Assembly (NCBI RefSeq): GCF_000188035.1
Contig: NZ_AEUY02000005.1
Coordinates: forward strand, 1,674,001 to 1,738,000
DNA length: 64,000 nt
Direction: 5' to 3'
From: Streptococcus pseudoporcinus LQ 940-04
GTDB taxonomy: Bacteria > Bacillota > Bacilli > Lactobacillales > Streptococcaceae
Notes under the pieces: model-generated
Told to the model about the DNA's origin: nothing
The model's database searches: none
The model's input: only the letters and a program-made list of their open reading frames with translations
Program-made: the position numbers and the translations under genes
Part shown: positions 1-64,000 of the stretch, one piece after another
How positions within the stretch are numbered: position 1 is the stretch's first letter
How the letters are laid out: each line of letters begins with the position of its first letter

Positions 1-121
1 ATCACTTTTATCTTCTACAAGGCCTCATTTGCCTCCTTGATACTTCCATTCTATTCCTTGTAGTGGACTCTAAGTCAAGAGGAAAAATAAAAAGAAATAA
101 AGCCTTCATCTTCATTTCTTC

Positions 122-976
122 CTATTTGCCACTAAAAACTGGGAAAGTAGAATAGTTTCCGTAATCAGTAAATTGAAGCTTGTTCAGTAATGCCATATCA
201 TGTCGCGAAATGTTAAAGTCAAGCATCATATTGCTTAAGAGGTGCTCTGGATTCTCTGTTTTGGGCAAGGCAACCATGCCAAGTTGATGAACATATTTAA
301 TACACAAGGAAGCCGGAGAAACAGCATATTTTTTCGCCAATTCTTGGATTGTCTTATCTTTTAGAACCTGACCGTGAGCAATGGGTGAATAAGCCTCTAA
401 AAGAATCCCCTCCCTTTGACAGTATTCAATTAAGTCAAAGGGAACGTTACCGACATGTGTTAAAATCTGGTTAACCGCTGGTTTTACCTGACCATTCTTC
501 AAAATATTTTCAATATCTTCTCTTAAAAAATTAGACAGACCGATGGACTTAACTTTACCTGCTTTTTGGGCATCTTCTAAAGCTCGCCAAGCTTCTAAAT
601 TTCCCTGATCATAATCATTAGTCTTATCCCGCCATTTATTCCAAGGCTGTGGGCTATGGATAAGCATTAAATCAATATCATTGAGGCCTAGTTTATTTAA
701 GGAAGCATCAATAGATGCAGTGACTGCTTGGTAGCTTTTAAGTTCAGCAGCCACTTTAGAGGTTAGAAAAATCTCTTCTCGAGGAAGGCCTGATAGAAAT
801 AGTCCCTTACCGACGCCAACTTCGTTGCCATAAGCTTGAGCGGTATCAATATGACGATATCCCAGTTTCAGAGCTTGTGATACAAGAACTTCCGCCTTTT
901 CATCACTTATCAACCATGTTCCAACACCCAAACTTGGAATACGATTACCATCACTCATTTTAAACGTTTCAATCAT
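122..976 (-). CDS. Aldo/keto reductase, 284 aa
   Basis: NADPH-dependent oxidoreductase of the aldo/keto reductase superfamily, closest in style to the 2,5-diketo-D-gluconate reductase group; cytosolic. The catalytic tetrad is visible: Asp in HIDTAQAYGNE, the Tyr of the same block, Lys in LTSKVA and His in LMLIHSP. The C-terminal LPKTENPEHL block is the usual cofactor-binding end. Length is normal for the family. The ATG is preceded by GGAGG at a good distance. It is followed by about 120 bases without a gene at the window edge. The promoter has an unusual 19-bp spacer with an inverted repeat (separate entry). The substrate cannot be told from sequence. Confidence 0.9.
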   Translation of the reverse strand: MIETFKMSDGNRIPSLGVGTWLISDEKAEVLVSQALKLGYRHIDTAQAYGNEVGVGKGLFLSGLPREEIFLTSKVAAELKSYQAVTASIDASLNKLGLNDIDLMLIHSPQPWNKWRDKTNDYDQGNLEAWRALEDAQKAGKVKSIGLSNFLREDIENILKNGQVKPAVNQILTHVGNVPFDLIEYCQREGILLEAYSPIAHGQVLKDKTIQELAKKYAVSPASLCIKYVHQLGMVALPKTENPEHLLSNMMLDFNISRHDMALLNKLQFTDYGNYSTFPVFSGK

Positions 977-1000
977 CCTACTGCCTCCATTCTTTCCCTT

Positions 1001-1031
1001 ATTATAGCATTGACCCCAGGATCCAGGTCAA
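1001..1031 (-). promoter_or_regulatory. Promoter of the aldo/keto reductase gene with a 19-bp spacer and inverted repeat
   Basis: On the minus strand a TTGACC -35 (1026-1031) and a TATAAT -10 (1001-1006, with upstream TGC) are 19 bp apart. The -35 and spacer hold the inverted repeat TTGACC-N10-GGTCAA (1010-1031). A 19-bp spacer with a dyad inside is typical of MerR-family activated promoters; that this one is MerR-controlled is inference. Confidence 0.5.
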
Positions 1032-1082
1032 GCAGAAAACATAGGAGTGAAAAAAGCTGCTATAATCTCTCTTACAACAGTT

Positions 1083-2246
1083 TTATCTGTGTTCTTTTTT
1101 TAAGAAATGGCCCATACGTTTTTCTATCTTTTTAGTTACTGCTCTTTTACGGTAACCAGTATAATCATGGATAAGCTGGCGAATTGATTTGAGCATGATC
1201 ATTTTTTTAGCTTGATCAATGGAGCGCAAAGAACTGATAACTTTAAAAAAGGTAGCAAATGCTTTTTCATCAAAAGAGAAAGCATTTAAACTCGTGATTC
1301 CACTGGAAATCAGTGTGTCAAAAAAACTATCACAAACCAGTTTCAAGTCTTGTTTTGATAGTTGCTTAGTCCAGTCTTTAAAGGTTTTCTCTAAACTAAG
1401 GCTTAGTTCTGTTTGACTTGGAACAGTAACCAAGCTCCCTTCTGGGTCTACCTGCCAGTTACAGGTTTTATGTTGTAAAAGGCCATAAGCTAAACTCTTA
1501 ACAACTTTAGGTTTGACATCACAGTAGAGCATAACCCCAACTATGGATTCTTGTGGTCTTATAATGACTAGCCTACGACGGACTGCTTTATAAGCCTCCC
1601 TCTGTAAGAGTTTCTCTGGTAAGCCTGGCGAATCTAAGGCATAAATTTTTTTAATCTTTGCTTGAAAAGGAGGCAAAAGAAAACAGGAAGCATAAAGAGC
1701 TAAGTTTCCTCCCTTTGAGTGGCCGGTCACAAAAACCTCCTGAGAAGGGTGCGATCCAATGTAGGAACTAAGGTAGGAAATGGCAGAACGCTGAGCTGGA
1801 ATTTCCGACATATAAGTAAGCTTGAAATCTTCTTTCCAGCCAATCACACTATCATCTGTTCCTCGAAAAACAATCTGAACATGATTAATACTAGGTATGG
1901 TAAAGACCATTGCAGCAAATTGTTTCTCAAATTCTCTATCAACCTCGTTAACGTAGTGGGATAAAGCCAAATCTTGAAAACGTTGAGAGCCTTGCATGGC
2001 CTCAAACAATTCTAACCTCTCCTTAGTAATCAAATAATTATAAATGGTCTTTTGACAGTCAAGAGAGGTAGCTTTTTTGATGTCTTTAATGCTTATCTCA
2101 GTCTTTTCATCAATCCTTATTCCTGCCAAATCATCAAAAGAAAGGTAGCCAATTTCATTAATCGCAATAATATCCAACTCATTCAAGGGCAAACTTTTAA
2201 ATGATGCCTTGGACTGCTTAATAATATAATCCCTTAATACAGGCAA
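1083..2246 (-). CDS. Mbeg1-like (DUF2974) alpha/beta-hydrolase, 387 aa
   Basis: Lipase-like alpha/beta-hydrolase of the family annotated Mbeg1-like in streptococci. The nucleophile elbow GHSKGG (about residues 175-180) supplies the catalytic serine, and VFRGTDD ahead of it is the oxyanion-hole type block seen in class 3 lipases. No signal peptide is visible, so it is probably cytosolic. The start is a TTG (MPVLRDY) with AAGGTG upstream; no better ATG is in frame. It is the last gene of a minus-strand run that starts with msrB. Substrate unknown. Confidence 0.75.
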   Translation of the reverse strand: MPVLRDYIIKQSKASFKSLPLNELDIIAINEIGYLSFDDLAGIRIDEKTEISIKDIKKATSLDCQKTIYNYLITKERLELFEAMQGSQRFQDLALSHYVNEVDREFEKQFAAMVFTIPSINHVQIVFRGTDDSVIGWKEDFKLTYMSEIPAQRSAISYLSSYIGSHPSQEVFVTGHSKGGNLALYASCFLLPPFQAKIKKIYALDSPGLPEKLLQREAYKAVRRRLVIIRPQESIVGVMLYCDVKPKVVKSLAYGLLQHKTCNWQVDPEGSLVTVPSQTELSLSLEKTFKDWTKQLSKQDLKLVCDSFFDTLISSGITSLNAFSFDEKAFATFFKVISSLRSIDQAKKMIMLKSIRQLIHDYTGYRKRAVTKKIEKRMGHFLKKEHR

Positions 2247-2316
2247 GCCTTCACCTTCTTCCTATTGAAATCATATTTTCTCTATTATTTAAGAAACCTG
2301 AGCTAAAAGAGTTCCC

Positions 2317-2738
2317 TTAAAGCATTTTTCCCATCTGAATTTGCTGAGGCCTGAAGCCAGCATTATCATAAAACTGATAGGCACCCTGACTGCGACCATA
2401 ACTCTCAGCAAACTGTAACAGTTTTTGACCAATTCCTCGATGGCGACTTTCTTGCGCAACACACAAATCATCAATGTAGAGAGATGTCTTAGGATAAGGT
2501 CCATTCTTGTCACAGATTTTAAATTCTAAAAAGAGATGACCCAGTACTTTTCCATCTTCTTCATAAACAAAAATCGGCTTATCCAGATTTCCTAGACGCT
2601 CTACCAAATCTTCCAAACTAAATTTTAAGGATTCAGGCTTAAATAAGTCCGGTCGAACCTCATGGTGAACCTGTGAAATCTCACGTAAAAGCGCCTCAAT
2701 AGCCGACAAGTCTTTTCTTTTTCTGCTAAAGGTATCAT
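2317..2738 (-). pseudogene. GNAT N-acetyltransferase, decayed
   Basis: The reading frame encodes a GNAT acetyltransferase (LYIDDLCVAQESRHRGIGQKLL carries the acetyl-CoA loop motif R-x-x-G-I-G). Two lesions are visible. A good ATG with AAGGAC upstream (2736-2738) is out of frame with the body; adding one A in the A-run near 2711-2722 joins them as MIPLAEKEKDLSAIEAL. Near the C-terminus SQGAY runs straight into QFYDNAGF, so the usual NLTLNVW-type strand and helix of about 14 residues is missing. A TTG at 2709 could still start a 130-aa product. It lies 19 bp after the HD-domain gene. Confidence 0.55.
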
Positions 2739-2757
2739 TTCTGTCCTTGCTAAATGG

Positions 2758-3411
2758 CTAGCGCAGCCCATCCCACTCAGCATAAAATTCTTCTAAGTAC
2801 AATTCTAGAAACTGATGCCTTTGCTGAGCTAATTGACGGCCAAAGTCAGTATTCATGCTATCTTTAAGCAGTAATAATTTTTCATAAAAGTGCATAATGG
2901 CCGTGTCTTGACCATTGCGGTATTGCGCCACTGTGAGATGAGTGCGAGCTTGTCGCTCAGGGTCGTGGATCAACCTTCCTTTATAACCAGAATAAGCCAT
3001 ACAACGCGCGATCCCAATAGCCCCGATGGCATCCAGCCGGTCAGCATCTTGGACAATTCTAGCCGAAAGAGAGGCAAGTTTTTGACCCTTACCTGCTTTG
3101 AAAGAAATATGTCGTGTAATGTATAAAATTTCCGCAATGTCATCTGCACTAAGTTTTTTAGACAGTAAAAAGTCCGCCACTTCTTGATCTGCAGCTTGCG
3201 GGTCGGCAGTCAGTTTCTCATCGGCCATATCATGTAAAAGCGCAGCCATTTGACAAATAAAAGGGTCTGCCCCTTCAATCTCAGCTATCTTTTTAGTGCT
3301 ATTAACCACGCGCACAATATGCCACCAATCATGACCACTGGCTTCGCCAGCAAGTTTTGCTTTGACCCATTCTGCTGTTTGAGCAAGGATGCTTGCTTGA
3401 TTGGCCTTCAT
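2758..3411 (-). CDS. HD-domain phosphohydrolase, 217 aa
   Basis: Metal-dependent phosphohydrolase of the YedJ/COG1418 type; cytosolic. The HD motif is in [13 protein letters not shown], with preceding His in [11 protein letters not shown] and later Asp in [18 protein letters not shown], as in this group. Complete length. The ATG overlaps the stop of msrB by 4 bases, so the two are translationally coupled; AAGGAAGAG upstream is the ribosome site. The physiological substrate is not known for this group. Confidence 0.85.
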
Positions 3412-3860
3412 CTGTCTCTTCCTTCCTCATTTGTAAAGAGATCTAAGTACTGGGCATAGCCTTCTGCTTCCAGCTGATCATAAGGGATAAAGCGTAGTGC
3501 TGCTGAATTAATGCAGTATCGCAAGCCTCCTCTATCTTTAGGACCATCATTAAAAACATGTCCCAGATGAGACTGAGCCTTGCGGCTACGCACCTCAACC
3601 CGGTGCATGCCAAAAGAAGAGTCCTCGTGATTAGTAACAAGTCTATTCTCTACTGGTTTCGTAAATGCTGGCCAACCGCAACCTGATTGGTATTTATCCA
3701 GTGATGAGAAGAGAACCTCCCCACTGACCACATCAACGTAGATGCCCTTTTCAAAAAAGTTATCATACTGACCTGTAAAAGCTGGCTCTGTTGCTGCCTC
3801 TTGTGTCACCTCATAGGCTAGGTCACCAATGCGTTTGCGTAAAACTTCCTTGTCTTCCAT
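3408..3860 (-). CDS. msrB: Peptide-methionine (R)-S-oxide reductase
   Basis: Reduces the R epimer of methionine sulfoxide in proteins; part of oxidative-damage repair. Visible: GCGWPAF, the [13 protein letters not shown] block, and the catalytic Cys in [12 protein letters not shown]. The zinc-binding CxxC pairs of some MsrB proteins are absent. The start MEDKEVL at 3860 is chosen because AAGGAGAT lies just upstream; the frame stays open for another 22 codons but those lack a ribosome site and a family-like sequence. About 150 aa, normal for a stand-alone MsrB. It heads a run with the HD-hydrolase gene. Confidence 0.93.
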
Positions 3861-3980
3861 GACTAATCTCCTTACTAGAATTGACGTTTTTATTATTGTA
3901 ACAAATTCTCTTTTGATTGCCTTCACAAAAAACTTTTTGCCTCTTATCCTCTTTCTCCCAACTTATCAATAGGTAAACAA

Positions 3981-4004
3981 TAAAAACCCACCATTGCAGT
4001 GGGT
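3981..4004 (-). terminator. Rho-independent terminator after lepA
   Basis: On the minus strand ACCCAC-TGCAATG-GTGGGT is followed by TTTTTATT, 9 bases after the lepA stop codon. Confidence 0.85.
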
Positions 4005-4012
4005 TTCATTTC

Positions 4013-5845
4013 TTATTTTTTACTATCTTCATCCATTGATAGAACGCTTAAGAAGGCTTCTTGGGGAACTTCTACAGAGCCGATGGCTTTCATCCGTTTT
4101 TTACCAGCTTTTTGTTTTTCTAAGAGTTTACGTTTACGAGAAACGTCCCCACCATAACACTTAGCCAAAACGTTTTTCCGTAAGGCTTTGATGTCAGAAC
4201 GAGCAACAATTTTTTGACCAATAGCTGCTTGAATTGGCACCTCAAACTGCTGGCGCGGAATAATCTTCTTTAATTTTTCAACAATTAATTTACCCCGCTC
4301 ATAGGCAAATTCTCTGTGAACGATGAAACTCAAGGCATCAACTTTTTCAGCGTTGAGCAAGATATCCATTTTAACCAACTGTGACTTACGGTATTCTGAA
4401 ATTTCATAATCAAAGCTAGCATAGCCTCGAGTCGATGATTTTAGCTTGTCAAAGAAGTCAAAAACAATTTCTGCCAGAGGAATCTGATAAATAACATTGA
4501 CGCGGTTATCATCAATATAATCCATGGTCACAAAATCGCCGCGCTTCCTTTGGGCTAATTCCATAACGGCCCCGACAAATTCCTGAGGAACCATGATTTG
4601 CGCCTTGACATAAGGCTCTTCGATACTATCAACCTTAGTTGGATCTGGAAATTCGGACGGATTTGATACTGCAAGCATGTCACCATCTGTGGTATTAATG
4701 TGGTAAACCACAGACGGCGCTGTCATGATTAAATCAATATTGAACTCACGTTCCAAGCGTTCTTGAATGACATCCATATGAAGGAGGCCCAAGAAACCAC
4801 AACGAAAGCCAAATCCTAAGGCTTGAGAAGTCTCTGGTTCAAACTGCAAACTGGCATCGTTTAACTGCAACTTCTCCAAAGCTTCGCGAAGATCGTTGTA
4901 CTTATTGGACTCAATAGGGTAGAGACCAGCAAAAACCATAGGATTCATTTGTTTATAGCCGTGCAAAGGTTCAGCAGCGGGATTGTTGGCAAGCGTGACA
5001 GTATCACCTACACGGGTATCTGCCACGGTCTTAATAGACGCAGCAATATAACCCACGTCTCCAGTCGCTAAAAATTGGCGGCCTACTGTTTTTGGCGTAA
5101 AAATCCCAACCTCCGTAACATCAAAGGTTTTACCATTAGACATCAACTGAATCTTATCACCAGGCTTAACAATACCATTGATAATGCGAACCTGTAAGAT
5201 GACCCCTCGATAGGCGTCATAAGCAGAGTCAAAAATCAAGGCTTGTAAGGGAGCGTCCACATCGCCACTTGGAGCAGGAACCTTATCAACAATTTGTTCC
5301 AAGATTTCTTCAATGCCTATCCCCGCTTTGGCCGAAGCCAAAACAGCTTCAGAGGCGTCTAAGCCGATCACATCTTCGACTTCCTGACGGACCCGCTCGG
5401 GATCAGCAGCTGGTAAATCAATCTTATTAATAACTGGTAAGATTTCTAAATCATTATCCAAGGCCAAATAAACATTGGCCAAGGTCTGGGCTTCAATCCC
5501 CTGTGCTGCATCAACAACCAAAACTGCTCCCTCACAGGCAGCCAAGGAACGAGAGACCTCATAAGTAAAATCAACATGGCCTGGAGTGTCAATCAAGTGC
5601 AAAATATAAGTTTCACCATCTTTAGCAGTGTAGTTTAACTCAATAGCATTAAGCTTAATGGTTATTCCACGTTCTCTCTCAAGATCCATAGAATCCAAAA
5701 GTTGAGCTTGCATTTCCCGCGAAGAGACGGTTTCCGTCTTTTCTAAAATACGGTCGGCTAAGGTTGACTTTCCGTGATCAATATGAGCAATAATCGAAAA
5801 ATTTCTGATTTTTGCTTGGCGCTGTTTCAATTCTTGACTATTCAT
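4013..5845 (-). CDS. lepA: Elongation factor 4 (LepA), 610 aa
   Basis: Ribosome-associated GTPase that remodels stalled or incorrectly translocated ribosomes. G-domain motifs are intact: AHIDHGKST (P-loop), DTPGHVDF (G3), NKIDLP (G4). Domain order G, II, III, V and the LepA-specific C-terminal domain (ending [20 protein letters not shown]) is complete, and 610 aa is the standard length. It has its own terminator. An extended TGCTATAAT box about 50 bases upstream of the ATG (near 5884-5892) is a likely promoter. Confidence 0.97.
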
Positions 5846-6092
5846 TTTTTATTTCAATTCCTATACACATTTTTCGTTATCCCTTATTATAGCAAAAAAG
5901 TGCCAAGACTGCTATAAGAATAACAGGTCAAAGCCTAGGAGAATTGTGATTAAGAAATGTGATTCTTTAATTAAATACCTATCATATGATAAGCTAGCTG
6001 TTACAAAAAAAGGGGACAACATTCCTTAACTATTCTGATATAATTGCTTTGATAAAGAAACCAGCCCTGACTAGAGAGGTTTGGTCGACTAA

Positions 6093-6230
6093 AAGTTATT
6101 AAGACAAGCGAGAAAAAAACTGGCAATACTAAATTTGTCTATCTTTGTCATTGTGATCGGCCTAGTAATTGCTATTGTAAACTTAAGCAAAGAAATAAGC
6201 GCAAACTTTGACCAGTTCGGTTATTTTTAA
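6093..6230 (+). other. Possible remnant of a small membrane-protein gene
   Basis: A 45-codon open frame encodes a basic start (KLLRQARKKLA), one hydrophobic helix (NLSIFVIVIGLVIAIVNL) and a short polar tail, ending TAA 37 bases before a strong terminator. No ATG, GTG or TTG in frame precedes the helix and a TAA lies immediately upstream, so it is either a fragment or uses an unusual start. The rest of 5846-6266 shows no gene; a TATAAT box sits at 6039-6044. Confidence 0.25.
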
Positions 6231-6266
6231 GATAAATAAATAATCAGTCACCTTCTTAGAAGGTTC

Positions 6267-6307
6267 ACTCAAGCAGTTGTTGGAAGCAACTGCTTGAGTC
6301 TTTTTTA
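6267..6307 (+). terminator. Strong rho-independent terminator
   Basis: A 13-bp perfect stem (ACTCAAGCAGTTG and its complement) with a 7-base loop is followed by CTTTTTT. It lies upstream of the CHAP gene and downstream of the small open frame at 6093-6230, which suggests that a short transcript ends here. Confidence 0.85.
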
Positions 6308-6492
6308 GTGACTTTTAGACTATATATAATAGTGCTCAGACCAATTTTTATTTATTATTGGGGGCGATTTGCCCGGGATAAAATGCACAATTGTCTAATA
6401 TAAAAAAACTTCTCTCCAAAATTTTTTCCCAATTGACTCCTAATAATAAAACAATTAAAATTAATTTGAAAAAAATTAAAGGAGAATGTGTT

Positions 6493-8301
6493 ATGTCTAA
6501 ACACAAAGCTTATCTGGCAACTGCTGCTCTACTTACTTCTTTATTATTAAATAATAGTATTATTAATGCAGATAGCACCAATAATACGAATTCAGGGACG
6601 CCACCTACTTCCTCAATGCAGATACCTCCTAGTAGCTCTGTAAAGGACAATTCCTCTGCTTTAGATACGACTACAAGAACTGAAACTACTACTCCTCAAG
6701 CATTAACTAATATCACTCCAACAATTAATGATTATGATTCTCACTCAGATACTTTCACTGTTGAGGCAAAAGGCGATTCTACCACCAAAACGATCAAAGG
6801 TTTTAGAGTTGCGATTTGGTCTGAAGAAAACGGTAACGATGACCTAAAATGGTTTACTGTGGACAGAATAACTAATAACTCAGCACAAGTAAAATTTAAT
6901 GTTAAAGATTTCAACTACAAACCAGGTAATTATATTATCCATGCCTATATTGATTACACTGACGGGACTACTTCAGGCACTAACTTTGGAACTCGAAATA
7001 TAAGCGTTTACAATCCAACAATAACATCTGATATTAATAATATTATGATAAGGGCCAACCGAGCAATTCCTGCCGGTGTCGAAGGGAAAGTTGCGATTTG
7101 GTCCAAAGCAAATGACCAAGACGATTTAAAATGGTACACAATAAAACCGGATGGAACATTGGATATTCCATTATCTGAATTAAAGGGTGGCATGGGTGAC
7201 TATAATGTGCATGTCTATTTTAACCAAGACAATCAAAAGGTGTATGGTTTAGCATCGACTGTAACCATTAATCCTGTTCCTCAATCTTTGTCTATTAGTA
7301 AAAAAGATAACTTAACTTATGACCTTATATTATCTAATGTTCCAAGTTACTACAAAGATATTAATATCCCCGTTTGGTCAGAAGCTGATGGGCAAGATGA
7401 TCTTGTATGGACTGCTGCAACTAAAATATCAAGTAATCAATATAAAATAACCATTAACTTAAGAGATCATAAATATAACCTTGGTAAATACAATGTGGGG
7501 GCTTATGCCACAAATACCATGACTGGAAAAACGAATCAAGGACTTACTTCTACTACCTTTGAAACAGATAAAACATTTGTTGGAGTAGACAACTATAATG
7601 GTATTAACGGGAAATTTGATGTTGTTGCAAGTCCTGTCGACAATGAAAAAGCAGTTAAAGCTATAAGAGTAGCTGTTTGGTCACAAGCCATGCAAGAGAA
7701 TTTATTTTGGTATCAAGTAAATGAAAAATCAGCTAACGGTCTCTTTACTGCTCACGTTGATGTAAAAAATCATAAAAATATAGCTGGAACATATCATGTT
7801 GCAGTATATGTGGATCATACAGATGGAAGTACAACTGGCTACAACCTTACAGACCAACAATTATCTTCAGTTAAACTAGGGGTCAGCTATTCAGGAGTTA
7901 ATTCTTATACCTTCCCTGAACAATATCGTGGGCTTCTTGCAAACCCGCTTCCTAATGGTCAAACATATCCTGGTAATGCCTATGCACCTGGTCAATGCAC
8001 TTGGTATGTTTACAATAGATTTGCTCAATTAGGTATTAACATCTATGCTTATTTAGGAAATGCTAACCAATGGCCTAGCAATGCCCTAATTCAGCACTAC
8101 GGTATTGGCAAGACTCCTAGAGTTGGAGCTGCGGTTATTTTCCCTAAGGATGGGAATGGTTGGGGTCATGTAGGTTTTGTAGAACACGTGAATGCTGATG
8201 GCAGTTTCTTATTCTCAGAATCTAACTACAACAATGCACTTTATCAAGTGCATTGGAGAGAAAGCTGGGTAACAAGTGATTTAATCTTCATCTATCCATA
8301 A
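6493..8301 (+). CDS. Secreted CHAP amidase with four GBS Bsp-like repeats, 602 aa
   Basis: Predicted cell-wall hydrolase or adhesin-like secreted protein. The chosen ATG (MSKHKAYLA) follows AAAGGAGA and starts a clean signal peptide ending near NADS; the open frame extends 34 codons further upstream without a ribosome site. After a Thr/Ser-rich linker, four repeats of about 90 aa (roughly residues 79-168, 175-265, 267-356, 360-456) share the core R/VAIWSxxNxxDDLxW, typical of GBS_Bsp-like repeats. A CHAP domain fills residues about 493-600 with catalytic Cys in GQCTWYV and His in GWGHVGFVEHV, as in peptidoglycan amidases/endopeptidases. No LPXTG, so it is released or wall-bound by the repeats. 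Convergent with the lipoprotein gene. Confidence 0.88.
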   Translation: MSKHKAYLATAALLTSLLLNNSIINADSTNNTNSGTPPTSSMQIPPSSSVKDNSSALDTTTRTETTTPQALTNITPTINDYDSHSDTFTVEAKGDSTTKTIKGFRVAIWSEENGNDDLKWFTVDRITNNSAQVKFNVKDFNYKPGNYIIHAYIDYTDGTTSGTNFGTRNISVYNPTITSDINNIMIRANRAIPAGVEGKVAIWSKANDQDDLKWYTIKPDGTLDIPLSELKGGMGDYNVHVYFNQDNQKVYGLASTVTINPVPQSLSISKKDNLTYDLILSNVPSYYKDINIPVWSEADGQDDLVWTAATKISSNQYKITINLRDHKYNLGKYNVGAYATNTMTGKTNQGLTSTTFETDKTFVGVDNYNGINGKFDVVASPVDNEKAVKAIRVAVWSQAMQENLFWYQVNEKSANGLFTAHVDVKNHKNIAGTYHVAVYVDHTDGSTTGYNLTDQQLSSVKLGVSYSGVNSYTFPEQYRGLLANPLPNGQTYPGNAYAPGQCTWYVYNRFAQLGINIYAYLGNANQWPSNALIQHYGIGKTPRVGAAVIFPKDGNGWGHVGFVEHVNADGSFLFSESNYNNALYQVHWRESWVTSDLIFIYP

Positions 8302-8302
8302 T

Positions 8303-8330
8303 AAAAAGGGCTTACTGCCCTTTTTATTTT
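8303..8330. terminator. Bidirectional terminator between the CHAP and lipoprotein genes
   Basis: AAAAAGGGC-TTACT-GCCCTTTTT forms a hairpin with A-run and T-run on either side, serving both convergent genes; the minus-strand gene's stop lies within it. Confidence 0.8.
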
Positions 8331-8926
8331 ATTCCTATTTGATTTTTTTGAGTCAGTTTTCCATCTGTAAAATTTAGAGTCATATTTGCTTTATCATTCT
8401 CACCCTTGATGTTGGAATACCATACACCAGTAGTTTGTTCACTTCCATTCATGACCGTGGTTGCTAATTCATCAGGTTGACCATATTTATCAGTAACAAT
8501 TTCATAACTTGTCTTTGTTTTTATAGCATCAAAGTCATCAAGACTAATAACCTTGTCTCTTTTATATAAAAAACCAGTAATGGCCTTACTAACAACCTTA
8601 TTATTTATAAAACCAACATCAATCCTTACTTTGCCAGTTTTCCACATCAGAGTTTCTACTGTATCATTTTTTGTTGCTGATGTCTCTTTACCTAATAATT
8701 TGACAACTTCATCTTTAGAGCTGCCGTCTTTACCACCTTTATTAAAATCCCCTACCTTAACATGTGTTAAAGAGTTTTTCATTTTTTCGCCCTTAGTCAT
8801 CTTTTTCGCCGATTTTTTAACAATTTTGCTAGTAGATATGTTTCCTTTCGAAGCATCTGTAGAAGAGCAAGAAACTAATGTTAGCGAACTAATGATTAAT
8901 AAACCATATAATAAGTTTTTCTTCAT
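8324..8926 (-). CDS. DUF3862-domain lipoprotein, 200 aa
   Basis: Membrane-anchored lipoprotein of unknown function. The signal peptide ends in the lipobox LVSC (Cys about residue 20). A Lys-rich spacer is followed by the DUF3862 domain, which is built like two SmpA/BamE-type repeats: VKVGDFNKGGKDGSSKDEV...LLGK and then LDDFDAIKTKTSYEIVTDKYGQPD. AAAGGGG lies upstream of the ATG. Gene end overlaps the shared terminator. Family recognised by pattern; role unknown. Confidence 0.8.
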   Translation of the reverse strand: MKKNLLYGLLIISSLTLVSCSSTDASKGNISTSKIVKKSAKKMTKGEKMKNSLTHVKVGDFNKGGKDGSSKDEVVKLLGKETSATKNDTVETLMWKTGKVRIDVGFINNKVVSKAITGFLYKRDKVISLDDFDAIKTKTSYEIVTDKYGQPDELATTVMNGSEQTTGVWYSNIKGENDKANMTLNFTDGKLTQKNQIGIK

Positions 8927-8948
8927 AGGTATGGAGCCCCTTTCTTAA

Positions 8949-9479
8949 ACTATTTTTTATTATATCACATATGATTTAACTTACTTATTAATAAAAGTAA
9001 AATGCCTACCTAACAAGAATCACGCACATGATGCTTGTTAATATTTTCTTCTAAACAACGAACAGTATTGAAAGTCTTCAATTGGTCTCTTTGTTAACTC
9101 AGAAAGTAGTTTGATAGCCTCTTTCCTAGCTTTTGTTTGTCGTTTCTTAAATTGGCTAACTGCTGATCCCGATACCTGTCAGCTTTTTGTCAACTCTTTT
9201 TAACTCAAACTCAAACTGTATCAAGTTACTGAAAAATCGTTTTATTTTGTCCAAAATAAATTTCCATATTGTTAATACGCAGTCCTTTTTTTGAACCATT
9301 AGCTTCTCAATAGTTTCTTTGTAGGCAATCCTTAAATTTCTTGCCAGGGTCCTTATATGACTTAATGAGAGATTGTGTTTTACACAAGTAGCCTTAAATG
9401 ACCAATAAACGACTCCATTAATAAGGGTCTCTGAACTCTTTGGAAGCTAGATTTTTTTTAAACTATAATTTTGTCCCAG
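8949..9479. other. Gene-free, decayed region
   Basis: No intact gene. On the minus strand, stretches such as LPKSSETLINGVVYWSFK and YKETIEKLMVQKKDC can be read, interrupted by stops and frame changes. They look like the remains of a coding sequence, perhaps of mobile-element origin, but I cannot name it. Confidence 0.4.
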
Positions 9480-9920
9480 TTACAAAGGACTCTTATCTCT
9501 AAATACGAATAATTTACTTAAGACATAGTTCAATACAATAATTAATACTTGTCCCAACAGTGTTTCAATCGTGTTAACCATGTGAATATCATTTTTTACA
9601 AATTGGCCGATAAGATAAGGAAACTTCTCTACCAATAGATATGCCAAGGCGACGTCTAAAAGTAAGGTAAGTAATCTAGCAGCAAAGAACTTTATCAGAC
9701 GTTTAAACCAGCCCTCTCGTGCCTGTTTAAAGACAATAATATCATTCGTCACAAAAGCAAAAAGAATGGATATGATGCTTGCTAAAGTGGCTGATAGACT
9801 TGCCAGTGTGGTTAGGTTAAATATAATCACGCGCATAATCACGTAGACTAATGTGGTCATCACACCAAAAATCAAATATGATATAACTTCATTGTTTAAA
9901 AACTTCTTTATCACTTTCAT
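9480..9920 (-). CDS. GtrA-family membrane protein, 146 aa
   Basis: Small integral membrane protein of the GtrA/DPMS family, thought to flip or position polyprenyl-linked sugars for modification of cell-surface glycans. Four hydrophobic segments are evident (around residues 10-30, 36-60, 75-97 and 112-135), with the family-typical FVTNDIIVFK after helix 2 and NYVLSKLFVFRD at the end. A GTG sits one codon before the chosen ATG; no strong ribosome site is visible. No glycosyltransferase partner survives nearby, so it may be an orphan in a decaying region. Confidence 0.8.
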   Translation of the reverse strand: MKVIKKFLNNEVISYLIFGVMTTLVYVIMRVIIFNLTTLASLSATLASIISILFAFVTNDIIVFKQAREGWFKRLIKFFAARLLTLLLDVALAYLLVEKFPYLIGQFVKNDIHMVNTIETLLGQVLIIVLNYVLSKLFVFRDKSPL

Positions 9921-11178
9921 CACTACTATTTTTCTTTCTTTTCTAGGCAGCCTACCCGCCTATTTTTAGGATATTGACATTAGGCCTTTCTTCTGTTTGC
10001 CCTAGGGCTTTCTCGTTTTGTTTATACTGGATTGCTCACGCTAATATGTCTGGAAACATTTCATCTACTTGTTTAGTTCTTTCAATATAAAACAGAAGTT
10101 GTAAAATCAAACTATTAAGAAGTTGAAGAAAGCTAAGATAAAAATGACAGAAAGAATATGGGAAGGCAGTTCTTTTGCCGACACAAACTTGCTTAATGAG
10201 TTGTTATTGATCTTATCCCAAACTCTTAAATTGCGATCAGAACAGTAAGTATGATACTTATAGTCAAAACGATAAATAGACTTCCCCTCATTATACACCA
10301 TAATACCCGCAACTATAAAGACATAAATAGATATTGTAAAAAAGTAAGCAAACTAAAAGGGGTAAAACATCGTTCAGTATATACCCTTTCTTTAATATCA
10401 GCCACATTACAACCGAAAATAGCAATTCCCTAACTAAGGAAAAGTAACAAAAGGAAGCAAAACAGAAACCAAAAAGCTTCCTTCCTACGCTTTATGCAAA
10501 CCTTATGTAGTTCATTAGGTTCATATAAGTTAGCTTTAGCTCATTCACATTTAGTATTGTTATCATACTTTTCTTTAGTGCTGATGCTATCTCTTGAATT
10601 AAAGCAGTATTTTTATTTACAAGGCCATAAAACTAAGAAAATAGTACTACTAAGAAGAGCTAACAAAAACAATAACCTGTTAGCATTGAAAACTTTTGAC
10701 ACATAAACTCTGTAATCAGAATAACTAAGTAAGCCACAAGCCCCAAAATGAGTCTCTAAATCGGGAAAAGATAGTTGCTTTTCCGCTCAGATATCTTATT
10801 GTCGGATATTTTGTCAGTTCTTTTCTTAGTCATAGGTAAAAAGGCAACACTTTTCTGTACCGATTCTTCAAGCACTGCTTCAAATACTAACACTTCGGTT
10901 TTATCCTAATAACTGAAACGGAGCATGTTCAGCCAACGACAGATAGATGAAATACTGTATTTTCCTTTGTTAGCAGTATTGCTTTCCTTTTTATGTCATA
11001 CTTTTACTCCTTTAGCTCTACAATTGGCCTAAACACCTTTATTATATCGTGTCTGGAATTATTTTGGTGTAAGCACCGCTAGCACCCGCTGATGTGAATG
11101 GTTGATTATTTCCCACCTTCTGTGTGAAACGGTCTAAAAGACACACAAAGCGAAAAACGATAGAGTTCATCTACCGTT
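9921..11178. other. Gene-poor region, about 1.25 kb
   Basis: No convincing gene. A minus-strand open frame at 10107-10301 (64 aa, VWDKINNNS...PSHILSVIFILAFFN) and a plus-strand one at 10494-10706 lack ribosome sites and resemble nothing I recognise. On the minus strand just upstream of ndk a short stretch (QKVGNNQPFTSAGASGAY) looks like a protein fragment. The region reads as a graveyard between GtrA and ndk. Confidence 0.45.
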
Positions 11179-11613
11179 TTAGTTACTGTCTTCAGTTGCC
11201 CCACCAAACCAAAGTTCTATTTCACGCCGAGCAGAATCTAGTGAATCAGAACCATGAACACAATTCATCATCGGAGCATTAGCTTCCGGCGCCTGAGCAA
11301 AATCTCCACGAATGGTCCCTGGCAAGGCATCTTTGGGATTGGTTTCTCCCATCATAGTACGCCAAGACGCAATAACATCACTACCTGAAAGTATTCCGAT
11401 TAAAAGAGGACCGCTCATCATGTAATCAAGCAAAGAAGGGTAAAAAACTTTACCTCTTAGATGCTGGTAATGACTATCCAAAAGCTCGCGACTTGGTCTT
11501 ATCATCTGCAGTTGCTCTATTCTAAACCCTCGTCTCTCAATGCGCCTTAAAATCTGCCCCATTAATCCCCGTTGAACACCATCAGGCTTTATCATAAAAA
11601 ATGTCTTCTCCAT
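11179..11613 (-). CDS. ndk: Nucleoside-diphosphate kinase
   Basis: Transfers the gamma-phosphate from ATP to nucleoside diphosphates through a phosphohistidine. N-terminus [16 protein letters not shown], the [11 protein letters not shown] ATP/nucleotide block, [10 protein letters not shown] and the active-site His in NCVHGSDS are all present. The start MEKTFF at 11613 is chosen for AGAGGAG upstream and family fit; the frame is open 18 codons further. About 144 aa, slightly shorter at the C-terminus than E. coli-type enzymes but standard for streptococci. It lies directly beyond the trailer end of the CRISPR array, transcribed in the same direction. Confidence 0.93.
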
Positions 11614-11710
11614 TAACAGTCTCCTCTTATTTTTTACCATTATAGCAAAAAATGTAAGGGTTTGCATAGAAAAATCAACAAGCCTTTATCACTGATAACG
11701 TTAAATCACC

Positions 11711-12339
11711 TCATTGGAATTATTCAAAATAATATAGCTCTAAAACACTCCAGTTCCAGATCCAACTCCAGATCCAGTTTTGGAATCATTCAAAATAACA
11801 TAGCTCTAAAACTTACTCATTAAGTATATCATGAAAAAAGAGTTTTGGAATCATTCAAAATAACATAGCTCTAAAACTGGTTGCTACGAGTAAACTCAGC
11901 ACGTAAGGTTTTGGAATCATTCAAAATAACATAGCTCTAAAACTCATACTCCAACCACATTGAGATTTTATCAGTTTTGGAATTATTCAAAATAACATAG
12001 CTCTAAAACGTTCTGCCGATACACGATTGAGCGCCAGCTGTTTTGGAATCATTCAAAATAAGATAGCTCTAAAATTATTTATCTTTTTACCAAGCTGATT
12101 TACTAGTTTTGGAATCATTCAAAATAACATAGCTCTAAAACCAGTTTAAACTCGCTGTTATGAAGCAAGTCGTTTTGGAATCATTCAAAATAACATAGCT
12201 CTAAAACCTCAGTTAATTCTGGGCGGTTTTTTGTGTGGTTTTGGAATCATTCAAAATAACATAGCTCTAAAACAAAAAATTGTACCTGCAATGGAAAGAC
12301 GAAGTTTTGGAATCATTCAAAATAACATAGCTCTAAAAC
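11711..12339 (-). CRISPR. Type II-A CRISPR array: 10 repeats, 9 spacers
   Basis: 36-bp repeats that on the minus strand start GTTTTAGAGCTATG and end GATTCCAAAAC, differing from the S. pyogenes repeat at a few positions. Repeats start at 11711, 11777, 11842, 11908, 11974, 12040, 12106, 12172, 12238 and 12304. Spacers are 30 nt except 11813-11841 (29 nt). The leader-distal repeat 11711-11746 is degenerate (five changes), as is usual at the trailer. Repeats at 11974 and 12040 carry one and two changes. The array is read in the same direction as the cas operon, with the leader at 12340. Spacer targets and PAM cannot be told here. Confidence 0.98.
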
Positions 12340-12439
12340 CTCGCAGAAAATTTTTCCGCGAAATTCATACTCACACTATTTATCCAATACAAATCCTCAA
12401 CTTCGAAGAATTCATTTTTTAAAGTTACTTCCTCATCTA
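12340..12439 (-). promoter_or_regulatory. CRISPR leader
   Basis: The 100 bases between the original csn2 stop (12440) and the first repeat. On the minus strand it ends in CTGCGAG directly against the first repeat, close to the CTACGAG leader end that I recall from S. pyogenes. The last bases before that form a near-palindrome (CGC-GAAAA-TTTTC-GCG pattern, 12343-12361). TTGTAT and TATGAA 17 bp apart on the minus strand may be the pre-crRNA promoter. Confidence 0.6.
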
Positions 12440-13102
12440 TTATACCATATTGTAATCTAAAAGGAAAAAATCATCATCTAAAATATATTGTGGAAAATCA
12501 TATAATTGACGGGGTTCTAAAAATAAAACACACTCTTGCGATAAGTCAATATATTCAAATAATTGTTTTTACTCTTCTTGATTAAGGTAAGAGCCGCAAT
12601 TAACAAAAATAAGTAATTTTTTCTTATTTAGATATTTGAAAATTTGAAGAATTTCAAGGCATTTCTCAAAGATAGTATCGCTCCTTGTTTCAACTTTAAC
12701 TCCTAAAGCTTTAATCAATTCAAGAACAGTAATCTCATCATATTCTAAGTCAAGTTCATTTTCCAGATATTCAAAGGCAATTAATTCTGTGATAGTTGCT
12801 GCTAACTTATCAACCATTGATTTCACTTCTGGCTTTTCATTTAGTTGTTCTTCCAAATCTGCATGAACCATTTTTAATAATCCAGGCGCATTCACATCAT
12901 AGCCTAAAACATCTGTTATAATCATTATTTCTGATTCCTTTAATGCTTTTAATTTTTTGTCAAACAATTTCAAATGACTTGTTTCTGTGTATTGATAAAA
13001 ATAGCTAACCAAAGTAGCATAAAGTGAAACATTTTCAATAGCCAAAATAGTATGTGATTCAAGTGGTAACGGCTGGTCAAGAATTGGTAAATTAAGATTC
13101 AT
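12440..13102 (-). pseudogene. csn2: csn2, interrupted by an in-frame stop
   Basis: Csn2 is the DNA-end-binding ring protein needed with Cas1, Cas2 and Cas9 for spacer acquisition in type II-A. Reading from ATG 13102 ([12 protein letters not shown], the S. pyogenes-like start) the frame meets TAA at 12569-12571, after 177 codons. The same frame then continues with [19 protein letters not shown] and [16 protein letters not shown] to a second stop at 12440-12442. Counting through the stop gives 220 codons, the S. pyogenes length, and the TAA falls at the position of Val in the S. pyogenes sequence as I recall it. So a single nonsense codon removes the last 42 residues. A GTG at 13117 is an alternative start. 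The gene overlaps cas2 by 11 bases. Confidence 0.85.
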
Positions 13103-13436
13103 CACAATAGTCTTCACCTAGAAAAATAATGCGACTATCAGAATTTGCGATAGCTGTATTTCTGCTGCCATTCAAATAAATCATTCGCGCAAACTGTTTT
13201 TCTGTAACTGTCAACAAAGTAATAGTTCCTTTTTTAGGATTATTTTCTTGAAGCCGGTCTATCATAGCTAGGTTAGCAGAATTATTAAGCAGTAATTTAC
13301 TATATATTGAAAATTGGTGCATTATAAACCCTTCACTTAAAAGAAATTTACGAAATTTGCGATATGCTTTCCGATCATCAACTGTATCTGTTGGCATATC
13401 AAACATAAGTAACATACGCATATACCGATAACTCAT
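13092..13436 (-). CDS. cas2: CRISPR-associated endonuclease Cas2
   Basis: Cas2 forms the Cas1-Cas2 integrase that inserts new spacers at the leader end. [22 protein letters not shown] is the typical beta-strand with the conserved Asp of the family; the rest ([25 protein letters not shown]) matches the type II-A form. 114 aa, normal. ATG overlaps the cas1 stop by 4 bases, indicating translational coupling in the cas9-cas1-cas2-csn2 operon. Confidence 0.96.
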
Positions 13437-14299
13437 ATCCTAAATTTAGGAACTCCTTCTCCTCCGTTATTAAGCGCTTTCACAACTTTCTTGGTATAGT
13501 CACTAACAATATTCGATAAATACATTTCTTTATGATAATAACTATAGGTATTTGAAAAAATTGCAAATAGCTGCCGTTTCATCTGAACAAAGCTAAGACT
13601 TCTATTCTCATAAACAATCTGATCAACAATTGGCCGAAAGGGTTCCATGATATCACTAGCAAAATTAAAATGATTGAATTGATTGGAGTGTTTCAAACCA
13701 AATTGCGTCATACAGCCAGTCATAACCAACTCACGCGCAAACAGACTCAATAAAAGGGTATAACCATAATCTAAACCGGCATTAATCACATTATCCTGAT
13801 GTCTTGAAAAATCTCTTCCAAAAAGGGTGTTAAAATAAATACGTGCTGAGTGCCCCTCACGATTACTTGGATCAAAAACTTCCAAACCATTGTATAACTC
13901 AATAATAGACTGTGATTTTTCATAGTAACCACAGGCACCTAAAAATAAACTTTGATTTAGTATTTTTTGTGCTATAATCTGAGTCCAGACCTGTGCCTTT
14001 AAATCATTACTCCAACTGATTTGCTTAGATAACTGTAAACTTGAGTCATGTCGACCGTAAAATGGTGTTAAAACAGCTGTTGGTAATCTTTTATCATCGC
14101 AAAAAATAACAAGAACATTTTCATCTACTAGTCTTTTTATAAGCATAGTAGTCAAAACAATATCAGTTGTCTCAAGTAACAAGACATCTATCTCGGACAG
14201 GTGGATTAATTCTGTCCGAGAAGTATCCTTAAATATTAAATGATTATTTTTATAAGATAATTTTGAATGTGAATTTACCACAAGAGTTCGCCAACCCAT
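13433..14299 (-). CDS. cas1: CRISPR-associated endonuclease Cas1, type II
   Basis: Catalytic subunit of the spacer integrase. Metal-ligand region is visible: Glu in [15 protein letters not shown], His in [16 protein letters not shown] and the following Asp-Glu in SDIMEPFRP. 288 aa, the usual type II-A length, ending GVPKFRI. The ATG shares a base with the cas9 stop (TAATG). No lesion is seen, in contrast to csn2. Confidence 0.97.
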
Positions 14300-17200
14300 T
14301 AGTCACCTCCAAATCGGCTTAAATCAATACGCGTTTCATATAAGCCTGTTATTGATTGCTGAATCAATATACCATTTAAGACATCACTTGATGTGGTATA
14401 CCGCTTACGATCAATTGTCTCATCAAAAAATACAAATGTTGATGGAGCACCTAGACTAGTAAATATAAATAAATTCAGCATATTTAAGGCTTGCTCATTT
14501 ATGCTATAGGCCTCTTTTTTCTTATAGAGGCTGATAATTTTTTTTAAGTTATTTTCTGCTTTAATATAGCAAGTCGCATGCTTCACAACAATATCCAAAA
14601 TCTCATCGAAATAGTGTAGGTGTTGCTCAACAAATAGTTTCTTTTGTTGCTCACTCTCTATTTTAGATGATAACTTATCGTAACGTGAAGCCAAATATAA
14701 AAACTTCATATATTTTCCAGATAAGGCTAATTCATTGCCTTTTTGGAATTCATTAGCACTAGCTAGAAGCCGTCTTCTACCATTTTCCAGTTCAAATAAA
14801 CTATATTTCGGCAGTTTGATAAGCAACTTTTCTTGAATATCTTGATAACCTTTCTTTTCTAGAAAGGCAATATTATCCTTTTCGTACTCAGCTTGTTCCA
14901 TAATAGTAATGCCAACTATTTCTTTAACAGTCTTTAATTTCTGAGCTTTTCTTTTAGCAACCTTAGCAACAACAAAAATTGAATAAGCAGTATTTGGGCT
15001 ATCAAAACCACCATATTTTTTAGGATCCCAGCCTTTTTTACGTTCAATTAATTTATCAGAATTACCTTTTGATAAAACGCTCTCTTTTGAAAAAGCACCC
15101 GATTGAATTTCCGTTTTCTTGACAATATTTACCTGCGGATAGGATAAAACTTTTCGGATCGTTTTAAAATCCTTGACCTTATCCCACACTACCTCGCCAG
15201 TCTCTGTATTTGTTTCAATTACCGGTCTTTTCATAAGAGTCCCATCTGCTAGACTTAGTTCCTCTTTAAAGAAATTCATGATATTAGAGTAAAAGAATAC
15301 TTTTGCGGTGGCTTTTCCTAGAGATGGATCTGATTTGGATATTAATTTTACTAAGTCAAAGTGCTTATAATCGCCATAGACAAACTCAGCTTCAAGTTTC
15401 GGATATTTTTTAAGAAGGGCTGTCCCTACAACCGCGTTAAGATACGCATCATGGGCATGATGATAATTGTTGACTTCACGAAGTTTATAAAGACCAAAAT
15501 CTTTCCGAAAATCTGATACTATTTTAGATTTTAGGGTAATAATCTTAACATTTCGGGCAAGCTTTTTGTTTTGATTACTTTTTGAATTAAAGCGGCTATC
15601 TAATAGTTGAGCAACATGTTTTGTAATTTGTCTCGTTTCAACAAGTTGCCGTCTAAGGAATCTCGCTTTATCTGAATCCGCCAGTCCTCCACGTTCTGCT
15701 TTTGTTAAATGATCAAATTTTTGTCGTGAGATAGCGCCATTGGCAAGCTGTCTTCGCCAAACCCTATCTTTCATATCCCTAACAACTTCTATACTTGGAA
15801 CATTATCTGATTTACCTCGATTTGCTTTTTGTGTTGTTAGCACAAGATTATCAATTGAATTATCCTTGATAAAACTTTGCGGAATAATGTGATCAATATC
15901 ATATTGACTTAGATTATTAATATCTAAATCTTGCCCTGTATACATATCTTTTCCATCTTGTAGCAGATACAAATATAAACGATTGTCTTGAAGTGTTAAA
16001 TTAGTTATCCTTTCGCTATTATCTTCTAAAATCCTGCTTCCTGTCTTTTTATGTACCTCTTTAATTTTTTTTAATCGCTGACGCGCATTTTTTAGCCCTT
16101 GGGCTGTTGTCTGATTCTCACGAGACATCTCAATGACAATATTATCAGGATTATGTCCCATGACTTTTACGATTTCATCAACAACTTTTAAACTCTGCAA
16201 GATTCCTTTCTTTATAGCTGGGCTACCTGCCAAATTTGCTACTGCTTCTGTCAGACTTTCTCTTTTAATAGCTTTTTTCTGTGCATCATCAATTAATTTT
16301 TCAAAGTCTAATGAGCTATCATTAATTAATTGTATAAAATTACGATTAGCAAAGTCGTCAGCTTTTAAAAAGTCTAGAATCGTTTTACCACTTGCTTTAT
16401 CTTTCATGCCGTCTATTAATTGTCGAGATAATCTCCCCCAGCCTCTATAGTGACGTTTTCTTAATTTCTTTAAGACTGATTTTTCAAAAAGGTTAGCATA
16501 TTTTGCTAGACGCTTTTCAATCAGTTTTTCATCTTGGAAAAGCGTTAAAATTAAAACAATTTCTTCAAGAATTTCTGCATTTGCTTCATCATCTAAAAAG
16601 GCTTTATCTTTGATTATTTTTAGTAAGTCATTATAGGTTCCTAAAGAGGCATTAAAGGCTCCCTCAACTCCCGTAACATCAACATTCTCAAGACCTTCAA
16701 TTTGACTAAAATATTTTTCTTTTAAGTCTTTGACTGTCACCTTCCGAGTTTGCTTAAATAAATGGTCAATAATAGCTTCTTTTTGTTCAGCAGATAAATA
16801 GAGAGGTTTTGTCATATTTTCTGCTATGTACTTAACTTTAGTAAGTTCATTATAAACTGTAAACATTTCATAAAGCGGACTATGCTTAGGTAAAACCTTT
16901 TCTTCAGGCAAGTAAGTATCGTAGTTAGTCATGCCTTCAATAAAAGCTTGTGCTGAAGCCTCTTCGTCGACCACATCTTTAAAATTCCAAGGAGTAATTG
17001 GCTCATCTGATCGTCGTTTTAGCCAAGCAAAAGAACTATTACCTCCTTTTGCAAGAGGACCAACATAATAAGGAATCCTAAAGCACAATAATTGTTCAAT
17101 TTTTTCTTTCTGTTCTGCTAAAAAAGGATAATATTTCTCTTGACGTCTTAAAATAGCATGAAGTTCCTTAAGGTGGATTTGATGAGGAATAGAGCCATTA

Positions 17201-18423
17201 TCAAATGTCCTTTGTTTACGTAAAAAGTCATCACGATCAATTTTAGCTAGAAATTCATCTCCTCCTTTTAATCTTGAAAGAATAGGTTTAATATATCTGT
17301 AAAAATCTTCTTGACTGACCTTCCCTTCAATATAGCCCGCATAACCATTTTTCTTAGCATTAGAAAAAATTTCCCAGTATTTTTCTGGCATCTGCTCTTT
17401 AACTAATTTCTTCAAGAGAGCTAGATCTTCCTGATGCTCCTCATAACGTTTAATCATTGAAGCTGATAAGGGAGCTCTTGTATTTTCATCGCTTAGTGTC
17501 AAAATATCCGAAAGAAGAATAGCATCTGACAAATTCTTGGCAGCAAGAAATAAGTCCGCATAGTGATCGCCAATTTCCGCTAATAAATTATCCAGTTCTT
17601 CTTCATATGTATCCTTGGTAATTTGTAATTTAGCATCTTCTGAAAGACCGAAATTAGACTTAAAGTTAGGCCTTAAGCCTAGAGCAAGTGCTAAGAGGTT
17701 GCCAAATAAACCATTTTTCTTTTGACCAGGAAATTCAGAAATCAAGCTTTCTAATCTTTTAGATTTACTTGTTTTTGCTGTTAATAAGGCTTTTGCATCA
17801 CACGTTTCTCCCGCAATAGGTTCCTCTTCAAATAAGAGATTATAAACAGTCACTAATGCTATAAATAATTTTTGGACATCTGTATTTTCTGAGTTTAATT
17901 TCCCTTCAATTAAAAAGTGACCTCTAAACTTAATGATATGTGATAGAGCAAGGTAAATCAGTCTTAAATCTGCTTTTTGATCCCTATCAGCTAGATCTTT
18001 TCTCAAATGATAAATAGTCGGGTAAGTCTTGTGATAGGCTCTTTCTTCTTTACTATTTCCAAAAATAGGGTGCTTATCAAATGCTTTGTCTTGATAATAG
18101 AAAAAAGACTCTGATAAGCGTTGAAAAAAAGTATCATCAACTTTAACCATCTCAGTAGCAAAAATATTCTGTAGCTGGCATAACCGGTATCTTCTTCTTG
18201 TATACCTTCGTCTATTTGTTCGTTTTAAGCGTCTTGCTTGCGCTGTTTCACCACTATCAAACAAAACTGTTCCTAACAAATTTTTTTTAATGGTCTTACG
18301 ATCAGTATTTCCAAAAACAGTCATTTTTTTAGCAGGCACTTTGTAATCTTCATTAATAACAGCCCAGCCGACACTATTTGTCCCTATATCCAAGCCAATT
18401 GAATAGGAATATCTTTTTTTCAT
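14299..18423 (-). CDS. cas9: CRISPR-associated endonuclease Cas9, type II-A, 1374 aa
   Basis: RNA-guided double-strand DNA nuclease. RuvC-I is [12 protein letters not shown] (Asp12), followed by an Arg-rich bridge helix ([17 protein letters not shown]). RuvC-II is IVIEMSREN, the HNH centre is [11 protein letters not shown], and RuvC-III is [13 protein letters not shown]. The C-terminal PAM-interacting domain has [13 protein letters not shown] and DRKRYTTSS, keeping the Arg-Lys-Arg that reads NGG in S. pyogenes Cas9. Six residues longer than SpyCas9 and clearly diverged across the REC lobe. AGGAGAG precedes the ATG. First gene of the cas operon, divergent from tracrRNA. All nuclease residues are present, so it should be active. 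Confidence 0.98.
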
Positions 18424-18454
18424 GAAACTCTCCTTTATTTTTGTTATCGCTTAC

Positions 18455-18483
18455 ATTGTACCTTTTTACTCGTAAAAAAACAA
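18455..18483 (-). promoter_or_regulatory. cas operon promoter
   Basis: Minus strand TTGTTT (18478-18483) and TACAAT (18455-18460) with a 17-bp spacer; the -10 ends 31 bases upstream of the cas9 ATG. It should drive cas9-cas1-cas2-csn2. Confidence 0.7.
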
Positions 18484-18598
18484 CCTTTAAAAGGGTATAT
18501 ACTACCTTAACTCTTTTAAAATAGCGGGAATATCTTTGATAATTAATACGATATCTTTTATCAGAACTAAAATCGGCTGGTACTCTTTTATTTTTTTC

Positions 18599-18627
18599 TT
18601 GACAAATTAATGAATACAGGTTATCAT
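18599..18627 (+). promoter_or_regulatory. tracrRNA promoter
   Basis: TTGACA (18599-18604), 17-bp spacer, TATCAT (18622-18627). The predicted start is about 18634, exactly at the anti-repeat, so it would make a short, roughly 90-nt tracrRNA. A separate upstream start for a long form, known in S. pyogenes, is not evident here. Confidence 0.75.
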
Positions 18628-18633
18628 TGATGT

Positions 18634-18727
18634 ATTGGAATTATTCAAAATAACATAGCAACAAGTTAAAATAAGACTATTCGTCAACACCTTGTAAAAG
18701 TGCGCACCGATTCGGTGTTTTTTTTGT
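18634..18727 (+). ncRNA. tracrRNA
   Basis: Divergent from cas9. The anti-repeat (18635-18660, TTGGAATTATTCAAAATAAC then ATAGC) is complementary to the repeat, followed by the lower-stem strand TTAAAAT (18666-18672). A nexus region AAGACTATTCGTC follows, then a CACCTTGTAAAAGTG stem-loop and the terminal GCACCGATTCGGTG hairpin with a T8 tract. Order and spacing match S. pyogenes tracrRNA. Between the upper- and lower-stem strands it has AACAAGT where S. pyogenes has AAGT, so the tracr-side bulge is 7 instead of 4 nt. The nexus stem can form as GAC/GTC. Confidence 0.93.
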
Positions 18728-18770
18728 GCCTGCTTCTGGATGTGAGCCTAACCTGCATTGATACTACTAA

Positions 18771-18800
18771 AAAAACAAGCACTTCAACGCGCTTGTTTTT
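18771..18800. terminator. Bidirectional terminator
   Basis: AAAAACAAGC and GCTTGTTTTT around a 10-base loop. The stop codon of the minus-strand membrane-protein gene lies in the loop, so it ends that operon; it may also back up the tracrRNA terminator. Confidence 0.8.
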
Positions 18801-19425
18801 TGTTTCTGTCTATTTTGCTACCTAGCCAGTAAAGACCAAGCAGGAAGGCTTCATAGAGCGTAAAAAAGAGGATAAAGCAATGCATGAAAAAGCTTTCTGG
18901 CAAAATCCAAATAACAGGATCCGTCAAAGGATCAAAGACCCAGTTATCCTTACCCGCAAAAAGAATTTTATGGAAGAAGACAAAAAACTGGTCAAATCCT
19001 AAAAAGGTTGCAAAAAGAGCAAGGGCAAAGGGCAATAAGATAGCCATTAGGAGCTGCCGACGAAAGAGTCCTAAGCTTTGATGCTTGATGGTTTGACTAA
19101 GAAATAGCAGAGCAGGAATGCTAGTGACCAGAAAGAGAGCTTGTGTCAGTTGAAAGAGGCCTTTGACATCAGCAAAATGGGCTAGGCCGGCTTTTGAGGC
19201 TGTGAAACTAGCAAAATGCAAGTCCTTGACCAAGGGGTTGGTCAAGTATTGCATTAACCCATTAAAGTTGTTAAGAATTGACTTTTTTGTCATATAGACG
19301 GTTTGACTAATCTTTAAATAATCCACTTCCAGTGGATAAGCTAACCAAGCCAAGTAAATGGTTAAAAGAACTGATGCTGACAAAAGCCAGATAAAAGTGC
19401 TTACTAAACTAACTTTTTCTTTCAT
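18784..19425 (-). CDS. TIGR01906 (DUF1461) integral membrane protein, 213 aa
   Basis: Membrane protein of unknown function common in streptococci and lactobacilli. Hydrophobic segments near residues 8-30, 98-118, 125-150 and 180-200 flank an outside loop with FNGLMQYLTNP and HFADVKGLF, the conserved block of the family. The ATG at 19425 shares one base with the stop of the preceding HAD phosphatase gene (TGATG), so the two are coupled; the frame is open four codons further to a GTG. Last gene of the run hemW-thioesterase-HAD-membrane protein. Confidence 0.8.
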   Translation of the reverse strand: MKEKVSLVSTFIWLLSASVLLTIYLAWLAYPLEVDYLKISQTVYMTKKSILNNFNGLMQYLTNPLVKDLHFASFTASKAGLAHFADVKGLFQLTQALFLVTSIPALLFLSQTIKHQSLGLFRRQLLMAILLPFALALFATFLGFDQFFVFFHKILFAGKDNWVFDPLTDPVIWILPESFFMHCFILFFTLYEAFLLGLYWLGSKIDRNKKQAR

Positions 19426-20189
19426 CACACGTCCCACTCATCTAAACTAGCGACAACATGATGAGGTTGAGTAGGCAAGGTCGCCACTTCTTCAGGCTTA
19501 GTAAAGCCTGTTGTCACCAATAAGGTTGCGATATCATTTTGGATACCAGCCATAATATCTGTCAAATAATTATCTCCCACCATCAGAGCCTCTGAACGAT
19601 CAACCCCTAAAATGGCTAAGGCTTTGTTCATAATAATAGCATTAGGTTTCCCAATAAAAACAGGCTGAACGCGAGTTGCTGCTTCTAATAGGGCCACCAA
19701 AGAGCCTGCACCCGGCATCAGTCCTCTTTCAGTTGGGATATTCAAGTCAGGATTAGTGCCAATAAAGAGGGCACCTTTAGCAATAGCCAAGGTCGCCCTT
19801 GCTAACATATCATAGGTTACTTGCGAGTCCAGCCCAACAACAACATAGGCTGGATTTTCTGTGTCTTCCTGATAACCAGCTTCGGCAATGGCCGTTTTTA
19901 AACCCGCCTCACCAATGACATAAGCCGTCTTACCACGCTTCATGTCATTCATATAATCCACAGTCGCCATGGTCGCCGTATAAATGCTCTCCAAACTAGT
20001 CTCAACCTGAAACTGTTCAGCCAACATGGACTGGATCATCTCCGGCCTCCTCGTGGTGTTATTAGTGACCAGTAGATAAGGAATCCCCTTTTGCTGCAAG
20101 CGTTTGATAAAGTTTTCACCAGCTGGAATTCTCTCTTTTCCTTTGTAAATAGTTCCGTCTAAATCGATTAAATAGCCTTTATAGCTCAC
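19425..20189 (-). CDS. NagD-type HAD sugar phosphatase, 254 aa
   Basis: HAD-superfamily IIA phosphatase of the NagD/AraL group, cytosolic, acting on small phosphorylated metabolites. Motif I is [12 protein letters not shown], motif [10 protein letters not shown], the lysine is in [10 protein letters not shown] and motif IV is [13 protein letters not shown]. The GTG start ([12 protein letters not shown]) is preceded by AAGGAGG at ideal spacing; the frame is open another 26 codons without a site. It lies 10 bases after the thioesterase stop. Confidence 0.88.
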
Positions 20190-20199
20190 TCTGTCCTCC

Positions 20200-20934
20200 T
20201 TATTTTTCAATCTTTTGCCATTGAATAATGGCTTGCGCATTGACCTGACCATCTGAGACGATTTCATGTCGTGTGGTTAAATCCTCTTGCACATAAAGTG
20301 ACCTGATCTGGCCACCTGGTGCTACTTCTTTAACATACTTAAGACGTAAACTGACAGGATTATGGTGTCTAAGGAAATCATAGCCCAGACTATCATAAAT
20401 CCAATCTAGGTATTTGCTATTGTTAACATGTCCATTCATATCAATATCAAAATAACGGACATGGTAGTCTTTTGACTTAGGGTTTTCTAAGGGTGCTGCT
20501 TTAAAAGCACGCCTTATCTTCTTAACAAACTCGGTTTGGTAAGGCGCCACCACTTCTTCAGGAATGGGGGCTACCTTACGAGTCTCAGGATTCATCAGGG
20601 CAAAGTAGGTTAAAATATCAGCCAACTGATTGCCCTCTTGGTCATAGATATCAAACTGACGGTAACAGAATAATTTGTTGTAGGAAAGGGCTTCTGTTTG
20701 AATGGTGATGGTTTCATTAAAAAGGGGTAAACGCTTAATCTTAACTTCATAATCAGTGATAATCCAGACCAATTGAAACTGTTCTAAAAGATAAGCGTCG
20801 CTACGGCCTAAGAGCTGTGATTGGCGGCCTGAAACCGTCAAACAGTAGGCTAATAATAAAGGCAACTTAGCATCGTGCTTAACATCACATAAATCAAAAG
20901 GCATGGTAAAGCTTTCTTTGTAGGGTAATCCCAT
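20200..20934 (-). CDS. Acyl-ACP thioesterase, 244 aa
   Basis: Hydrolyses acyl-ACP, setting chain length or releasing free fatty acids; two hot-dog domains of the FatA/FatB type. Visible are [15 protein letters not shown] and the second-domain block [22 protein letters not shown], whose Asn-His-Asn is the catalytic/structural signature. Normal bacterial length. It begins 10 bases after hemW, so it is part of that operon. Its natural acyl substrate is not evident. Confidence 0.88.
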
Positions 20935-20944
20935 CTTTATTCTC

Positions 20945-22075
20945 CTATTTCAAGATAAATTTTTCAGCAACCGAGTCTCCTAAGAAGAGGCCTCGTCTGG
21001 TCATACGCACTCTTTGCGGGTCATCAACCAAAAGGCCTTGAGCTACCAGTTCCTCAACTATCCGACCATACCTTTCTTTAAAAGTAAAAGGAAATTTCGC
21101 TTCAAATTGAGCAATGGAAACACCTGTTTTTTTTCGCAAGCCTAAAAAGAGTTCTTCTTCCATCATCTCCTCTAGGGTCAAAACTTCCTCTGTCAGACGG
21201 GCATTGCCTGCTTGAACGGCCTTGAGGTAGTGTTGGATAGGCACACGATTACGATACCTCATCCCGTCTAGATAGCCTGAGGCACCTGCGCCACAGCCAT
21301 AATACTCATCATTGTTCCAGTACATGAGATTGTGCTGGCTGTAGTAACCAGGTTTGCCAAAGTTAGAAATTTCGTAGTGTTCAAAACCATGAGCTTCCAT
21401 CTCTTGGATAATGTAGTCAAACATTTCAGCTTCTAAGTCCTCAGTTGGCAGGTTTAGTTTACCACGTCGCATCTTGTTCATAAAAACAGTGTGGTGTTCT
21501 AAAATCAGGCTATAAAGACTGAGATGGGGGATATCTAAAGCAACGGCCTTGGCTACATTTTCTTTGACTTGCTCAAGGGTTTGGCCCGGCAAGGCATAAA
21601 TCAGGTCAATGGAAATATTGTGGAAACCAGCGGCCTTTAGACTGTCAATAGTCTCATAAATCTGAGCTTCATTGTGGCTCCGACCAATTTGTTTAAGATG
21701 CTTATCATTGAAGGTTTGAACACCAAGCGACACACGGTTGACAGCCGATTTTTGTAAGACAGCAATCTTTTCAGCATCAAGGTCGCCCGGATTGGCCTCA
21801 ATGGTGAATTCTTCCAAATTGGCTAGATCAAGGTCACGGGTCAATTCTGTCAAGAGATAGTCCAATTGTTGAGCACTAATAGCTGTCGGTGTCCCCCCGC
21901 CGATGTAAAGAGTTTTTAAGTGCTTAATCTGGTAAGAACGAAACTCAGCAATAAGAGCCTGAAGATAAGCATCCACAGGCTGGTTTTTGATAAAGACTTT
22001 AGAAAAGTCACAATAATAACAGATTTGGGTGCAAAAAGGAATATGTACATAAGCCGAACTTGGTTTTTTAATCAT
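20945..22075 (-). CDS. hemW: HemW-like radical SAM heme chaperone, 376 aa
   Basis: Related to coproporphyrinogen dehydrogenase HemN but of the HemW heme-chaperone class. The radical SAM cluster site CTQICYYCDF (Cx3Cx2C) starts at residue 15, followed by the GGGTPT block and EANPGD. The C-terminal HemN domain (VSIAQFEAKFPF...LFLGDSVAEKFIL) is intact. The ATG is only 7 bases after a TATAAT box and no ribosome site is present, so translation is predicted from a leaderless transcript (separate entry). First gene of the run to 18784. Confidence 0.92.
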   Translation of the reverse strand: MIKKPSSAYVHIPFCTQICYYCDFSKVFIKNQPVDAYLQALIAEFRSYQIKHLKTLYIGGGTPTAISAQQLDYLLTELTRDLDLANLEEFTIEANPGDLDAEKIAVLQKSAVNRVSLGVQTFNDKHLKQIGRSHNEAQIYETIDSLKAAGFHNISIDLIYALPGQTLEQVKENVAKAVALDIPHLSLYSLILEHHTVFMNKMRRGKLNLPTEDLEAEMFDYIIQEMEAHGFEHYEISNFGKPGYYSQHNLMYWNNDEYYGCGAGASGYLDGMRYRNRVPIQHYLKAVQAGNARLTEEVLTLEEMMEEELFLGLRKKTGVSIAQFEAKFPFTFKERYGRIVEELVAQGLLVDDPQRVRMTRRGLFLGDSVAEKFILK

Positions 22076-22082
22076 AGTCTTA

Positions 22083-22110
22083 TTATACCATTTTTACGGG
22101 ATAGGTCACA
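22083..22110 (-). promoter_or_regulatory. Leaderless promoter of hemW
   Basis: Minus strand GTGACC (22105-22110), 16-bp spacer, TATAAT (22083-22088) with extended TGG. Seven bases separate the -10 from the ATG, placing transcription start at or next to the start codon. Confidence 0.6.
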
Positions 22111-22119
22111 GGACTAAGA

Positions 22120-22788
22120 TCACTTCTTAGAAAGGGAGGGAGCACTCACAAGCTTAGTCATTCTCACAAAATCATAGACAGCACCATTAGTCACCTGATC
22201 AAAATGCCCCTCCTCCTCATAGCCACACTTAAGGGAGAGCCTCCGCCCCCTTTGATTAAAAGCAGCCACATTTACAACCAGCTTCTCAACCTGATAGGTC
22301 GCTATCACATAGTCTTCAATAGCTTTTAGGAAGTCTGGACCATAGGATTGCCCAGTCCACTCTGGTGCCATACCTAAACCTATCTCCAAGTCCTCACCCT
22401 GTTTTTCAAAGGAGGCAAAGCCAAAGAGAATCCCATTTCGAATCACCTGTACATAAGCCTCTTGACCAAGATCTGGCCTGAGCATTTTCTCATACTCATC
22501 TAAAGCAGCAGTCAGATTATAAAAATCATAGGGACTTGGGTACTGCCAATCATGAGCAATCCTTTCAATAGCCTCTTGACTAAGGGGCATCAGATAATAC
22601 CAAGGTTTATCCTGCCAAACCTGAAAAAGTTTACTAATATACTTAAGTCGCCTGCCCTGGATAGCATAATCCTCTGTCTGATAGATGTAGTCTATGTAAC
22701 CTTTTTGATATTCAGGGATAATGGCCCTAAAATAGGCAGAGGCTTTGGGATCTAAGCGCCTAAGAATGTCTTCTCTTTTACTATGCAA
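22120..22788 (-). CDS. GNAT-family acetyltransferase, 222 aa
   Basis: The C-terminal half is a GNAT domain (GLGMAPEWTGQSYGPDFLKAI as the acetyl-CoA-binding segment, then VNVAAFNQRGRRLSLKCGYEEEGHF). The N-terminal 80 residues are a family-specific extension. Start TTG at 22788 with AGGAG upstream; no ATG is available in frame nearby. It lies upstream of hemW but hemW has its own promoter. Substrate unknown. Confidence 0.75.
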   Translation of the reverse strand: MHSKREDILRRLDPKASAYFRAIIPEYQKGYIDYIYQTEDYAIQGRRLKYISKLFQVWQDKPWYYLMPLSQEAIERIAHDWQYPSPYDFYNLTAALDEYEKMLRPDLGQEAYVQVIRNGILFGFASFEKQGEDLEIGLGMAPEWTGQSYGPDFLKAIEDYVIATYQVEKLVVNVAAFNQRGRRLSLKCGYEEEGHFDQVTNGAVYDFVRMTKLVSAPSLSKK

Positions 22789-22824
22789 ACTTGTCTTCTC
22801 CTTTCTCTTGTCATGTCCTTATGA

Positions 22825-22852
22825 AAAAAGTGCCGTAAAGACGACACTTAGA
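22825..22852 (-). terminator. Terminator after glmM
   Basis: Minus strand AAGTGTCGT-CTTT-ACGGCACTT stem followed by TTTT, immediately after the glmM stop. Confidence 0.75.
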
Positions 22853-22854
22853 GA

Positions 22855-24207
22855 TTAAGCAATGCCAATTTCACGACGAACAACGTCAGCAATGGTGTCA
22901 ACATAATAATCAACAGCTTCATCAGTTGGGGCTTCAGCCATCACCCGAAGCAATGGCTCTGTACCACTTGGTCTTACCAAGATACGGCCGTTGCCCTCCA
23001 TCTCAGTCTCCATTTTTTCAATGATGGCTGCAATGGCTGGAACTTCCATGGCCTTATCTTTCATGCTGTTTTCAACACGGATATTGACTAATTTTTGGGG
23101 ATAAATGGTCACTTCTGCGGCTAATTCTGACAGACTTTTACCTGTTTCTTTCATGACCTTGGTCAATTGAATAGCTGTCAGCTGCCCGTCACCAGTTGTG
23201 TTGTAGTCCATGATGATGACGTGACCAGATTGCTCGCCACCAAGATTATAGTGTGAGCGACGCATCTCTTCAACCACGTAACGATCACCAACTGCGGTGA
23301 CAGCTTTCTTAATACCATGCTGATCCAAGGCTTTATGGAAACCGAGGTTTGACATGACTGTTGTGACAATGGTGTTTTGCGCAAGGAGACCTTTTTCTGA
23401 TAGATACTTCCCAATGATAAACATGACTTTATCACCGTCAACAATCTCCCCTTTTTCGTCAACAGCTATTAAGCGGTCACTATCCCCATCAAAAGCCAAA
23501 CCAATGTCCGACCCATTTTCAAGGACCAAGGCTTGTAATTGTTCGGGGTGTGTTGAGCCGATGCCATCATTGATGTTTAAACCGTCTGGACTTTCGCCAA
23601 TCACCGTGATATCAGCCTGCAAATCAAGGAAGATATCACGAGCTGTGGCTGATGCTGCTCCATTAGCTGTGTCTAAGGCCACTTTCATGCCTTCTAGGTC
23701 AAGCCCTGTTGACACTAGGAATTTTTCATATTTGCGTAAGCCTTCTGGATAGTCAACCAGACTTCCCAATCCTTGAGCACTTGGGCGAGGAAGATTATCT
23801 TCTTGAGCATCAAGTAAGGCTTCAATTTCTAGTTCTTGGTCATCAGCTAATTTAAAGCCGTCACTACCAAAAAACTTAATGCCATTATCAAGCGCTGGGT
23901 TGTGACTAGCTGAAATCATAACGCCTGCGCTAGCATTTTCAGTTCTCACTAAGTAAGAAACACCGGGAGTCGCTAAAACGCCTAACTTGTAGACTTCAAT
24001 CCCTACTGACAAGAGGCCAGCAATTAGGGCAGATTCAAGCATTTCACCAGAAATCCGTGTGTCTCTAGCGACAAATACTCTAGGGCGCTCTGTTTCATGT
24101 TGGCTGAGCACGTAGCCACCAAAACGGCCTAGTTTGAAGGCTAACTCGGGTGTTAACTCAACGTTAGCTTCTCCGCGGACACCATCTGTTCCAAAATATT
24201 TACCCAT
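22855..24207 (-). CDS. glmM: Phosphoglucosamine mutase
   Basis: Converts glucosamine-6-phosphate to glucosamine-1-phosphate for peptidoglycan precursors. Active phosphoserine loop is [17 protein letters not shown]; metal loop AFDGDSDR; sugar loop GGEQSGHVI; phosphate-binding [11 protein letters not shown] near the end. 450 aa, standard. Third gene of the cdaA-cdaR-glmM cluster, a conserved arrangement in Firmicutes in which GlmM can inhibit CdaA. AAGGAT precedes the ATG. Confidence 0.97.
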
Positions 24208-24265
24208 AATTTATCCTTAAGCGTTAAACGCTTCCTCCGTTTCAATTTTCCTTTGATATTATCTA

Positions 24266-25222
24266 TTATTTCTTTTTGGTTGTCAACTGAACAGTCACCG
24301 AGGTCGGTTCTATCGAAACGTCATCAGCCTTTAAGACAACTGTTTTATTGCCATCTTTAGTGACGTCTGAAATATCGACTTCAGCTAGGATCTCATAAAT
24401 GTTATCCAAGACTTCTCTTGGTCCAGAGATAATGGCTGTTTGTTTTGATAATTTCGGTGTAATGGCACTGAGATTACTGTCTAGATGACCGACCATAGAT
24501 AGTCTAATAGGAACTTCTTTTGTTATCTTTTTAATAGCCACCTTGAGGTTGGTTTTAGCTGGGCTAATGGAGCTTGCTAAAACAGTGCCATCAGCAGAAA
24601 CGGCCTGCAGAGTAACCTCACCACTATAGTCAGCCGATAGTCTAACATCATCAGGTAGCTTGGCCACAACGTGATCAATCATATCAATCTTAGACTCATC
24701 ACTAGTTACTTCCACCTTACGAAGACTCGTTGAGATTTCAGCAATCTCATAGCCTGGGGTGATTTGCTTAGGATCGGCGCTGCCACTAACGGAGAATGTT
24801 TTGGTTTTCTTTTTGCCGATGGTCACGGAAATCTTATCAGGGGTCACTTTAGCCGCTACCCCTGAAGGGAGGTTAGTCACCTTTAAGGGGACCGTTACCT
24901 TACCTGGACTACTATCACTAAGGTCAGCCACGATTTTAAAATTACGGGTGTCACTGTTGACTTCGGAATCGAGCTTGATCCGGTTCGTTGAGGTCAGATA
25001 GACTTGAGCCGCATAAGAATACTCACTAATGAAGTATTTATCACTGTCATATTTAAGGTCAATCGGGACATCTGTCAGGCTGTGAGTATAGGTTTCAATC
25101 GGGCTATAAATTTGACTGTTGGTGTTTCGCACATTACTAGAGGCTGCTGTCAAAAAAAGTGCAACCGCAAAAAAGATTGACACTAAACCAAGCCATAAAC
25201 GACTGTTTAAAAATTTCTTCAT
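24266..25222 (-). CDS. cdaR: CdaA regulator with YbbR domains, 318 aa
   Basis: Extracytoplasmic regulator of the diadenylate cyclase. One N-terminal membrane anchor (LGLVSIFFAVALFLTAAS) is followed by three YbbR-type repeats, recognisable from VPIDLKYDSDKYFISEYSY, KVTNLPSGVAAKVTPDKISVTIG and VPIRLSMVGHLDSNLSAI. It starts 2 bases after the cdaA stop, so the pair is coupled. 318 aa is typical for streptococci. Complete. Confidence 0.92.
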   Translation of the reverse strand: MKKFLNSRLWLGLVSIFFAVALFLTAASSNVRNTNSQIYSPIETYTHSLTDVPIDLKYDSDKYFISEYSYAAQVYLTSTNRIKLDSEVNSDTRNFKIVADLSDSSPGKVTVPLKVTNLPSGVAAKVTPDKISVTIGKKKTKTFSVSGSADPKQITPGYEIAEISTSLRKVEVTSDESKIDMIDHVVAKLPDDVRLSADYSGEVTLQAVSADGTVLASSISPAKTNLKVAIKKITKEVPIRLSMVGHLDSNLSAITPKLSKQTAIISGPREVLDNIYEILAEVDISDVTKDGNKTVVLKADDVSIEPTSVTVQLTTKKK

Positions 25223-25224
25223 CT

Positions 25225-26070
25225 CTATTTACCTCTCCACCATTTTTTATACCAGACATTTCTCGAGCCTACTTCTGTGATTAGGTATGAGCGTAAAACC
25301 TTTTCAAAATCGGACTTGCTTAAATCATGTAAAAACTCTCCCTTACGGGTCACAGAAATACCCCCTGTTTCTTCTGAAACAACAATGGTGATAGCATCTG
25401 AGTTTTCAGACAGACCAATAGCCGCCCGGTGCCGCGTTCCAAACTCTTTTGAGATGGACATGGATTCTGACAGTGGTAGGTAAGAACAAGCAGAGACGAC
25501 TTTTTCACCAGAGATAATGACCGCCCCGTCATGCAAGGGAGTATTAGGGATAAAAATGTTAATCAGCAACTGATTAGAAACATCAGCATGCAAAGGAATC
25601 CCCGTTGAGATATACTCTTGCAAGGTCTGTGTTTGCTCAATGGCAATCAGGGCCCCAATCTTACGGGGACTCATATAGGCAACAGACTTGACAATGGCAT
25701 CGACCAGACGCTCTTCACCGCTCATCAGTTCCTTTGGACGAAAAACCTGGGTTGAACGGCCAAATTTTTCAAGCCCTGTCCGTATCTCCGGCGCAAAGAT
25801 AACCACCCCTGCAATAACCCCGTAGGTAATGACTTGGTTCATCAAGTAGGTAATGGTGGTCAGACCAATCCACTCGGCGATAAAACGCACAATAATAAAT
25901 AAGAGTACCCCCTGAACCAAGGACATGATTTTGGTGCCTGCTAGAGCCTTAATAAAACGGTAAATGGCATAGGCAACAATGAAAATATCCAGGAGATGAA
26001 TCGTCAGCATTTTGGGGTCATCAAACAAACTTAAGATAAACTTGGCATCGATATGGCTTAGGTTACTCAT
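25225..26070 (-). CDS. cdaA: Diadenylate cyclase CdaA
   Basis: Makes cyclic di-AMP from two ATP; c-di-AMP controls potassium transport and wall homeostasis. Three N-terminal membrane helices (about residues 20-100) precede the DAC domain with DGAVIISG and GTRHRAAIGLSE, the two catalytic motifs. 281 aa, normal. First gene of cdaA-cdaR-glmM, divergent from murT. Of interest because this window also carries the Kdp K+ pump, a system that c-di-AMP controls in other Firmicutes. Confidence 0.95.
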   Translation of the reverse strand: MSNLSHIDAKFILSLFDDPKMLTIHLLDIFIVAYAIYRFIKALAGTKIMSLVQGVLLFIIVRFIAEWIGLTTITYLMNQVITYGVIAGVVIFAPEIRTGLEKFGRSTQVFRPKELMSGEERLVDAIVKSVAYMSPRKIGALIAIEQTQTLQEYISTGIPLHADVSNQLLINIFIPNTPLHDGAVIISGEKVVSACSYLPLSESMSISKEFGTRHRAAIGLSENSDAITIVVSEETGGISVTRKGEFLHDLSKSDFEKVLRSYLITEVGSRNVWYKKWWRGK

Positions 26071-26156
26071 AGGTCTCGCTTTCTATGTGAAATAGATATC
26101 ATATACATTATATCACGTTTCCTTAAGTTTTTCTGTATCTAAATTTATGAATTCTA

Positions 26157-26165
26157 TGTTAAAAT
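26157..26165 (+). promoter_or_regulatory. Leaderless extended -10 promoter of murT
   Basis: TG-T-TAAAAT ends 6 bases before the murT ATG at 26172. No good -35 is visible. The predicted start of transcription is at the start codon. Confidence 0.5.
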
Positions 26166-26171
26166 ATAAAC

Positions 26172-27515
26172 ATGAAAATGAAAACTATAATGGGCATTGC
26201 TGCCGGAAAAACGGCCCAGGCCCTTCTTAAAAGTATGGGTCGAGGGTCGACCTACCCAGGAAAACTAGCCTTAACATGTGACCCTAATATCCTTGATAGC
26301 CTCGCTAAGGATTACGAGATTGTTGTTGTCACAGGAACTAACGGTAAAACCTTAACCACTGCTTTGACCGTGGGCATTTTAAAAGAGGCCTTTGGCGAAG
26401 TAGTGACCAACCCTAGTGGGGCCAACATGATTACTGGCATCGTCTCCACCTTCTTATCAGCAAAAAAGACCAAGACAGGCAAAAAAATAGCTGTCTTAGA
26501 GATTGATGAAGCTAGCCTACCAAAGGTTACCCAGTACATCAGGCCCAGCCTCTTTGTCTTTACCAATATCTTCCGTGACCAGATGGACCGCTACGGTGAG
26601 ATTTACACCACCTACCAGATGATCTTAGACGGCGCTAAAAATGCCCCACAAGCAACCATCTTAGCCAACGGCGACAGCCCGCTCTTTGCTTCCAAAGAAG
26701 TGGTCAACCCCGTCCAATACTACGGCTTCAAGACCCAGTCTCACCAACCTCAGTTGGCACACTACAACACTGAGGGGGTTCTTTGTCCCAAGTGTGAACA
26801 TATCCTACACTACAAGGAAAATACCTATGCTAACCTGGGCCACTACATCTGCCTCAATTGTCACTTTGAGCGCCCTCAACTAGACTACCAACTAAGCGCC
26901 CTAACAGAACTGACCAACCAGAGCTCAGCTTTCGTCATTGATGGTCAGGACTATAAGATTAATGTCGGCGGCCTTTATAACATCTACAATGCCTTAGCAG
27001 CCGTCGCTGTTGCAGAGTACTTTGGAGTCTCACCCGAAAAGATTAGAGCTGGTTTTGACAAGAGCCGAGCAGTTTTTGGCCGGCAAGAGACCTTTACCAT
27101 TGGGGATAAATCCTGCACCCTCGTTTTAATCAAAAACCCTGTCGGAGCCAGCCAGGCCTTAGAAATGATTAAACTGGCCAAGTATCCCTTTAGCCTCTCC
27201 GTCCTCCTTAATGCCAACTACGCTGATGGCATCGACACTTCCTGGATTTGGGATGCCAACTTTGAGTTGATCAATGACATGGACATCACTAACATCACTG
27301 CTGGTGGCGTCCGCCACTCCGAAATTGCACGGCGTTTGCGGGTCTCTGGCTACGATGAAAACAAAATCACCGAAACAGCAAGCCTCCAAGAGGTCTTTGA
27401 CAAGATTAAAAACCAAGAGGCAGACCATGCCTATATCCTAGCCACCTATACCGCTATGCTGGCCTTCAGGGAGCTCTTAGCCAAACAAGACCTCGTTAGA
27501 AAGGAGCTGGCCTAA
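26172..27515 (+). CDS. murT: Lipid II isoglutaminyl synthase, MurT subunit
   Basis: With GatD it amidates the alpha-carboxyl of D-Glu in lipid II. Mur-ligase P-loop [14 protein letters not shown], a four-Cys ribbon ([10 protein letters not shown]...CLNCHFERP) specific to MurT, and the C-terminal DUF1727-type domain are present. 447 aa. The ATG is 6 bases after an extended -10 (TG-T-TAAAAT, 26160-26165) and has no ribosome site, so a leaderless transcript is likely. Stop and gatD start share a base (TAATG). Confidence 0.93.
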
Positions 27516-28303
27516 TGACCTATACCTCACTCCAATCACCGGCTAACCGCGACTACCGCTATGACCTTAAGATCGCCCATCTCTATGGAAACTTACTCAA
27601 CACCTATGGCGACAACGGCAATGTCCTCATGCTCAAGTATGTGGCCGAAAAACTAGGCGCCAAAGTAACCGTTGACATCGTCTCTCTCGGTGACCATTTT
27701 GACCACAGCTATTATGACATGGTCTTCTTTGGTGGCGGCCAAGATTACGAACAAAGCATTGTGGCTAAAGATTTACCTGCTAAGAAAGCAGCCATCTCCC
27801 AGTTTATCGACCAAGATAAGGTTATTTTAGCCATCTGCGGGGGCTTCCAATTGCTAGGCCAGTACTATGTCCAAGCCAACGGTGTCAGAATTGACGGCAT
27901 CGGCGTCATGGGTCACTACACCCTCAACCAAGAAAACAACCGCTTTATTGGCGACATTAAAATCTACAACCAAGACTTTAAGGAGACCTATTACGGCTTT
28001 GAAAACCATCAGGGGCGGACCTTCCTGGCCCAGGACCAAAAACCGCTAGGACAGGTGATCTACGGCAATGGCAATAACAAGGAAGACAAGACCGAAGGCG
28101 TCCACTACAAAAATGTCTTTGGCTCCTACTTCCATGGCCCCATCTTGTCACGCAATGCCAATCTAGCCTATCGCTTGGTAAGCACGACCTTAATGACTAA
28201 GTACGGCCCAGACATTGACCTAGCTGCCTACCAAGACATCTTAGCCAAAGAAGTAGCCGAAGAATACGCTGATGTCAAAAGCAAGGCCGCTTTTGACCAG
28301 TAA
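27515..28303 (+). CDS. gatD: Lipid II isoglutaminyl synthase, glutamine amidotransferase GatD
   Basis: Supplies ammonia to MurT by hydrolysing glutamine; CobB/CobQ-type class I amidotransferase. Nucleophile Cys in [13 protein letters not shown]; substrate block [16 protein letters not shown]; His in [12 protein letters not shown]. 262 aa, complete. Start overlaps the murT stop by one base, as expected for a stoichiometric complex. Terminators follow. Confidence 0.94.
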
Positions 28304-28310
28304 AAGACAA

Positions 28311-28384
28311 AAACCCCTAAGGCATTATCCTTAGAGGTTTTTTTGACCCTATATAAATCAGAAAAGGACTGATTTAGTCTTTTT
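28311..28384 (+). terminator. Terminators after gatD
   Basis: First hairpin AAACCCCTAAGG-CATTAT-CCTTAGAGGTTT with a T-run (28311-28342). A second, AAATCAG-AAAAGGA-CTGATTT followed by AGTCTTTTTT (28357-28384), overlaps the end of the convergent collagen-like gene. Confidence 0.75.
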
Positions 28385-29909
28385 TGCGTTTGAAGCCTGT
28401 AGCAACCACACCTGCACCTGCCATAACAGCTAGAGCTGCCGCAGTGAAGAATGGGTTAACGTTATCGCCTGTTGAAGGCAATTCTTGGCTAGCCATTTGG
28501 CCTTGACCATTTGCTGCTGCCACAGCTACTGGCGCATTAAGGGCTACTGGCATACCAGCTCCATTGCCTTGACCATTATTAGCTGGCGCATGGTGACCAT
28601 TTTGACCATTCATGCCATCACGGCCTGGTTGACCATCTTGACCATCGCGACCGTTGCGACCTGGAGCACCTGCTGCACCATCTTTACCGTCACGACCGTT
28701 GCGACCGGCTGCACCGTCTTTACCGTCACGGCCTGGTGCACCTGGTTGACCATCTTTACCGTCTTTTCCATCGCGACCATCTTTACCTGGCTCACCATCT
28801 TTTCCATCACGAAGAGTAATTTCATACTTAGTACCATCTGGATTTAAGATATAGAGAGAATGGCTACCATCAGAATGATCTTTGGTTTTAATAAGTGGAG
28901 ATTGTCCATCACGGCCATCGACACCATCTAAACCATTACGACCATCGCGGCCATCACGACCATGACGGCCGTCTAAACCTGCGCGGCCGTCTGCACCATC
29001 AGTACCATGTTGGCCATCTTGACCTTTACGTCCATCTTTTCCATCACGGCCTTTAGCGCCGTCACGACCGTTACGACCTGCTGCACCATCAGTACCGTGT
29101 TGGCCATCTTTTCCATCACGACCGTTACGGCCTGCCGTACCATTTTTTCCATTTTTACCATCACGGCCTTTAGCTCCGTCAGTACCGTTTTTACCATCGC
29201 GACCATGACGTCCATCTACGCCGTCTTTACCGTCCTGACCTTTTTGGCCATTTCTACCGTTCTTACCATCTTTACCATCTACACCATCTTGACCATCGGC
29301 TCCTTTCTGACCCGGTTTACCTGGCTTCCCTGGTTTTCCTGGAGCACCATCGCGGCCATCAGCACCTGGAGCTCCATTATTTCCTGGTCTGCCTGGTTTT
29401 CCTGGATCTCCTTGTCTACCATCAGCGCCATCACGACCTGCTACACCAGGAGCTCCATTTTTTCCTGGCTGACCGGCTGCACCATCTCGACCTTGAGGCC
29501 CTGAAGGTCCAGTTTGGCCTGGTAATCCAGGTTCCCCTTTAGGACCTATTGGACCTCGTGCTCCTGCAAGCCCTGGATTCCCCTGTGGCCCAGGAACTCC
29601 TGGAGGTCCTGAAGGTCCTTGTGGGCCCGGAACAAAAATATACCCAGAACCACCATATGGACCATAACCATAACTACCGTAGTCTGGATATGAACCACTG
29701 AATGGTCCTACTTCTATCTCAGGGTAAATATATGGATGTGGACTTACTCCTGGGCCGAATCCCGGAGCACCAGGAACAAGAGCATGTGCTGTGTTACTTT
29801 GTAATCCGATAGCACATACTGCTGCTAAGAGGACTGAAGCTGCTCCCAAGCGGTATTTAGGCTGAGCAAAACCTTGCTTGTCAGCAGCGTTTTTCTTCAT
29901 GTCTGTCAT
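28374..29909 (-). CDS. LPXTG-anchored collagen-like surface protein, 511 aa
   Basis: Wall-anchored adhesin of the Scl/SclZ kind. ATG with AAAGGAGA upstream; the signal peptide has a YSIRK-like core (YRLGAASVLLAA) and ends near AHA. A short Pro/Gly/Tyr-rich head follows (about residues 45-95, no similarity I recognise). Gly-X-Y triplets then run from about residue 95 to 435, first Pro-rich, then dominated by GRDGKDG/GRNGRDG. One break of about 35 residues (SPLIKTKDHSDGSHSLY...) interrupts the triple helix near residue 330. LPSTGDNVNPF, a membrane helix and KRKKD tail allow sortase anchoring. Divergent from a regulator of the AraC type that probably controls it. Confidence 0.93.
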   Translation of the reverse strand: MTDMKKNAADKQGFAQPKYRLGAASVLLAAVCAIGLQSNTAHALVPGAPGFGPGVSPHPYIYPEIEVGPFSGSYPDYGSYGYGPYGGSGYIFVPGPQGPSGPPGVPGPQGNPGLAGARGPIGPKGEPGLPGQTGPSGPQGRDGAAGQPGKNGAPGVAGRDGADGRQGDPGKPGRPGNNGAPGADGRDGAPGKPGKPGKPGQKGADGQDGVDGKDGKNGRNGQKGQDGKDGVDGRHGRDGKNGTDGAKGRDGKNGKNGTAGRNGRDGKDGQHGTDGAAGRNGRDGAKGRDGKDGRKGQDGQHGTDGADGRAGLDGRHGRDGRDGRNGLDGVDGRDGQSPLIKTKDHSDGSHSLYILNPDGTKYEITLRDGKDGEPGKDGRDGKDGKDGQPGAPGRDGKDGAAGRNGRDGKDGAAGAPGRNGRDGQDGQPGRDGMNGQNGHHAPANNGQGNGAGMPVALNAPVAVAAANGQGQMASQELPSTGDNVNPFFTAAALAVMAGAGVVATGFKRKKD

Positions 29910-30522
29910 GATTGTGTTCTCCTTTATCTACTCTTTCTTTTTGAACTGCTGTAAACAGGGAAAGAGCTTATCTTAATCTTAGTTATGATAAGTTTTCAGG
30001 ACAAAAATCCTTTTTGCCATATTATTATAAACAAAACTCATTTTAGCCTTAAAAACTTTTAATAACCGTTACTTATGATGCCATGATTTGGTCTTAGCGA
30101 CATGATTTTTTCGCTATTTTTTTGTATAAAACGGTAAAAAGATAGCGTTTCTAAGAATTCTTATCTTTTATTCATTTATATTTCATTTTATTAATTTGTG
30201 ATTTTAATTTTACTGCTCTCTGTGCTAAATTGGTCTTAGGAAAGACAGTTGTCTATGAGTGAGTCCTATTATCCTTTATAGGCCGGAATACTCAATATTT
30301 TATCTGATAGCAGGTTGTCACAACGATTAAAACCCTATCTTTTTCATTTATATCCTACTCCCTAAGGTTTCCGGTCCCAAGCACACATAATGCTTAACGC
30401 CATCCCTCACTTATAGGCAGTTGCTTTCTGATTTTTTGATGTGAATCTTTGATTTGAATTTGAAATTTAATATGACTAGTAAGATGATAAATACCCATTT
30501 AGTTAAAGGACGTGACCCATTG
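29910..30522. promoter_or_regulatory. Divergent control region between collagen-like gene and AraC regulator
   Basis: About 600 bases without a gene. On the minus strand a TATAAT (30024-30029) lies about 115 bases upstream of the collagen-like ATG, giving a long 5' leader. AT-rich DNA follows. No clear -35, and no operator that I can define with confidence. Confidence 0.4.
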
Positions 30523-31692
30523 ATGCAGGATCATCCACTCTTAGAAGCCTTGCATAGCTGTTTGAAATTACCCATTATTATTTTGAATCATGACTTAAAG
30601 CTGCTTAAGGCTTTTTTTCATGCTTCTTGCCAGCCTAGCCTGACCACTGACTTGCTGGACGAGCTGGCTTTGCTTCGCAACCGTAAGAGCTTATTGCCCT
30701 TTACCTTATTAACCGCCCCTTCTGGTTTAAGTTTAGCCCTTTACCCCTTTCAAGACTATTTCTTTTTATTTGGTCCCTTTCAGTTGGCTCAGAACCTGAC
30801 AAAACTCTCCAGCTTAGCCCAGACCTATCCCATCAATCAGAAATGTCTGGACCTTAAGATAGAGCTTGAGACTTACCAGGTCATAGAGACTAGCCACCTG
30901 CTCCATCTCATTCACTATTTCTTTACTGATGAGGTCCATTCCCTTAAGACTGAGCAGGCCCAGATAACCAACCAGATCCTGCTTGATATCCGTAAAGGCC
31001 TCTCTGAGAACCTCCTCCAAGACTATCCGTCAGAAGAAGAGGACCAGGGTTTTGACTTTGAGTTTGAACTCTTGGAAAGTATCAAAAAAGGCGACCTGCA
31101 AAAGGTTCGCCTCTTCCTGAGCCAAGATTTGACCCCCTCCTCCTATCATAAGAATCTACGCTCGGAGAAAAACTATTCCATTATCCTCTTTGAAAAGTTG
31201 TCGCAACTGGCTATCACGACCGGCGTTGATTACCACTATGCCCATCATTCACGTGACTATTACATCGACAAGTGTGAAGCCTGCCAAAAAACCTCGGAGG
31301 TGCTCCTGCTGAGAGAATCGGCCATTATCCTCTTTACCCAAAAGATTGGCCAGTTTAATAGCCATTCCTATCTGATCTCAAATATCCTCCACTACATTAA
31401 CCAAAATCTATCCAAAAAATTACTGATCGAAACCATTGCTAAGGAGTTTAATTTCAGTGAATCCAACATTCGTAAACTCTTTCGCAAGGAAATGGCCTGC
31501 TCTATTCAACAGTACATCAGTCGCAAGAAGATCGAAGAGGCCAAGATTCTCCTGCGCCAGCAAAACAGCGTCACTGACATCAGCAATAGCCTGGGTTATT
31601 CTGATGCTGCCCATTTCTCACGAAGCTTTAAGGCGATGGTCGGCATGTCACCCAAACAATTCCAAACGGCCCCTATCCGGGACATTATTTAA
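30523..31692 (+). CDS. AraC-family regulator, YSIRK surface-antigen regulator type, about 389 aa
   Basis: The C-terminal 100 residues are a two-HTH AraC DNA-binding domain (LLIETIAKEFNFSESNIRKLF ... SVTDISNSLGYSDAAHFSRSFK and MSPKQF). The N-terminal 280 residues are a sensing region of the kind found in regulators that sit beside YSIRK-signal surface proteins. Size and divergent position next to such a gene support this. The start is uncertain: AAAGGA (30505-30510) favours TTG 30520 or ATG 30523; the frame is open up to TTG 30454. Confidence 0.8.
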   Translation: MQDHPLLEALHSCLKLPIIILNHDLKLLKAFFHASCQPSLTTDLLDELALLRNRKSLLPFTLLTAPSGLSLALYPFQDYFFLFGPFQLAQNLTKLSSLAQTYPINQKCLDLKIELETYQVIETSHLLHLIHYFFTDEVHSLKTEQAQITNQILLDIRKGLSENLLQDYPSEEEDQGFDFEFELLESIKKGDLQKVRLFLSQDLTPSSYHKNLRSEKNYSIILFEKLSQLAITTGVDYHYAHHSRDYYIDKCEACQKTSEVLLLRESAIILFTQKIGQFNSHSYLISNILHYINQNLSKKLLIETIAKEFNFSESNIRKLFRKEMACSIQQYISRKKIEEAKILLRQQNSVTDISNSLGYSDAAHFSRSFKAMVGMSPKQFQTAPIRDII

Positions 31693-31698
31693 AGACAG

Positions 31699-31740
31699 AA
31701 AAAAGCACCAAGCTTACTAAAGTTAGCTCGGTGCTTTTTT
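31699..31740. terminator. Bidirectional terminator between AraC regulator and lplA
   Basis: AAAAAAGCACC...GGTGCTTTTTT long hairpin with inner pairs GAGCTAA/TTAG; T-runs on both strands. Confidence 0.85.
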
Positions 31741-31741
31741 C

Positions 31742-32731
31742 TTAAGCCACGATGGCTTTAGCCACTTCTTCAACCGTCATACCAGAGAAATACTGTCTGG
31801 TATCAATGGTTTGGAGTTTTTCAAGGATATCTTTATAGTCGTACTTGCTACCAATAAGGAGCTTCTCAATGTCTTGAACATCTTTAATCCCAAAGAAATC
31901 CCCATAAATTTTAATATTTTTAACGATGGAATTTTCAACATTGGCAAAGGTATTAATCTTACCAGCCGCATAGCGGACATTGCGCTCAATGGTGTATTCT
32001 GGAGCCTTACCATAGGTCCAGTCCCAACTACCAAACTGCTCATCAGCAGAGGCCTGAATCTTGGCCAATTCAGCTTCTGATAGGACATATTCAGTCATTT
32101 CTGGATAGGTTTCCTTCATTTTTTCGAGGATCTTATCGGAAAACTCTGTTACCGTGATTTTTTCTGGCAACTCGTCAAGAATGTTAGTGACACGTGCCCG
32201 AACAGACTTAATCCCTTTAGAAGCAATTTTATCCTTGCTGACTTTTAGGGCATCTCCAAGCACTGTCATATCAACGTCAAAGAGAAGACAGCCATGGTGC
32301 ATCATACGACCTTTGTAATAGGCTTGCGCATTACCACAGAACTTTTTCCCATTGATTTCAAGGTCATTACGGCCAGTAAACTCAGCCTTTACCCCAAGAT
32401 CAGCCAAGGTTTCAATAACCGGTTGTGAGAAGGTCTTGAAATCAAAGGCACCCTCAGCCGATTTGTTAGAAATAATGGTATAGTTGAGGTTGTTCAAATC
32501 ATGGTAGACCGCACCGCCCCCTGATAAACGGCGAACAACATGAATACCGTGCTGATCAGTGTATTCTTTGTTGATTTCCTGGATAGTGTTTTGGTGTTTA
32601 CCAATGATGATGGCTGGTTCGTTAATCCATAGGATAAAAATCTCATCTTCAGAAAGCAATTCTCTAAAAGCATAGGCTTCTAAAGCAATATTGTAGGCGG
32701 GATTATTACTTTTATTAACAATGTATTTCAT
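31742..32731 (-). CDS. lplA: Lipoate-protein ligase A
   Basis: Activates lipoate with ATP and transfers it to lipoyl domains. RRLSGGGAVYHDLNNLNYTII is the lipoate-binding RRxSGGGxVxHD motif, and GRNDLEINGKKFCGNAQ with the conserved Lys follows. The C-terminal LplA accessory domain is present (329 aa). AGGAG precedes the ATG. Its targets are probably the two lipoyl domains encoded just upstream in the pyruvate dehydrogenase operon (E2 and E3). Confidence 0.94.
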   Translation of the reverse strand: MKYIVNKSNNPAYNIALEAYAFRELLSEDEIFILWINEPAIIIGKHQNTIQEINKEYTDQHGIHVVRRLSGGGAVYHDLNNLNYTIISNKSAEGAFDFKTFSQPVIETLADLGVKAEFTGRNDLEINGKKFCGNAQAYYKGRMMHHGCLLFDVDMTVLGDALKVSKDKIASKGIKSVRARVTNILDELPEKITVTEFSDKILEKMKETYPEMTEYVLSEAELAKIQASADEQFGSWDWTYGKAPEYTIERNVRYAAGKINTFANVENSIVKNIKIYGDFFGIKDVQDIEKLLIGSKYDYKDILEKLQTIDTRQYFSGMTVEEVAKAIVA

Positions 32732-32793
32732 TTTTTTCTCCTGCTATGATAATCTTATGACTCTATCTATTTTAAGGCAAAGTAGGCCAAAAA

Positions 32794-32815
32794 ACAAGCC
32801 TTTGGCTTGTTTAGG
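32794..32815. terminator. Short terminator-like hairpin upstream of lplA
   Basis: AAACAAGCC-TTT-GGCTTGTTT. Lies between lplA and repeat copy A. Confidence 0.5.
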
Positions 32816-32827
32816 AACCTACCAGCC

Positions 32828-32874
32828 CACCTAAGCTGCTAAAGAAAAAAGTAAGGGCATAAAACCCTTACTTT
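32828..32874. repeat. Direct repeat copy A, containing a terminator
   Basis: About 47 bases starting CACCTAAGC and ending in the hairpin AGTAAGGG-CATAAAA-CCCTTACT plus T-run. Nearly identical to copy B at 33842-33887 (one substitution and one A-run length change). The two bracket a roughly 1-kb island. Copy A ends transcription of the 169-aa gene. Confidence 0.85.
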
Positions 32875-32908
32875 TTCTAGGGCATCAATGCCCCTTAGTC
32901 CTAGAAAC

Positions 32909-33418
32909 TTATATCCATGAAATAGCTGTCACTACAGTCTGACGGTACCTCTTATAAGGATTGTTTCTATTGACATGAAGCGTAGCTGGAATAAAATATC
33001 CTCGTTTTTTATCCTTTTTAAGACCGATAACCACTGTTTTCTTTTTATCATATTTATAAAAAACCACACTCAATTTCATTGTATTTCTACTTAGATCCTT
33101 TTCTAAAATACAAACCTTAAGCTTAGCAGCATAGAATATTTCATAAAGAAACTCATAATTTTGAATACGAGGTATGATATCAAAGTAGTTTTGATGTTTT
33201 TTATAATTTTCTAACACAAACTTATCACTTGCGACCGCTTCAATCCAAGTGGACGCTCGGTAGTCTGTCTTTAATTTATGTATCCCTAAAAGATGAAATA
33301 AATCATTTAAGGTAAAAGAGACGAGAAAAAAAGGCATTTGTTTATATCCCGTCTCAATCTTACATTTTTTACTATCGAAATTCAGATGATAATCCTGAAT
33401 GATTTCTTTTAGGTCCAC
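32909..33418 (-). CDS. Small toxin-like protein, possible PBECR4-type nuclease, 169 aa
   Basis: Basic cytosolic protein without signal or membrane segment. VSFTLNDLFHLLGIHKLK and the C-terminal VVIGLKKDKKRGYFIPATL resemble the PBECR4 family (a barnase/EndoU/colicin/RelE-like fold), from memory and not verified. The start is GTG at 33418 with no clear ribosome site; GGAAAG is 11 bases upstream. It lies just downstream of a terminated structured RNA with a strong promoter, so its expression would need read-through. Bounded by duplicated terminators. If not PBECR4 it is an unrecognised orphan. Confidence 0.6.
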   Translation of the reverse strand: MDLKEIIQDYHLNFDSKKCKIETGYKQMPFFLVSFTLNDLFHLLGIHKLKTDYRASTWIEAVASDKFVLENYKKHQNYFDIIPRIQNYEFLYEIFYAAKLKVCILEKDLSRNTMKLSVVFYKYDKKKTVVIGLKKDKKRGYFIPATLHVNRNNPYKRYRQTVVTAISWI

Positions 33419-33444
33419 AAGTAATATAACTTTCCATAAAAATA

Positions 33445-33648
33445 AAAAAGCACGGGCTGGATATCCTCCAGCCGAGGCTAACGATTAGAATGACAACTTC
33501 TAACTCCCTATCTTGTGCTTCTTAGGCTAATCGCAAGGGAACAATTATTAAGCTTTGCCAAGCCACACGATGTGCTTCAGTCGTGCGTCTGTGTCACCAC
33601 AGATAGTCAGATATAACGAACGAAAGGGGGTTAATTATCCAATTCATT
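33445..33648 (-). ncRNA. Candidate structured RNA, about 204 nt, with its own promoter and terminator
   Basis: No open frame. On the minus strand the predicted transcript holds several clean hairpins: TCTGTG-GTGA-CACAGA with a GNRA loop (33596-33611), CACGA/TCGTG (33568-33587), TTAGAA/TTCTAA, and GGCTGGA-GGATA-TCCAGCC. An outer AAGCAC...GTGCTT pairing closes the last two hairpins directly before TTTTTTATTTTT. It ends about 27 bases before the 169-aa gene. I do not recognise the family; no obvious tandem repeats are present. Confidence 0.6.
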
Positions 33649-33655
33649 CATCACC

Positions 33656-33684
33656 ATTATCACATGTCTTACTTTTTTTGTCAA
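33656..33684 (-). promoter_or_regulatory. Strong promoter of the structured RNA
   Basis: Minus strand TTGACA (33679-33684), exact 17-bp spacer, GATAAT (33656-33661) with extended TGT. Start predicted near 33648. Confidence 0.75.
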
Positions 33685-33841
33685 CTCTAAAGAAATGATC
33701 AAAAACTGCCATTGAGGTGAGAGATCACTTGGATTCACTGCCAAAGACACTCTTATTTCAAAAGAAAGAAGAGAATCAGGATCTAAGAGGTCTAACCGTG
33801 ATTGGGCCAAAGATAAGGCCTTTTACCAGTTCACCTCTTCT
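33685..33841. other. Gene-free upstream end of the island
   Basis: No open frame worth reporting. A small hairpin GGCC-AAAGATAA-GGCC followed by TTTT (near 33806-33825) reads as a weak plus-strand terminator. Confidence 0.4.
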
Positions 33842-33887
33842 CACCTAAGCAGCTAAAGAAAAAGTAAGGGCATAAAACCCTTACTTT
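33842..33887. repeat. Direct repeat copy B: terminator of the pyruvate dehydrogenase operon
   Basis: Same element as copy A (32828-32874): CACCTAAGC-GCTAAAG-A-run and the AAGTAAGGG/CCCTTACTT hairpin. It lies about 30 bases after the E3 stop and is probably the original operon terminator. Confidence 0.85.
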
Positions 33888-33917
33888 GTTAGCGCTTTGC
33901 AGGCTAACATGGCCTGC

Positions 33918-35678
33918 TTATTTTCTTTTTGGTGGGTTATGGATAGCTTCACCTAAAACGTCAGCAAAGGCTTCGTACATCACTTCTGAGAAGGTTGGGT
34001 GACCATGGATAGACAATAACAACTCGTCAACGGTTAATTCTGCTTCCATGATGGTTGCTGCTTCGTTGATCATCTCTGCTGCGGCAGGACCAATGATATG
34101 AACACCTAGGATTTCATGGAATTTAGCATCAGCGATCACTTTAACGAAACCATGTGCTTCGTTTGAAGCAATGGCACGTCCATTACCTGTGAAGCTGTTA
34201 CGTCCTACTAGGATATCTCCATATTTAGCACGGGCATCTTCTTCAGTGATACCAACCATAGCCACTTCTGGGTGTGTGTAGACAGCCGCTGGTGTGAACT
34301 CAAGGTTAGCTTTACGGACATTACCGTGCATAGCGTTTTCTGCTGCGACTTCACCCATACGGTAAGCAGCGTGTGCCAGCATCTTAGTGCCGTTAACGTC
34401 ACCTGGGGCATAGATACCAGGGATAGATGTTTCTTGATAAGCATTAACTTTGATACGGTTACGGTCCATCTCAAGGTTAAGGTTTTCAAGTCCGTTCATT
34501 TGTGGCACACGTCCGATAGAAAGGAGGGCTTTTTCAGCAACAACTTCTTCACCATTGTTAAGTTTCAAGGTCAATTGGTTGTTTGCTTCGACGATTTCAG
34601 AAACTCCAACTGATGTTTTGATCTTCATGCCTTTTTTGGTTAGGATTTTTTGCAATTCAGTAGATACTTCTTTATCCATAGCAGGGATAATGCGGTCTGC
34701 CATTTCGATAACGGTAACGTCTACGCCGTATGAAGCCCAAACAAGACCAAGTTCGATACCTACGACACCACCACCCATAACAGCAAGTGATTTTGGCATT
34801 TCACGTAGATCAAGGATATCATCTGAGGTTAAAACAAGCTTAGAATCAATCCCTGGAATGTTGATGCGAGACACTTTAGAACCTGTCGCAAGGATAATGT
34901 TGCGACCTTTGATGGTTTCAGAACCGATGCTTACCGTTTTATCTGGGTTAACTTGACCAAGGCCATTAAAGATGGTTACTTTGTTAGCTTTAAGGAGACC
35001 TTTGACACCACCTGTTAGGGTTTTAACAACAGAGTTTTTGAACTCAACTGTTTTATCCATGTCGATGGTGTAGTTTGTTGATGCCAGGTTGATTCCGCGA
35101 CCAGCTGCAATTTTCAAGCCATCAAGGATTTCCGCATTTTTGAGGTAGGTTTTAGTAGGGATACAACCAACGTTTAAGCAGGTACCACCAAATTCAGTTT
35201 TTTCAACGATAGCGACTTTTCCGCCTAGTTGCGCACCACGGATAGCAGCATAGTAGCCAGCAGGTCCACCACCAATAACCACAATGTCATATTCGTTATC
35301 AGCAAGTGGTGCCTTATCTGCTTTAGCTGCAGGGGCGTCTGATTGAGCAGGTGCTTTTGGTACTTCAAGACCAGCTGCTTCAAGGTCAGCTGTCGCTTTT
35401 TCAGCTGAAGCACTTGATGAGCCTTCTTGGATTTCTTCGCCTTCTGCACCGATGTAACCAATCACTTCTGTGACAGGAACAACATCGCCAGCTTGACGAA
35501 CAATTTTTAAGAGAACACCCGCATCTTCTGCTTCGATTTCCATATTGGTTTTGTCTGAGTTGATTTCTAGTAAAATGTCACCTTCTTTAACAGTGTCACC
35601 TTCTTGTTTTTTCCACTCGATGATTTCGCCTTCTTGCATGTCTACACCGAGTTTTGGCATAATAATTTCAACAGCCAT
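33918..35678 (-). CDS. Dihydrolipoamide dehydrogenase (E3) with N-terminal lipoyl domain, 586 aa
   Basis: Reoxidises dihydrolipoyl groups with NAD+ as E3 of the pyruvate (or acetoin-type) dehydrogenase complex. Residues 1-80 are a lipoyl domain (Lys in SDKTNMEIE). An acidic/Ala linker follows, then the flavoprotein: VIGGGPAGYYAAIRGAQLG (FAD), the redox disulfide GGTCLNVGCIPTK, a second NAD fold, and the active His in IHGHPTFSE. Fusion of a lipoyl domain to E3 is known in streptococci. Its lipoyl domain is almost identical to that of the neighbouring E2. Last gene of the four-gene operon. Confidence 0.95.
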   Translation of the reverse strand: MAVEIIMPKLGVDMQEGEIIEWKKQEGDTVKEGDILLEINSDKTNMEIEAEDAGVLLKIVRQAGDVVPVTEVIGYIGAEGEEIQEGSSSASAEKATADLEAAGLEVPKAPAQSDAPAAKADKAPLADNEYDIVVIGGGPAGYYAAIRGAQLGGKVAIVEKTEFGGTCLNVGCIPTKTYLKNAEILDGLKIAAGRGINLASTNYTIDMDKTVEFKNSVVKTLTGGVKGLLKANKVTIFNGLGQVNPDKTVSIGSETIKGRNIILATGSKVSRINIPGIDSKLVLTSDDILDLREMPKSLAVMGGGVVGIELGLVWASYGVDVTVIEMADRIIPAMDKEVSTELQKILTKKGMKIKTSVGVSEIVEANNQLTLKLNNGEEVVAEKALLSIGRVPQMNGLENLNLEMDRNRIKVNAYQETSIPGIYAPGDVNGTKMLAHAAYRMGEVAAENAMHGNVRKANLEFTPAAVYTHPEVAMVGITEEDARAKYGDILVGRNSFTGNGRAIASNEAHGFVKVIADAKFHEILGVHIIGPAAAEMINEAATIMEAELTVDELLLSIHGHPTFSEVMYEAFADVLGEAIHNPPKRK

Positions 35679-35777
35679 TCTTTTCTCCTTTTATTAACTC
35701 CTACAAAGGGACTGGTCCCTTTATATGCTTATATCATTATAACCTTTATTGCCTAAACTGACTATCTCATGTCACCA

Positions 35778-37184
35778 TTAGATCAAAAGTCCAAATGGGT
35801 TTTCCATCAAGTTCTTAAGATCAACCATGAATTTAGCACCATTCATACCATCAACGATGCGGTGGTCAATTGTTAAGCACATAGCCATGATTGGACGCGC
35901 CACAATCTCACCATCAACAACTGTTGGTGTCGGAATAGTTGCACCCACTCCTAAGATGGCTGAGTTTGGTTGGTTGATAATTGGGTTAAATGTTTTGGTT
36001 CCAAACATTCCTAAGTTGGTAATTGAGAAGGTAGAACCTGACATTTCAGCTGCTTTTAACTTACCAGCTTGCGTTTTCTTGATGACATCTTTAGAGGCTA
36101 CCACAAATTCTGCTAGTGTCATTTTATCAGCGTTATGAACAACTGGCACAATGAGACCATCGTCTAAGCCCACTGCGATACCAATATTGACAAATTTGTG
36201 CAATTCAATCTCTTGGGCATCGTTGATCAATGAAGCATTCATGTAACGGTGTTCAGGTTTCATCAAGGTTTTAACAACGGCCATACCAATCAAGTCGGTG
36301 AAGGATACTTTAAGACCTGTTTTTTCCATAATTGGATCAATCAGTTTCTTACGAAGCGCCATCATTTCTGTCATGTCAATATCATAGTTGAGGGTAAATG
36401 ACGGAGCTGTCAGGTAAGAATTTGTCATACCTTTAGAGATGGCTTTACGCATTGCTGACATCTTGATGATTTCAACGCCTTCAGGGAGATCTGCTTTTGG
36501 TTTTTCAGCCACAGCTGATTTTGCAGCAGGTGCCTGAGCAGGTTTGGCAGCTTCTGTGAGGGCAAGGATATCTTCTTTCATGACTTTGCCTCTAAAGCCA
36601 CTGCCTTTAACACTTGCTAAATCAATACCAGCGTCGGCGGCCATTTTACGGGCCAATGGTGACGCTTTAGGTTGAGCATTTTTGAAGTTTTCAACGTCGC
36701 CAAGGTGCACACGGCCTTTTGGTCCTGAACCAGGAACTTGACCTAGGCTTAGGCCCATCTCTCTTGCAGCTTTACGAGCGGCAGGTGTGGCACGGACATG
36801 AGCATCGTCGCCTTGTGGTGCTGCTGTTGCTGGTACTTCAACTGCTGGACGTTCAACAGCTTCTTTTGGAGCTACTGTTGGGGCAGCATCTGCTGAATGT
36901 GGGGCAGGAATTTCGGTTGCTTTTTCACTTGAAGCAATCGTTTCCCCTTCTGCTCCGATGTAGCCGATAACTTCTGTAACAGGGACAAGATCACCTTCGT
37001 GACGAAGGATTTTTAAGAGAACACCTGCATCTTCTGCTTCGATTTCCATATTGGTTTTGTCTGAATTAATTTCAAGAAGAATATCACCTTCATTGACGGT
37101 ATCACCTTCTTGTTTTTTCCACTCGATGATTTCGCCTTCTTGCATATCAACACCGAGTTTTGGCATAATGATTTCGACAGCCAT
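35778..37184 (-). CDS. Dihydrolipoamide acetyltransferase (E2), 468 aa
   Basis: Core of the complex; transfers acetyl groups to CoA. Order: one lipoyl domain (residues 1-80, SDKTNMEIE), Ala/Pro linker, two peripheral-subunit-binding segments (RATPAARKAAREMGLSL and ASPLARKMAADAGIDL), then the catalytic domain ending CLTIDHRIVDGMNGAKF, whose His and Asp are the active-site residues. Complete. About 120 bases separate it from the E1-beta gene and about 100 from E3; same strand. Confidence 0.95.
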   Translation of the reverse strand: MAVEIIMPKLGVDMQEGEIIEWKKQEGDTVNEGDILLEINSDKTNMEIEAEDAGVLLKILRHEGDLVPVTEVIGYIGAEGETIASSEKATEIPAPHSADAAPTVAPKEAVERPAVEVPATAAPQGDDAHVRATPAARKAAREMGLSLGQVPGSGPKGRVHLGDVENFKNAQPKASPLARKMAADAGIDLASVKGSGFRGKVMKEDILALTEAAKPAQAPAAKSAVAEKPKADLPEGVEIIKMSAMRKAISKGMTNSYLTAPSFTLNYDIDMTEMMALRKKLIDPIMEKTGLKVSFTDLIGMAVVKTLMKPEHRYMNASLINDAQEIELHKFVNIGIAVGLDDGLIVPVVHNADKMTLAEFVVASKDVIKKTQAGKLKAAEMSGSTFSITNLGMFGTKTFNPIINQPNSAILGVGATIPTPTVVDGEIVARPIMAMCLTIDHRIVDGMNGAKFMVDLKNLMENPFGLLI

Positions 37185-37302
37185 AATTTTCCTTTCGTTT
37201 TCTCTTTTCTAAAAATAGTCAGTGACCCTTGATCGTCCGCTACTATTTTTATCAACGAAACAGACTGAAGGAAGCCTCAGATTTGAGACTTCTTTCCTTT
37301 GT

Positions 37303-38304
37303 CTATTCGTTACCGTTTTTAGCCATTTTATGAATAGCTGCTTTAATTTTTTCAACATCTGGTAAGATAGCTTGTTCTAATACACGTGCGTAAGGAACTG
37401 GCACATCTTCACTTGCTAAACGAACAATTGGATGGTCAAGATAATCAAATGCTTCACTTTCTGTAATCATGGTTGCAATCTCACCAGTATAGCCACCAGT
37501 TTTGTAGGCGTCATTGACTAACATCACTTTACCTGTTTTCTTAACAGATTCAATGATTAATTCTTTATCAAGTGGCACTAGGGTACGTGGGTCAAGAACT
37601 TCCACATTGATACCATCTTCAGCAACTTCTTCAGCAGCTTGAAGGACGCGTTCTAACATACGGCCATATGAGATGATGGTTAAGTCTGTTCCTTCACGTT
37701 TGATTTCCCCTTTACCTAATGGAATATAGAAATCTGGATCTTGGTTAACTTCTTCTTTTTTACCATAAAGGGCTTTTGGTTCCATAAAGATAACGATATT
37801 GTTATCTTGGATAGCAGATTTTAGAAGACCTTTTGCATCGTTGGCATTACCTGGTGCCACCACTTTGATTCCTGGAATGTGTGTCATCCAAGCTTCAAGG
37901 GATTGTGAGTGCTGTGCTGCTGATCCGATACCTGACCCTGATGCGACACGGAAGGTTACCGGTGTTTTCAAACCACCACCAAACATGTAGTTATTTTTAG
38001 CACCATTGTTAACGATAGCGTCCATCATGATTGTCAAGAAGTCCATGAAGGTTACGTCAACGATTGGACGAAGACCAGTAATGGCAGAACCGATAGCTGC
38101 ACCTGAGATAGCTGCTTCTGAGATTGGGGTATCTTTAACACGTTTTGCTCCGAATTCTTCAATCATTCCGACTGATGTTCCGAAGTCTCCACCATAGACA
38201 CCCACATCTTCACCCATAAGGTAGATATTTTCATCTTTGCGCATTTCTTCTGTCATGGCAAGATTTACGGCTTCACGCAAAGCCATTAATTTTGTTTCAC
38301 TCAT
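37303..38304 (-). CDS. Pyruvate/acetoin dehydrogenase E1 component, beta subunit, 333 aa
   Basis: With the alpha subunit forms the thiamine-diphosphate-dependent decarboxylase. MALREAVNLAMTEEMRKD and LMGEDVGVYGGDFGTS are the typical start, with the Glu that activates ThDP; VLDPRTLVPLD and VNDAYKTGGYTGEIA are conserved. Full length. In streptococci the operon is labelled acoABCL or pdhABCD; which keto acid is used cannot be told from sequence. Confidence 0.94.
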   Translation of the reverse strand: MSETKLMALREAVNLAMTEEMRKDENIYLMGEDVGVYGGDFGTSVGMIEEFGAKRVKDTPISEAAISGAAIGSAITGLRPIVDVTFMDFLTIMMDAIVNNGAKNNYMFGGGLKTPVTFRVASGSGIGSAAQHSQSLEAWMTHIPGIKVVAPGNANDAKGLLKSAIQDNNIVIFMEPKALYGKKEEVNQDPDFYIPLGKGEIKREGTDLTIISYGRMLERVLQAAEEVAEDGINVEVLDPRTLVPLDKELIIESVKKTGKVMLVNDAYKTGGYTGEIATMITESEAFDYLDHPIVRLASEDVPVPYARVLEQAILPDVEKIKAAIHKMAKNGNE

Positions 38305-38370
38305 TATTTACTCCTAGTTTTAATCGTATTTCTGTTAGTTTTTGGCAACTAATAACGGCTAAATCCGAAC

Positions 38371-39339
38371 TTAGTCAACCCAAATATCTTCGTAGGCAAC
38401 TGAAAGTTCTGGGTCTGGACTGTTTTGAGCATATTCATAAGCATCGTCAATTTCTTGTTTTACTTGTGCTTGAATAGCATCCAATTCTTCATCAGTGGCG
38501 ATACCTTCTTTTGTGAGGTAAGCTCTGTATTTAAGCATTGGATCTTTTTCTTTCCAAGAAGCAACTTCTTCTTTTGTACGGTACTTACCTGCATCGGCAG
38601 TTGAATGTCCAAACCAACGGTAAGATTCTACTTCAACGATTGCAGGTCCATTGCCACCACGGACATGTTTAACTGCTTGATCCATTGTTTCATAAACAGC
38701 CATTAAGTCGTTACCGTCTTCACAATAAAAACCAGGAATGCCATAAGCTTCCGCACGTGTGTATAGGTGAGGTGTGTTTGTTGCATTGTTAATGTTCATT
38801 GAGATACCGTAACGGTTGTTGATAATGAAGAAAATAACTGGTAGTTTCCATGTTGCTGCCATGTTCACAGACTCGTGGAAAGACCCTTCGTTTGTTGCAC
38901 CGTCACCTGAGAAGGCAACAACAATGTTATTTGTCCCTTTATATTGTTGTGTTAAGGCAGCACCTACTGCTAGGGCGTAGCCACCACCAACGATACCGTT
39001 AGTTCCGTAGTTTCCTTTTTCAAAGTCAGCTAAGTGCATTGAGCCACCGCGTCCTTTAGAAACACCTGTTGCTTTACCAGCTAACTCAGCCATCATTTTG
39101 TTCAAATCCATGTCTTTAGCAATTGATTGCCCATGTCCACGGTGATTTGAGAAAATAATATCATCATAAGTTAAATGTGCGACTGCACCAACATTGGCCG
39201 CTTCTTCACCTACTGAGAAGTGAGTCATCCCTTGTACAAAACCCCGACGTACAAGTTTGTTAATACGTGAATCGAATTCACGGATACGTTCCATTTTTAA
39301 AAACATATCCAAATGTTGTTCTCTAGAAACTGTTACCAT
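38371..39339 (-). CDS. Pyruvate/acetoin dehydrogenase E1 component, alpha subunit, 322 aa
   Basis: Binds thiamine diphosphate: GDGATNEGSFHESVNMAATWKLPVIFFIINN is the GDG-N motif. The phosphorylation-loop-like RWFGHSTADAGKYR is present. Start MVTVSREQ at 39339 is chosen because GGAGG lies 6 bases upstream; an ATG four codons earlier has no site. First gene of the operon, behind a promoter with a possible catabolite site. Confidence 0.94.
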   Translation of the reverse strand: MVTVSREQHLDMFLKMERIREFDSRINKLVRRGFVQGMTHFSVGEEAANVGAVAHLTYDDIIFSNHRGHGQSIAKDMDLNKMMAELAGKATGVSKGRGGSMHLADFEKGNYGTNGIVGGGYALAVGAALTQQYKGTNNIVVAFSGDGATNEGSFHESVNMAATWKLPVIFFIINNRYGISMNINNATNTPHLYTRAEAYGIPGFYCEDGNDLMAVYETMDQAVKHVRGGNGPAIVEVESYRWFGHSTADAGKYRTKEEVASWKEKDPMLKYRAYLTKEGIATDEELDAIQAQVKQEIDDAYEYAQNSPDPELSVAYEDIWVD

Positions 39340-39370
39340 TTTGGCCTCCATTTTTTCATTTTACCATTCA

Positions 39371-39419
39371 ATAGTAACCTATTTTTTCACAAGTTGCAAG
39401 TTTTTAAACCGCTTCCTAT
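39371..39419 (-). promoter_or_regulatory. Promoter of the dehydrogenase operon with cre-like site
   Basis: Minus strand TTGCAA (39394-39399), 17-bp spacer, TACTAT (39371-39376). Directly upstream (39402-39419) ATAGGAAGCGGTTTAAAA fits the cre consensus at 16 of 18 positions. Carbon catabolite control by CcpA is inference. Confidence 0.55.
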
Positions 39420-39511
39420 GCACCAATAGACGCATTTCACGCCAAAACCAATAATGTGAAATTGATAACAAAATCTGTTTCGTTTTTTAATCTATAATAT
39501 ATAACAGTTTA

Positions 39512-39541
39512 AAAAAAGGATTGCTTTAGCAACCCTTTTTG
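39512..39541 (-). terminator. Terminator after the ABC-F gene
   Basis: AAAAAAGG-A-TTGC-TTTA-GCAA-CCCTTTTTT; works on either strand, 18 bases after the ABC-F stop. Confidence 0.75.
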
Positions 39542-39558
39542 TCTGACTTTTGTGACCT

Positions 39559-41472
39559 TTAGAGATCCAGTTGTGTACCAATTTCCTCCCACTGGTCCAT
39601 CAAGGTCTGCTGTTCTAGTTCATACTGATCCAGCTCTTTTTGACAGTCCATTAAGAGGCCTGGGTCATTTGTTGCGACCATTTTCTCAGAGATTGCTGCC
39701 ATGTTGATGTCAATGACTTCCAAACGGTTTTCAATTTCGGCTAAGCGTCTGCTTAATCTGCGCACTTCTTTTTGGTTTTCTTTTTGCTTTTGGTAGTCTG
39801 TATTGGGAAGAGATGGGTCAGTGACTAGAGGGTCAGTCGTGGTTTGGGTCAGTCGTGCTAATTCTTCTAGCTCGGCCTTTTTCTCGATATAATAATCGTA
39901 GTCTCCCAAATACAAATGAGATCCGGTCTCTGTAATCTCCAAGACTTTGCTAGCAACGCGATTAATAAAATAACGGTCATGGCTGACAAATAAGAGGGTA
40001 CCATCATAATCAATGAGGGCATTCTCCAAGACTTCTTTACTATCAATGTCTAGGTGGTTGGTCGGCTCATCTAGAACAAGGAAATTGTTATTTTCCATGG
40101 ATAACTTGGCCAGTAAGAGGCGAGCCCGTTCTCCTCCTGACAAGACGCTGACTGATTTTTTGACATCATCGCCTGAAAAGAGGAAAGCACCTAGGCGCTT
40201 TCTAATGTCTAGCTCTGGGGTGGTTGGAAAAGCATTCCACAATTCATCAAGGACGCTGTTCGTTTTGGTGAGCCGTGATTGAGTCTGGTCATAATAACCC
40301 ATCTCTAGGTTAGCACCATATTTAATCTCTCCTTTGATAAAGGGAATCTGTTTGACGATCGATTTGATCAGCGTCGACTTGCCGATACCGTTCGGTCCGA
40401 CAATGGCAATGGCATCCCATTTTTGAACTTCAAAATCAATGGGTTCAGATAAGATTTGTTGATGATAGCCAATGGCAGCTTGCTGAACATTGAGCACCTG
40501 GTTACCTGAGGGCTTTTCTGCGTGAAAAGTCATCTGAGCCCTTTTATTGCTGGCATTTGGTTTTTCCAGACGATCAATTTTCTCCAACTGTTTACGCCGT
40601 GCTTGGGCACGCTTGGTGGTTGAGGCTCTAACGATATTTTTTTGCACAAACTCTTCTAGCTTGGCAATTTCTTTTTGCTGTTTGTCATAGTTTTTTTCTT
40701 GATTGGCCAGCTTTGCAGCCTTCAAGTCAACAAAGCGTGAATAATTTCCAACATAAGTATCCAAACCGTTTTTCTGCAAATCAAATGTGACAGTGGCCAC
40801 CTTGTCTAAAAAGTAACGGTCATGGCTAACGATGAGAAGAGCTCCCTGATAATTGGATAGGTAATTTTCTAGCCATGCGATGGTCTCAATGTCTAAATGG
40901 TTTGTTGGCTCATCTAAGACTAATAAATCTGGTTTTTCCAGGAGCATTTTAGCTAAGGCCAGTCGGGTATTTTGGCCACCTGATAAAGCAGAAATAGGCA
41001 TATCCCACATACTTTGGTCAAATTTAAAACCATTTAAAATGGCTTTGATGTCCGACTCATAACTAAAGCCGTTACGAAGACGAAAGGACTCTGTTAGGTG
41101 GTCATAGTCCTGCATGAGCTTTTGCAAGGCTTGGCCACTCAGCTGTCCCATTTGTTTTTCCATTTGTCGTAACCGGGCTTCGTCCTGACGAAGTTCCTCA
41201 AAAACGGCTACCATTTCCTGGTAAATGGTATGATCTGATTCAAAACGGCTATCCTGTGCTAAGTAGGATAGGCTTAGGTCTTTTTTCTTGTTAATATCGC
41301 CACTCGTGGGACTTTCTTCCCCCACTAATAATTTTAGTAAAGTTGACTTACCAACGCCATTTGGACCAACTAAGGCAATCCGATCCCGCTCAGCAATTTG
41401 AAGGCTGACATTCTGAAATAAAACATCTCCTGAAAACGAACGTTCAATTTTAGTTGCTTGTAAAATAATCAT
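39559..41472 (-). CDS. ABC-F family ATPase, 637 aa
   Basis: Ribosome-associated ATPase of the Uup/YdiF type with two ABC domains and no membrane segment. Walker A GPNGVGKST and GPNGIGKST; signatures LSGGQNTRLALAK and LSGGERARLLLAK; Walker B LVLDEPTNHLD twice. The linker (PtIM) between domains and a C-terminal coiled coil (residues about 560-637) are present. No feature marks it as an antibiotic-resistance type. The ATG is 6 bases after an extended -10 (TGC-TACAAT, minus strand, 41479-41487) with no ribosome site: predicted leaderless. Confidence 0.93.
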   Translation of the reverse strand: MIILQATKIERSFSGDVLFQNVSLQIAERDRIALVGPNGVGKSTLLKLLVGEESPTSGDINKKKDLSLSYLAQDSRFESDHTIYQEMVAVFEELRQDEARLRQMEKQMGQLSGQALQKLMQDYDHLTESFRLRNGFSYESDIKAILNGFKFDQSMWDMPISALSGGQNTRLALAKMLLEKPDLLVLDEPTNHLDIETIAWLENYLSNYQGALLIVSHDRYFLDKVATVTFDLQKNGLDTYVGNYSRFVDLKAAKLANQEKNYDKQQKEIAKLEEFVQKNIVRASTTKRAQARRKQLEKIDRLEKPNASNKRAQMTFHAEKPSGNQVLNVQQAAIGYHQQILSEPIDFEVQKWDAIAIVGPNGIGKSTLIKSIVKQIPFIKGEIKYGANLEMGYYDQTQSRLTKTNSVLDELWNAFPTTPELDIRKRLGAFLFSGDDVKKSVSVLSGGERARLLLAKLSMENNNFLVLDEPTNHLDIDSKEVLENALIDYDGTLLFVSHDRYFINRVASKVLEITETGSHLYLGDYDYYIEKKAELEELARLTQTTTDPLVTDPSLPNTDYQKQKENQKEVRRLSRRLAEIENRLEVIDINMAAISEKMVATNDPGLLMDCQKELDQYELEQQTLMDQWEEIGTQLDL

Positions 41473-41478
41473 ACTGTC

Positions 41479-41487
41479 ATTGTAGCA
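41479..41487 (-). promoter_or_regulatory. Leaderless extended -10 promoter of the ABC-F gene
   Basis: TGC-TACAAT on the minus strand, 6 bases before the ATG at 41472. Confidence 0.5.
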
Positions 41488-41551
41488 AAAAAAGCCCCGT
41501 TTGGGGACATTTTCGGTTATTATTTCGCTCTAAAAACTCCGATTAGGTCTT

Positions 41552-42283
41552 TTAATCATTTTTAGCATAAAGACGTCTAACACGCGCCACATCTGCGGCT
41601 TGAATGCCATAAAAGGAACCTGCTGTCTGCATGACAGATGCTTGATCATCAGTATGTTCTAAGCCGATAGCGTGTCCCAATTCATGCTCTGCAGTATGGA
41701 CAATCCGATCACTGCCATAACCATAGCGTTCATCTAATAAATAATAGGCATTTAAATAGACTTTAACACTCTTTATGGTTTGTGTCACTGGCTGGCTCTC
41801 AACATCAGCTAGACCAGCTGCATTGGCTGATTTGTCATTGGATTCATCAGCTATAATGTCTGCTTTATGGCTATCATCAACCACTGTAAAGCGGAAAGCT
41901 CCGCTACTATTCCAGTTATTTATGGCAGCCTGATAAGCATTATGAAAAATAGGATTAGTGGTTTTGATATAGACCTTGGCCTGGTTATCAGGCCACTTAA
42001 GACCATGCGTGTGATGAAGATGGTCAGCATTTAAACTTTCTTTAACCTGCTTTTTAGCCTTTGTCTCACTAGCATTCCAAGCATTGTATAGTCGCACAAC
42101 TTTGTCGCTGATATCTGAAATCTGATTAGCAAGGGCTGAATCGCTGTGATTAGCATAATAAAGGAGGCCAAAAACAAGAATGGCCAGAATGAGAATCGTT
42201 TGGAGAAAGCCCCAGATTATCCGCCAAATCACTTGTAGGATTTTCAAAGGCAACCAGAATAAAACTTTAAAAAATTTCTTCAT
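41552..42283 (-). CDS. Membrane-anchored matrixin-type zinc metallopeptidase, 243 aa
   Basis: M10-like protease: HTAEHELGHAIGLEHTDD is the HExxHxxGxxH zinc site, with the downstream Met in ASVMQ as the Met-turn. An N-terminal hydrophobic segment (WGFLQTILILAILVFGLLYY) anchors it with the catalytic domain outside. Start MKKFFKVLF has GGAG upstream; 14 further codons are open but overlap the esterase. It lies 16 bases after the esterase stop, same operon. Substrate unknown. Confidence 0.88.
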   Translation of the reverse strand: MKKFFKVLFWLPLKILQVIWRIIWGFLQTILILAILVFGLLYYANHSDSALANQISDISDKVVRLYNAWNASETKAKKQVKESLNADHLHHTHGLKWPDNQAKVYIKTTNPIFHNAYQAAINNWNSSGAFRFTVVDDSHKADIIADESNDKSANAAGLADVESQPVTQTIKSVKVYLNAYYLLDERYGYGSDRIVHTAEHELGHAIGLEHTDDQASVMQTAGSFYGIQAADVARVRRLYAKND

Positions 42284-42299
42284 GCCTGGTCTCCAAAAC

Positions 42300-43085
42300 T
42301 CATGAGAGTCTCTCTTCTTTAACATAATGGATCGGTAACCATTCTAAAAGCACTTCTAGTTGTTGGTTCCAATAGTACCAATCATGGGTTCCATGATCCT
42401 TTTTATAGCTAATATCAAGACCAAGTTCTTGCAATTCTGCTATGGCGCCTTCATTAGCCTCAAAGAGAAAATCTTCATAACCACACCAAGCATAGAAATG
42501 CGTTTGTAAATCCGATTCAGGAACCATAGCTCTTAATTGGTGTTGCTCAATCTGGGCAGCCTCCAAATCACCAAAAATCCCACGCCAGTACTTGATAGTG
42601 CTATCATCCAACTTATCAAAAACAGCCTCAGGTGTTGTTAAAGCTCCAGAAAAAGAAGCTGCGTAAGAAAAACGATTGGTTTTTAAGGCGATTTTATAGG
42701 CCCCATAGCCTCCCATAGAAAGGCCTGCAATAAAGGTTTTCTCACGTTTTTGGGTCATATTTGGGAAAAAGCTGCGCAAAACCTCTGGTAATTCGCTGGC
42801 TATCGCTTGGTAATAAGAGAGACCAGAAGCTGTATCTGTATACCAGCCCAAATCAGTTGAGGGCATCACCACAATCAGATTAGTATGTCTGAGCAGACGT
42901 TCAATATTGGTTCTTTTTTGCCAAGAATTTTCATTTCCACCCATTCCATGAAGAAGGTATAAGACGGGAATATCAGTATCTCCTTGTTCCTCTACAGCTA
43001 GTGAGGATTGATCAGGATAAATGACATTTACTTGTCGTTCCATCTCTAACACTTCTGAGCGGTATTCAATTGCTATCGTTGCCAT
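42300..43085 (-). CDS. estA: Esterase of the FrmB/EstA (tributyrin esterase) type, 261 aa
   Basis: Alpha/beta-hydrolase. VLYLLHGMGGNENSW is the oxyanion block; the nucleophile Ser is in FIAGLSMGGYGAYKIAL; the catalytic His is in KKDHGTHDWYYWNQQL. No signal peptide. Start MATIAIEY at 43085 is chosen for AGAAAGG upstream; the frame is open 27 codons earlier. Lies between rnjB and the metallopeptidase gene. The symbol follows the streptococcal tributyrin esterase; substrate not proven. Confidence 0.85.
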   Translation of the reverse strand: MATIAIEYRSEVLEMERQVNVIYPDQSSLAVEEQGDTDIPVLYLLHGMGGNENSWQKRTNIERLLRHTNLIVVMPSTDLGWYTDTASGLSYYQAIASELPEVLRSFFPNMTQKREKTFIAGLSMGGYGAYKIALKTNRFSYAASFSGALTTPEAVFDKLDDSTIKYWRGIFGDLEAAQIEQHQLRAMVPESDLQTHFYAWCGYEDFLFEANEGAIAELQELGLDISYKKDHGTHDWYYWNQQLEVLLEWLPIHYVKEERLS

Positions 43086-43216
43086 ATAATGCCTTTCTAT
43101 TAATTTCAATGATGAAAAATGAGTGAGATGGGTCAAAGCATATAAGCTGACTATCTCACTCATCAATTGTCAAAGGGTTACTAATCCTATGCTAACTAGT
43201 CTCCCTTATTTGTAGC

Positions 43217-44878
43217 TTAACGGACCTCCATGACTACTGGAAGAATAGCTGGACGACGTTTGGTTTGTTCAAATAAGAATTTCGACAGTTCGTCACGGAC
43301 AGAGCCCTTAAGTTCTCCCCAATCAAAATTGTCTTGTTGCAAGTAATTGCCAACTGTGGTGTTGACTAATTCTGCACTTTCTCGCAAGATATCACGGCTC
43401 TTTTTGACGTAAACAAAGCCACGTGTATTGACCTTAGCTTTTGAAATAATTTTCTTTTCACGCTTATTAACAGTGATGACAACGATAAAGATCCCATCTT
43501 CTGATAAGACTTTGCGGTCACGAAGAACGATATTGCCAACATCTCCGATAGCATTCCCGTCAATCATGACGTCACTAGCGGGAATCGCACCTTCATGCAG
43601 GAAGCCTTCTTGATTGAGGACCATAATATCACCACGTTTAACAATGTAGATATTTTCTGGGAAAAGGCCTATCTCCTCAGCTAACTCAGCATGGGCTGCT
43701 AAATCACGGTATTCACCCTGAATCGGGAACAGATACTTGGGCTTGATTAAGTTAAGCATTAACTGCAAATCACGGCCATTAGCATGGCCTGAAACGCATA
43801 GATTTTGGGTAATCAGCTTGACTGACCCGCCTGCTTTATAAATAAGATTTTCAACACGCGCAACCATAGCCTCTTTGGCAACATTTGGTGTCGTTACGAT
43901 GTAGACCAGGTCACCTTTTTTGATATTTGCAAAACGATGACGGCCTATTGCCATTTTTTGCAAGGACACAATAGGCTCACCCATTCGGCCCGCTTCAAGA
44001 ATAATTAATTCCTGGTCTTCATATTGAGACATTTCTTTTGGCTTGATTAACAATTTTTCGTCAGTCAGCCTTAATTTTTTCAGACGGATAGCCGTGCGCA
44101 CAACATTTTCTACATCACTACCAGTCAAAACCACGCGTCTGCCCGAAGCTGCTGCTGAGTCAAAAACCTGCTGGATCCGGACTAAATTTGAAGCGACTGC
44201 CGCAATAATCACACGACCTTCTGCGTCGCCTATGACCTGGTTCATCTCATCACCAACTTCAGTTTCACTGGCTGTTTGCACAACCGAAGTGGCATTGGCA
44301 GATGCTGATAGTAAAGCAAGAACACCCTCTTTACCAATCTCGGCCAAACGAGCTAGGTCCGTTTGGTAACCTTCACGTGCAGCCTGGTCAAATTTAAAAT
44401 CACCTGTATAGACAATGTTTCCACGGTCTGTACCGATAACCATACCCAGAGTTTCTGGGATTGAATGGGTAGTGCTAAAGAAAGAAACCAAGCCATCTCG
44501 GAATTCAATCTCGGTTTCACTATCGACAATGTGGAAATTGTTAAATTTCTTAGTCGCATTATTGCTTTTGACAAATAGTTTAGCTAATTCAATGGTTAAC
44601 TCAGAGCCAAAAACAGGCACAGGAACTTCTGCTAACAGGTAAGGCAAGGCCCCAATAGCGTCGGCATGGCCGTGGCTTAGGAATACACCTTGTACCTTAT
44701 CTTTGTTTTCAATAAGGTAATCCAAATTAGGGATAACAAGATCTACTCCTAATTGCTCGTTCTCTGGGTATTTTAAACCAGCATCTAAGATAAAAATCGA
44801 ATCATTTATTTCTACCAAGTAGAAGTTCTTTCCATATTCACGAACTCCTCCCAAGGCGATAATTTTTATATCACTCAT
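43217..44878 (-). CDS. rnjB: Ribonuclease J2
   Basis: Metallo-beta-lactamase/beta-CASP ribonuclease for RNA decay and processing. The metal motif reads LSHGHADAIGALPYLL, with Ala where catalytic J1 has the second His of HxHxDH; this is the mark of the weakly active J2 partner. beta-CASP motifs (VVLTGSDVENV, ITQNLCVSGHANG) and the C-terminal domain ending AILPVVMEVR are complete; 553 aa. AAAGGAG precedes the ATG. J2 works with J1, encoded elsewhere. Confidence 0.9.
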   Translation of the reverse strand: MSDIKIIALGGVREYGKNFYLVEINDSIFILDAGLKYPENEQLGVDLVIPNLDYLIENKDKVQGVFLSHGHADAIGALPYLLAEVPVPVFGSELTIELAKLFVKSNNATKKFNNFHIVDSETEIEFRDGLVSFFSTTHSIPETLGMVIGTDRGNIVYTGDFKFDQAAREGYQTDLARLAEIGKEGVLALLSASANATSVVQTASETEVGDEMNQVIGDAEGRVIIAAVASNLVRIQQVFDSAAASGRRVVLTGSDVENVVRTAIRLKKLRLTDEKLLIKPKEMSQYEDQELIILEAGRMGEPIVSLQKMAIGRHRFANIKKGDLVYIVTTPNVAKEAMVARVENLIYKAGGSVKLITQNLCVSGHANGRDLQLMLNLIKPKYLFPIQGEYRDLAAHAELAEEIGLFPENIYIVKRGDIMVLNQEGFLHEGAIPASDVMIDGNAIGDVGNIVLRDRKVLSEDGIFIVVITVNKREKKIISKAKVNTRGFVYVKKSRDILRESAELVNTTVGNYLQQDNFDWGELKGSVRDELSKFLFEQTKRRPAILPVVMEVR

Positions 44879-45023
44879 GATACTCCTTTAAGATTATTTA
44901 TTACAAACGGTCCTTACATGGTAAGTCGAATTACTGTTTTGTAGCTTTGCTACACTCCATAATAGTATACCACATTTTCACCTTTTTTTGCCATCTCCTA
45001 CCTCAGAAGTGCCAACTATTCTC

Positions 45024-45051
45024 AAAAAAAGCCTTGAAAAAATCAAGACTT
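45024..45051 (-). terminator. Terminator after the TrpXYZ-type operon
   Basis: Minus strand AGTCTTGA-TTTTT-TCAAGGCT followed by TTTTTT. Confidence 0.8.
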
Positions 45052-45062
45052 CTCTTTATGTC

Positions 45063-45821
45063 TTATTCAAAAAGCTGATAATAATCGGCGATACTGAGTT
45101 CTGCTTTAGCTTTTTGAGCCAAATCCTTAATGATTTTACCGTCTTTCATGACGATTAGCCGATTCCCATAAGTCAAGGCATCTTCCATATGATGGGTAAT
45201 CATCAGTGCCGTTAGCCGATCCTCACGGACAAAGGTATTGGTCAAGTCCATCAAGGCTCGACTGGTTTTGGGGTCTAGGGCAGCTGTGTGTTCATCTAAG
45301 AGTAGCAAATCTGGACGTTTGAGAGTGGCCATGAGTAAACTGAGTGCCTGACGCTGACCTCCTGAAAGTAAGCCCGTAGGCGTCTCTAGGTGATTTTCTA
45401 AGCCATTACCTGTTTTAGCTAGTAGTTCCAAGAAATGGCTACTTCTGGTCTGTAAAGAACGTTTTATCAATCGCCGTTTGTCGCCACGTTTCTCGGCAAT
45501 TAAGAGATTCTCTGCTACAGTCATTCTGGGTGCCGTACCCATTTTGGGATCCTGGAAAACCCGTGCTAAATAATTTGCTCGGCGTTCAGCCCCCATGCGC
45601 GTCACATCATGTCCTAAGATTTTGATTTGCCCCTTGCTTAAAAAGAGGGTCCCTGCAATCACATTAAACAGAGTTGACTTACCCGCACCATTTCCCCCTA
45701 AAATAGTGATGAAATCATGCTCATAAATGGTGAGATTGACCTGATCAAGAATAGTTTTAACATCGTCAAAACCATTGTTAACAGTTAAGGAAGCGTCAAT
45801 TAATTCAATAATTTTTTTCAT
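45063..45821 (-). CDS. ABC transporter ATP-binding protein, 252 aa
   Basis: ATPase of an importer with the two genes upstream. Walker A GGNGAGKST, signature LLSGGQRQALSLLMA, Walker B LLLLDEHTAALDP with His where Pro is usual, a mark of the TrpZ/LivF-like group used with PF04392 binding proteins, H-loop MITHHMEDA. Overlaps the permease stop by 4 bases. Substrate is probably tryptophan or another aromatic compound, from the leader peptide upstream. Confidence 0.88.
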   Translation of the reverse strand: MKKIIELIDASLTVNNGFDDVKTILDQVNLTIYEHDFITILGGNGAGKSTLFNVIAGTLFLSKGQIKILGHDVTRMGAERRANYLARVFQDPKMGTAPRMTVAENLLIAEKRGDKRRLIKRSLQTRSSHFLELLAKTGNGLENHLETPTGLLSGGQRQALSLLMATLKRPDLLLLDEHTAALDPKTSRALMDLTNTFVREDRLTALMITHHMEDALTYGNRLIVMKDGKIIKDLAQKAKAELSIADYYQLFE

Positions 45822-46687
45822 CGTGATAAGGTCACCCCTTTAAAAAATCGCTTACGCAGCACAGGCATGGTCAAACAAAGAGCTAGCACAAGTGCACTGA
45901 AAAGTTTCAAATAATTGGTATTAAACCCTAAAGCAATCACGGTTGAGATAAGAAATTGATAAAGGACAGAACCAACTAGGATAGCAATCAAACGCTCCAA
46001 GAGCGTCAGGTTAATAGAGTATAACACTTCTCCGATAATGATACTAGCAAGACCAATAACAATAACCCCTATCCCCTTAGAAACATCAGCATAGCCGTCT
46101 TGCTGACTGACAAGTGCTCCTGATAAACCAATTAAAGCATTTGAGACAACTAAGCCCATTAATTCCATGCGATCTGTATGAATTCCAAAGCTTTTAGCCA
46201 TATCACGGTTATCACCTGTCGCGATATAAGCTTGACCTAAATCCGTATAGAGAAAATAAATCAAGAGGAAAATAATAACAGAAACGGCTAAGAATCCCAT
46301 GAGTAATTGGTTAAGATTTGCTGCAAATGGCAAATAATCTTGAATTCTCTTAATATCTTGAAGTCCTAAGTTAGCTCGCCCCATCACCATTAACATGATT
46401 GAGTTACAAGAAGTCATGACCAAGATTCCTGCTAAAATGGTCGGAATGTTACCTTTCGTATATAAAAGACCAGTTATCAAGCCCGCTAGTCCACCAGCCA
46501 CCATTCCCAACAAAGTGGCTAAAAAAGGGTTCATTCCCATATTCATGGCGGTTACTGTTACTGCACCACCTAAGGGAAAAGAGCCCTCAGTGGTCATATC
46601 GGGAAAGTTTAAGATCCTAAAGGTAAGATAGATACCTAAGCCTAAAATCCCCCATAATAACCCCTGTGAAACAGATGAAATAATCAT
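45818..46687 (-). CDS. ABC transporter permease, 289 aa
   Basis: Branched-chain-permease-like membrane protein (BPD_transp_2 type). At least eight hydrophobic segments; GIYLTFRILNFPDMTTEGSFPLGGAV is the conserved N-terminal block, and ATGDNRDMAKSFGIHTDRM the cytoplasmic loop that contacts the ATPase. Complete. Sits between the binding protein (10 bases upstream) and the ATPase. Confidence 0.88.
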   Translation of the reverse strand: MIISSVSQGLLWGILGLGIYLTFRILNFPDMTTEGSFPLGGAVTVTAMNMGMNPFLATLLGMVAGGLAGLITGLLYTKGNIPTILAGILVMTSCNSIMLMVMGRANLGLQDIKRIQDYLPFAANLNQLLMGFLAVSVIIFLLIYFLYTDLGQAYIATGDNRDMAKSFGIHTDRMELMGLVVSNALIGLSGALVSQQDGYADVSKGIGVIVIGLASIIIGEVLYSINLTLLERLIAILVGSVLYQFLISTVIALGFNTNYLKLFSALVLALCLTMPVLRKRFFKGVTLSR

Positions 46688-46696
46688 TGGTGCCTC

Positions 46697-47695
46697 CTAT
46701 TTTTTATCAAGAATATCTGCTGTCTTTGCCAAGCTTTCAGGAATTGTTATCCCCAAACGATCAGCAACTTTTTGGTTGATGACTGCTTTTCCATTATCCA
46801 CAATTTTGACCGGAACCTGACTAACCTTCTTACCCGCCACTAGTGCCTTGATTTGTTTTGCCGTCTCTACTCCTAGTTGGTATTGATTTTGTGACACTGA
46901 GGCAAGACTGCCTGCCTCTACCATGGTATCCACGCTAGAGTAAACCGGGAGTTTCGCAGCATTGCTAGCGCTAATCACAGCCGAAAAAGCAGAAGCAATG
47001 GTATTATCTTGCGGTAAAAAGATAGCGTCAACTTTTCCGCTTATAATTGACATCGTAGAGGGCACTTCATTGGTTGAGGGAACGGCATAGGGAAAGACCT
47101 GATACCCTTCTGATCTAGCATAATGGGTAAAATCCTTCACCTGTGACAGGGAGTTGTCTTCATTACTAGCATATAAAACAGCAATATTTTTGACTTCTGG
47201 CGTCAATCGTTTCATTAGAGAGACTGTTTGCTTTAGTGGCACACGATTGGATAAACCTGTCACATTGGCCTCTGGTTTACTCAGGTCTTTGACTAATTTG
47301 GCACCTACTGGATCCGTAACGGCAGACATTATAACTGGTATCTCTTTGGTAGCAGCTGCCAATCCTTGAGCAGCAGGTGTCGCAATACCAACCAGGATAT
47401 CACTTCCCTTGGTAACCAGCTGATGACTCATGGTTTGAATCTTGCTCTGATCCCCTTCGGCATTCATGAGCGTGACCTCAATTCTTTTTCCAGAAATAGG
47501 CTGCCTTTGTAACTCATCTTGGATCCCTTTTTCAATTTGATTCAATGCTTCATGCGTTACCAGTTGCAAAATGCCCACCTTAATCAGGCTTTTATTTTTA
47601 AACGAACTTGGTCGGTTGCCCTTATCCAAAAACAGAGAAGCCAAAACCATGGTCACAATGATAATCAAACTGGCTATTAAAGGTTTACTTTTCAC
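46697..47695 (-). CDS. ABC transporter substrate-binding protein, TrpX-like (PF04392), 332 aa
   Basis: Periplasmic-binding-like protein: KVGILQLVTHEALNQIEKGIQDEL, SDILVGIATPAAQGLAAATKEIPVIMSAVTDPVGAKLV and PVYSSVDTMVEAGSLASVSQNQYQLG are typical of the family. The N-terminus has a single hydrophobic helix and no Cys, so it seems membrane-anchored rather than a lipoprotein. Start GTG at 47695 with AGGAG upstream. Preceded by a Trp-codon leader peptide and attenuator, which supports tryptophan as substrate. Confidence 0.85.
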   Translation of the reverse strand: MKSKPLIASLIIIVTMVLASLFLDKGNRPSSFKNKSLIKVGILQLVTHEALNQIEKGIQDELQRQPISGKRIEVTLMNAEGDQSKIQTMSHQLVTKGSDILVGIATPAAQGLAAATKEIPVIMSAVTDPVGAKLVKDLSKPEANVTGLSNRVPLKQTVSLMKRLTPEVKNIAVLYASNEDNSLSQVKDFTHYARSEGYQVFPYAVPSTNEVPSTMSIISGKVDAIFLPQDNTIASAFSAVISASNAAKLPVYSSVDTMVEAGSLASVSQNQYQLGVETAKQIKALVAGKKVSQVPVKIVDNGKAVINQKVADRLGITIPESLAKTADILDKK

Positions 47696-47727
47696 ATTCT
47701 ATCTCCTACTCTTTTCTCTATTTTATC

Positions 47728-47764
47728 AAAAGAAAAAGCACTCAGTAAGTTATCTTACTAGCGC
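47728..47764 (-). terminator. Attenuator terminator ahead of trpX
   Basis: Minus strand GCGCT-AGTAAG-ATAA-CTTACT-(G)-AGTGC, 11 bp with one bulge, followed by TTTTTCTTTT. It lies about 33 bases before the GTG of the binding protein and within the leader transcript. Confidence 0.75.
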
Positions 47765-47920
47765 CGCAATCCTTCTATTATCAGCGCATAGATAGCTTTT
47801 TAGAAGTGCTCTAAAAGTCGTATCTATGCCAAATCCATAAACACAACTTTATCTATGCCAGCTTTGCCATTTTGTCATAAAGCTATGGTTATTCATCATG
47901 GATTTTCCTTTCTCGCTTTT
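47733..47920 (-). promoter_or_regulatory. Tryptophan attenuator leader
   Basis: Between the promoter (TTGCAA, 16-bp spacer, TATAAT near 47924-47951) and trpX. TGGCATAGATA occurs twice, at 47850-47860 (inside the leader peptide, Trp-His-Arg-stop) and at 47820-47830. Both can pair with TATCTATGCGC at 47783-47793. A hairpin TTTTAGA-GCACT-TCTAAAA lies between, whose loop is complementary to the AGTGC arm of the terminator. These are mutually exclusive pairings of the kind used in attenuation. Confidence 0.65.
47849..47899 (-). CDS. Trp leader peptide, 16 aa
   Basis: MMNNHSFMTKWQSWHR followed by TAA, with AAAGGA at good spacing and a promoter just upstream. Two Trp codons near the end are far above chance for 16 residues. 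The stop overlaps the first copy of the pairing element. Predicted role: ribosome stalling at Trp codons when tryptophan is short selects the read-through structure. Confidence 0.7.
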   Translation of the reverse strand: MMNNHSFMTKWQSWHR

Positions 47921-47959
47921 TTATCATTATAGCTTAAATTCAAAAAATTGCAAGATAAA

Positions 47960-48114
47960 ATGGTTATAATGAACGAGAAGGCGAAGAACAACAATATGCG
48001 GAGGAATTGTTCAAAGGAGCTATCAAAGAAGAAACCAACAAAAATTGGTACCAATGCTTGGGAGATAGCATCCAAGACCAGTGGTGGAATTTTAAAGGCT
48101 GGTTGAGAGGCTAG
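47960..48114 (+). pseudogene. C-terminal gene fragment
   Basis: An open stretch reads NEREGEEQQYAEELFKGAI and then KEETNKNWYQCLG, ending WWNFKGWLRG and TAG, without a start codon. It looks like the tail of a lost gene; I do not recognise the family. Confidence 0.35.
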
Positions 48115-48154
48115 TGACTTTCCTCAGTGACACTAATCATGCTATAATAAACCA

Positions 48155-48243
48155 TAGGGCAAACTAAAAGCGCAGTATCTAAACTACGCTAGTTCTTGCC
48201 TGCTGAACTCATACTGTAAAGGACCTGTAAAGGTCTTTTTTTG
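48155..48243 (+). ncRNA. Candidate small RNA, about 89 nt
   Basis: An extended -10 (TGC-TATAAT, 48140-48148) starts a stretch that ends in GGACC-TGTAAA-GGTC and T7 (48221-48242). Inside, GGCAA-ACTA near 48157 pairs with TAGT-TC-TTGCC near 48189-48200, with inner GC and GTA/TAC pairs, giving a long imperfect stem. No open frame and no gene downstream on that strand for 260 bases. Family unknown. Confidence 0.45.
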
Positions 48244-48351
48244 TTCACCTTTTTGTGGACTTTTGAGGGAAGTCTAAGGAAACTTAAAACCTATATTTTT
48301 TCAAAAACACAGTCATATCAAGCCTTAAGGACTGTCATCGCTCTGTAAAGA

Positions 48352-48384
48352 CTACCAAACGAAGCCCAATAATAATAACCGCAT
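48352..48384 (-). CDS. Candidate leaderless signalling peptide, 10 aa
   Basis: MRLLLLGFVW followed by TAG. AAAGGAGG (48393-48400) lies exactly 8 bases before the ATG. The gene is divergent from, and about 120 bases from, the rgg remnant. It resembles in size and composition the SpeB-inducing peptide MWLLLLFL that activates RopB and is encoded divergently from ropB. The peptide needs no export signal in that system. It could be a chance short frame. Confidence 0.5.
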   Translation of the reverse strand: MRLLLLGFVW

Positions 48385-48439
48385 AACTGGTGCCTCCTTT
48401 AATTCTTTTAACTACATCAGAAGTGAATACAGTATTAAA

Positions 48440-48468
48440 TAGACAATTTGTTACGCATTATGTACAAT
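48440..48468 (+). promoter_or_regulatory. Promoter of the rgg remnant
   Basis: TAGACA (48440-48445), 17-bp spacer, TACAAT (48463-48468), 38 bases before the ATG at 48507. Confidence 0.6.
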
Positions 48469-48506
48469 GGCAACGTATTTTTTACATTAATTAGGGAAGC
48501 TTAACA

Positions 48507-48867
48507 ATGGAACTTGGGTGAAACTGTTGAATTTATTAGGCATTCAAAAAATATTCCTATCAAACAAGTCTGCGGTGATTATCTTACAAGACAAACCTAT
48601 TACCGCTTTATCAAAAATAATCTTGATATCTCTTCCAAAAAGTTACTTTATATTTTAGACAATTTTAACGTCAACGTAGATGAGTTTTACAGCAGAGAGT
48701 TTGAAGGCTTTATCAAAGGTTTTTCTTGGCATAATGACTTTTCTTCGTTTCCACTTAATTTTGTGTCTACTTTATTATACCAAGTCCAAATACCATCGTT
48801 AGTCTTTTTTGGTGTTTTCGAGAACACTACATTCCTGTTATTGACAATCATAACAGTCAAATTATAG
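48507..48867 (+). pseudogene. Rgg/RopB-like regulator, frameshifted and truncated
   Basis: The first 60 codons encode the HTH of a Rgg-family regulator: ETVEFIRHSKNIPIKQVCGD, then LTRQTYYRFIKN and LLYILDNFNVNVDEF. ATG 48507 reads MEL and then shifts because CTTGGG has one G too many; with GG it reads MELGETVEF. After about residue 75 the frame turns into unrelated hydrophobic codons and the peptide-binding repeat domain of Rgg is absent. So the receptor is lost while the peptide gene beside it remains. Confidence 0.7.
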
Positions 48868-48912
48868 CCCTTTTAGTCATCAAAGTAATAGCTATTTTAC
48901 TTACTATCATGA

Positions 48913-49281
48913 TTAGTCACGCAGAAACAGGTGGTTAGCTACTCCTAAGCTACTGTGATGATGGAGACAATCCTTTTTGTCGTAGGCACAGTGGCCGCTG
49001 GGAGAAAATGAGCCATAATGTTCTAGGTTGTATTCTGCAGGGAGGTAGGTTGGGTCCAAGTCCAAAGCCACTCGAAAATGTTTCATGGCTAAAAGGTGGT
49101 CACCTTTTTCTTCCAGTAAGATGCCCATCAGATTATGGGGTTCAGGGAGATGAGGATTCTTTTTCATGTCATCAGCTAGCAATTCAAAACAGTCATCATA
49201 TTGTTTCTTTACAAGTAAGGCCTTGGTCTGGTTAACGAGAAACTTTCGGTCTATTTGTGTCTTTTTTACGAATCGCATCAT
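48913..49281 (-). CDS. TPR-repeat protein downstream of kdpC, 122 aa
   Basis: Small cytosolic protein with about two tetratricopeptide repeats: LLVKKQYDDCFELLADDMKKNPHLPEPHNLMG and ILLEEKGDHLLAMKHFRVALDLDPTYLPAEYNL. The C-terminal tail (SPSGHCAYDKKDCLHHHSS) is Cys/His-rich and could bind a metal. Start MMRFVKKTQ with AGAGG upstream. It follows kdpC by about 50 bases on the same strand, so it is probably co-transcribed; its role in K+ transport is unknown. Confidence 0.7.
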   Translation of the reverse strand: MMRFVKKTQIDRKFLVNQTKALLVKKQYDDCFELLADDMKKNPHLPEPHNLMGILLEEKGDHLLAMKHFRVALDLDPTYLPAEYNLEHYGSFSPSGHCAYDKKDCLHHHSSLGVANHLFLRD

Positions 49282-49332
49282 CAATACCTCTTTTTCATGT
49301 CTATTTTTCATTTTAATCACTGCGCATTTCAG

Positions 49333-49995
49333 TCAATCATCACTTGCGACCACAGCGATAGGTCTTTTAAAAGGGTGTTGGTTTAGTTCTTTCTTGATAG
49401 CCAGGTTAACTTCTAAAACAGATACCCGGTCTTCGCCTAGGAACCCCAAAACCTTTGTTGCTGTATGTGCGTTAATGATTTTCTCTAGCCTAGCTGGACT
49501 AATCCCTGTTTTTCTGGCAATACGAGGAATTTGTAGTTTGGCACTTTCGGGACTAATTTCTGGGTCTAGTCCTGAACCCGATGTTGTTACCAAGTCAGCA
49601 GGTATATCTTTCACTGAAACGGTTGGGTTTTCTTTTAGGAAAAGTGCCAGTTCCTGTTGGACCCGTGCTTTTAGTTTGGGATTACTAGGAGCCAGATTCT
49701 GGGAGCCAGAGGTAATCACAGGCCTTTGTCCACTTGCTACTTCCTCACAAGAGTAAGTGTTGTAATGAATGGCAGATGGTCTGCCATGCAGAAAAGCTGC
49801 TGACGAAAACTCTTGACCGATTAAGGCTGTTCCAATTGGTTCCTCATGCTGCTTAATCTGGCTACCATTGGCTTGGAAAGGAAAGAGAAATTGCCCCAAG
49901 CCCGTAATCAGCAAAGGATAAATGATGCCACAAACCGCCCCAAATAAAAGCGTTAAGCGGACAGGTCGTTTGATGTAACTGCATATTTTTGTCAT
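49333..49995 (-). CDS. kdpC: Potassium-transporting ATPase subunit C
   Basis: Assembly and ATP-affinity subunit of the KdpFABC pump. One N-terminal membrane helix (LTLLFGAVCGIIYPLLITGLGQFLFP), then GSxLIGQxF-like block (GTALIGQEFSSAAFLHGRPSA), ASGSGLDPEISP in the form TTSGSGLDPEISPESA and the end VLEVNLAIKKELN. 220 aa, complete. Order kdpF-A-B-C on the minus strand. Confidence 0.95.
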   Translation of the reverse strand: MTKICSYIKRPVRLTLLFGAVCGIIYPLLITGLGQFLFPFQANGSQIKQHEEPIGTALIGQEFSSAAFLHGRPSAIHYNTYSCEEVASGQRPVITSGSQNLAPSNPKLKARVQQELALFLKENPTVSVKDIPADLVTTSGSGLDPEISPESAKLQIPRIARKTGISPARLEKIINAHTATKVLGFLGEDRVSVLEVNLAIKKELNQHPFKRPIAVVASDD

Positions 49996-50114
49996 GGTTG
50001 TTGTTCATTCCTTTCATGTGCAACCTATGGAAAGTCCAGCTCTTTTAGCAAGCAAAGATAGACCATTCCTAAGCTGTTCTTTTCCTGAATGTCTTCTAGT
50101 ATTAAACTGTTTTC

Positions 50115-52184
50115 TTAGGATAAGCTCAGCAGGTGCAAAAGTGGGGCAATACCCATATCAATGATTTTGATGCCAATAAATGGGATAAGGACACCGCCTA
50201 AACCATAAATCAACATATTATGGGCCAAGACTTTTTCTGACCGTTGAGGCTTGTAGGCAACGCCCTTCATGGCAATTGGGATTAAAAGGGGAATAATGAT
50301 GGCATTGAAAATCAAAGCTGATAAAATAGCGCTGGAAGGTGTTGCTAATGCCATGATATTTAGCGCTTGCATGTGTGGAATGGCCACCATAAAAATCGCT
50401 GGAATAATGGCAAAGTATTTGGCAATATCATTAGCAATTGAAAAGGTGGTTAAAGCTCCTCGTGTCATTAATAATTGCTTTCCAATTTCAACAATATCAA
50501 GAATCTTGGTTGGATCGCTGTCTAAATCTACCATGTTAGCAGCTTCTTTGGCAGCACTTGTTCCAGAATTCATGGCAATCCCAACGTCTGCCTGAGCTAG
50601 GGCTGGTGCATCATTAGTGCCATCGCCTGTCATGGCAACCACTTTTCCTAAGCGCTGCTCTTTTTTGATGGCTTCAATTTTGTCTTCTGGCTTGCATTCA
50701 GCAATAAAGCTATCAACGCCTGCCTCTTGAGCGATGGTTGCTGCGGTAAGAGGATTATCACCGGTACACATAACGGTTTTAATGCCCATTTCTCGTAAGC
50801 GGGCAAACCGTTCAACTAATCCAGGCTTGATAGTATCTTTGAGATCAATCACGCCTAAGATAACCTGACCATCAGCTACTGCTAGAGGGGTCCCTCCCGC
50901 TGAAGCGATCCCTTCACTAATAGCCTTCAAATCTTTGGGGATCACACCACCTTTTCCTTTAATATAATGGCTGATAGCGTCTGTGGCCCCCTTACGTATC
51001 ATTCTCCCATTGGTAAAGTCAAGGCCACTCATGCGTGTTTGGGCAGTAAAATCAATAAAGGTCATGTCTGCTGAAATAGGAGGAATAATTTCCCCATGCT
51101 CTTTGGCAAGGGTAACAATGGATTTTCCTTCTGGTGTGTCATCTTGTAAAGAACTGAGCGTAGCTGCTGTCATTAGGGTCTTTTGGCTCACACCAGCAAC
51201 AGGAACAAACTGCGCTGCCATGCGATTTCCAAAGGTAATGGTCCCTGTTTTGTCCAAAATCATAGTATCCACGTCCCCACTAGATTCCACTGCTTTTCCT
51301 GACATGGCAATCACATTGAATCGTGTGACGCGATCCATGCCTGCGATGCCAATTGCTGACAGGAGGCCTCCAATCGTTGTTGGAATTAAGCACACGGTCA
51401 AGGCAACAAGGGTGGTAACTGTAATCTTGATGTGCAAAGCATTAGCAATTGGGTACAAGCTCCCAATGACTATTAAGAAGATAATGGTTAAGCTGACTAG
51501 CAAGGTATTCAAGGCAATTTCATTAGGGGTTTTCTGCCGAGAAGCGCCCTCCACCAAAGCAATCATTTTATCTAAAAAGGACTCCCCAGCACGTGAGGTC
51601 ATTTTCAATTTGAGCCAGTCACTTGCAAGGGTTGTTCCTCCTGTTACGAAGGCAAAATCACCACCAGGTTCTTTGACCACTGGAGCTGATTCTCCTGTAA
51701 TCGCCGATTCGTCAACAGAGGCAATCCCTTCAATCACTTCGCCGTCACCAGGAATCAATTCACCAGCCTTAACCAGAACGATATCCCCTTTTTGAAGGTC
51801 AGTCGCTTCAATCATTTCTTCATGAAAAGTTTGGCTGGCCTGGTCAAAATGAAGTCGGCGGGCTGTCATGTGTTCTTGTGTCTTTTTTAAACTTTCGGCC
51901 TGTGCTTTTCCTCTTCCTTCTGCAATGGATTCAGCAAAGTTAGCAAATAGTAAGGTCAAGAGCAGAATTCCTGATACTATACTGTTGTATAATTGACTGC
52001 TTTGGCTGACCTGCTGAACGCCAGCAGGGATAATCGCTAAAAAGAAGGTCAGCACAAAACCAACTTCGACCACAAACATGACTGGATTTTTAATCATATA
52101 GCTAGGACGAAGTTTTGTGACCGCCCCTTTGAGAGAACTGCGCAATATCTCTTGCGTTAAAAAATGCGTTTTCCTTGAAATCAT
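50115..52184 (-). CDS. kdpB: Potassium-transporting ATPase subunit B (P-type)
   Basis: Catalytic P-type ATPase subunit driving high-affinity K+ uptake. Phosphorylation motif [19 protein letters not shown] loop [14 protein letters not shown], hinge [18 protein letters not shown]. Membrane helices are in the usual places. Start MISRKTHF at 52184 has GAGG 6 bases upstream; an ATG four codons earlier overlaps the kdpA stop and lacks a site. About 689 aa, normal. Confidence 0.96.
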
Positions 52185-52192
52185 AATAAACC

Positions 52193-53929
52193 TCATTGTG
52201 TTAAAAATTCAGCTAAAGGGCCTAGTACAAGAGTTGGTAAGAAAGTCAAAGCTGATATTATCAGCACTACCATCCCTAAACTAAGGGTAAAGGTCCCTGT
52301 TTCTGTTTTTAAAGAGCCAAGGGAAGCATTCACAGGCGACTTCGTCATTAACGACCCAGCAACTGCCAGCTGAAGAATCAAGGTTACATAGCGTCCCAAA
52401 AACATGGCTAATCCTGTGGACACATTCCAGAAGGGAGTATTGTCTTTCAATCCTTCAAATCCTGATCCATTATTGGCAGAAGCTGAGGTAAACTGATAAA
52501 TCACTTGTGATAAACCATGAAAGCCTGGATTGCTGACACTGCTAAGCCCCGCTGGTAATAAGACTGCTAAGGCTGAAAACCCTAGAATAATCACAGGATG
52601 GACCACGATGCCTAAGGCAATTAAGGTCATCTCCTTACCTTCAATTTTTTTCCCTAGGTAAACAGGCGTCCGTCCAATCATCAACCCACAGATAAAAACA
52701 GTCAGCAAAACGTACAGCATCATATTCATTAGGCCAACACCCTTACCACCAAAGATAACATTGAGCATCATGTTCACCATAGCTACTCCGCCACTCAGAG
52801 GCGTCAAAGTATCGTGCATGTTATTCACAGAACCCGTTGTAAAAGCCGTTGTTATTTCTGTAAAGAGGCCAGACATGGGAATACCGAACCGAACTTCCTT
52901 GCCCTCCATGTTTCCCATTGATTGGTTCAAGCCCAACTGATGTAAGAATGGATTGCCTTTACTTTCTGACCACACAATAAGTGCTAAACCCGCCAAAAAT
53001 AAGAAAGTCATAACCAGCAAAAGCGGTCTTGCTTGTCTGCCTAGTTGCATAGGCATGGGATTTGAAGAAGCTTTCTGTAAGGGAGGAAGGGGATGGGATC
53101 CTTTTCTCTGCGCTGCAACCATATAGCCAAAGGCCACTAGCATTGCACCCGGCAACAACATCATTGACAGCATTTCTATAATATTGGTGATCACATTAGG
53201 GTTTTCAAAGGGAGCTGCTGAATTCGCCGCAAAAAAACCACCACCGTTGGTTCCCAAGTGTTTAATGATTTCAAGAGAGGCAACTGGCCCCATTGCAATG
53301 CCTTGCAACTTGCCCTCCAAGGTGGTCACGTCTAACTCTTTTGCCAATGTTTGAGGAACCCCTTGTGAAATAAGCACCAAGGCTCCCACGATAGAAAAGG
53401 GAAGCAACACCCGAGTAATCACACGCACAAAGTCAACATAGAAATTCCCCATGTCTTGGTATTTTCCTGAAACTCCTCTGATAAAGGCCATAGCAGCAGC
53501 ATAGCCCGAAGCAGCTGAGGTAAACATCATAAAAGTAATGACCACCATCTGACTAAGAAAAGACAAATCCCTTTCACCAACGTAATCTTGTAAATTCGAA
53601 TTGGTGATAAAGGAGATGACCGTGTTAAAACTCAAGCTGGACTCTAATGGACCCACACGGTTGGGGTTCAAAAAGAGAAAAGCTTGTGTTCGTAGAATCA
53701 CATAAGCCACTAAGGCCATAACAGCATTGGTTAAAACAAGAGCCACAGCATACTGTTTCCAAGTCATGCCTTTTTTGTCCACATCAAGCAACCTATAAAT
53801 GCCCCGATCAATAGGATCCATGATAGGATCTGCAAAGGTTTTTTGCTGGCTGGCAATATGGTAAAGGTACTTTCCTGTTGGTAATATGAGAAGACAAGCT
53901 ATTGTTAAAACAAAGATGATTTGTAACAT
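52193..53929 (-). CDS. kdpA: Potassium-transporting ATPase subunit A
   Basis: K+-selective channel-like subunit. Four selectivity-filter segments are visible, for example [48 protein letters not shown] and [14 protein letters not shown]. About ten membrane helices; 578 aa, slightly longer than E. coli KdpA. AGGAGG precedes the ATG and lies at the end of kdpF. Confidence 0.96.
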
Positions 53930-53941
53930 CTCACTTTCCTC

Positions 53942-54019
53942 CTAAAATCGCTCTGGGTGTAACAGAGCATAAAACAAATAACTGATTAAGAAGCCAAAAA
54001 TGATTCCTAATATTATCAT
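53942..54019 (-). CDS. kdpF: Potassium-transporting ATPase subunit F, 25 aa
   Basis: Single-helix lipid-like stabiliser of the Kdp complex. MIILGIIFGFLISYLFYALL and the end HPERF match the KdpF pattern (one helix, then YAL..PE.F). It ends 12 bases before the kdpA start, the usual KdpF position. Confidence 0.85.
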   Translation of the reverse strand: MIILGIIFGFLISYLFYALLHPERF

Positions 54020-54036
54020 GGTCTCACCCTCTCTTT

Positions 54037-54135
54037 CTAATCGCCTTTGAGCCGTTTGTCGCACCAGGCAATAAAGCCAAGCACCAACAGAAAACTCAGA
54101 AACAAAACAAACAACATTATGACATCTACTAGCAT
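54037..54135 (-). CDS. Small membrane peptide upstream of kdpF, 32 aa
   Basis: MLVDVIMLFVLFLSFLLVLG then FIAWCDKRLKGD: one helix with a basic end. AGGAGG lies 5 bases before this ATG (an ATG one codon earlier is too close). It ends 17 bases before kdpF. Similar short helices precede kdpF in other genomes as I recall; function unknown. Confidence 0.65.
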   Translation of the reverse strand: MLVDVIMLFVLFLSFLLVLGFIAWCDKRLKGD

Positions 54136-54189
54136 CATATCCTCCTTCAACAATGTGATTATTCTAGCACTAAAGAAATAAAGGTGGTA

Positions 54190-54227
54190 TAAAGATTAAG
54201 TATGCCAGATAAAGATAATGTAAAGAT
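54190..54227. promoter_or_regulatory. Three direct repeats upstream of kdpF: possible KdpE sites
   Basis: TAAAGAT at 54190-54196, 54210-54216 and 54221-54227, with start-to-start spacings of 20 and 11 bp, about two and one helical turns. They lie 55-90 bases upstream of the first small kdp peptide. Response regulators bind such tandem sites; binding by KdpE is inference. Confidence 0.5.
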
Positions 54228-54236
54228 TGACCCATT

Positions 54237-54272
54237 AAAAAAGCCTGAGGCAATAGGTCCTCAGACTTTTTT
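54237..54272. terminator. Terminator after kdpE
   Basis: AAAAAGCCTGAGG...CCTCAGACTTTTTT hairpin, so kdpDE and kdpFABC are separate transcription units, at least in part. Confidence 0.75.
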
Positions 54273-54321
54273 AAATAGCTGCAAAGGCATCACCTATCAG
54301 GTGAATGACATTCTGTTTAGC

Positions 54322-55047
54322 TTATTTATTGGCACCATCTTCGATTTTGACGAGACGATAACCAATGCCAATATGGGTTTGAATCATTTTGGGGTAACCA
54401 GACCCTAATTCAATTTTTTTGCGCAGCGTATTCACAAAAACCCGCAGGGCTGAGAAGTCTTCCTCATAATAGCCCCAAATTTCCTTGACAATAAAGCGAT
54501 AGGTCAAGACCCTATCGACATTCTCTGACAACAGACAAAGCAACTTATACTCAATCGGGGTCAGGTGAATTTCTTGGTCAGTAACAAACACACGATTGGA
54601 TAAAAAATCAATATGTAGCCAGCCATTGCTAAAGGCTGATGTTTCAGAACCATAGTCACCTTGTTGGTCATGTTGTTTTGCCCTCCTAAGGTTGGCTCTT
54701 AGGCGAGCTAAAAGTTCATCAGCACTAAAGGGTTTGGTCAAATAATCATCTGCCCCAGCATCAAGGGCATCAATCTTATCATTTTCTTCCCCACGGGCAC
54801 TAACAACAATAATAGGCAGTTGCGAAAAGCCACGAACCTTGTCAATAATGTCTTTGCCATCCATGTCTGGAAGACCAAGGTCCAATAATAATAGGTCTGG
54901 GAGTTGCGAAACAATCTGACGCAAGGCAGCCTTCCCTGTCTGTACTGCCACATAATGATAACCCTCAACTTCCATTGTCAAGGACAAGAGTTTGTTAATG
55001 GAAGGGTCATCTTCACAAATTAAAATCTTAACGTTTTCATTTTTCAT
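54322..55047 (-). CDS. kdpE: Response regulator KdpE
   Basis: OmpR-type regulator. Receiver domain with Asp in LLLLDLGLPDMDG, Thr/Ser in IIVVSARGEENDK and Lys in DDYLTKPFSADELLARLRANLRR; winged-helix DNA-binding domain residues about 135-235 (ALRVFVNTLRKKIE, THIGIGYRLV). 241 aa. Overlaps kdpD by 11 bases. Expected to activate kdpFABC when K+ is low. Confidence 0.93.
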   Translation of the reverse strand: MKNENVKILICEDDPSINKLLSLTMEVEGYHYVAVQTGKAALRQIVSQLPDLLLLDLGLPDMDGKDIIDKVRGFSQLPIIVVSARGEENDKIDALDAGADDYLTKPFSADELLARLRANLRRAKQHDQQGDYGSETSAFSNGWLHIDFLSNRVFVTDQEIHLTPIEYKLLCLLSENVDRVLTYRFIVKEIWGYYEEDFSALRVFVNTLRKKIELGSGYPKMIQTHIGIGYRLVKIEDGANK

Positions 55048-57682
55048 GTAATACTGGCACCCCCACTAATGGTAACGTAAAGCCAATGATAACCCCTTTA
55101 GGGATGTTGTCATGAACATAAATGGTTCCTCCATGTGCTGTAATGATACTCTTACATAGGGATAACCCTATTCCCAATCCTCTTTTACCATCAGCTGACG
55201 CATTTTCTGACGTGTAAAAAAGGTCAAAAATCTTTTCTTTTGCCTGGTCGCTAATACCAGGCCCATCGTCAGAAACCTCAACCACCAGATTCTGGTCTTT
55301 TCGCTTACTGGTCAATGTAATCCGTGACCCTTCAGGCGTGTATTTAACAGCATTATTGATGATATTAATCAACACTTGCACGATTAAGGGACCATCCATT
55401 TTGGCCATTAATAAGTCATCTGATAAGTCCAAAATAAAGTTATGGTGCTTGAGGTGTCGATCGACATGTTTCAAAGCCTCCTCAACCATCTCATCAAAAA
55501 TATTGGTGCTTAGCGAGAGGGTCATGTCATTATCCAATTTGGTAATTGACAATAAATTTTCAATCAGATTAATCAACCACATGGAGTCATCGTAGATATA
55601 GGTGGCTAATTCTGTCAGCTGCTGCTTCTCTAAGGTCTCACCCGTTTCCATCATTAATCTTGCCTGACCCGATATGCTTGTCAGTGGGGTTCGCAAGTCA
55701 TGTGAGATGGCCCTTAACAAGTTAGCCCTTAGCTGTTCTTTTTGCATTTTAAGTTCTATTTTTTGTTGTTCTTCACGTAATCTTTCTTTTTCTAAGGCCA
55801 GGGCGGCTTCTCCTAGAACAGCTAGAATCACAGATTTTTCAAATAGGTCAACGGTCGCCTTGTCATCCATTAGGATACCAATAATAGCAAAAACATGGTC
55901 CTTTTCTCTGACAGATAAATACAGGAATTTGGCAGCCGACAAGGTATTTGTTGTTGCTCCGGCTCGTTTATTATTATGTAAAACCCATTCAACCACTCCT
56001 CGCTCATTGAGCTGGTCATAGTCGGTTAAGGTCTGCAAAGACTGACTGGCGGAGAAATACTTGGGATCCTCCAAAGTGCCAGCTATTACAGGATAAATCA
56101 CCACATCACGATCCAATAATTTTTTGACTTGAACGGCTAGTTCTTCTAAAATAGCTGGAATAGTGTCTGCCTGAGACAAGCCTTTATTGGTTTGTAACAA
56201 GAGTTCTGTTCGGTAAGATTTTTCAGTAGATAATCTTGCCTGTTCTTGAATCCGTTTGATAAGACTAGAAGTGATTAAACCAGCAATCAGCATGATGATA
56301 AAGGTGATGGGATAATTAGGACTAAAGGCTACAAAGGTATAGTAGGGCTCTGTGAAAAAATAATTAAAACAAAGGACGGATAAAATAGAAGAAACCACAC
56401 TGGAGAGTTTTCCTTTTGTCCAGACGGCATTGACCTGAACCCCTAAAATATAGATGGTAATAATATTATCAACACTGAAGTTCCAGTAACGGAATAAAAG
56501 ACCCGTTAGGGTTACTAGCAGCAGCATCGCCAGTGTTTTAAGCAAGTCACTGAAAGAAAATTGCCATTTAGGAATCCAAGAAACAAAGGAAAACTTATCA
56601 TGGTAAGGCTCTTTTTTTCCTCTGGCATTGGGAATCACAAAGATATCCAAATCAGGAACAGACTGGCTAAGTACTTCCACAATATTTTCTTTAGGCCAAA
56701 TGGTTTTGTCACTGCTTTTTCCGACCACCAACTTGGAAACATGGCTCAATTTGGCATAATCAACAATCTGCTTGGACACATTGTCAGCATCCACAATTGA
56801 CACTTTGGCACCCAACTGCTCTGCCAATTCCAAGTGCTGACGTAACTTGTTATCAGCTTTCTGATTAGGAGATTCCCGATCTAAACTGCCGATATATAAG
56901 GCTGTAAAGTCTGCATTAAAAGCACTGGCTAGCCTTGAAGCGGCACGGATGACATGTGAAGCGTAGGGAGACGGTGACACACAGACCAAGACATGTTCCT
57001 TGGTTACAAGACTGGCTTTGACTTTTTCTGATCGGATAGCGCTTTGATTAATCTGATCGGCAGCCTTACGTAGAGCGATTTCTCTTAAAGCTATTAACTT
57101 TTCTTCAGTAAAAAAATGGTGTTTGGCCAGATTAGCTTGCGATTTAGCATAGATTTTCCCTTTATCCAGCCGTTCAAGTAAGTCTAAGGGCTCAATATCC
57201 ACCAATTCAATCTGATCGGCCTGATTAAAAACAGCATCTGGAATCCTCTCATTAACTTGAATTCCTGTAATGGTTTCAATCACATCATTTAAACTCTCAA
57301 TATGTTGAACATTTACAGTAGTGTAAACATCAATCCCTGCGCAAAGCAGTTCCCTAATATCTTGGTATCTCTTTTTATTGCGCGACCCAAAACAGTTCGT
57401 ATGGGCTAATTCATCCACTAAGATAATGCGTGGTTGGCGTTTTAGAGCAGCGTCAATGTCAAATTCCTTTAAGGTAATGCCTTTATACGTTATGCTTTTA
57501 GGAGATAATTGCTCAAGTCCAGCTAATAAAGCCATTGTTTCCGGTCGATTATGAGGTTCGATATAACCTGCTAACACATCTACCCCAGCTTTTTTAGCTT
57601 TCTGAGCTTCGTTAAGCATGGCATAAGTTTTTCCAACCCCTGCTGCATAGCCAAAATAAATTCTTAACTTTCCTGTTTGCAT
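55037..57682 (-). CDS. kdpD: Osmosensitive K+ channel histidine kinase KdpD, 881 aa
   Basis: N-terminal KdpD domain with Walker A YFGYAAGVGKTYAML and Walker B PRIILVDELAHTN, then a universal-stress-protein domain (VLVCVSPSPYASHVIRAASRLA). The USP domain is the binding site for c-di-AMP in some Firmicutes. Four membrane helices (about residues 385-485), a GAF-like region, then the kinase: His in RAISHDLRTPLTSISG, N-box NIINNAVKYTPEGS, G-boxes VSDDGPGIS and GKRGLGIGLSLCKSI. Full length. AGGTGGTGCTATGC-type weak site precedes the ATG. Confidence 0.95.
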   Translation of the reverse strand: MQTGKLRIYFGYAAGVGKTYAMLNEAQKAKKAGVDVLAGYIEPHNRPETMALLAGLEQLSPKSITYKGITLKEFDIDAALKRQPRIILVDELAHTNCFGSRNKKRYQDIRELLCAGIDVYTTVNVQHIESLNDVIETITGIQVNERIPDAVFNQADQIELVDIEPLDLLERLDKGKIYAKSQANLAKHHFFTEEKLIALREIALRKAADQINQSAIRSEKVKASLVTKEHVLVCVSPSPYASHVIRAASRLASAFNADFTALYIGSLDRESPNQKADNKLRQHLELAEQLGAKVSIVDADNVSKQIVDYAKLSHVSKLVVGKSSDKTIWPKENIVEVLSQSVPDLDIFVIPNARGKKEPYHDKFSFVSWIPKWQFSFSDLLKTLAMLLLVTLTGLLFRYWNFSVDNIITIYILGVQVNAVWTKGKLSSVVSSILSVLCFNYFFTEPYYTFVAFSPNYPITFIIMLIAGLITSSLIKRIQEQARLSTEKSYRTELLLQTNKGLSQADTIPAILEELAVQVKKLLDRDVVIYPVIAGTLEDPKYFSASQSLQTLTDYDQLNERGVVEWVLHNNKRAGATTNTLSAAKFLYLSVREKDHVFAIIGILMDDKATVDLFEKSVILAVLGEAALALEKERLREEQQKIELKMQKEQLRANLLRAISHDLRTPLTSISGQARLMMETGETLEKQQLTELATYIYDDSMWLINLIENLLSITKLDNDMTLSLSTNIFDEMVEEALKHVDRHLKHHNFILDLSDDLLMAKMDGPLIVQVLINIINNAVKYTPEGSRITLTSKRKDQNLVVEVSDDGPGISDQAKEKIFDLFYTSENASADGKRGLGIGLSLCKSIITAHGGTIYVHDNIPKGVIIGFTLPLVGVPVLHEK

Positions 57683-57990
57683 AGCACCACCTTAATCAAC
57701 TGATCTTCCCTTTACAAGGAAGTCATTTCTACGGTATTATTATAGTCTTGTTTTTTAATTTTCACAATAAAAGACTGTCGAAGGCTACTTTTTAGCATAG
57801 TCACTTACTAAACTTGACCTTATCTGCCTGCTTATTGGGGAGGTCAAAGCATTTTTCTAAATCGGAAAATGAGTCCTGAATGGCTGGACAGAAACCTAGT
57901 GCTTTTTTGGTTATCACTGCTTCCTATGTTGAGACAATACTTTTCTGACTTGTCTAGCTGCTTTTATGCTATGATAGGATAAAGGAGGAT
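57683..57990. other. Gene-free stretch upstream of kdpD
   Basis: Contains TATAAT on the minus strand near 57737-57742, a possible kdpD promoter. No gene seen in the rest. Confidence 0.4.
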
Positions 57991-58118
57991 GATTTGGACT
58001 AACCAGATCAATTGTCTTGCTCGCCGATTAAAACGACTTCGTTCTAGTAACCTTCCGCAAGGAAATAGTTGGCAGATGCATTAGAAATGACGTTGGGATT
58101 TTATGCCTAATTCAGCCT
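57991..58118 (+). pseudogene. XRE-family regulator fragment
   Basis: AAAGGAGG is followed by codons for NQINCLARRLKRLRSSNLPQ and, in another frame, LADALEMTLGFYA. Together they resemble the first half of a Cro/C1-type HTH (RLKRLRSS..L.Q..LADAL..T). Frame change and stop codons show decay. Confidence 0.45.
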
Positions 58119-58133
58119 GTAAGAGAAGTAACA

Positions 58134-58574
58134 CTAGCAATGACTCATCCGAAATTTTAGACAGGCTAACATTACGACGGTACTTGAGAACATTAGGACA
58201 ATAGTCATGATAGAGTCTTGAACAAATTTTTGATAATTGCTTAATATTCCATTGTAAGTGATGAGATTTACAAGTAAGTTATATTTCACTAACTCTTTCT
58301 TTAATTTGATAATTTTATCCTTACCATAACCAGTATCTTGCATCAGTTCATTATTAGGATAAATAATATAGACATCACCGTGTTTATCTACAAAATTTCC
58401 TGTTTCTTTAGCTGTTTGAAGAGATAATTTCAAACGATTATTAATTAGCATGTAGAGAAATTTTGCTTCCGCACATAATTTTTTATAATAGTTGGTTCCA
58501 ACTAAAACTTTAGGTAATTGATAATGGATTTCTGTCGCTTGGACTTGGATTAAACTTTTTCTTCCATACGCCAT
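58134..58574 (-). pseudogene. RepA N-terminal-domain replication initiator, truncated
   Basis: IHYQLPKVLVGTNYYKKLCAEAKFLYMLI and GDVYIIYPNNELMQDTGYGKDKIIKLKKELVKYNLL match the RepA_N winged-helix domain of plasmid and ICE initiators, by recognition. Only 146 codons remain; after the domain the sequence (NLITYNGILSN...) no longer looks like a RepA and the C-terminal part is gone. ATG overlaps the region 2 bases after the upstream 53-aa gene. Confidence 0.7.
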
Positions 58575-58576
58575 AT

Positions 58577-58738
58577 TTAATACCCCATTTGAAATGAGTT
58601 GAGATTACAAGCTAGCTGATTTTCTGGTGTAAAAGTGATTATCCGTTGTATTTCTAGCAGTGATATAGCAGCATCAGCTTCATATCTGGTCAATTGTCTA
58701 ACAGACATCATTTCTTGAATGAGTTCTTGTCTTGTCAT
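58577..58738 (-). CDS. Small hypothetical protein upstream of repA fragment, 53 aa
   Basis: MTRQELIQEMMSVRQLTRYE and on to NLNSFQMGY, mostly helical and charged. AAAGGA 9 bases before the ATG; stop two bases before the repA-fragment ATG. Probably an accessory gene of the replication module. Not recognised. Confidence 0.55.
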   Translation of the reverse strand: MTRQELIQEMMSVRQLTRYEADAAISLLEIQRIITFTPENQLACNLNSFQMGY

Positions 58739-58766
58739 TAAGTTTGTTCCTTTCTCTTATGTGCTT

Positions 58767-58782
58767 TAGTATTTAAATACTA
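58767..58782. promoter_or_regulatory. 16-bp perfect palindrome upstream of the repA module
   Basis: TAGTATTTAAATACTA, 28 bases upstream of the 53-aa gene. Likely operator for one of the neighbouring XRE regulators; inference. Confidence 0.45.
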
Positions 58783-58914
58783 TTGTTCAATATCTTCCCT
58801 TTTTAGATGTCAAACCCTTTGTCTCTTTCTTCCTGAATCATCTTACCCTCCTAATACATCACTCATTAACTCCGGATAAAATTCCAAGGCTATCTTTTAC
58901 CTTATAAATTGGTG

Positions 58915-59295
58915 TTACTCTATGTTTTTCCCCTTAAATGAGAGTATCGGTGTATAGTCCCCTCCTTCAGGGTAATGATAACGAATGATTTGGTTGTAAG
59001 ATTCTAATGCTTCGATAACATATCTATCCGATACGGTAATAACAATACAGTCATCCAGTGGTTGGAAGGTTAATTCCTTAAAGAAACGTTCCGCTCTGCC
59101 ATTATTTTCTAAGACTGTAAATTCCAGAGATTGTATCAAAAAATTATAGAAACAGTTATCTAAATCTTCAGTCATAATGTCTTTTCCTAGAATGTACATT
59201 TCTAGGGAACCTTTCTTAATCCCTGTTTCCTGACTAACTTGTTCTACAGTTTTATGCTTTTTAAGCATTAATTGCTTTAAACGATTTTGTAGCAC
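58915..59295 (-). CDS. Putative HTH protein, 126 aa
   Basis: NRLKQLMLKKHKTVEQVSQETGIKKGSLEMYILG reads as a degenerate XRE-type HTH; the remainder is a compact alpha/beta domain (DDCIVITVSDRYVIEALESYNQIIRYHYPEGGDYTPI). Start GTG at 59295 has AAGGAG 6 bases upstream; an ATG five codons earlier has no site. Not recognised beyond that. Confidence 0.55.
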   Translation of the reverse strand: MLQNRLKQLMLKKHKTVEQVSQETGIKKGSLEMYILGKDIMTEDLDNCFYNFLIQSLEFTVLENNGRAERFFKELTFQPLDDCIVITVSDRYVIEALESYNQIIRYHYPEGGDYTPILSFKGKNIE

Positions 59296-59387
59296 CTTCA
59301 TCTCCTTCATTAATTTGAATATCGTTATCTATCATCAAATTCTCTCCTTAATCTTTTTGAGAATAACCTGTTCTTTTTTAGCCAATT

Positions 59388-59894
59388 CTAATATACTTGT
59401 AGAATCTCTTCCTTTTGGTGATTGATAGAAGATAGCTCTTGAACCCATTTTGTCAGAATTAAGGGTTCTGCTTTTATTAAGTTAGGCTCTTTTTCATATC
59501 CCAATAGATATCCAACTGATACTCTAAAATAATCGGCTAATATCGCAGCATTCCTAGCATTAGGTATTCTAGTTCCTTGATTATAGTTTCCAATGGTAGA
59601 GTAGTTTATTCCCGTATCCTCGCTTATTTCTCTCAAGGATAATTTTCTGTCCTTGACTAGTATTTGAAATTGAGTCTCTCTAGATTCCACAGGTTCAAAC
59701 TCGGTTTCCAAACCCAATAAATACGCTGGAGAAACACCAAAATAATCCGATAGGATTTTGGCGTTTTCAAGGCTAAGATTGGTCTTTCCGTTTTCGTATT
59801 TGCCATATTGAGATTGATTAGTATTGATAACTTGTGCTAACTCAGCCTGAGTTAATCCTTTCTCTTTTTGTAGTTCTTTTAGTCGATTAGGCAT
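59388..59894 (-). CDS. Regulator with two tandem XRE HTH domains, 168 aa
   Basis: First HTH residues about 4-60 (RLKELQKEKGLTQAELAQVI ... VSPAYLLGLE), second about 74-132 (LVKDRKLSLREISEDTGINY ... VSVGYLLGYE). Such tandem Cro/C1 proteins occur in phages and integrative elements. Short C-terminal tail. Probably the control gene of this decayed element. Confidence 0.8.
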   Translation of the reverse strand: MPNRLKELQKEKGLTQAELAQVINTNQSQYGKYENGKTNLSLENAKILSDYFGVSPAYLLGLETEFEPVESRETQFQILVKDRKLSLREISEDTGINYSTIGNYNQGTRIPNARNAAILADYFRVSVGYLLGYEKEPNLIKAEPLILTKWVQELSSINHQKEEILQVY

Positions 59895-59903
59895 AGCAAG
59901 TCC

Positions 59904-60071
59904 TCACTTCAGCAAGCCCAAGTAATTAAAAATCGTATACATTGATGCCAAAGCATTTATGACAAAGAGAAACAAATCTAACAAATAAGGTTCCCTCTTG
60001 TGATAGTTACTGATAAACATGGGGTAGAAGACAAAAGCAAAACTAATGTTAAAAATAATCAATGGGCTCAT
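59904..60071 (-). CDS. Small membrane protein, 55 aa
   Basis: MSPLIIFNISFAFVFYPMFI and LLDLFLFVINALASMYTIFN form two hydrophobic helices around a short HKREP loop. TAGGAG 6 bases before the ATG. Overlaps the end of the DUF3850 remnant. Unknown function. Confidence 0.55.
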   Translation of the reverse strand: MSPLIIFNISFAFVFYPMFISNYHKREPYLLDLFLFVINALASMYTIFNYLGLLK

Positions 60072-60313
60072 TTGTCACTCCTAAAATTACATAACCATCT
60101 TTTAGACCGATAAAGTCCGATAAAATATAAGTTATTTTTCTAACAATACAGCGATAGGGATAGGTGTATCCTTTTTTTGGGATCATATTCTCTCAATAAC
60201 AGTTCATCGCCAACTTTAAAATCTCTATCGTTATAGCGATATTCAAATGTCTTTGTCCCATCCATAATGGCCTCAAAATACTCTGGATAACATTTCAGCA
60301 TGTGTTGTGTCAC
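60049..60313 (-). pseudogene. DUF3850-domain protein, frameshifted at an A7 run
   Basis: From GTG 60313 (AGGAGG upstream, 4-base overlap with the preceding gene) the frame encodes HMLKCYPEYFEAIMDGTKTF and YRYNDRDFKVGDELLLREYDP, the hallmark of DUF3850, an ASCH/PUA-like RNA-binding domain. At the seven-A run 60172-60178 the frame is lost; with six A it continues KKGYTYPYRCIVRKITYIL to a stop at 60049. Either a true mutation, a slippage site or a sequencing error. Confidence 0.65.
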
Positions 60314-60486
60314 TTCTTTTCCTCCTCTTCAGCTTCAATAAACTGAAGTTCAATAAGCTTATTACTGGGTTGTAAAAGTATACGTCTCTTCCACTCTTGC
60401 TTTGTGTGCTTTACTTTCCACAATGGAATTACACCAAATAGATATAGCCGTGCAGTATAAAGAATCTCATCGTCTCTACTCTTCAC
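60310..60486 (-). CDS. Small hypothetical protein, 58 aa
   Basis: Basic then acidic protein (KSRDDEILYTARLYLFGVIP ... EAEEEEKK). Start GTG 60486 has AAGGAGG 9 bases upstream. Coupled to the DUF3850 remnant by GTGA overlap. Not recognised. Confidence 0.5.
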   Translation of the reverse strand: MKSRDDEILYTARLYLFGVIPLWKVKHTKQEWKRRILLQPSNKLIELQFIEAEEEEKK

Positions 60487-60505
60487 AATGAGTTGCCTCC
60501 TTTTT

Positions 60506-60688
60506 TTAAATACTGATATCATAAATAATGATTAAGAAATACCAAATACTCACAAAAATAACAGGAGGATACCAAAACCAGTAAAGTGGAATGTTACGTT
60601 TCAATAGCAATAGAACTATAGGGCTATACATTAAGAGACTTACTGCTAAATCTAGCCAGAAAGTTGCCCAAATTAAAGTTGTTATCAT
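60506..60688 (-). CDS. Small membrane protein, 60 aa
   Basis: Two hydrophobic segments (ATFWLDLAVSLLMYSPIVLL and YWFWYPPVIFVSIWYFLIII) separated by KRNIPL. AAGGGAG upstream of the ATG. Typical small cargo of integrative elements; unknown function. Confidence 0.55.
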   Translation of the reverse strand: MITTLIWATFWLDLAVSLLMYSPIVLLLLKRNIPLYWFWYPPVIFVSIWYFLIIIYDISI

Positions 60689-60916
60689 TTTTCAGCTCCC
60701 TTCAGAAAAATGCGAGGAATACCTCTATGGGCATTACTACTTTTATCAAACTCTTCGATTGGTTTTTCGACCACGCTATTATCTTCATCAATTCAGGAGC
60801 ACTAGCCTTGGCCATCATTCTAACTAATAAGAATCACTATCAACCTTTGATTGAGACTAGGTACCAACATATACTAAATGAGAGATTTTATTTCCATTTC
60901 TCAAATGGGTTTACTA

Positions 60917-61108
60917 TTACTTCAGAAAGCGTATTACAGGTATCACTAGACCAGATTGATACAGAACGAAGGTTAATACCGATAAGAATAAAGCAATGGA
61001 GACTCTGTCCTTATCTACATTGGGGTCTCTGTAAAGAATAATCCCCCAGACTAGATTCAATAACAATAGTAATTGGCCGGCATATTGGCTTGTTTCAGCA
61101 AAGTTCAT
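60917..61108 (-). CDS. Small membrane protein, 63 aa
   Basis: Two helices (AGQLLLLLNLVWGIILY and VSIALFLSVLTFVLYQSGLV) around RDPNVDKDR. Start MNFAETSQ has GAGGAG 9 bases upstream; an ATG seven codons earlier overlaps the upstream gene. Function unknown. Confidence 0.55.
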   Translation of the reverse strand: MNFAETSQYAGQLLLLLNLVWGIILYRDPNVDKDRVSIALFLSVLTFVLYQSGLVIPVIRFLK

Positions 61109-61121
61109 CGTTTTATGCTCC

Positions 61122-61493
61122 TCACACATAACTCATTAACTCTGAGTTCAAGTCCAAAGTAAGCCATAAAGCTTCTTCTTGTGTGAGTTGCTTGACATGA
61201 CCCCAGGTTCCATCTCGTGAATGTTGGTAGTAGGGATAAGTACCATGTTTATTTCTAGGACTCAAATCGTGAACAATACCATTTTCAATAACTTCCCAAA
61301 GTAGACTAGAAGGTTTGTAATAATAACCATTTCTTAACCAAATTCTGTTTAGATCATCATATGGAGATGCTTTCTCTTCTTTAGGAAAAGTTTCAGAATC
61401 TGAAACAGCCACTTCTTTCTCTTCATCAAGATCTATCACTTCAAATATATCTAGAGTATCAATATCCATAACTATTTCTAAATTATTTGACAT
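61122..61493 (-). CDS. Hypothetical protein of the decayed element, 123 aa
   Basis: Acidic N-terminal half (DIDTLDIFEVIDLDEEKEVA) and an aromatic C-terminal half (WLRNGYYYKPSSLLWEVIEN ... GTWGHVKQLTQEEALWLTLD). AAAGGA upstream of the ATG. I do not recognise it. First gene of the small-gene run. Confidence 0.55.
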   Translation of the reverse strand: MSNNLEIVMDIDTLDIFEVIDLDEEKEVAVSDSETFPKEEKASPYDDLNRIWLRNGYYYKPSSLLWEVIENGIVHDLSPRNKHGTYPYYQHSRDGTWGHVKQLTQEEALWLTLDLNSELMSYV

Positions 61494-61675
61494 CTATATT
61501 TTTCCTTTCACTAGTTTTAGACAATGAAAAAAGAGAACGAAAAATTCGTTCTCTTAAGCTATAGGGTATTCAATTTTACGTTTCCCAAAACTCTAGACAC
61601 TTACTGGTTATTTCTTTTCCTACGAACTTTCTGATATGATATAATGGAGAGATTAGAAGACCGAAAGGGGAAAAC

Positions 61676-63331
61676 ATGTCATTTGATGGCTTTTTCTTAC
61701 ATCACTTAAGTAAAGAACTTTCTGAAAAACTTCTTTTTGGCAGAATCCAAAAAGTGAACCAACCCTATGAAAGAGAATTAGTATTAACCATACGCAACCA
61801 TCGGCAAAATTTTAAAGTATTACTATCAGCGCACCCTGTTTTTGGACGTCTTCAAATCACCCAGAGTGAGTTCAAAAACCCAGTTGTACCAAATACCTTT
61901 ACCATGATCATGCGTAAATATTTACAAGGTGCAGTGATCGAGTCCTTGAAACAAATTGAGAACGACCGAATCATTGAAATTGGGGTCTCTAATAAAAACG
62001 AAATTGGTGATGCCATTAAGGCAACTCTAATCATCGAAATCATGGGTAAGCACAGTAATATTATTTTGATTGATCGTCATCAAGATAAAATTATCGAGTC
62101 TATCAAACACCTTGGATTTTCGCAAAATTCTTACCGTACCATTTTACCAGGTGCTACCTACCGAGAACCTCCTAAAGGCAGAGGCTACAATCCTTATCAG
62201 ATTTCCGATGAGAAACTCTTTGAAATCTTACAAACAGAGAGTTTAGATGCTAAAAACTTACAAAGCCTTTTTCAAGGACTTGGTCGTGACAGTGCCCAAG
62301 AATTGGCAAAGCAACTTGATAGAGACCAAAAACTAAGGGCCTTCCGACAATTCTTCGCAGAAGAAACGCGTCCTACTTTAACCGCAAACTCATTTGCAGC
62401 TATCACTTTTTCCGATAGTCATGCTTCCTTTGAAGACTTGTCTAGCTTACTAGACTACTACTATTTAGATAAGGCCGAACGTGACCGCGTTAACCAGCAG
62501 GCCAGTGATTTGATTCATCGTGTTCAAAACGAGCTAGATAAGAACATCAAAAAGCTAGCTAAACAAGAAGCTGAACTTGCTGCCACAGAGAGTGCGGAGG
62601 ACTTCCGCCAAAAAGGTGAACTCCTGACAACCTATTTGAGTCAAGTTCCTAATAATAAAAGCTCGGTTAAGCTGGAAAACTACTACACTGGACAGGAGAT
62701 TGACATTGCACTGGATTTAGCCCTAACGCCCAACCAGAATGCACAACGCTATTTTAAAAAATACCAAAAATTAAAGGAAGCTCTTAAACATTTATCCGGC
62801 TTAATTGCTGAAACAAAGCAGAGCATCGCCTACTTTGAAAGTGTTGACTATAACCTTTCACAGGCTAGTCGCGATGAGATTGAAGACATTCGGGAAGAAT
62901 TGGTTGAAGCTGGTTTCATGAAAGGCCGTTCAAGAGATAAGCGACACAAGCGTAAAAAGCCTGAACAATACCTAGCCAGCGATGGCAAAACCATCATCAT
63001 GGTTGGCCGAAATAATTTACAAAACGAGGAACTGTCATTCAAAATGGCTAAAAAAAGTGAACTTTGGTTTCATGCCAAGGATATCCCCGGAAGTCATGTT
63101 ATTATTAAAGATAATCTTGATCCTAGTGACCAGGTTAAAACAGATGCTGCTGAACTTGCTGCCTACTTCTCCAAAGGGCGTCTCTCTAATCTCGTTCAAG
63201 TAGATATGATTGAGGCTAAAAAGTTACATAAACCAAGTGGTGCTAAACCAGGTTTTGTAACCTATACAGGTCAGAGGACACTACGCGTTACACCTGAAAA
63301 GGCTAAAATAGAATCCATGAAAATAACTTAA
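61676..63331 (+). CDS. rqcH: RqcH-type NFACT protein (fibronectin-binding protein FbpA/PavA), 551 aa
   Basis: Binds obstructed 50S subunits and directs Ala tailing; also known in streptococci as fibronectin-binding FbpA/PavA. MSFDGFFLHHLSKELSEKLLFGRIQKVNQP is the NFACT-N start, coiled-coil arms lie around residues 285-430, and NFACT-R is YLASDGKTIIMVGRNNLQNEELSFKMAKKSELWFHAKDIPGSHVII. No signal or LPXTG. AAAGGGG precedes the ATG and TATAAT lies about 40 bases upstream. Confidence 0.93.
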   Translation: MSFDGFFLHHLSKELSEKLLFGRIQKVNQPYERELVLTIRNHRQNFKVLLSAHPVFGRLQITQSEFKNPVVPNTFTMIMRKYLQGAVIESLKQIENDRIIEIGVSNKNEIGDAIKATLIIEIMGKHSNIILIDRHQDKIIESIKHLGFSQNSYRTILPGATYREPPKGRGYNPYQISDEKLFEILQTESLDAKNLQSLFQGLGRDSAQELAKQLDRDQKLRAFRQFFAEETRPTLTANSFAAITFSDSHASFEDLSSLLDYYYLDKAERDRVNQQASDLIHRVQNELDKNIKKLAKQEAELAATESAEDFRQKGELLTTYLSQVPNNKSSVKLENYYTGQEIDIALDLALTPNQNAQRYFKKYQKLKEALKHLSGLIAETKQSIAYFESVDYNLSQASRDEIEDIREELVEAGFMKGRSRDKRHKRKKPEQYLASDGKTIIMVGRNNLQNEELSFKMAKKSELWFHAKDIPGSHVIIKDNLDPSDQVKTDAAELAAYFSKGRLSNLVQVDMIEAKKLHKPSGAKPGFVTYTGQRTLRVTPEKAKIESMKIT

Positions 63332-63410
63332 AAACTGAGCCTAATGCTTCTTGTAGGTCACTAGCTTGACTAGTTGCCTTGTGAGAATGCCATTAGACTC
63401 AGTCTTTTTA
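63331..63410. terminator. Bidirectional terminator between rqcH and the decarboxylase gene
   Basis: ACTGAGCCTAATGC and its near-complement GCCATTAGACTCAGT enclose a further small hairpin (CTAGCTTGACTAG), followed by CTTTTTATT. Confidence 0.7.
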
Positions 63411-64000
63411 TTCTGATTGATCAATATCTTTTCTTAGCTGTTCAACATCAAAGTCAGCTTCTCTAAAAGCTTGGCTATTAACAGGGAAATCCTGGAATAA
63501 GCCATCAATTTGGCCAATTTCAGCTTGGCCATTTAAAAGCTGAAAATCTAAGACATGGCCACCAAACTGCTTATCATCAGATAAGAAGTGTAAATGATAA
63601 CCGGCTACACTAACCCCATGAAAGAGTTCAGGTGTCCAAAAACCCAGCAGGGTTCCTGAGACTTCTTCTCTTGTAAATTCTGGCTGTGATTGTGCAATTT
63701 CAGCAAAAGATTTCCCCAGAGGTGATTTGGGAATCATCCGCACATGCATGTCTTTAAACTGTCCCTTAATTTTGATGGAATGAAATAAATTGTAACTGGT
63801 AAACTTGCTTTCTAACCATTCTTTAAGCTCAGCGTCAGATAGGGCTTGGTCAAGGGAAAACCTTTGATCTGCTCGGTGTCTGGCCACTGCTGCGTAGGGG
63901 ACTCTTGCCTTCTTATCTAAGGCTAGGACCTCTACTTTACCTCCAGTGCCTCTTGCTTGATAAGCCTGTCCATCTAGGATGATTAATTCCCCATCAATCT
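63408..64000 (-). CDS. budA: Alpha-acetolactate decarboxylase, partial (5' end outside the window)
   Basis: Converts acetolactate to acetoin. The frame is open to the window edge; the missing part is the N-terminus. Visible are IDGELIILDGQAYQARGTGG, VPYAAVARHRADQ, GTLLGFWTPELFHGVSVAGYHLHFLSDDKQFGGHVLDF with the zinc-binding His residues (HLHF and GGH), and Glu in GQAEIGQ. The C-terminus ends normally. Also called aldB/alsD. Confidence 0.92.
   Translation of the reverse strand, partial: IDGELIILDGQAYQARGTGGKVEVLALDKKARVPYAAVARHRADQRFSLDQALSDAELKEWLESKFTSYNLFHSIKIKGQFKDMHVRMIPKSPLGKSFAEIAQSQPEFTREEVSGTLLGFWTPELFHGVSVAGYHLHFLSDDKQFGGHVLDFQLLNGQAEIGQIDGLFQDFPVNSQAFREADFDVEQLRKDIDQSE

Follow-up and report, generated by a model that had tools for sequence, protein, structure and literature searches.

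The closest described relative of the locus analyzed here is the RopB-SIP pair of Streptococcus pyogenes, which belongs to the LCP class (PMC6565748, PMC10518010). In PMC6565748, alanine at any position of synthetic S. pyogenes SIP except L6 led to loss of activity; in the W2A and F7A mutants, speB expression was drastically reduced. Section 6 of PMC10518010 describes predicted LCPs as mostly 8 to 10 aa long, some of them charged or possibly processed, and the peptides of Rgg/SHP systems as longer propeptides that are exported and cleaved; in that section, LCP pairs are reported on plasmids and ICEs and none in phages.

Within the window, the 64,000-nucleotide stretch of Streptococcus pseudoporcinus LQ 940-04 DNA that we analyzed, the 10-codon frame MRLLLLGFVW (start codon at 48384-48382, stop codon at 48354-48352, minus strand) lies opposite to, and diverges from, a broken RopB-type gene. 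It is preceded at 8-base spacing by the ribosome site AAAGGAGG, and an initial annotation had placed all of these elements correctly. We searched the region 48300-48900 against 118 Streptococcus genomes and obtained matches in 13, some of which involve just the IS or satellite portions. The strongest match outside the window was in the same genome, where C1:457740-458061 is 82% identical to 48367-48687 (E ~1e-84), which bears out the relationship to RopB and SIP that had been proposed earlier. This resident locus (C1, ~457-460 kb), located 1.26 Mb from the fragment on the same contig, encodes an intact 279-aa RopB and a divergent frame (ATGTGG...) for MWLLLLFL, a peptide identical to S. pyogenes SIP. 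Beyond the resident sip lies a SpeB-like gene, so labeled from reading the ORF, and the ropB/sip locus is collinear with those of G033 and G051. Judged by the gene at 43217-44878, these are the nearest genomes to that of the window (90% and 89%; next best, 80%), and they may be S. pseudoporcinus and S. porcinus. We regard the feature as very probably a non-functional relic of a RopB/SIP pair; the truncated receptor, the chimeric peptide and the intact resident pair all support the view of the initial annotation that it may be the fossil of a related quorum circuit. The features are compiled in Table 1.

Table 1. Features of the ropB/sip fragment and its surroundings (positions in the window)
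Feature	Coordinates	Strand	Remarks
Mosaic insertion, 13.6 kb	47965..61611		Absent from sisters G051 and G033; 47964 and 61612 are 3 bp apart in both
Satellite-phage remnant	47968..48373	+	Cargo-gene end and noncoding DNA after it; Javan482, Javan121, Javan66; G018, G091
Chimeric short frame MRLLLLGFVW	48352..48384	-	Codons 1-6 (48384-48367) from sip; codons 7-10 and stop (48366-48352) from satellite DNA
Left-join microhomology CAATAAT	48367..48373		7 bp common to sip and the G018 satellite
ropB/sip fragment	48367..48687		Six sip codons, intergenic region and ropB codons 1-60; 82%, 324 columns, vs G000:C1:457740-458061
Shine-Dalgarno AAAGGAGG	48393..48400	-	8-base spacing to start; inherited from sip, same position in aligned intact loci
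5′ remnant of ropB	48507..48687	+	DNA-binding part only; homology to RopB genes
Right-join microhomology GATGAGTTT	48679..48687		9 bp common to the ropB side and the IS
IS3-family element end, 111 bp	48679..48789	-	Upstream end and first ~18 codons of orfA; 99% to two G044 copies
kdp potassium-transport block	48791..57954	-	94% to G091; TPR-like gene, kdpC (KdpC PF02669), other kdp genes by reading

The two ends of the fragment coincide with changes of homology. On the peptide side, codons 1-6 of the short frame (MRLLLL) are those of sip with W2 replaced by R, the other five retained codons matching the resident sip, and codons 7-10 with the stop (GFVW) are read from satellite-phage DNA whose matches lie on the opposite strand. 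Matches to this DNA were found in satellite-phage records (Javan482 at 47968-48114, Javan121 at 47983-48212 and Javan66 at 48162-48337) and in related DNA of the genomes G018 (48040-48373, 80%) and G091 (48188-48372, 91%). The satellite homology reaches 48373 and so ends inside the sip homology that starts at 48367; past CAATAAT, the G018 satellite continues with sequence unlike that of the window. We considered and rejected the possibility that the left join corresponds to an attachment site of the satellite, since satellite-type sequence runs further in G018 and Javan66. Beyond the peptide, the satellite remnant is followed by an ABC-transporter gene whose reading direction leads away from the peptide. 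An adjacent target gene, as expected of a RopB-clan LCP system, is therefore missing, and no speB-like gene was found beside MRLLLLGFVW. On the receptor side, the IS end belongs to an element that is complete in G044, where its two frames, orfA and orfB, match the Pfam models HTH_Tnp_1 and HTH_21, and similar IS DNA on lactococcal plasmids carries the IS3 family label.

The fragment is itself part of a larger mosaic, composed of the satellite remnant, the ropB/sip scrap, the IS end, the kdp block, and IS and prophage scraps. The comparison with the sisters marks 47965-61611 as DNA inserted here relative to them, loss in the sisters' common line being a less simple alternative. No direct repeat of at least 10 bp was found between the insertion ends, and a 7-bp repeat was seen by eye only. 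Because the kdp block is 94% identical to that of G091 while another gene of the window's genome shows only 75% identity to G091, the block was probably acquired horizontally. The right part of the insertion (57900-61611) holds IS and prophage scraps with RepA_N/DnaD-like and CI-like genes; Javan34 matches it at 93% over two pieces, and portions of these scraps are matched in 123 of 284 genomes.

We then compared the fragment with intact ropB genes. The substitution counts and the tree are based on 11 homologues; L015 (in G085, a different Rgg matching over 38 bp) and L035 (another S. suis) were left out. G140 and S. didelphis are identical over this stretch and may be one strain, and G064, S. 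suis 2219 and G156 may likewise represent a single strain. When 56 codons are compared, the fragment shows 21 to 29 synonymous and 2 to 5 non-synonymous differences from seven RopB genes not of the S. suis type, a ratio that argues for strong selection on its lineage before breakage. The corresponding differences of the resident ropB are 13 synonymous and 0 non-synonymous against G051, and 11.5 and 1.5 against G033. The coding part of the fragment is 84 to 85% identical to ropB of several species, and the nearest sequence is that of G044 (86%). G044 also has, at L006:1282-1744, a longer sip-ropB gap with a second, diverged copy of the region preceding ropB. These figures bear on the possibility that the resident ropB/sip was recently duplicated and that the copy, the present fragment, then broke. 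Such an origin would fit the six retained sip codons, which differ from the resident ones at codon 2 only, but over the 56 codons the resident RopB shares 92% identity with its sisters and 84% with the fragment, and in the tree the fragment falls outside the group formed by the resident and its sisters, although its own placement is weakly supported (0.345) with dS near saturation. We therefore consider a recent duplication unlikely. The comparisons point to a lineage distinct from that of the resident gene, and breakage would be recent relative to the divergence of that lineage.

Whether the chimeric peptide could still act is a separate question. Exact SIP-coding DNA was found in 8 of the 284 genomes of the genus, each time at most 300 bases from ropB, and MWLLLLFL or MWLLLMFL stands beside RopB in S. 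didelphis, S. halichoeri and two S. suis. The S. halichoeri peptide (L034, ~9850-9880) is the variant MWLLLMFL, which adjoins RopB. In G075 (L009:719-1388), an exact SIP frame is closely followed by a gene with a radical-SAM-like start, identified by reading only, which suggests a different target of the same peptide. The exact chimera MRLLLLGFVW occurs in 1 of the 284 Streptococcus genomes, the window's own, and we found no mention of it in the literature. All intact RopB loci examined have MWLLLLFL or, in S. halichoeri, MWLLLMFL, and MRLLLLGFVW is absent there. Being neither conserved nor present beside intact homologues, the chimera fails as a living signal on the terms of conservation that the annotation had set for it.

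The reading that comes closest to such a signal supposes that the cell goes on producing the chimeric peptide, since the promoter region resembles a RopB target, and that its effect on the resident RopB is that of a weak agonist, antagonist or decoy. The start codon, the ribosome site and the hydrophobicity of the frame are retained, the intergenic region is like that of intact loci (its dyad-like stretch differs little from theirs in the DNA alignment), and the resident RopB is intact; a divergent ultrasmall frame behind a strong ribosome site is also what is seen in RopB-clan LCP systems. Transcription and translation of MRLLLLGFVW are thus possible. A promoter scan returned three sigma-70-like sites against 2.1 expected by chance; in the gap, the peptide's strand had none of them, although such a scan is no proof. 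Against this reading, the W2 and F7 that S. pyogenes SIP needs for activity (PMC6565748) are R and G in the chimera, which also carries two extra residues and is confined to a single genome; signaling through RopB would therefore be unlikely. The resident RopB retains the SIP-contacting and pH-sensing residues H144, N152, F155, Y182, E185, R188, N192 and M267 and should thus demand authentic SIP. An Rgg/SHP-type propeptide is not found either, the frame having just 10 codons from start to stop. We consider an action of the chimera on the resident RopB very unlikely, and we give equally little credence to the broader idea of a recombination-born, 10-residue leaderless pheromone that would still be translated under the sip signals and reach the resident RopB or neighbors as an altered signal or a decoy. 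The suggestion that the peptide still signals is thus not upheld, its last four residues being satellite-derived. We infer that MRLLLLGFVW probably has no signaling role, and it does not constitute a separate peptide system.

The receptor gene is broken in two ways. In the assembled sequence, its ATG frame at 48507 stops after four codons, and a RopB-like reading then follows in a different frame at 48520-48687, where, past the frame break (~codon 4), all 56 alignable codons show homology to RopB. The homology is then cut after codon 60, at 48687, with IS DNA beyond, and the C-terminal TPR domain that binds the peptide in RopB-clan LCP receptors is absent. The initial annotation was right about the broken receptor and its missing peptide-binding domain, but to the frameshift near the start that it named, truncation has to be added as a cause of the loss. 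We searched the whole genome for the missing C-terminal half with the Rgg_C and RGG_Cterm models, and only the resident RopB and another Rgg were matched. This other Rgg (L001:1465-2330; C1, ~1413-1414 kb) is listed as a pair of ORFs (82 and 205 aa) that overlap, while a homologue in L015 is a single ORF of 319 aa; the gene is possibly broken as well. In the ORF list, the RopB-like reading lies within a TTG-start ORF of 117 aa (48514-48867). One could imagine that this truncated regulator, a DNA-binding part with an IS-encoded tail, is made and interferes with the resident RopB at shared operators, as the 56 retained codons preserve the RopB DNA-binding sequence. However, a profile search of the 117-aa frame gave no Pfam domain at threshold, the native start is out of frame and the dimerizing C-terminal part is absent, and we hold this to be highly improbable.

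A short ORF behind a ribosome site is by itself not beyond chance. In dinucleotide shuffles of the window, 23 of 200 held a comparable frame, defined as an ATG frame of 7 to 12 aa, at least 80% hydrophobic and 5 to 11 bases behind GGAGG; the window itself has three frames of this length, among which MRLLLLGFVW alone is hydrophobic. The significance of this frame comes instead from its homology to the resident ropB/sip region, and its base-for-base alignment with sip inside that match leaves a negligible probability that, as the shuffles would allow, it is a chance frame unrelated to SIP.

We also asked whether related pairs occur on mobile elements. Only two RopB relatives were found in phage records, at 24% and 21% identity, and the 34 in plasmid records were all below 60%. 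Exact SIP-coding DNA was present in 12 viral_contigs stretches; we took these occurrences as chance, because a ribosome site of the form AGGAG, GGAGG or AAGGA was absent from all 12 and a tblastn search for RopB matched none of them. A phage-borne RopB/SIP system was rejected, as no RopB relative was detected among 77 candidate viral_contigs stretches. A literature search found no satellite phage linked with RopB in Streptococcus.

To account for the relic, we propose that a second-lineage ropB/sip module was carried into, or assembled within, the 13.6-kb mosaic insertion. An illegitimate join at a short shared sequence would have connected sip codon 6 to satellite-phage DNA on the left, and a second one would have connected ropB codon 60 to the interior of the IS3-family element on the right. 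The left join may have left an open frame by accident, such that the sip ribosome site now precedes MRLLLL+GFVW. The homologies, the two joins with their shared bases, the lack of the insertion in both sisters, the intact resident pair and the loss of the receptor domain are direct observations; the order of events and the horizontal origin we infer. The locus would thus represent a leaderless-peptide quorum module that was carried in a mosaic insertion and dismantled while a working copy was kept in the genome. The fusion of a ropB/sip piece to satellite DNA fits movement of such modules between species, although here only a scrap is present. The locus also calls for caution, in that a perfect ribosome site and a hydrophobic mini-frame beside an rgg gene are insufficient to call a signal.

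Compared with the S. pyogenes RopB-SIP system as described in PMC6565748 and PMC10518010, the fragment has the same divergent layout, the sip start and ribosome site, and codons 1 and 3-6, and by homology it shares the intergenic region and ropB codons 1-60. It differs in W2R, in residues 7-10, which come from other DNA, in a receptor that is frame-shifted and lacks its C-terminal domain, and in having no target gene beyond the peptide. To the resident ropB/sip/speB-like locus it is related at 82% DNA identity over 48367-48687, but that locus, unlike the fragment, has an intact pair (279 aa, MWLLLLFL) and shares synteny with G033 and G051. Streptococcal satellite phages (Javan121, Javan482 and Javan66) have source-type DNA for 47968-48373, a stretch that takes in the final codons of the short frame, and they are unlike the fragment in that RopB relatives in the phage and viral collections reach no better than 21 to 24%.
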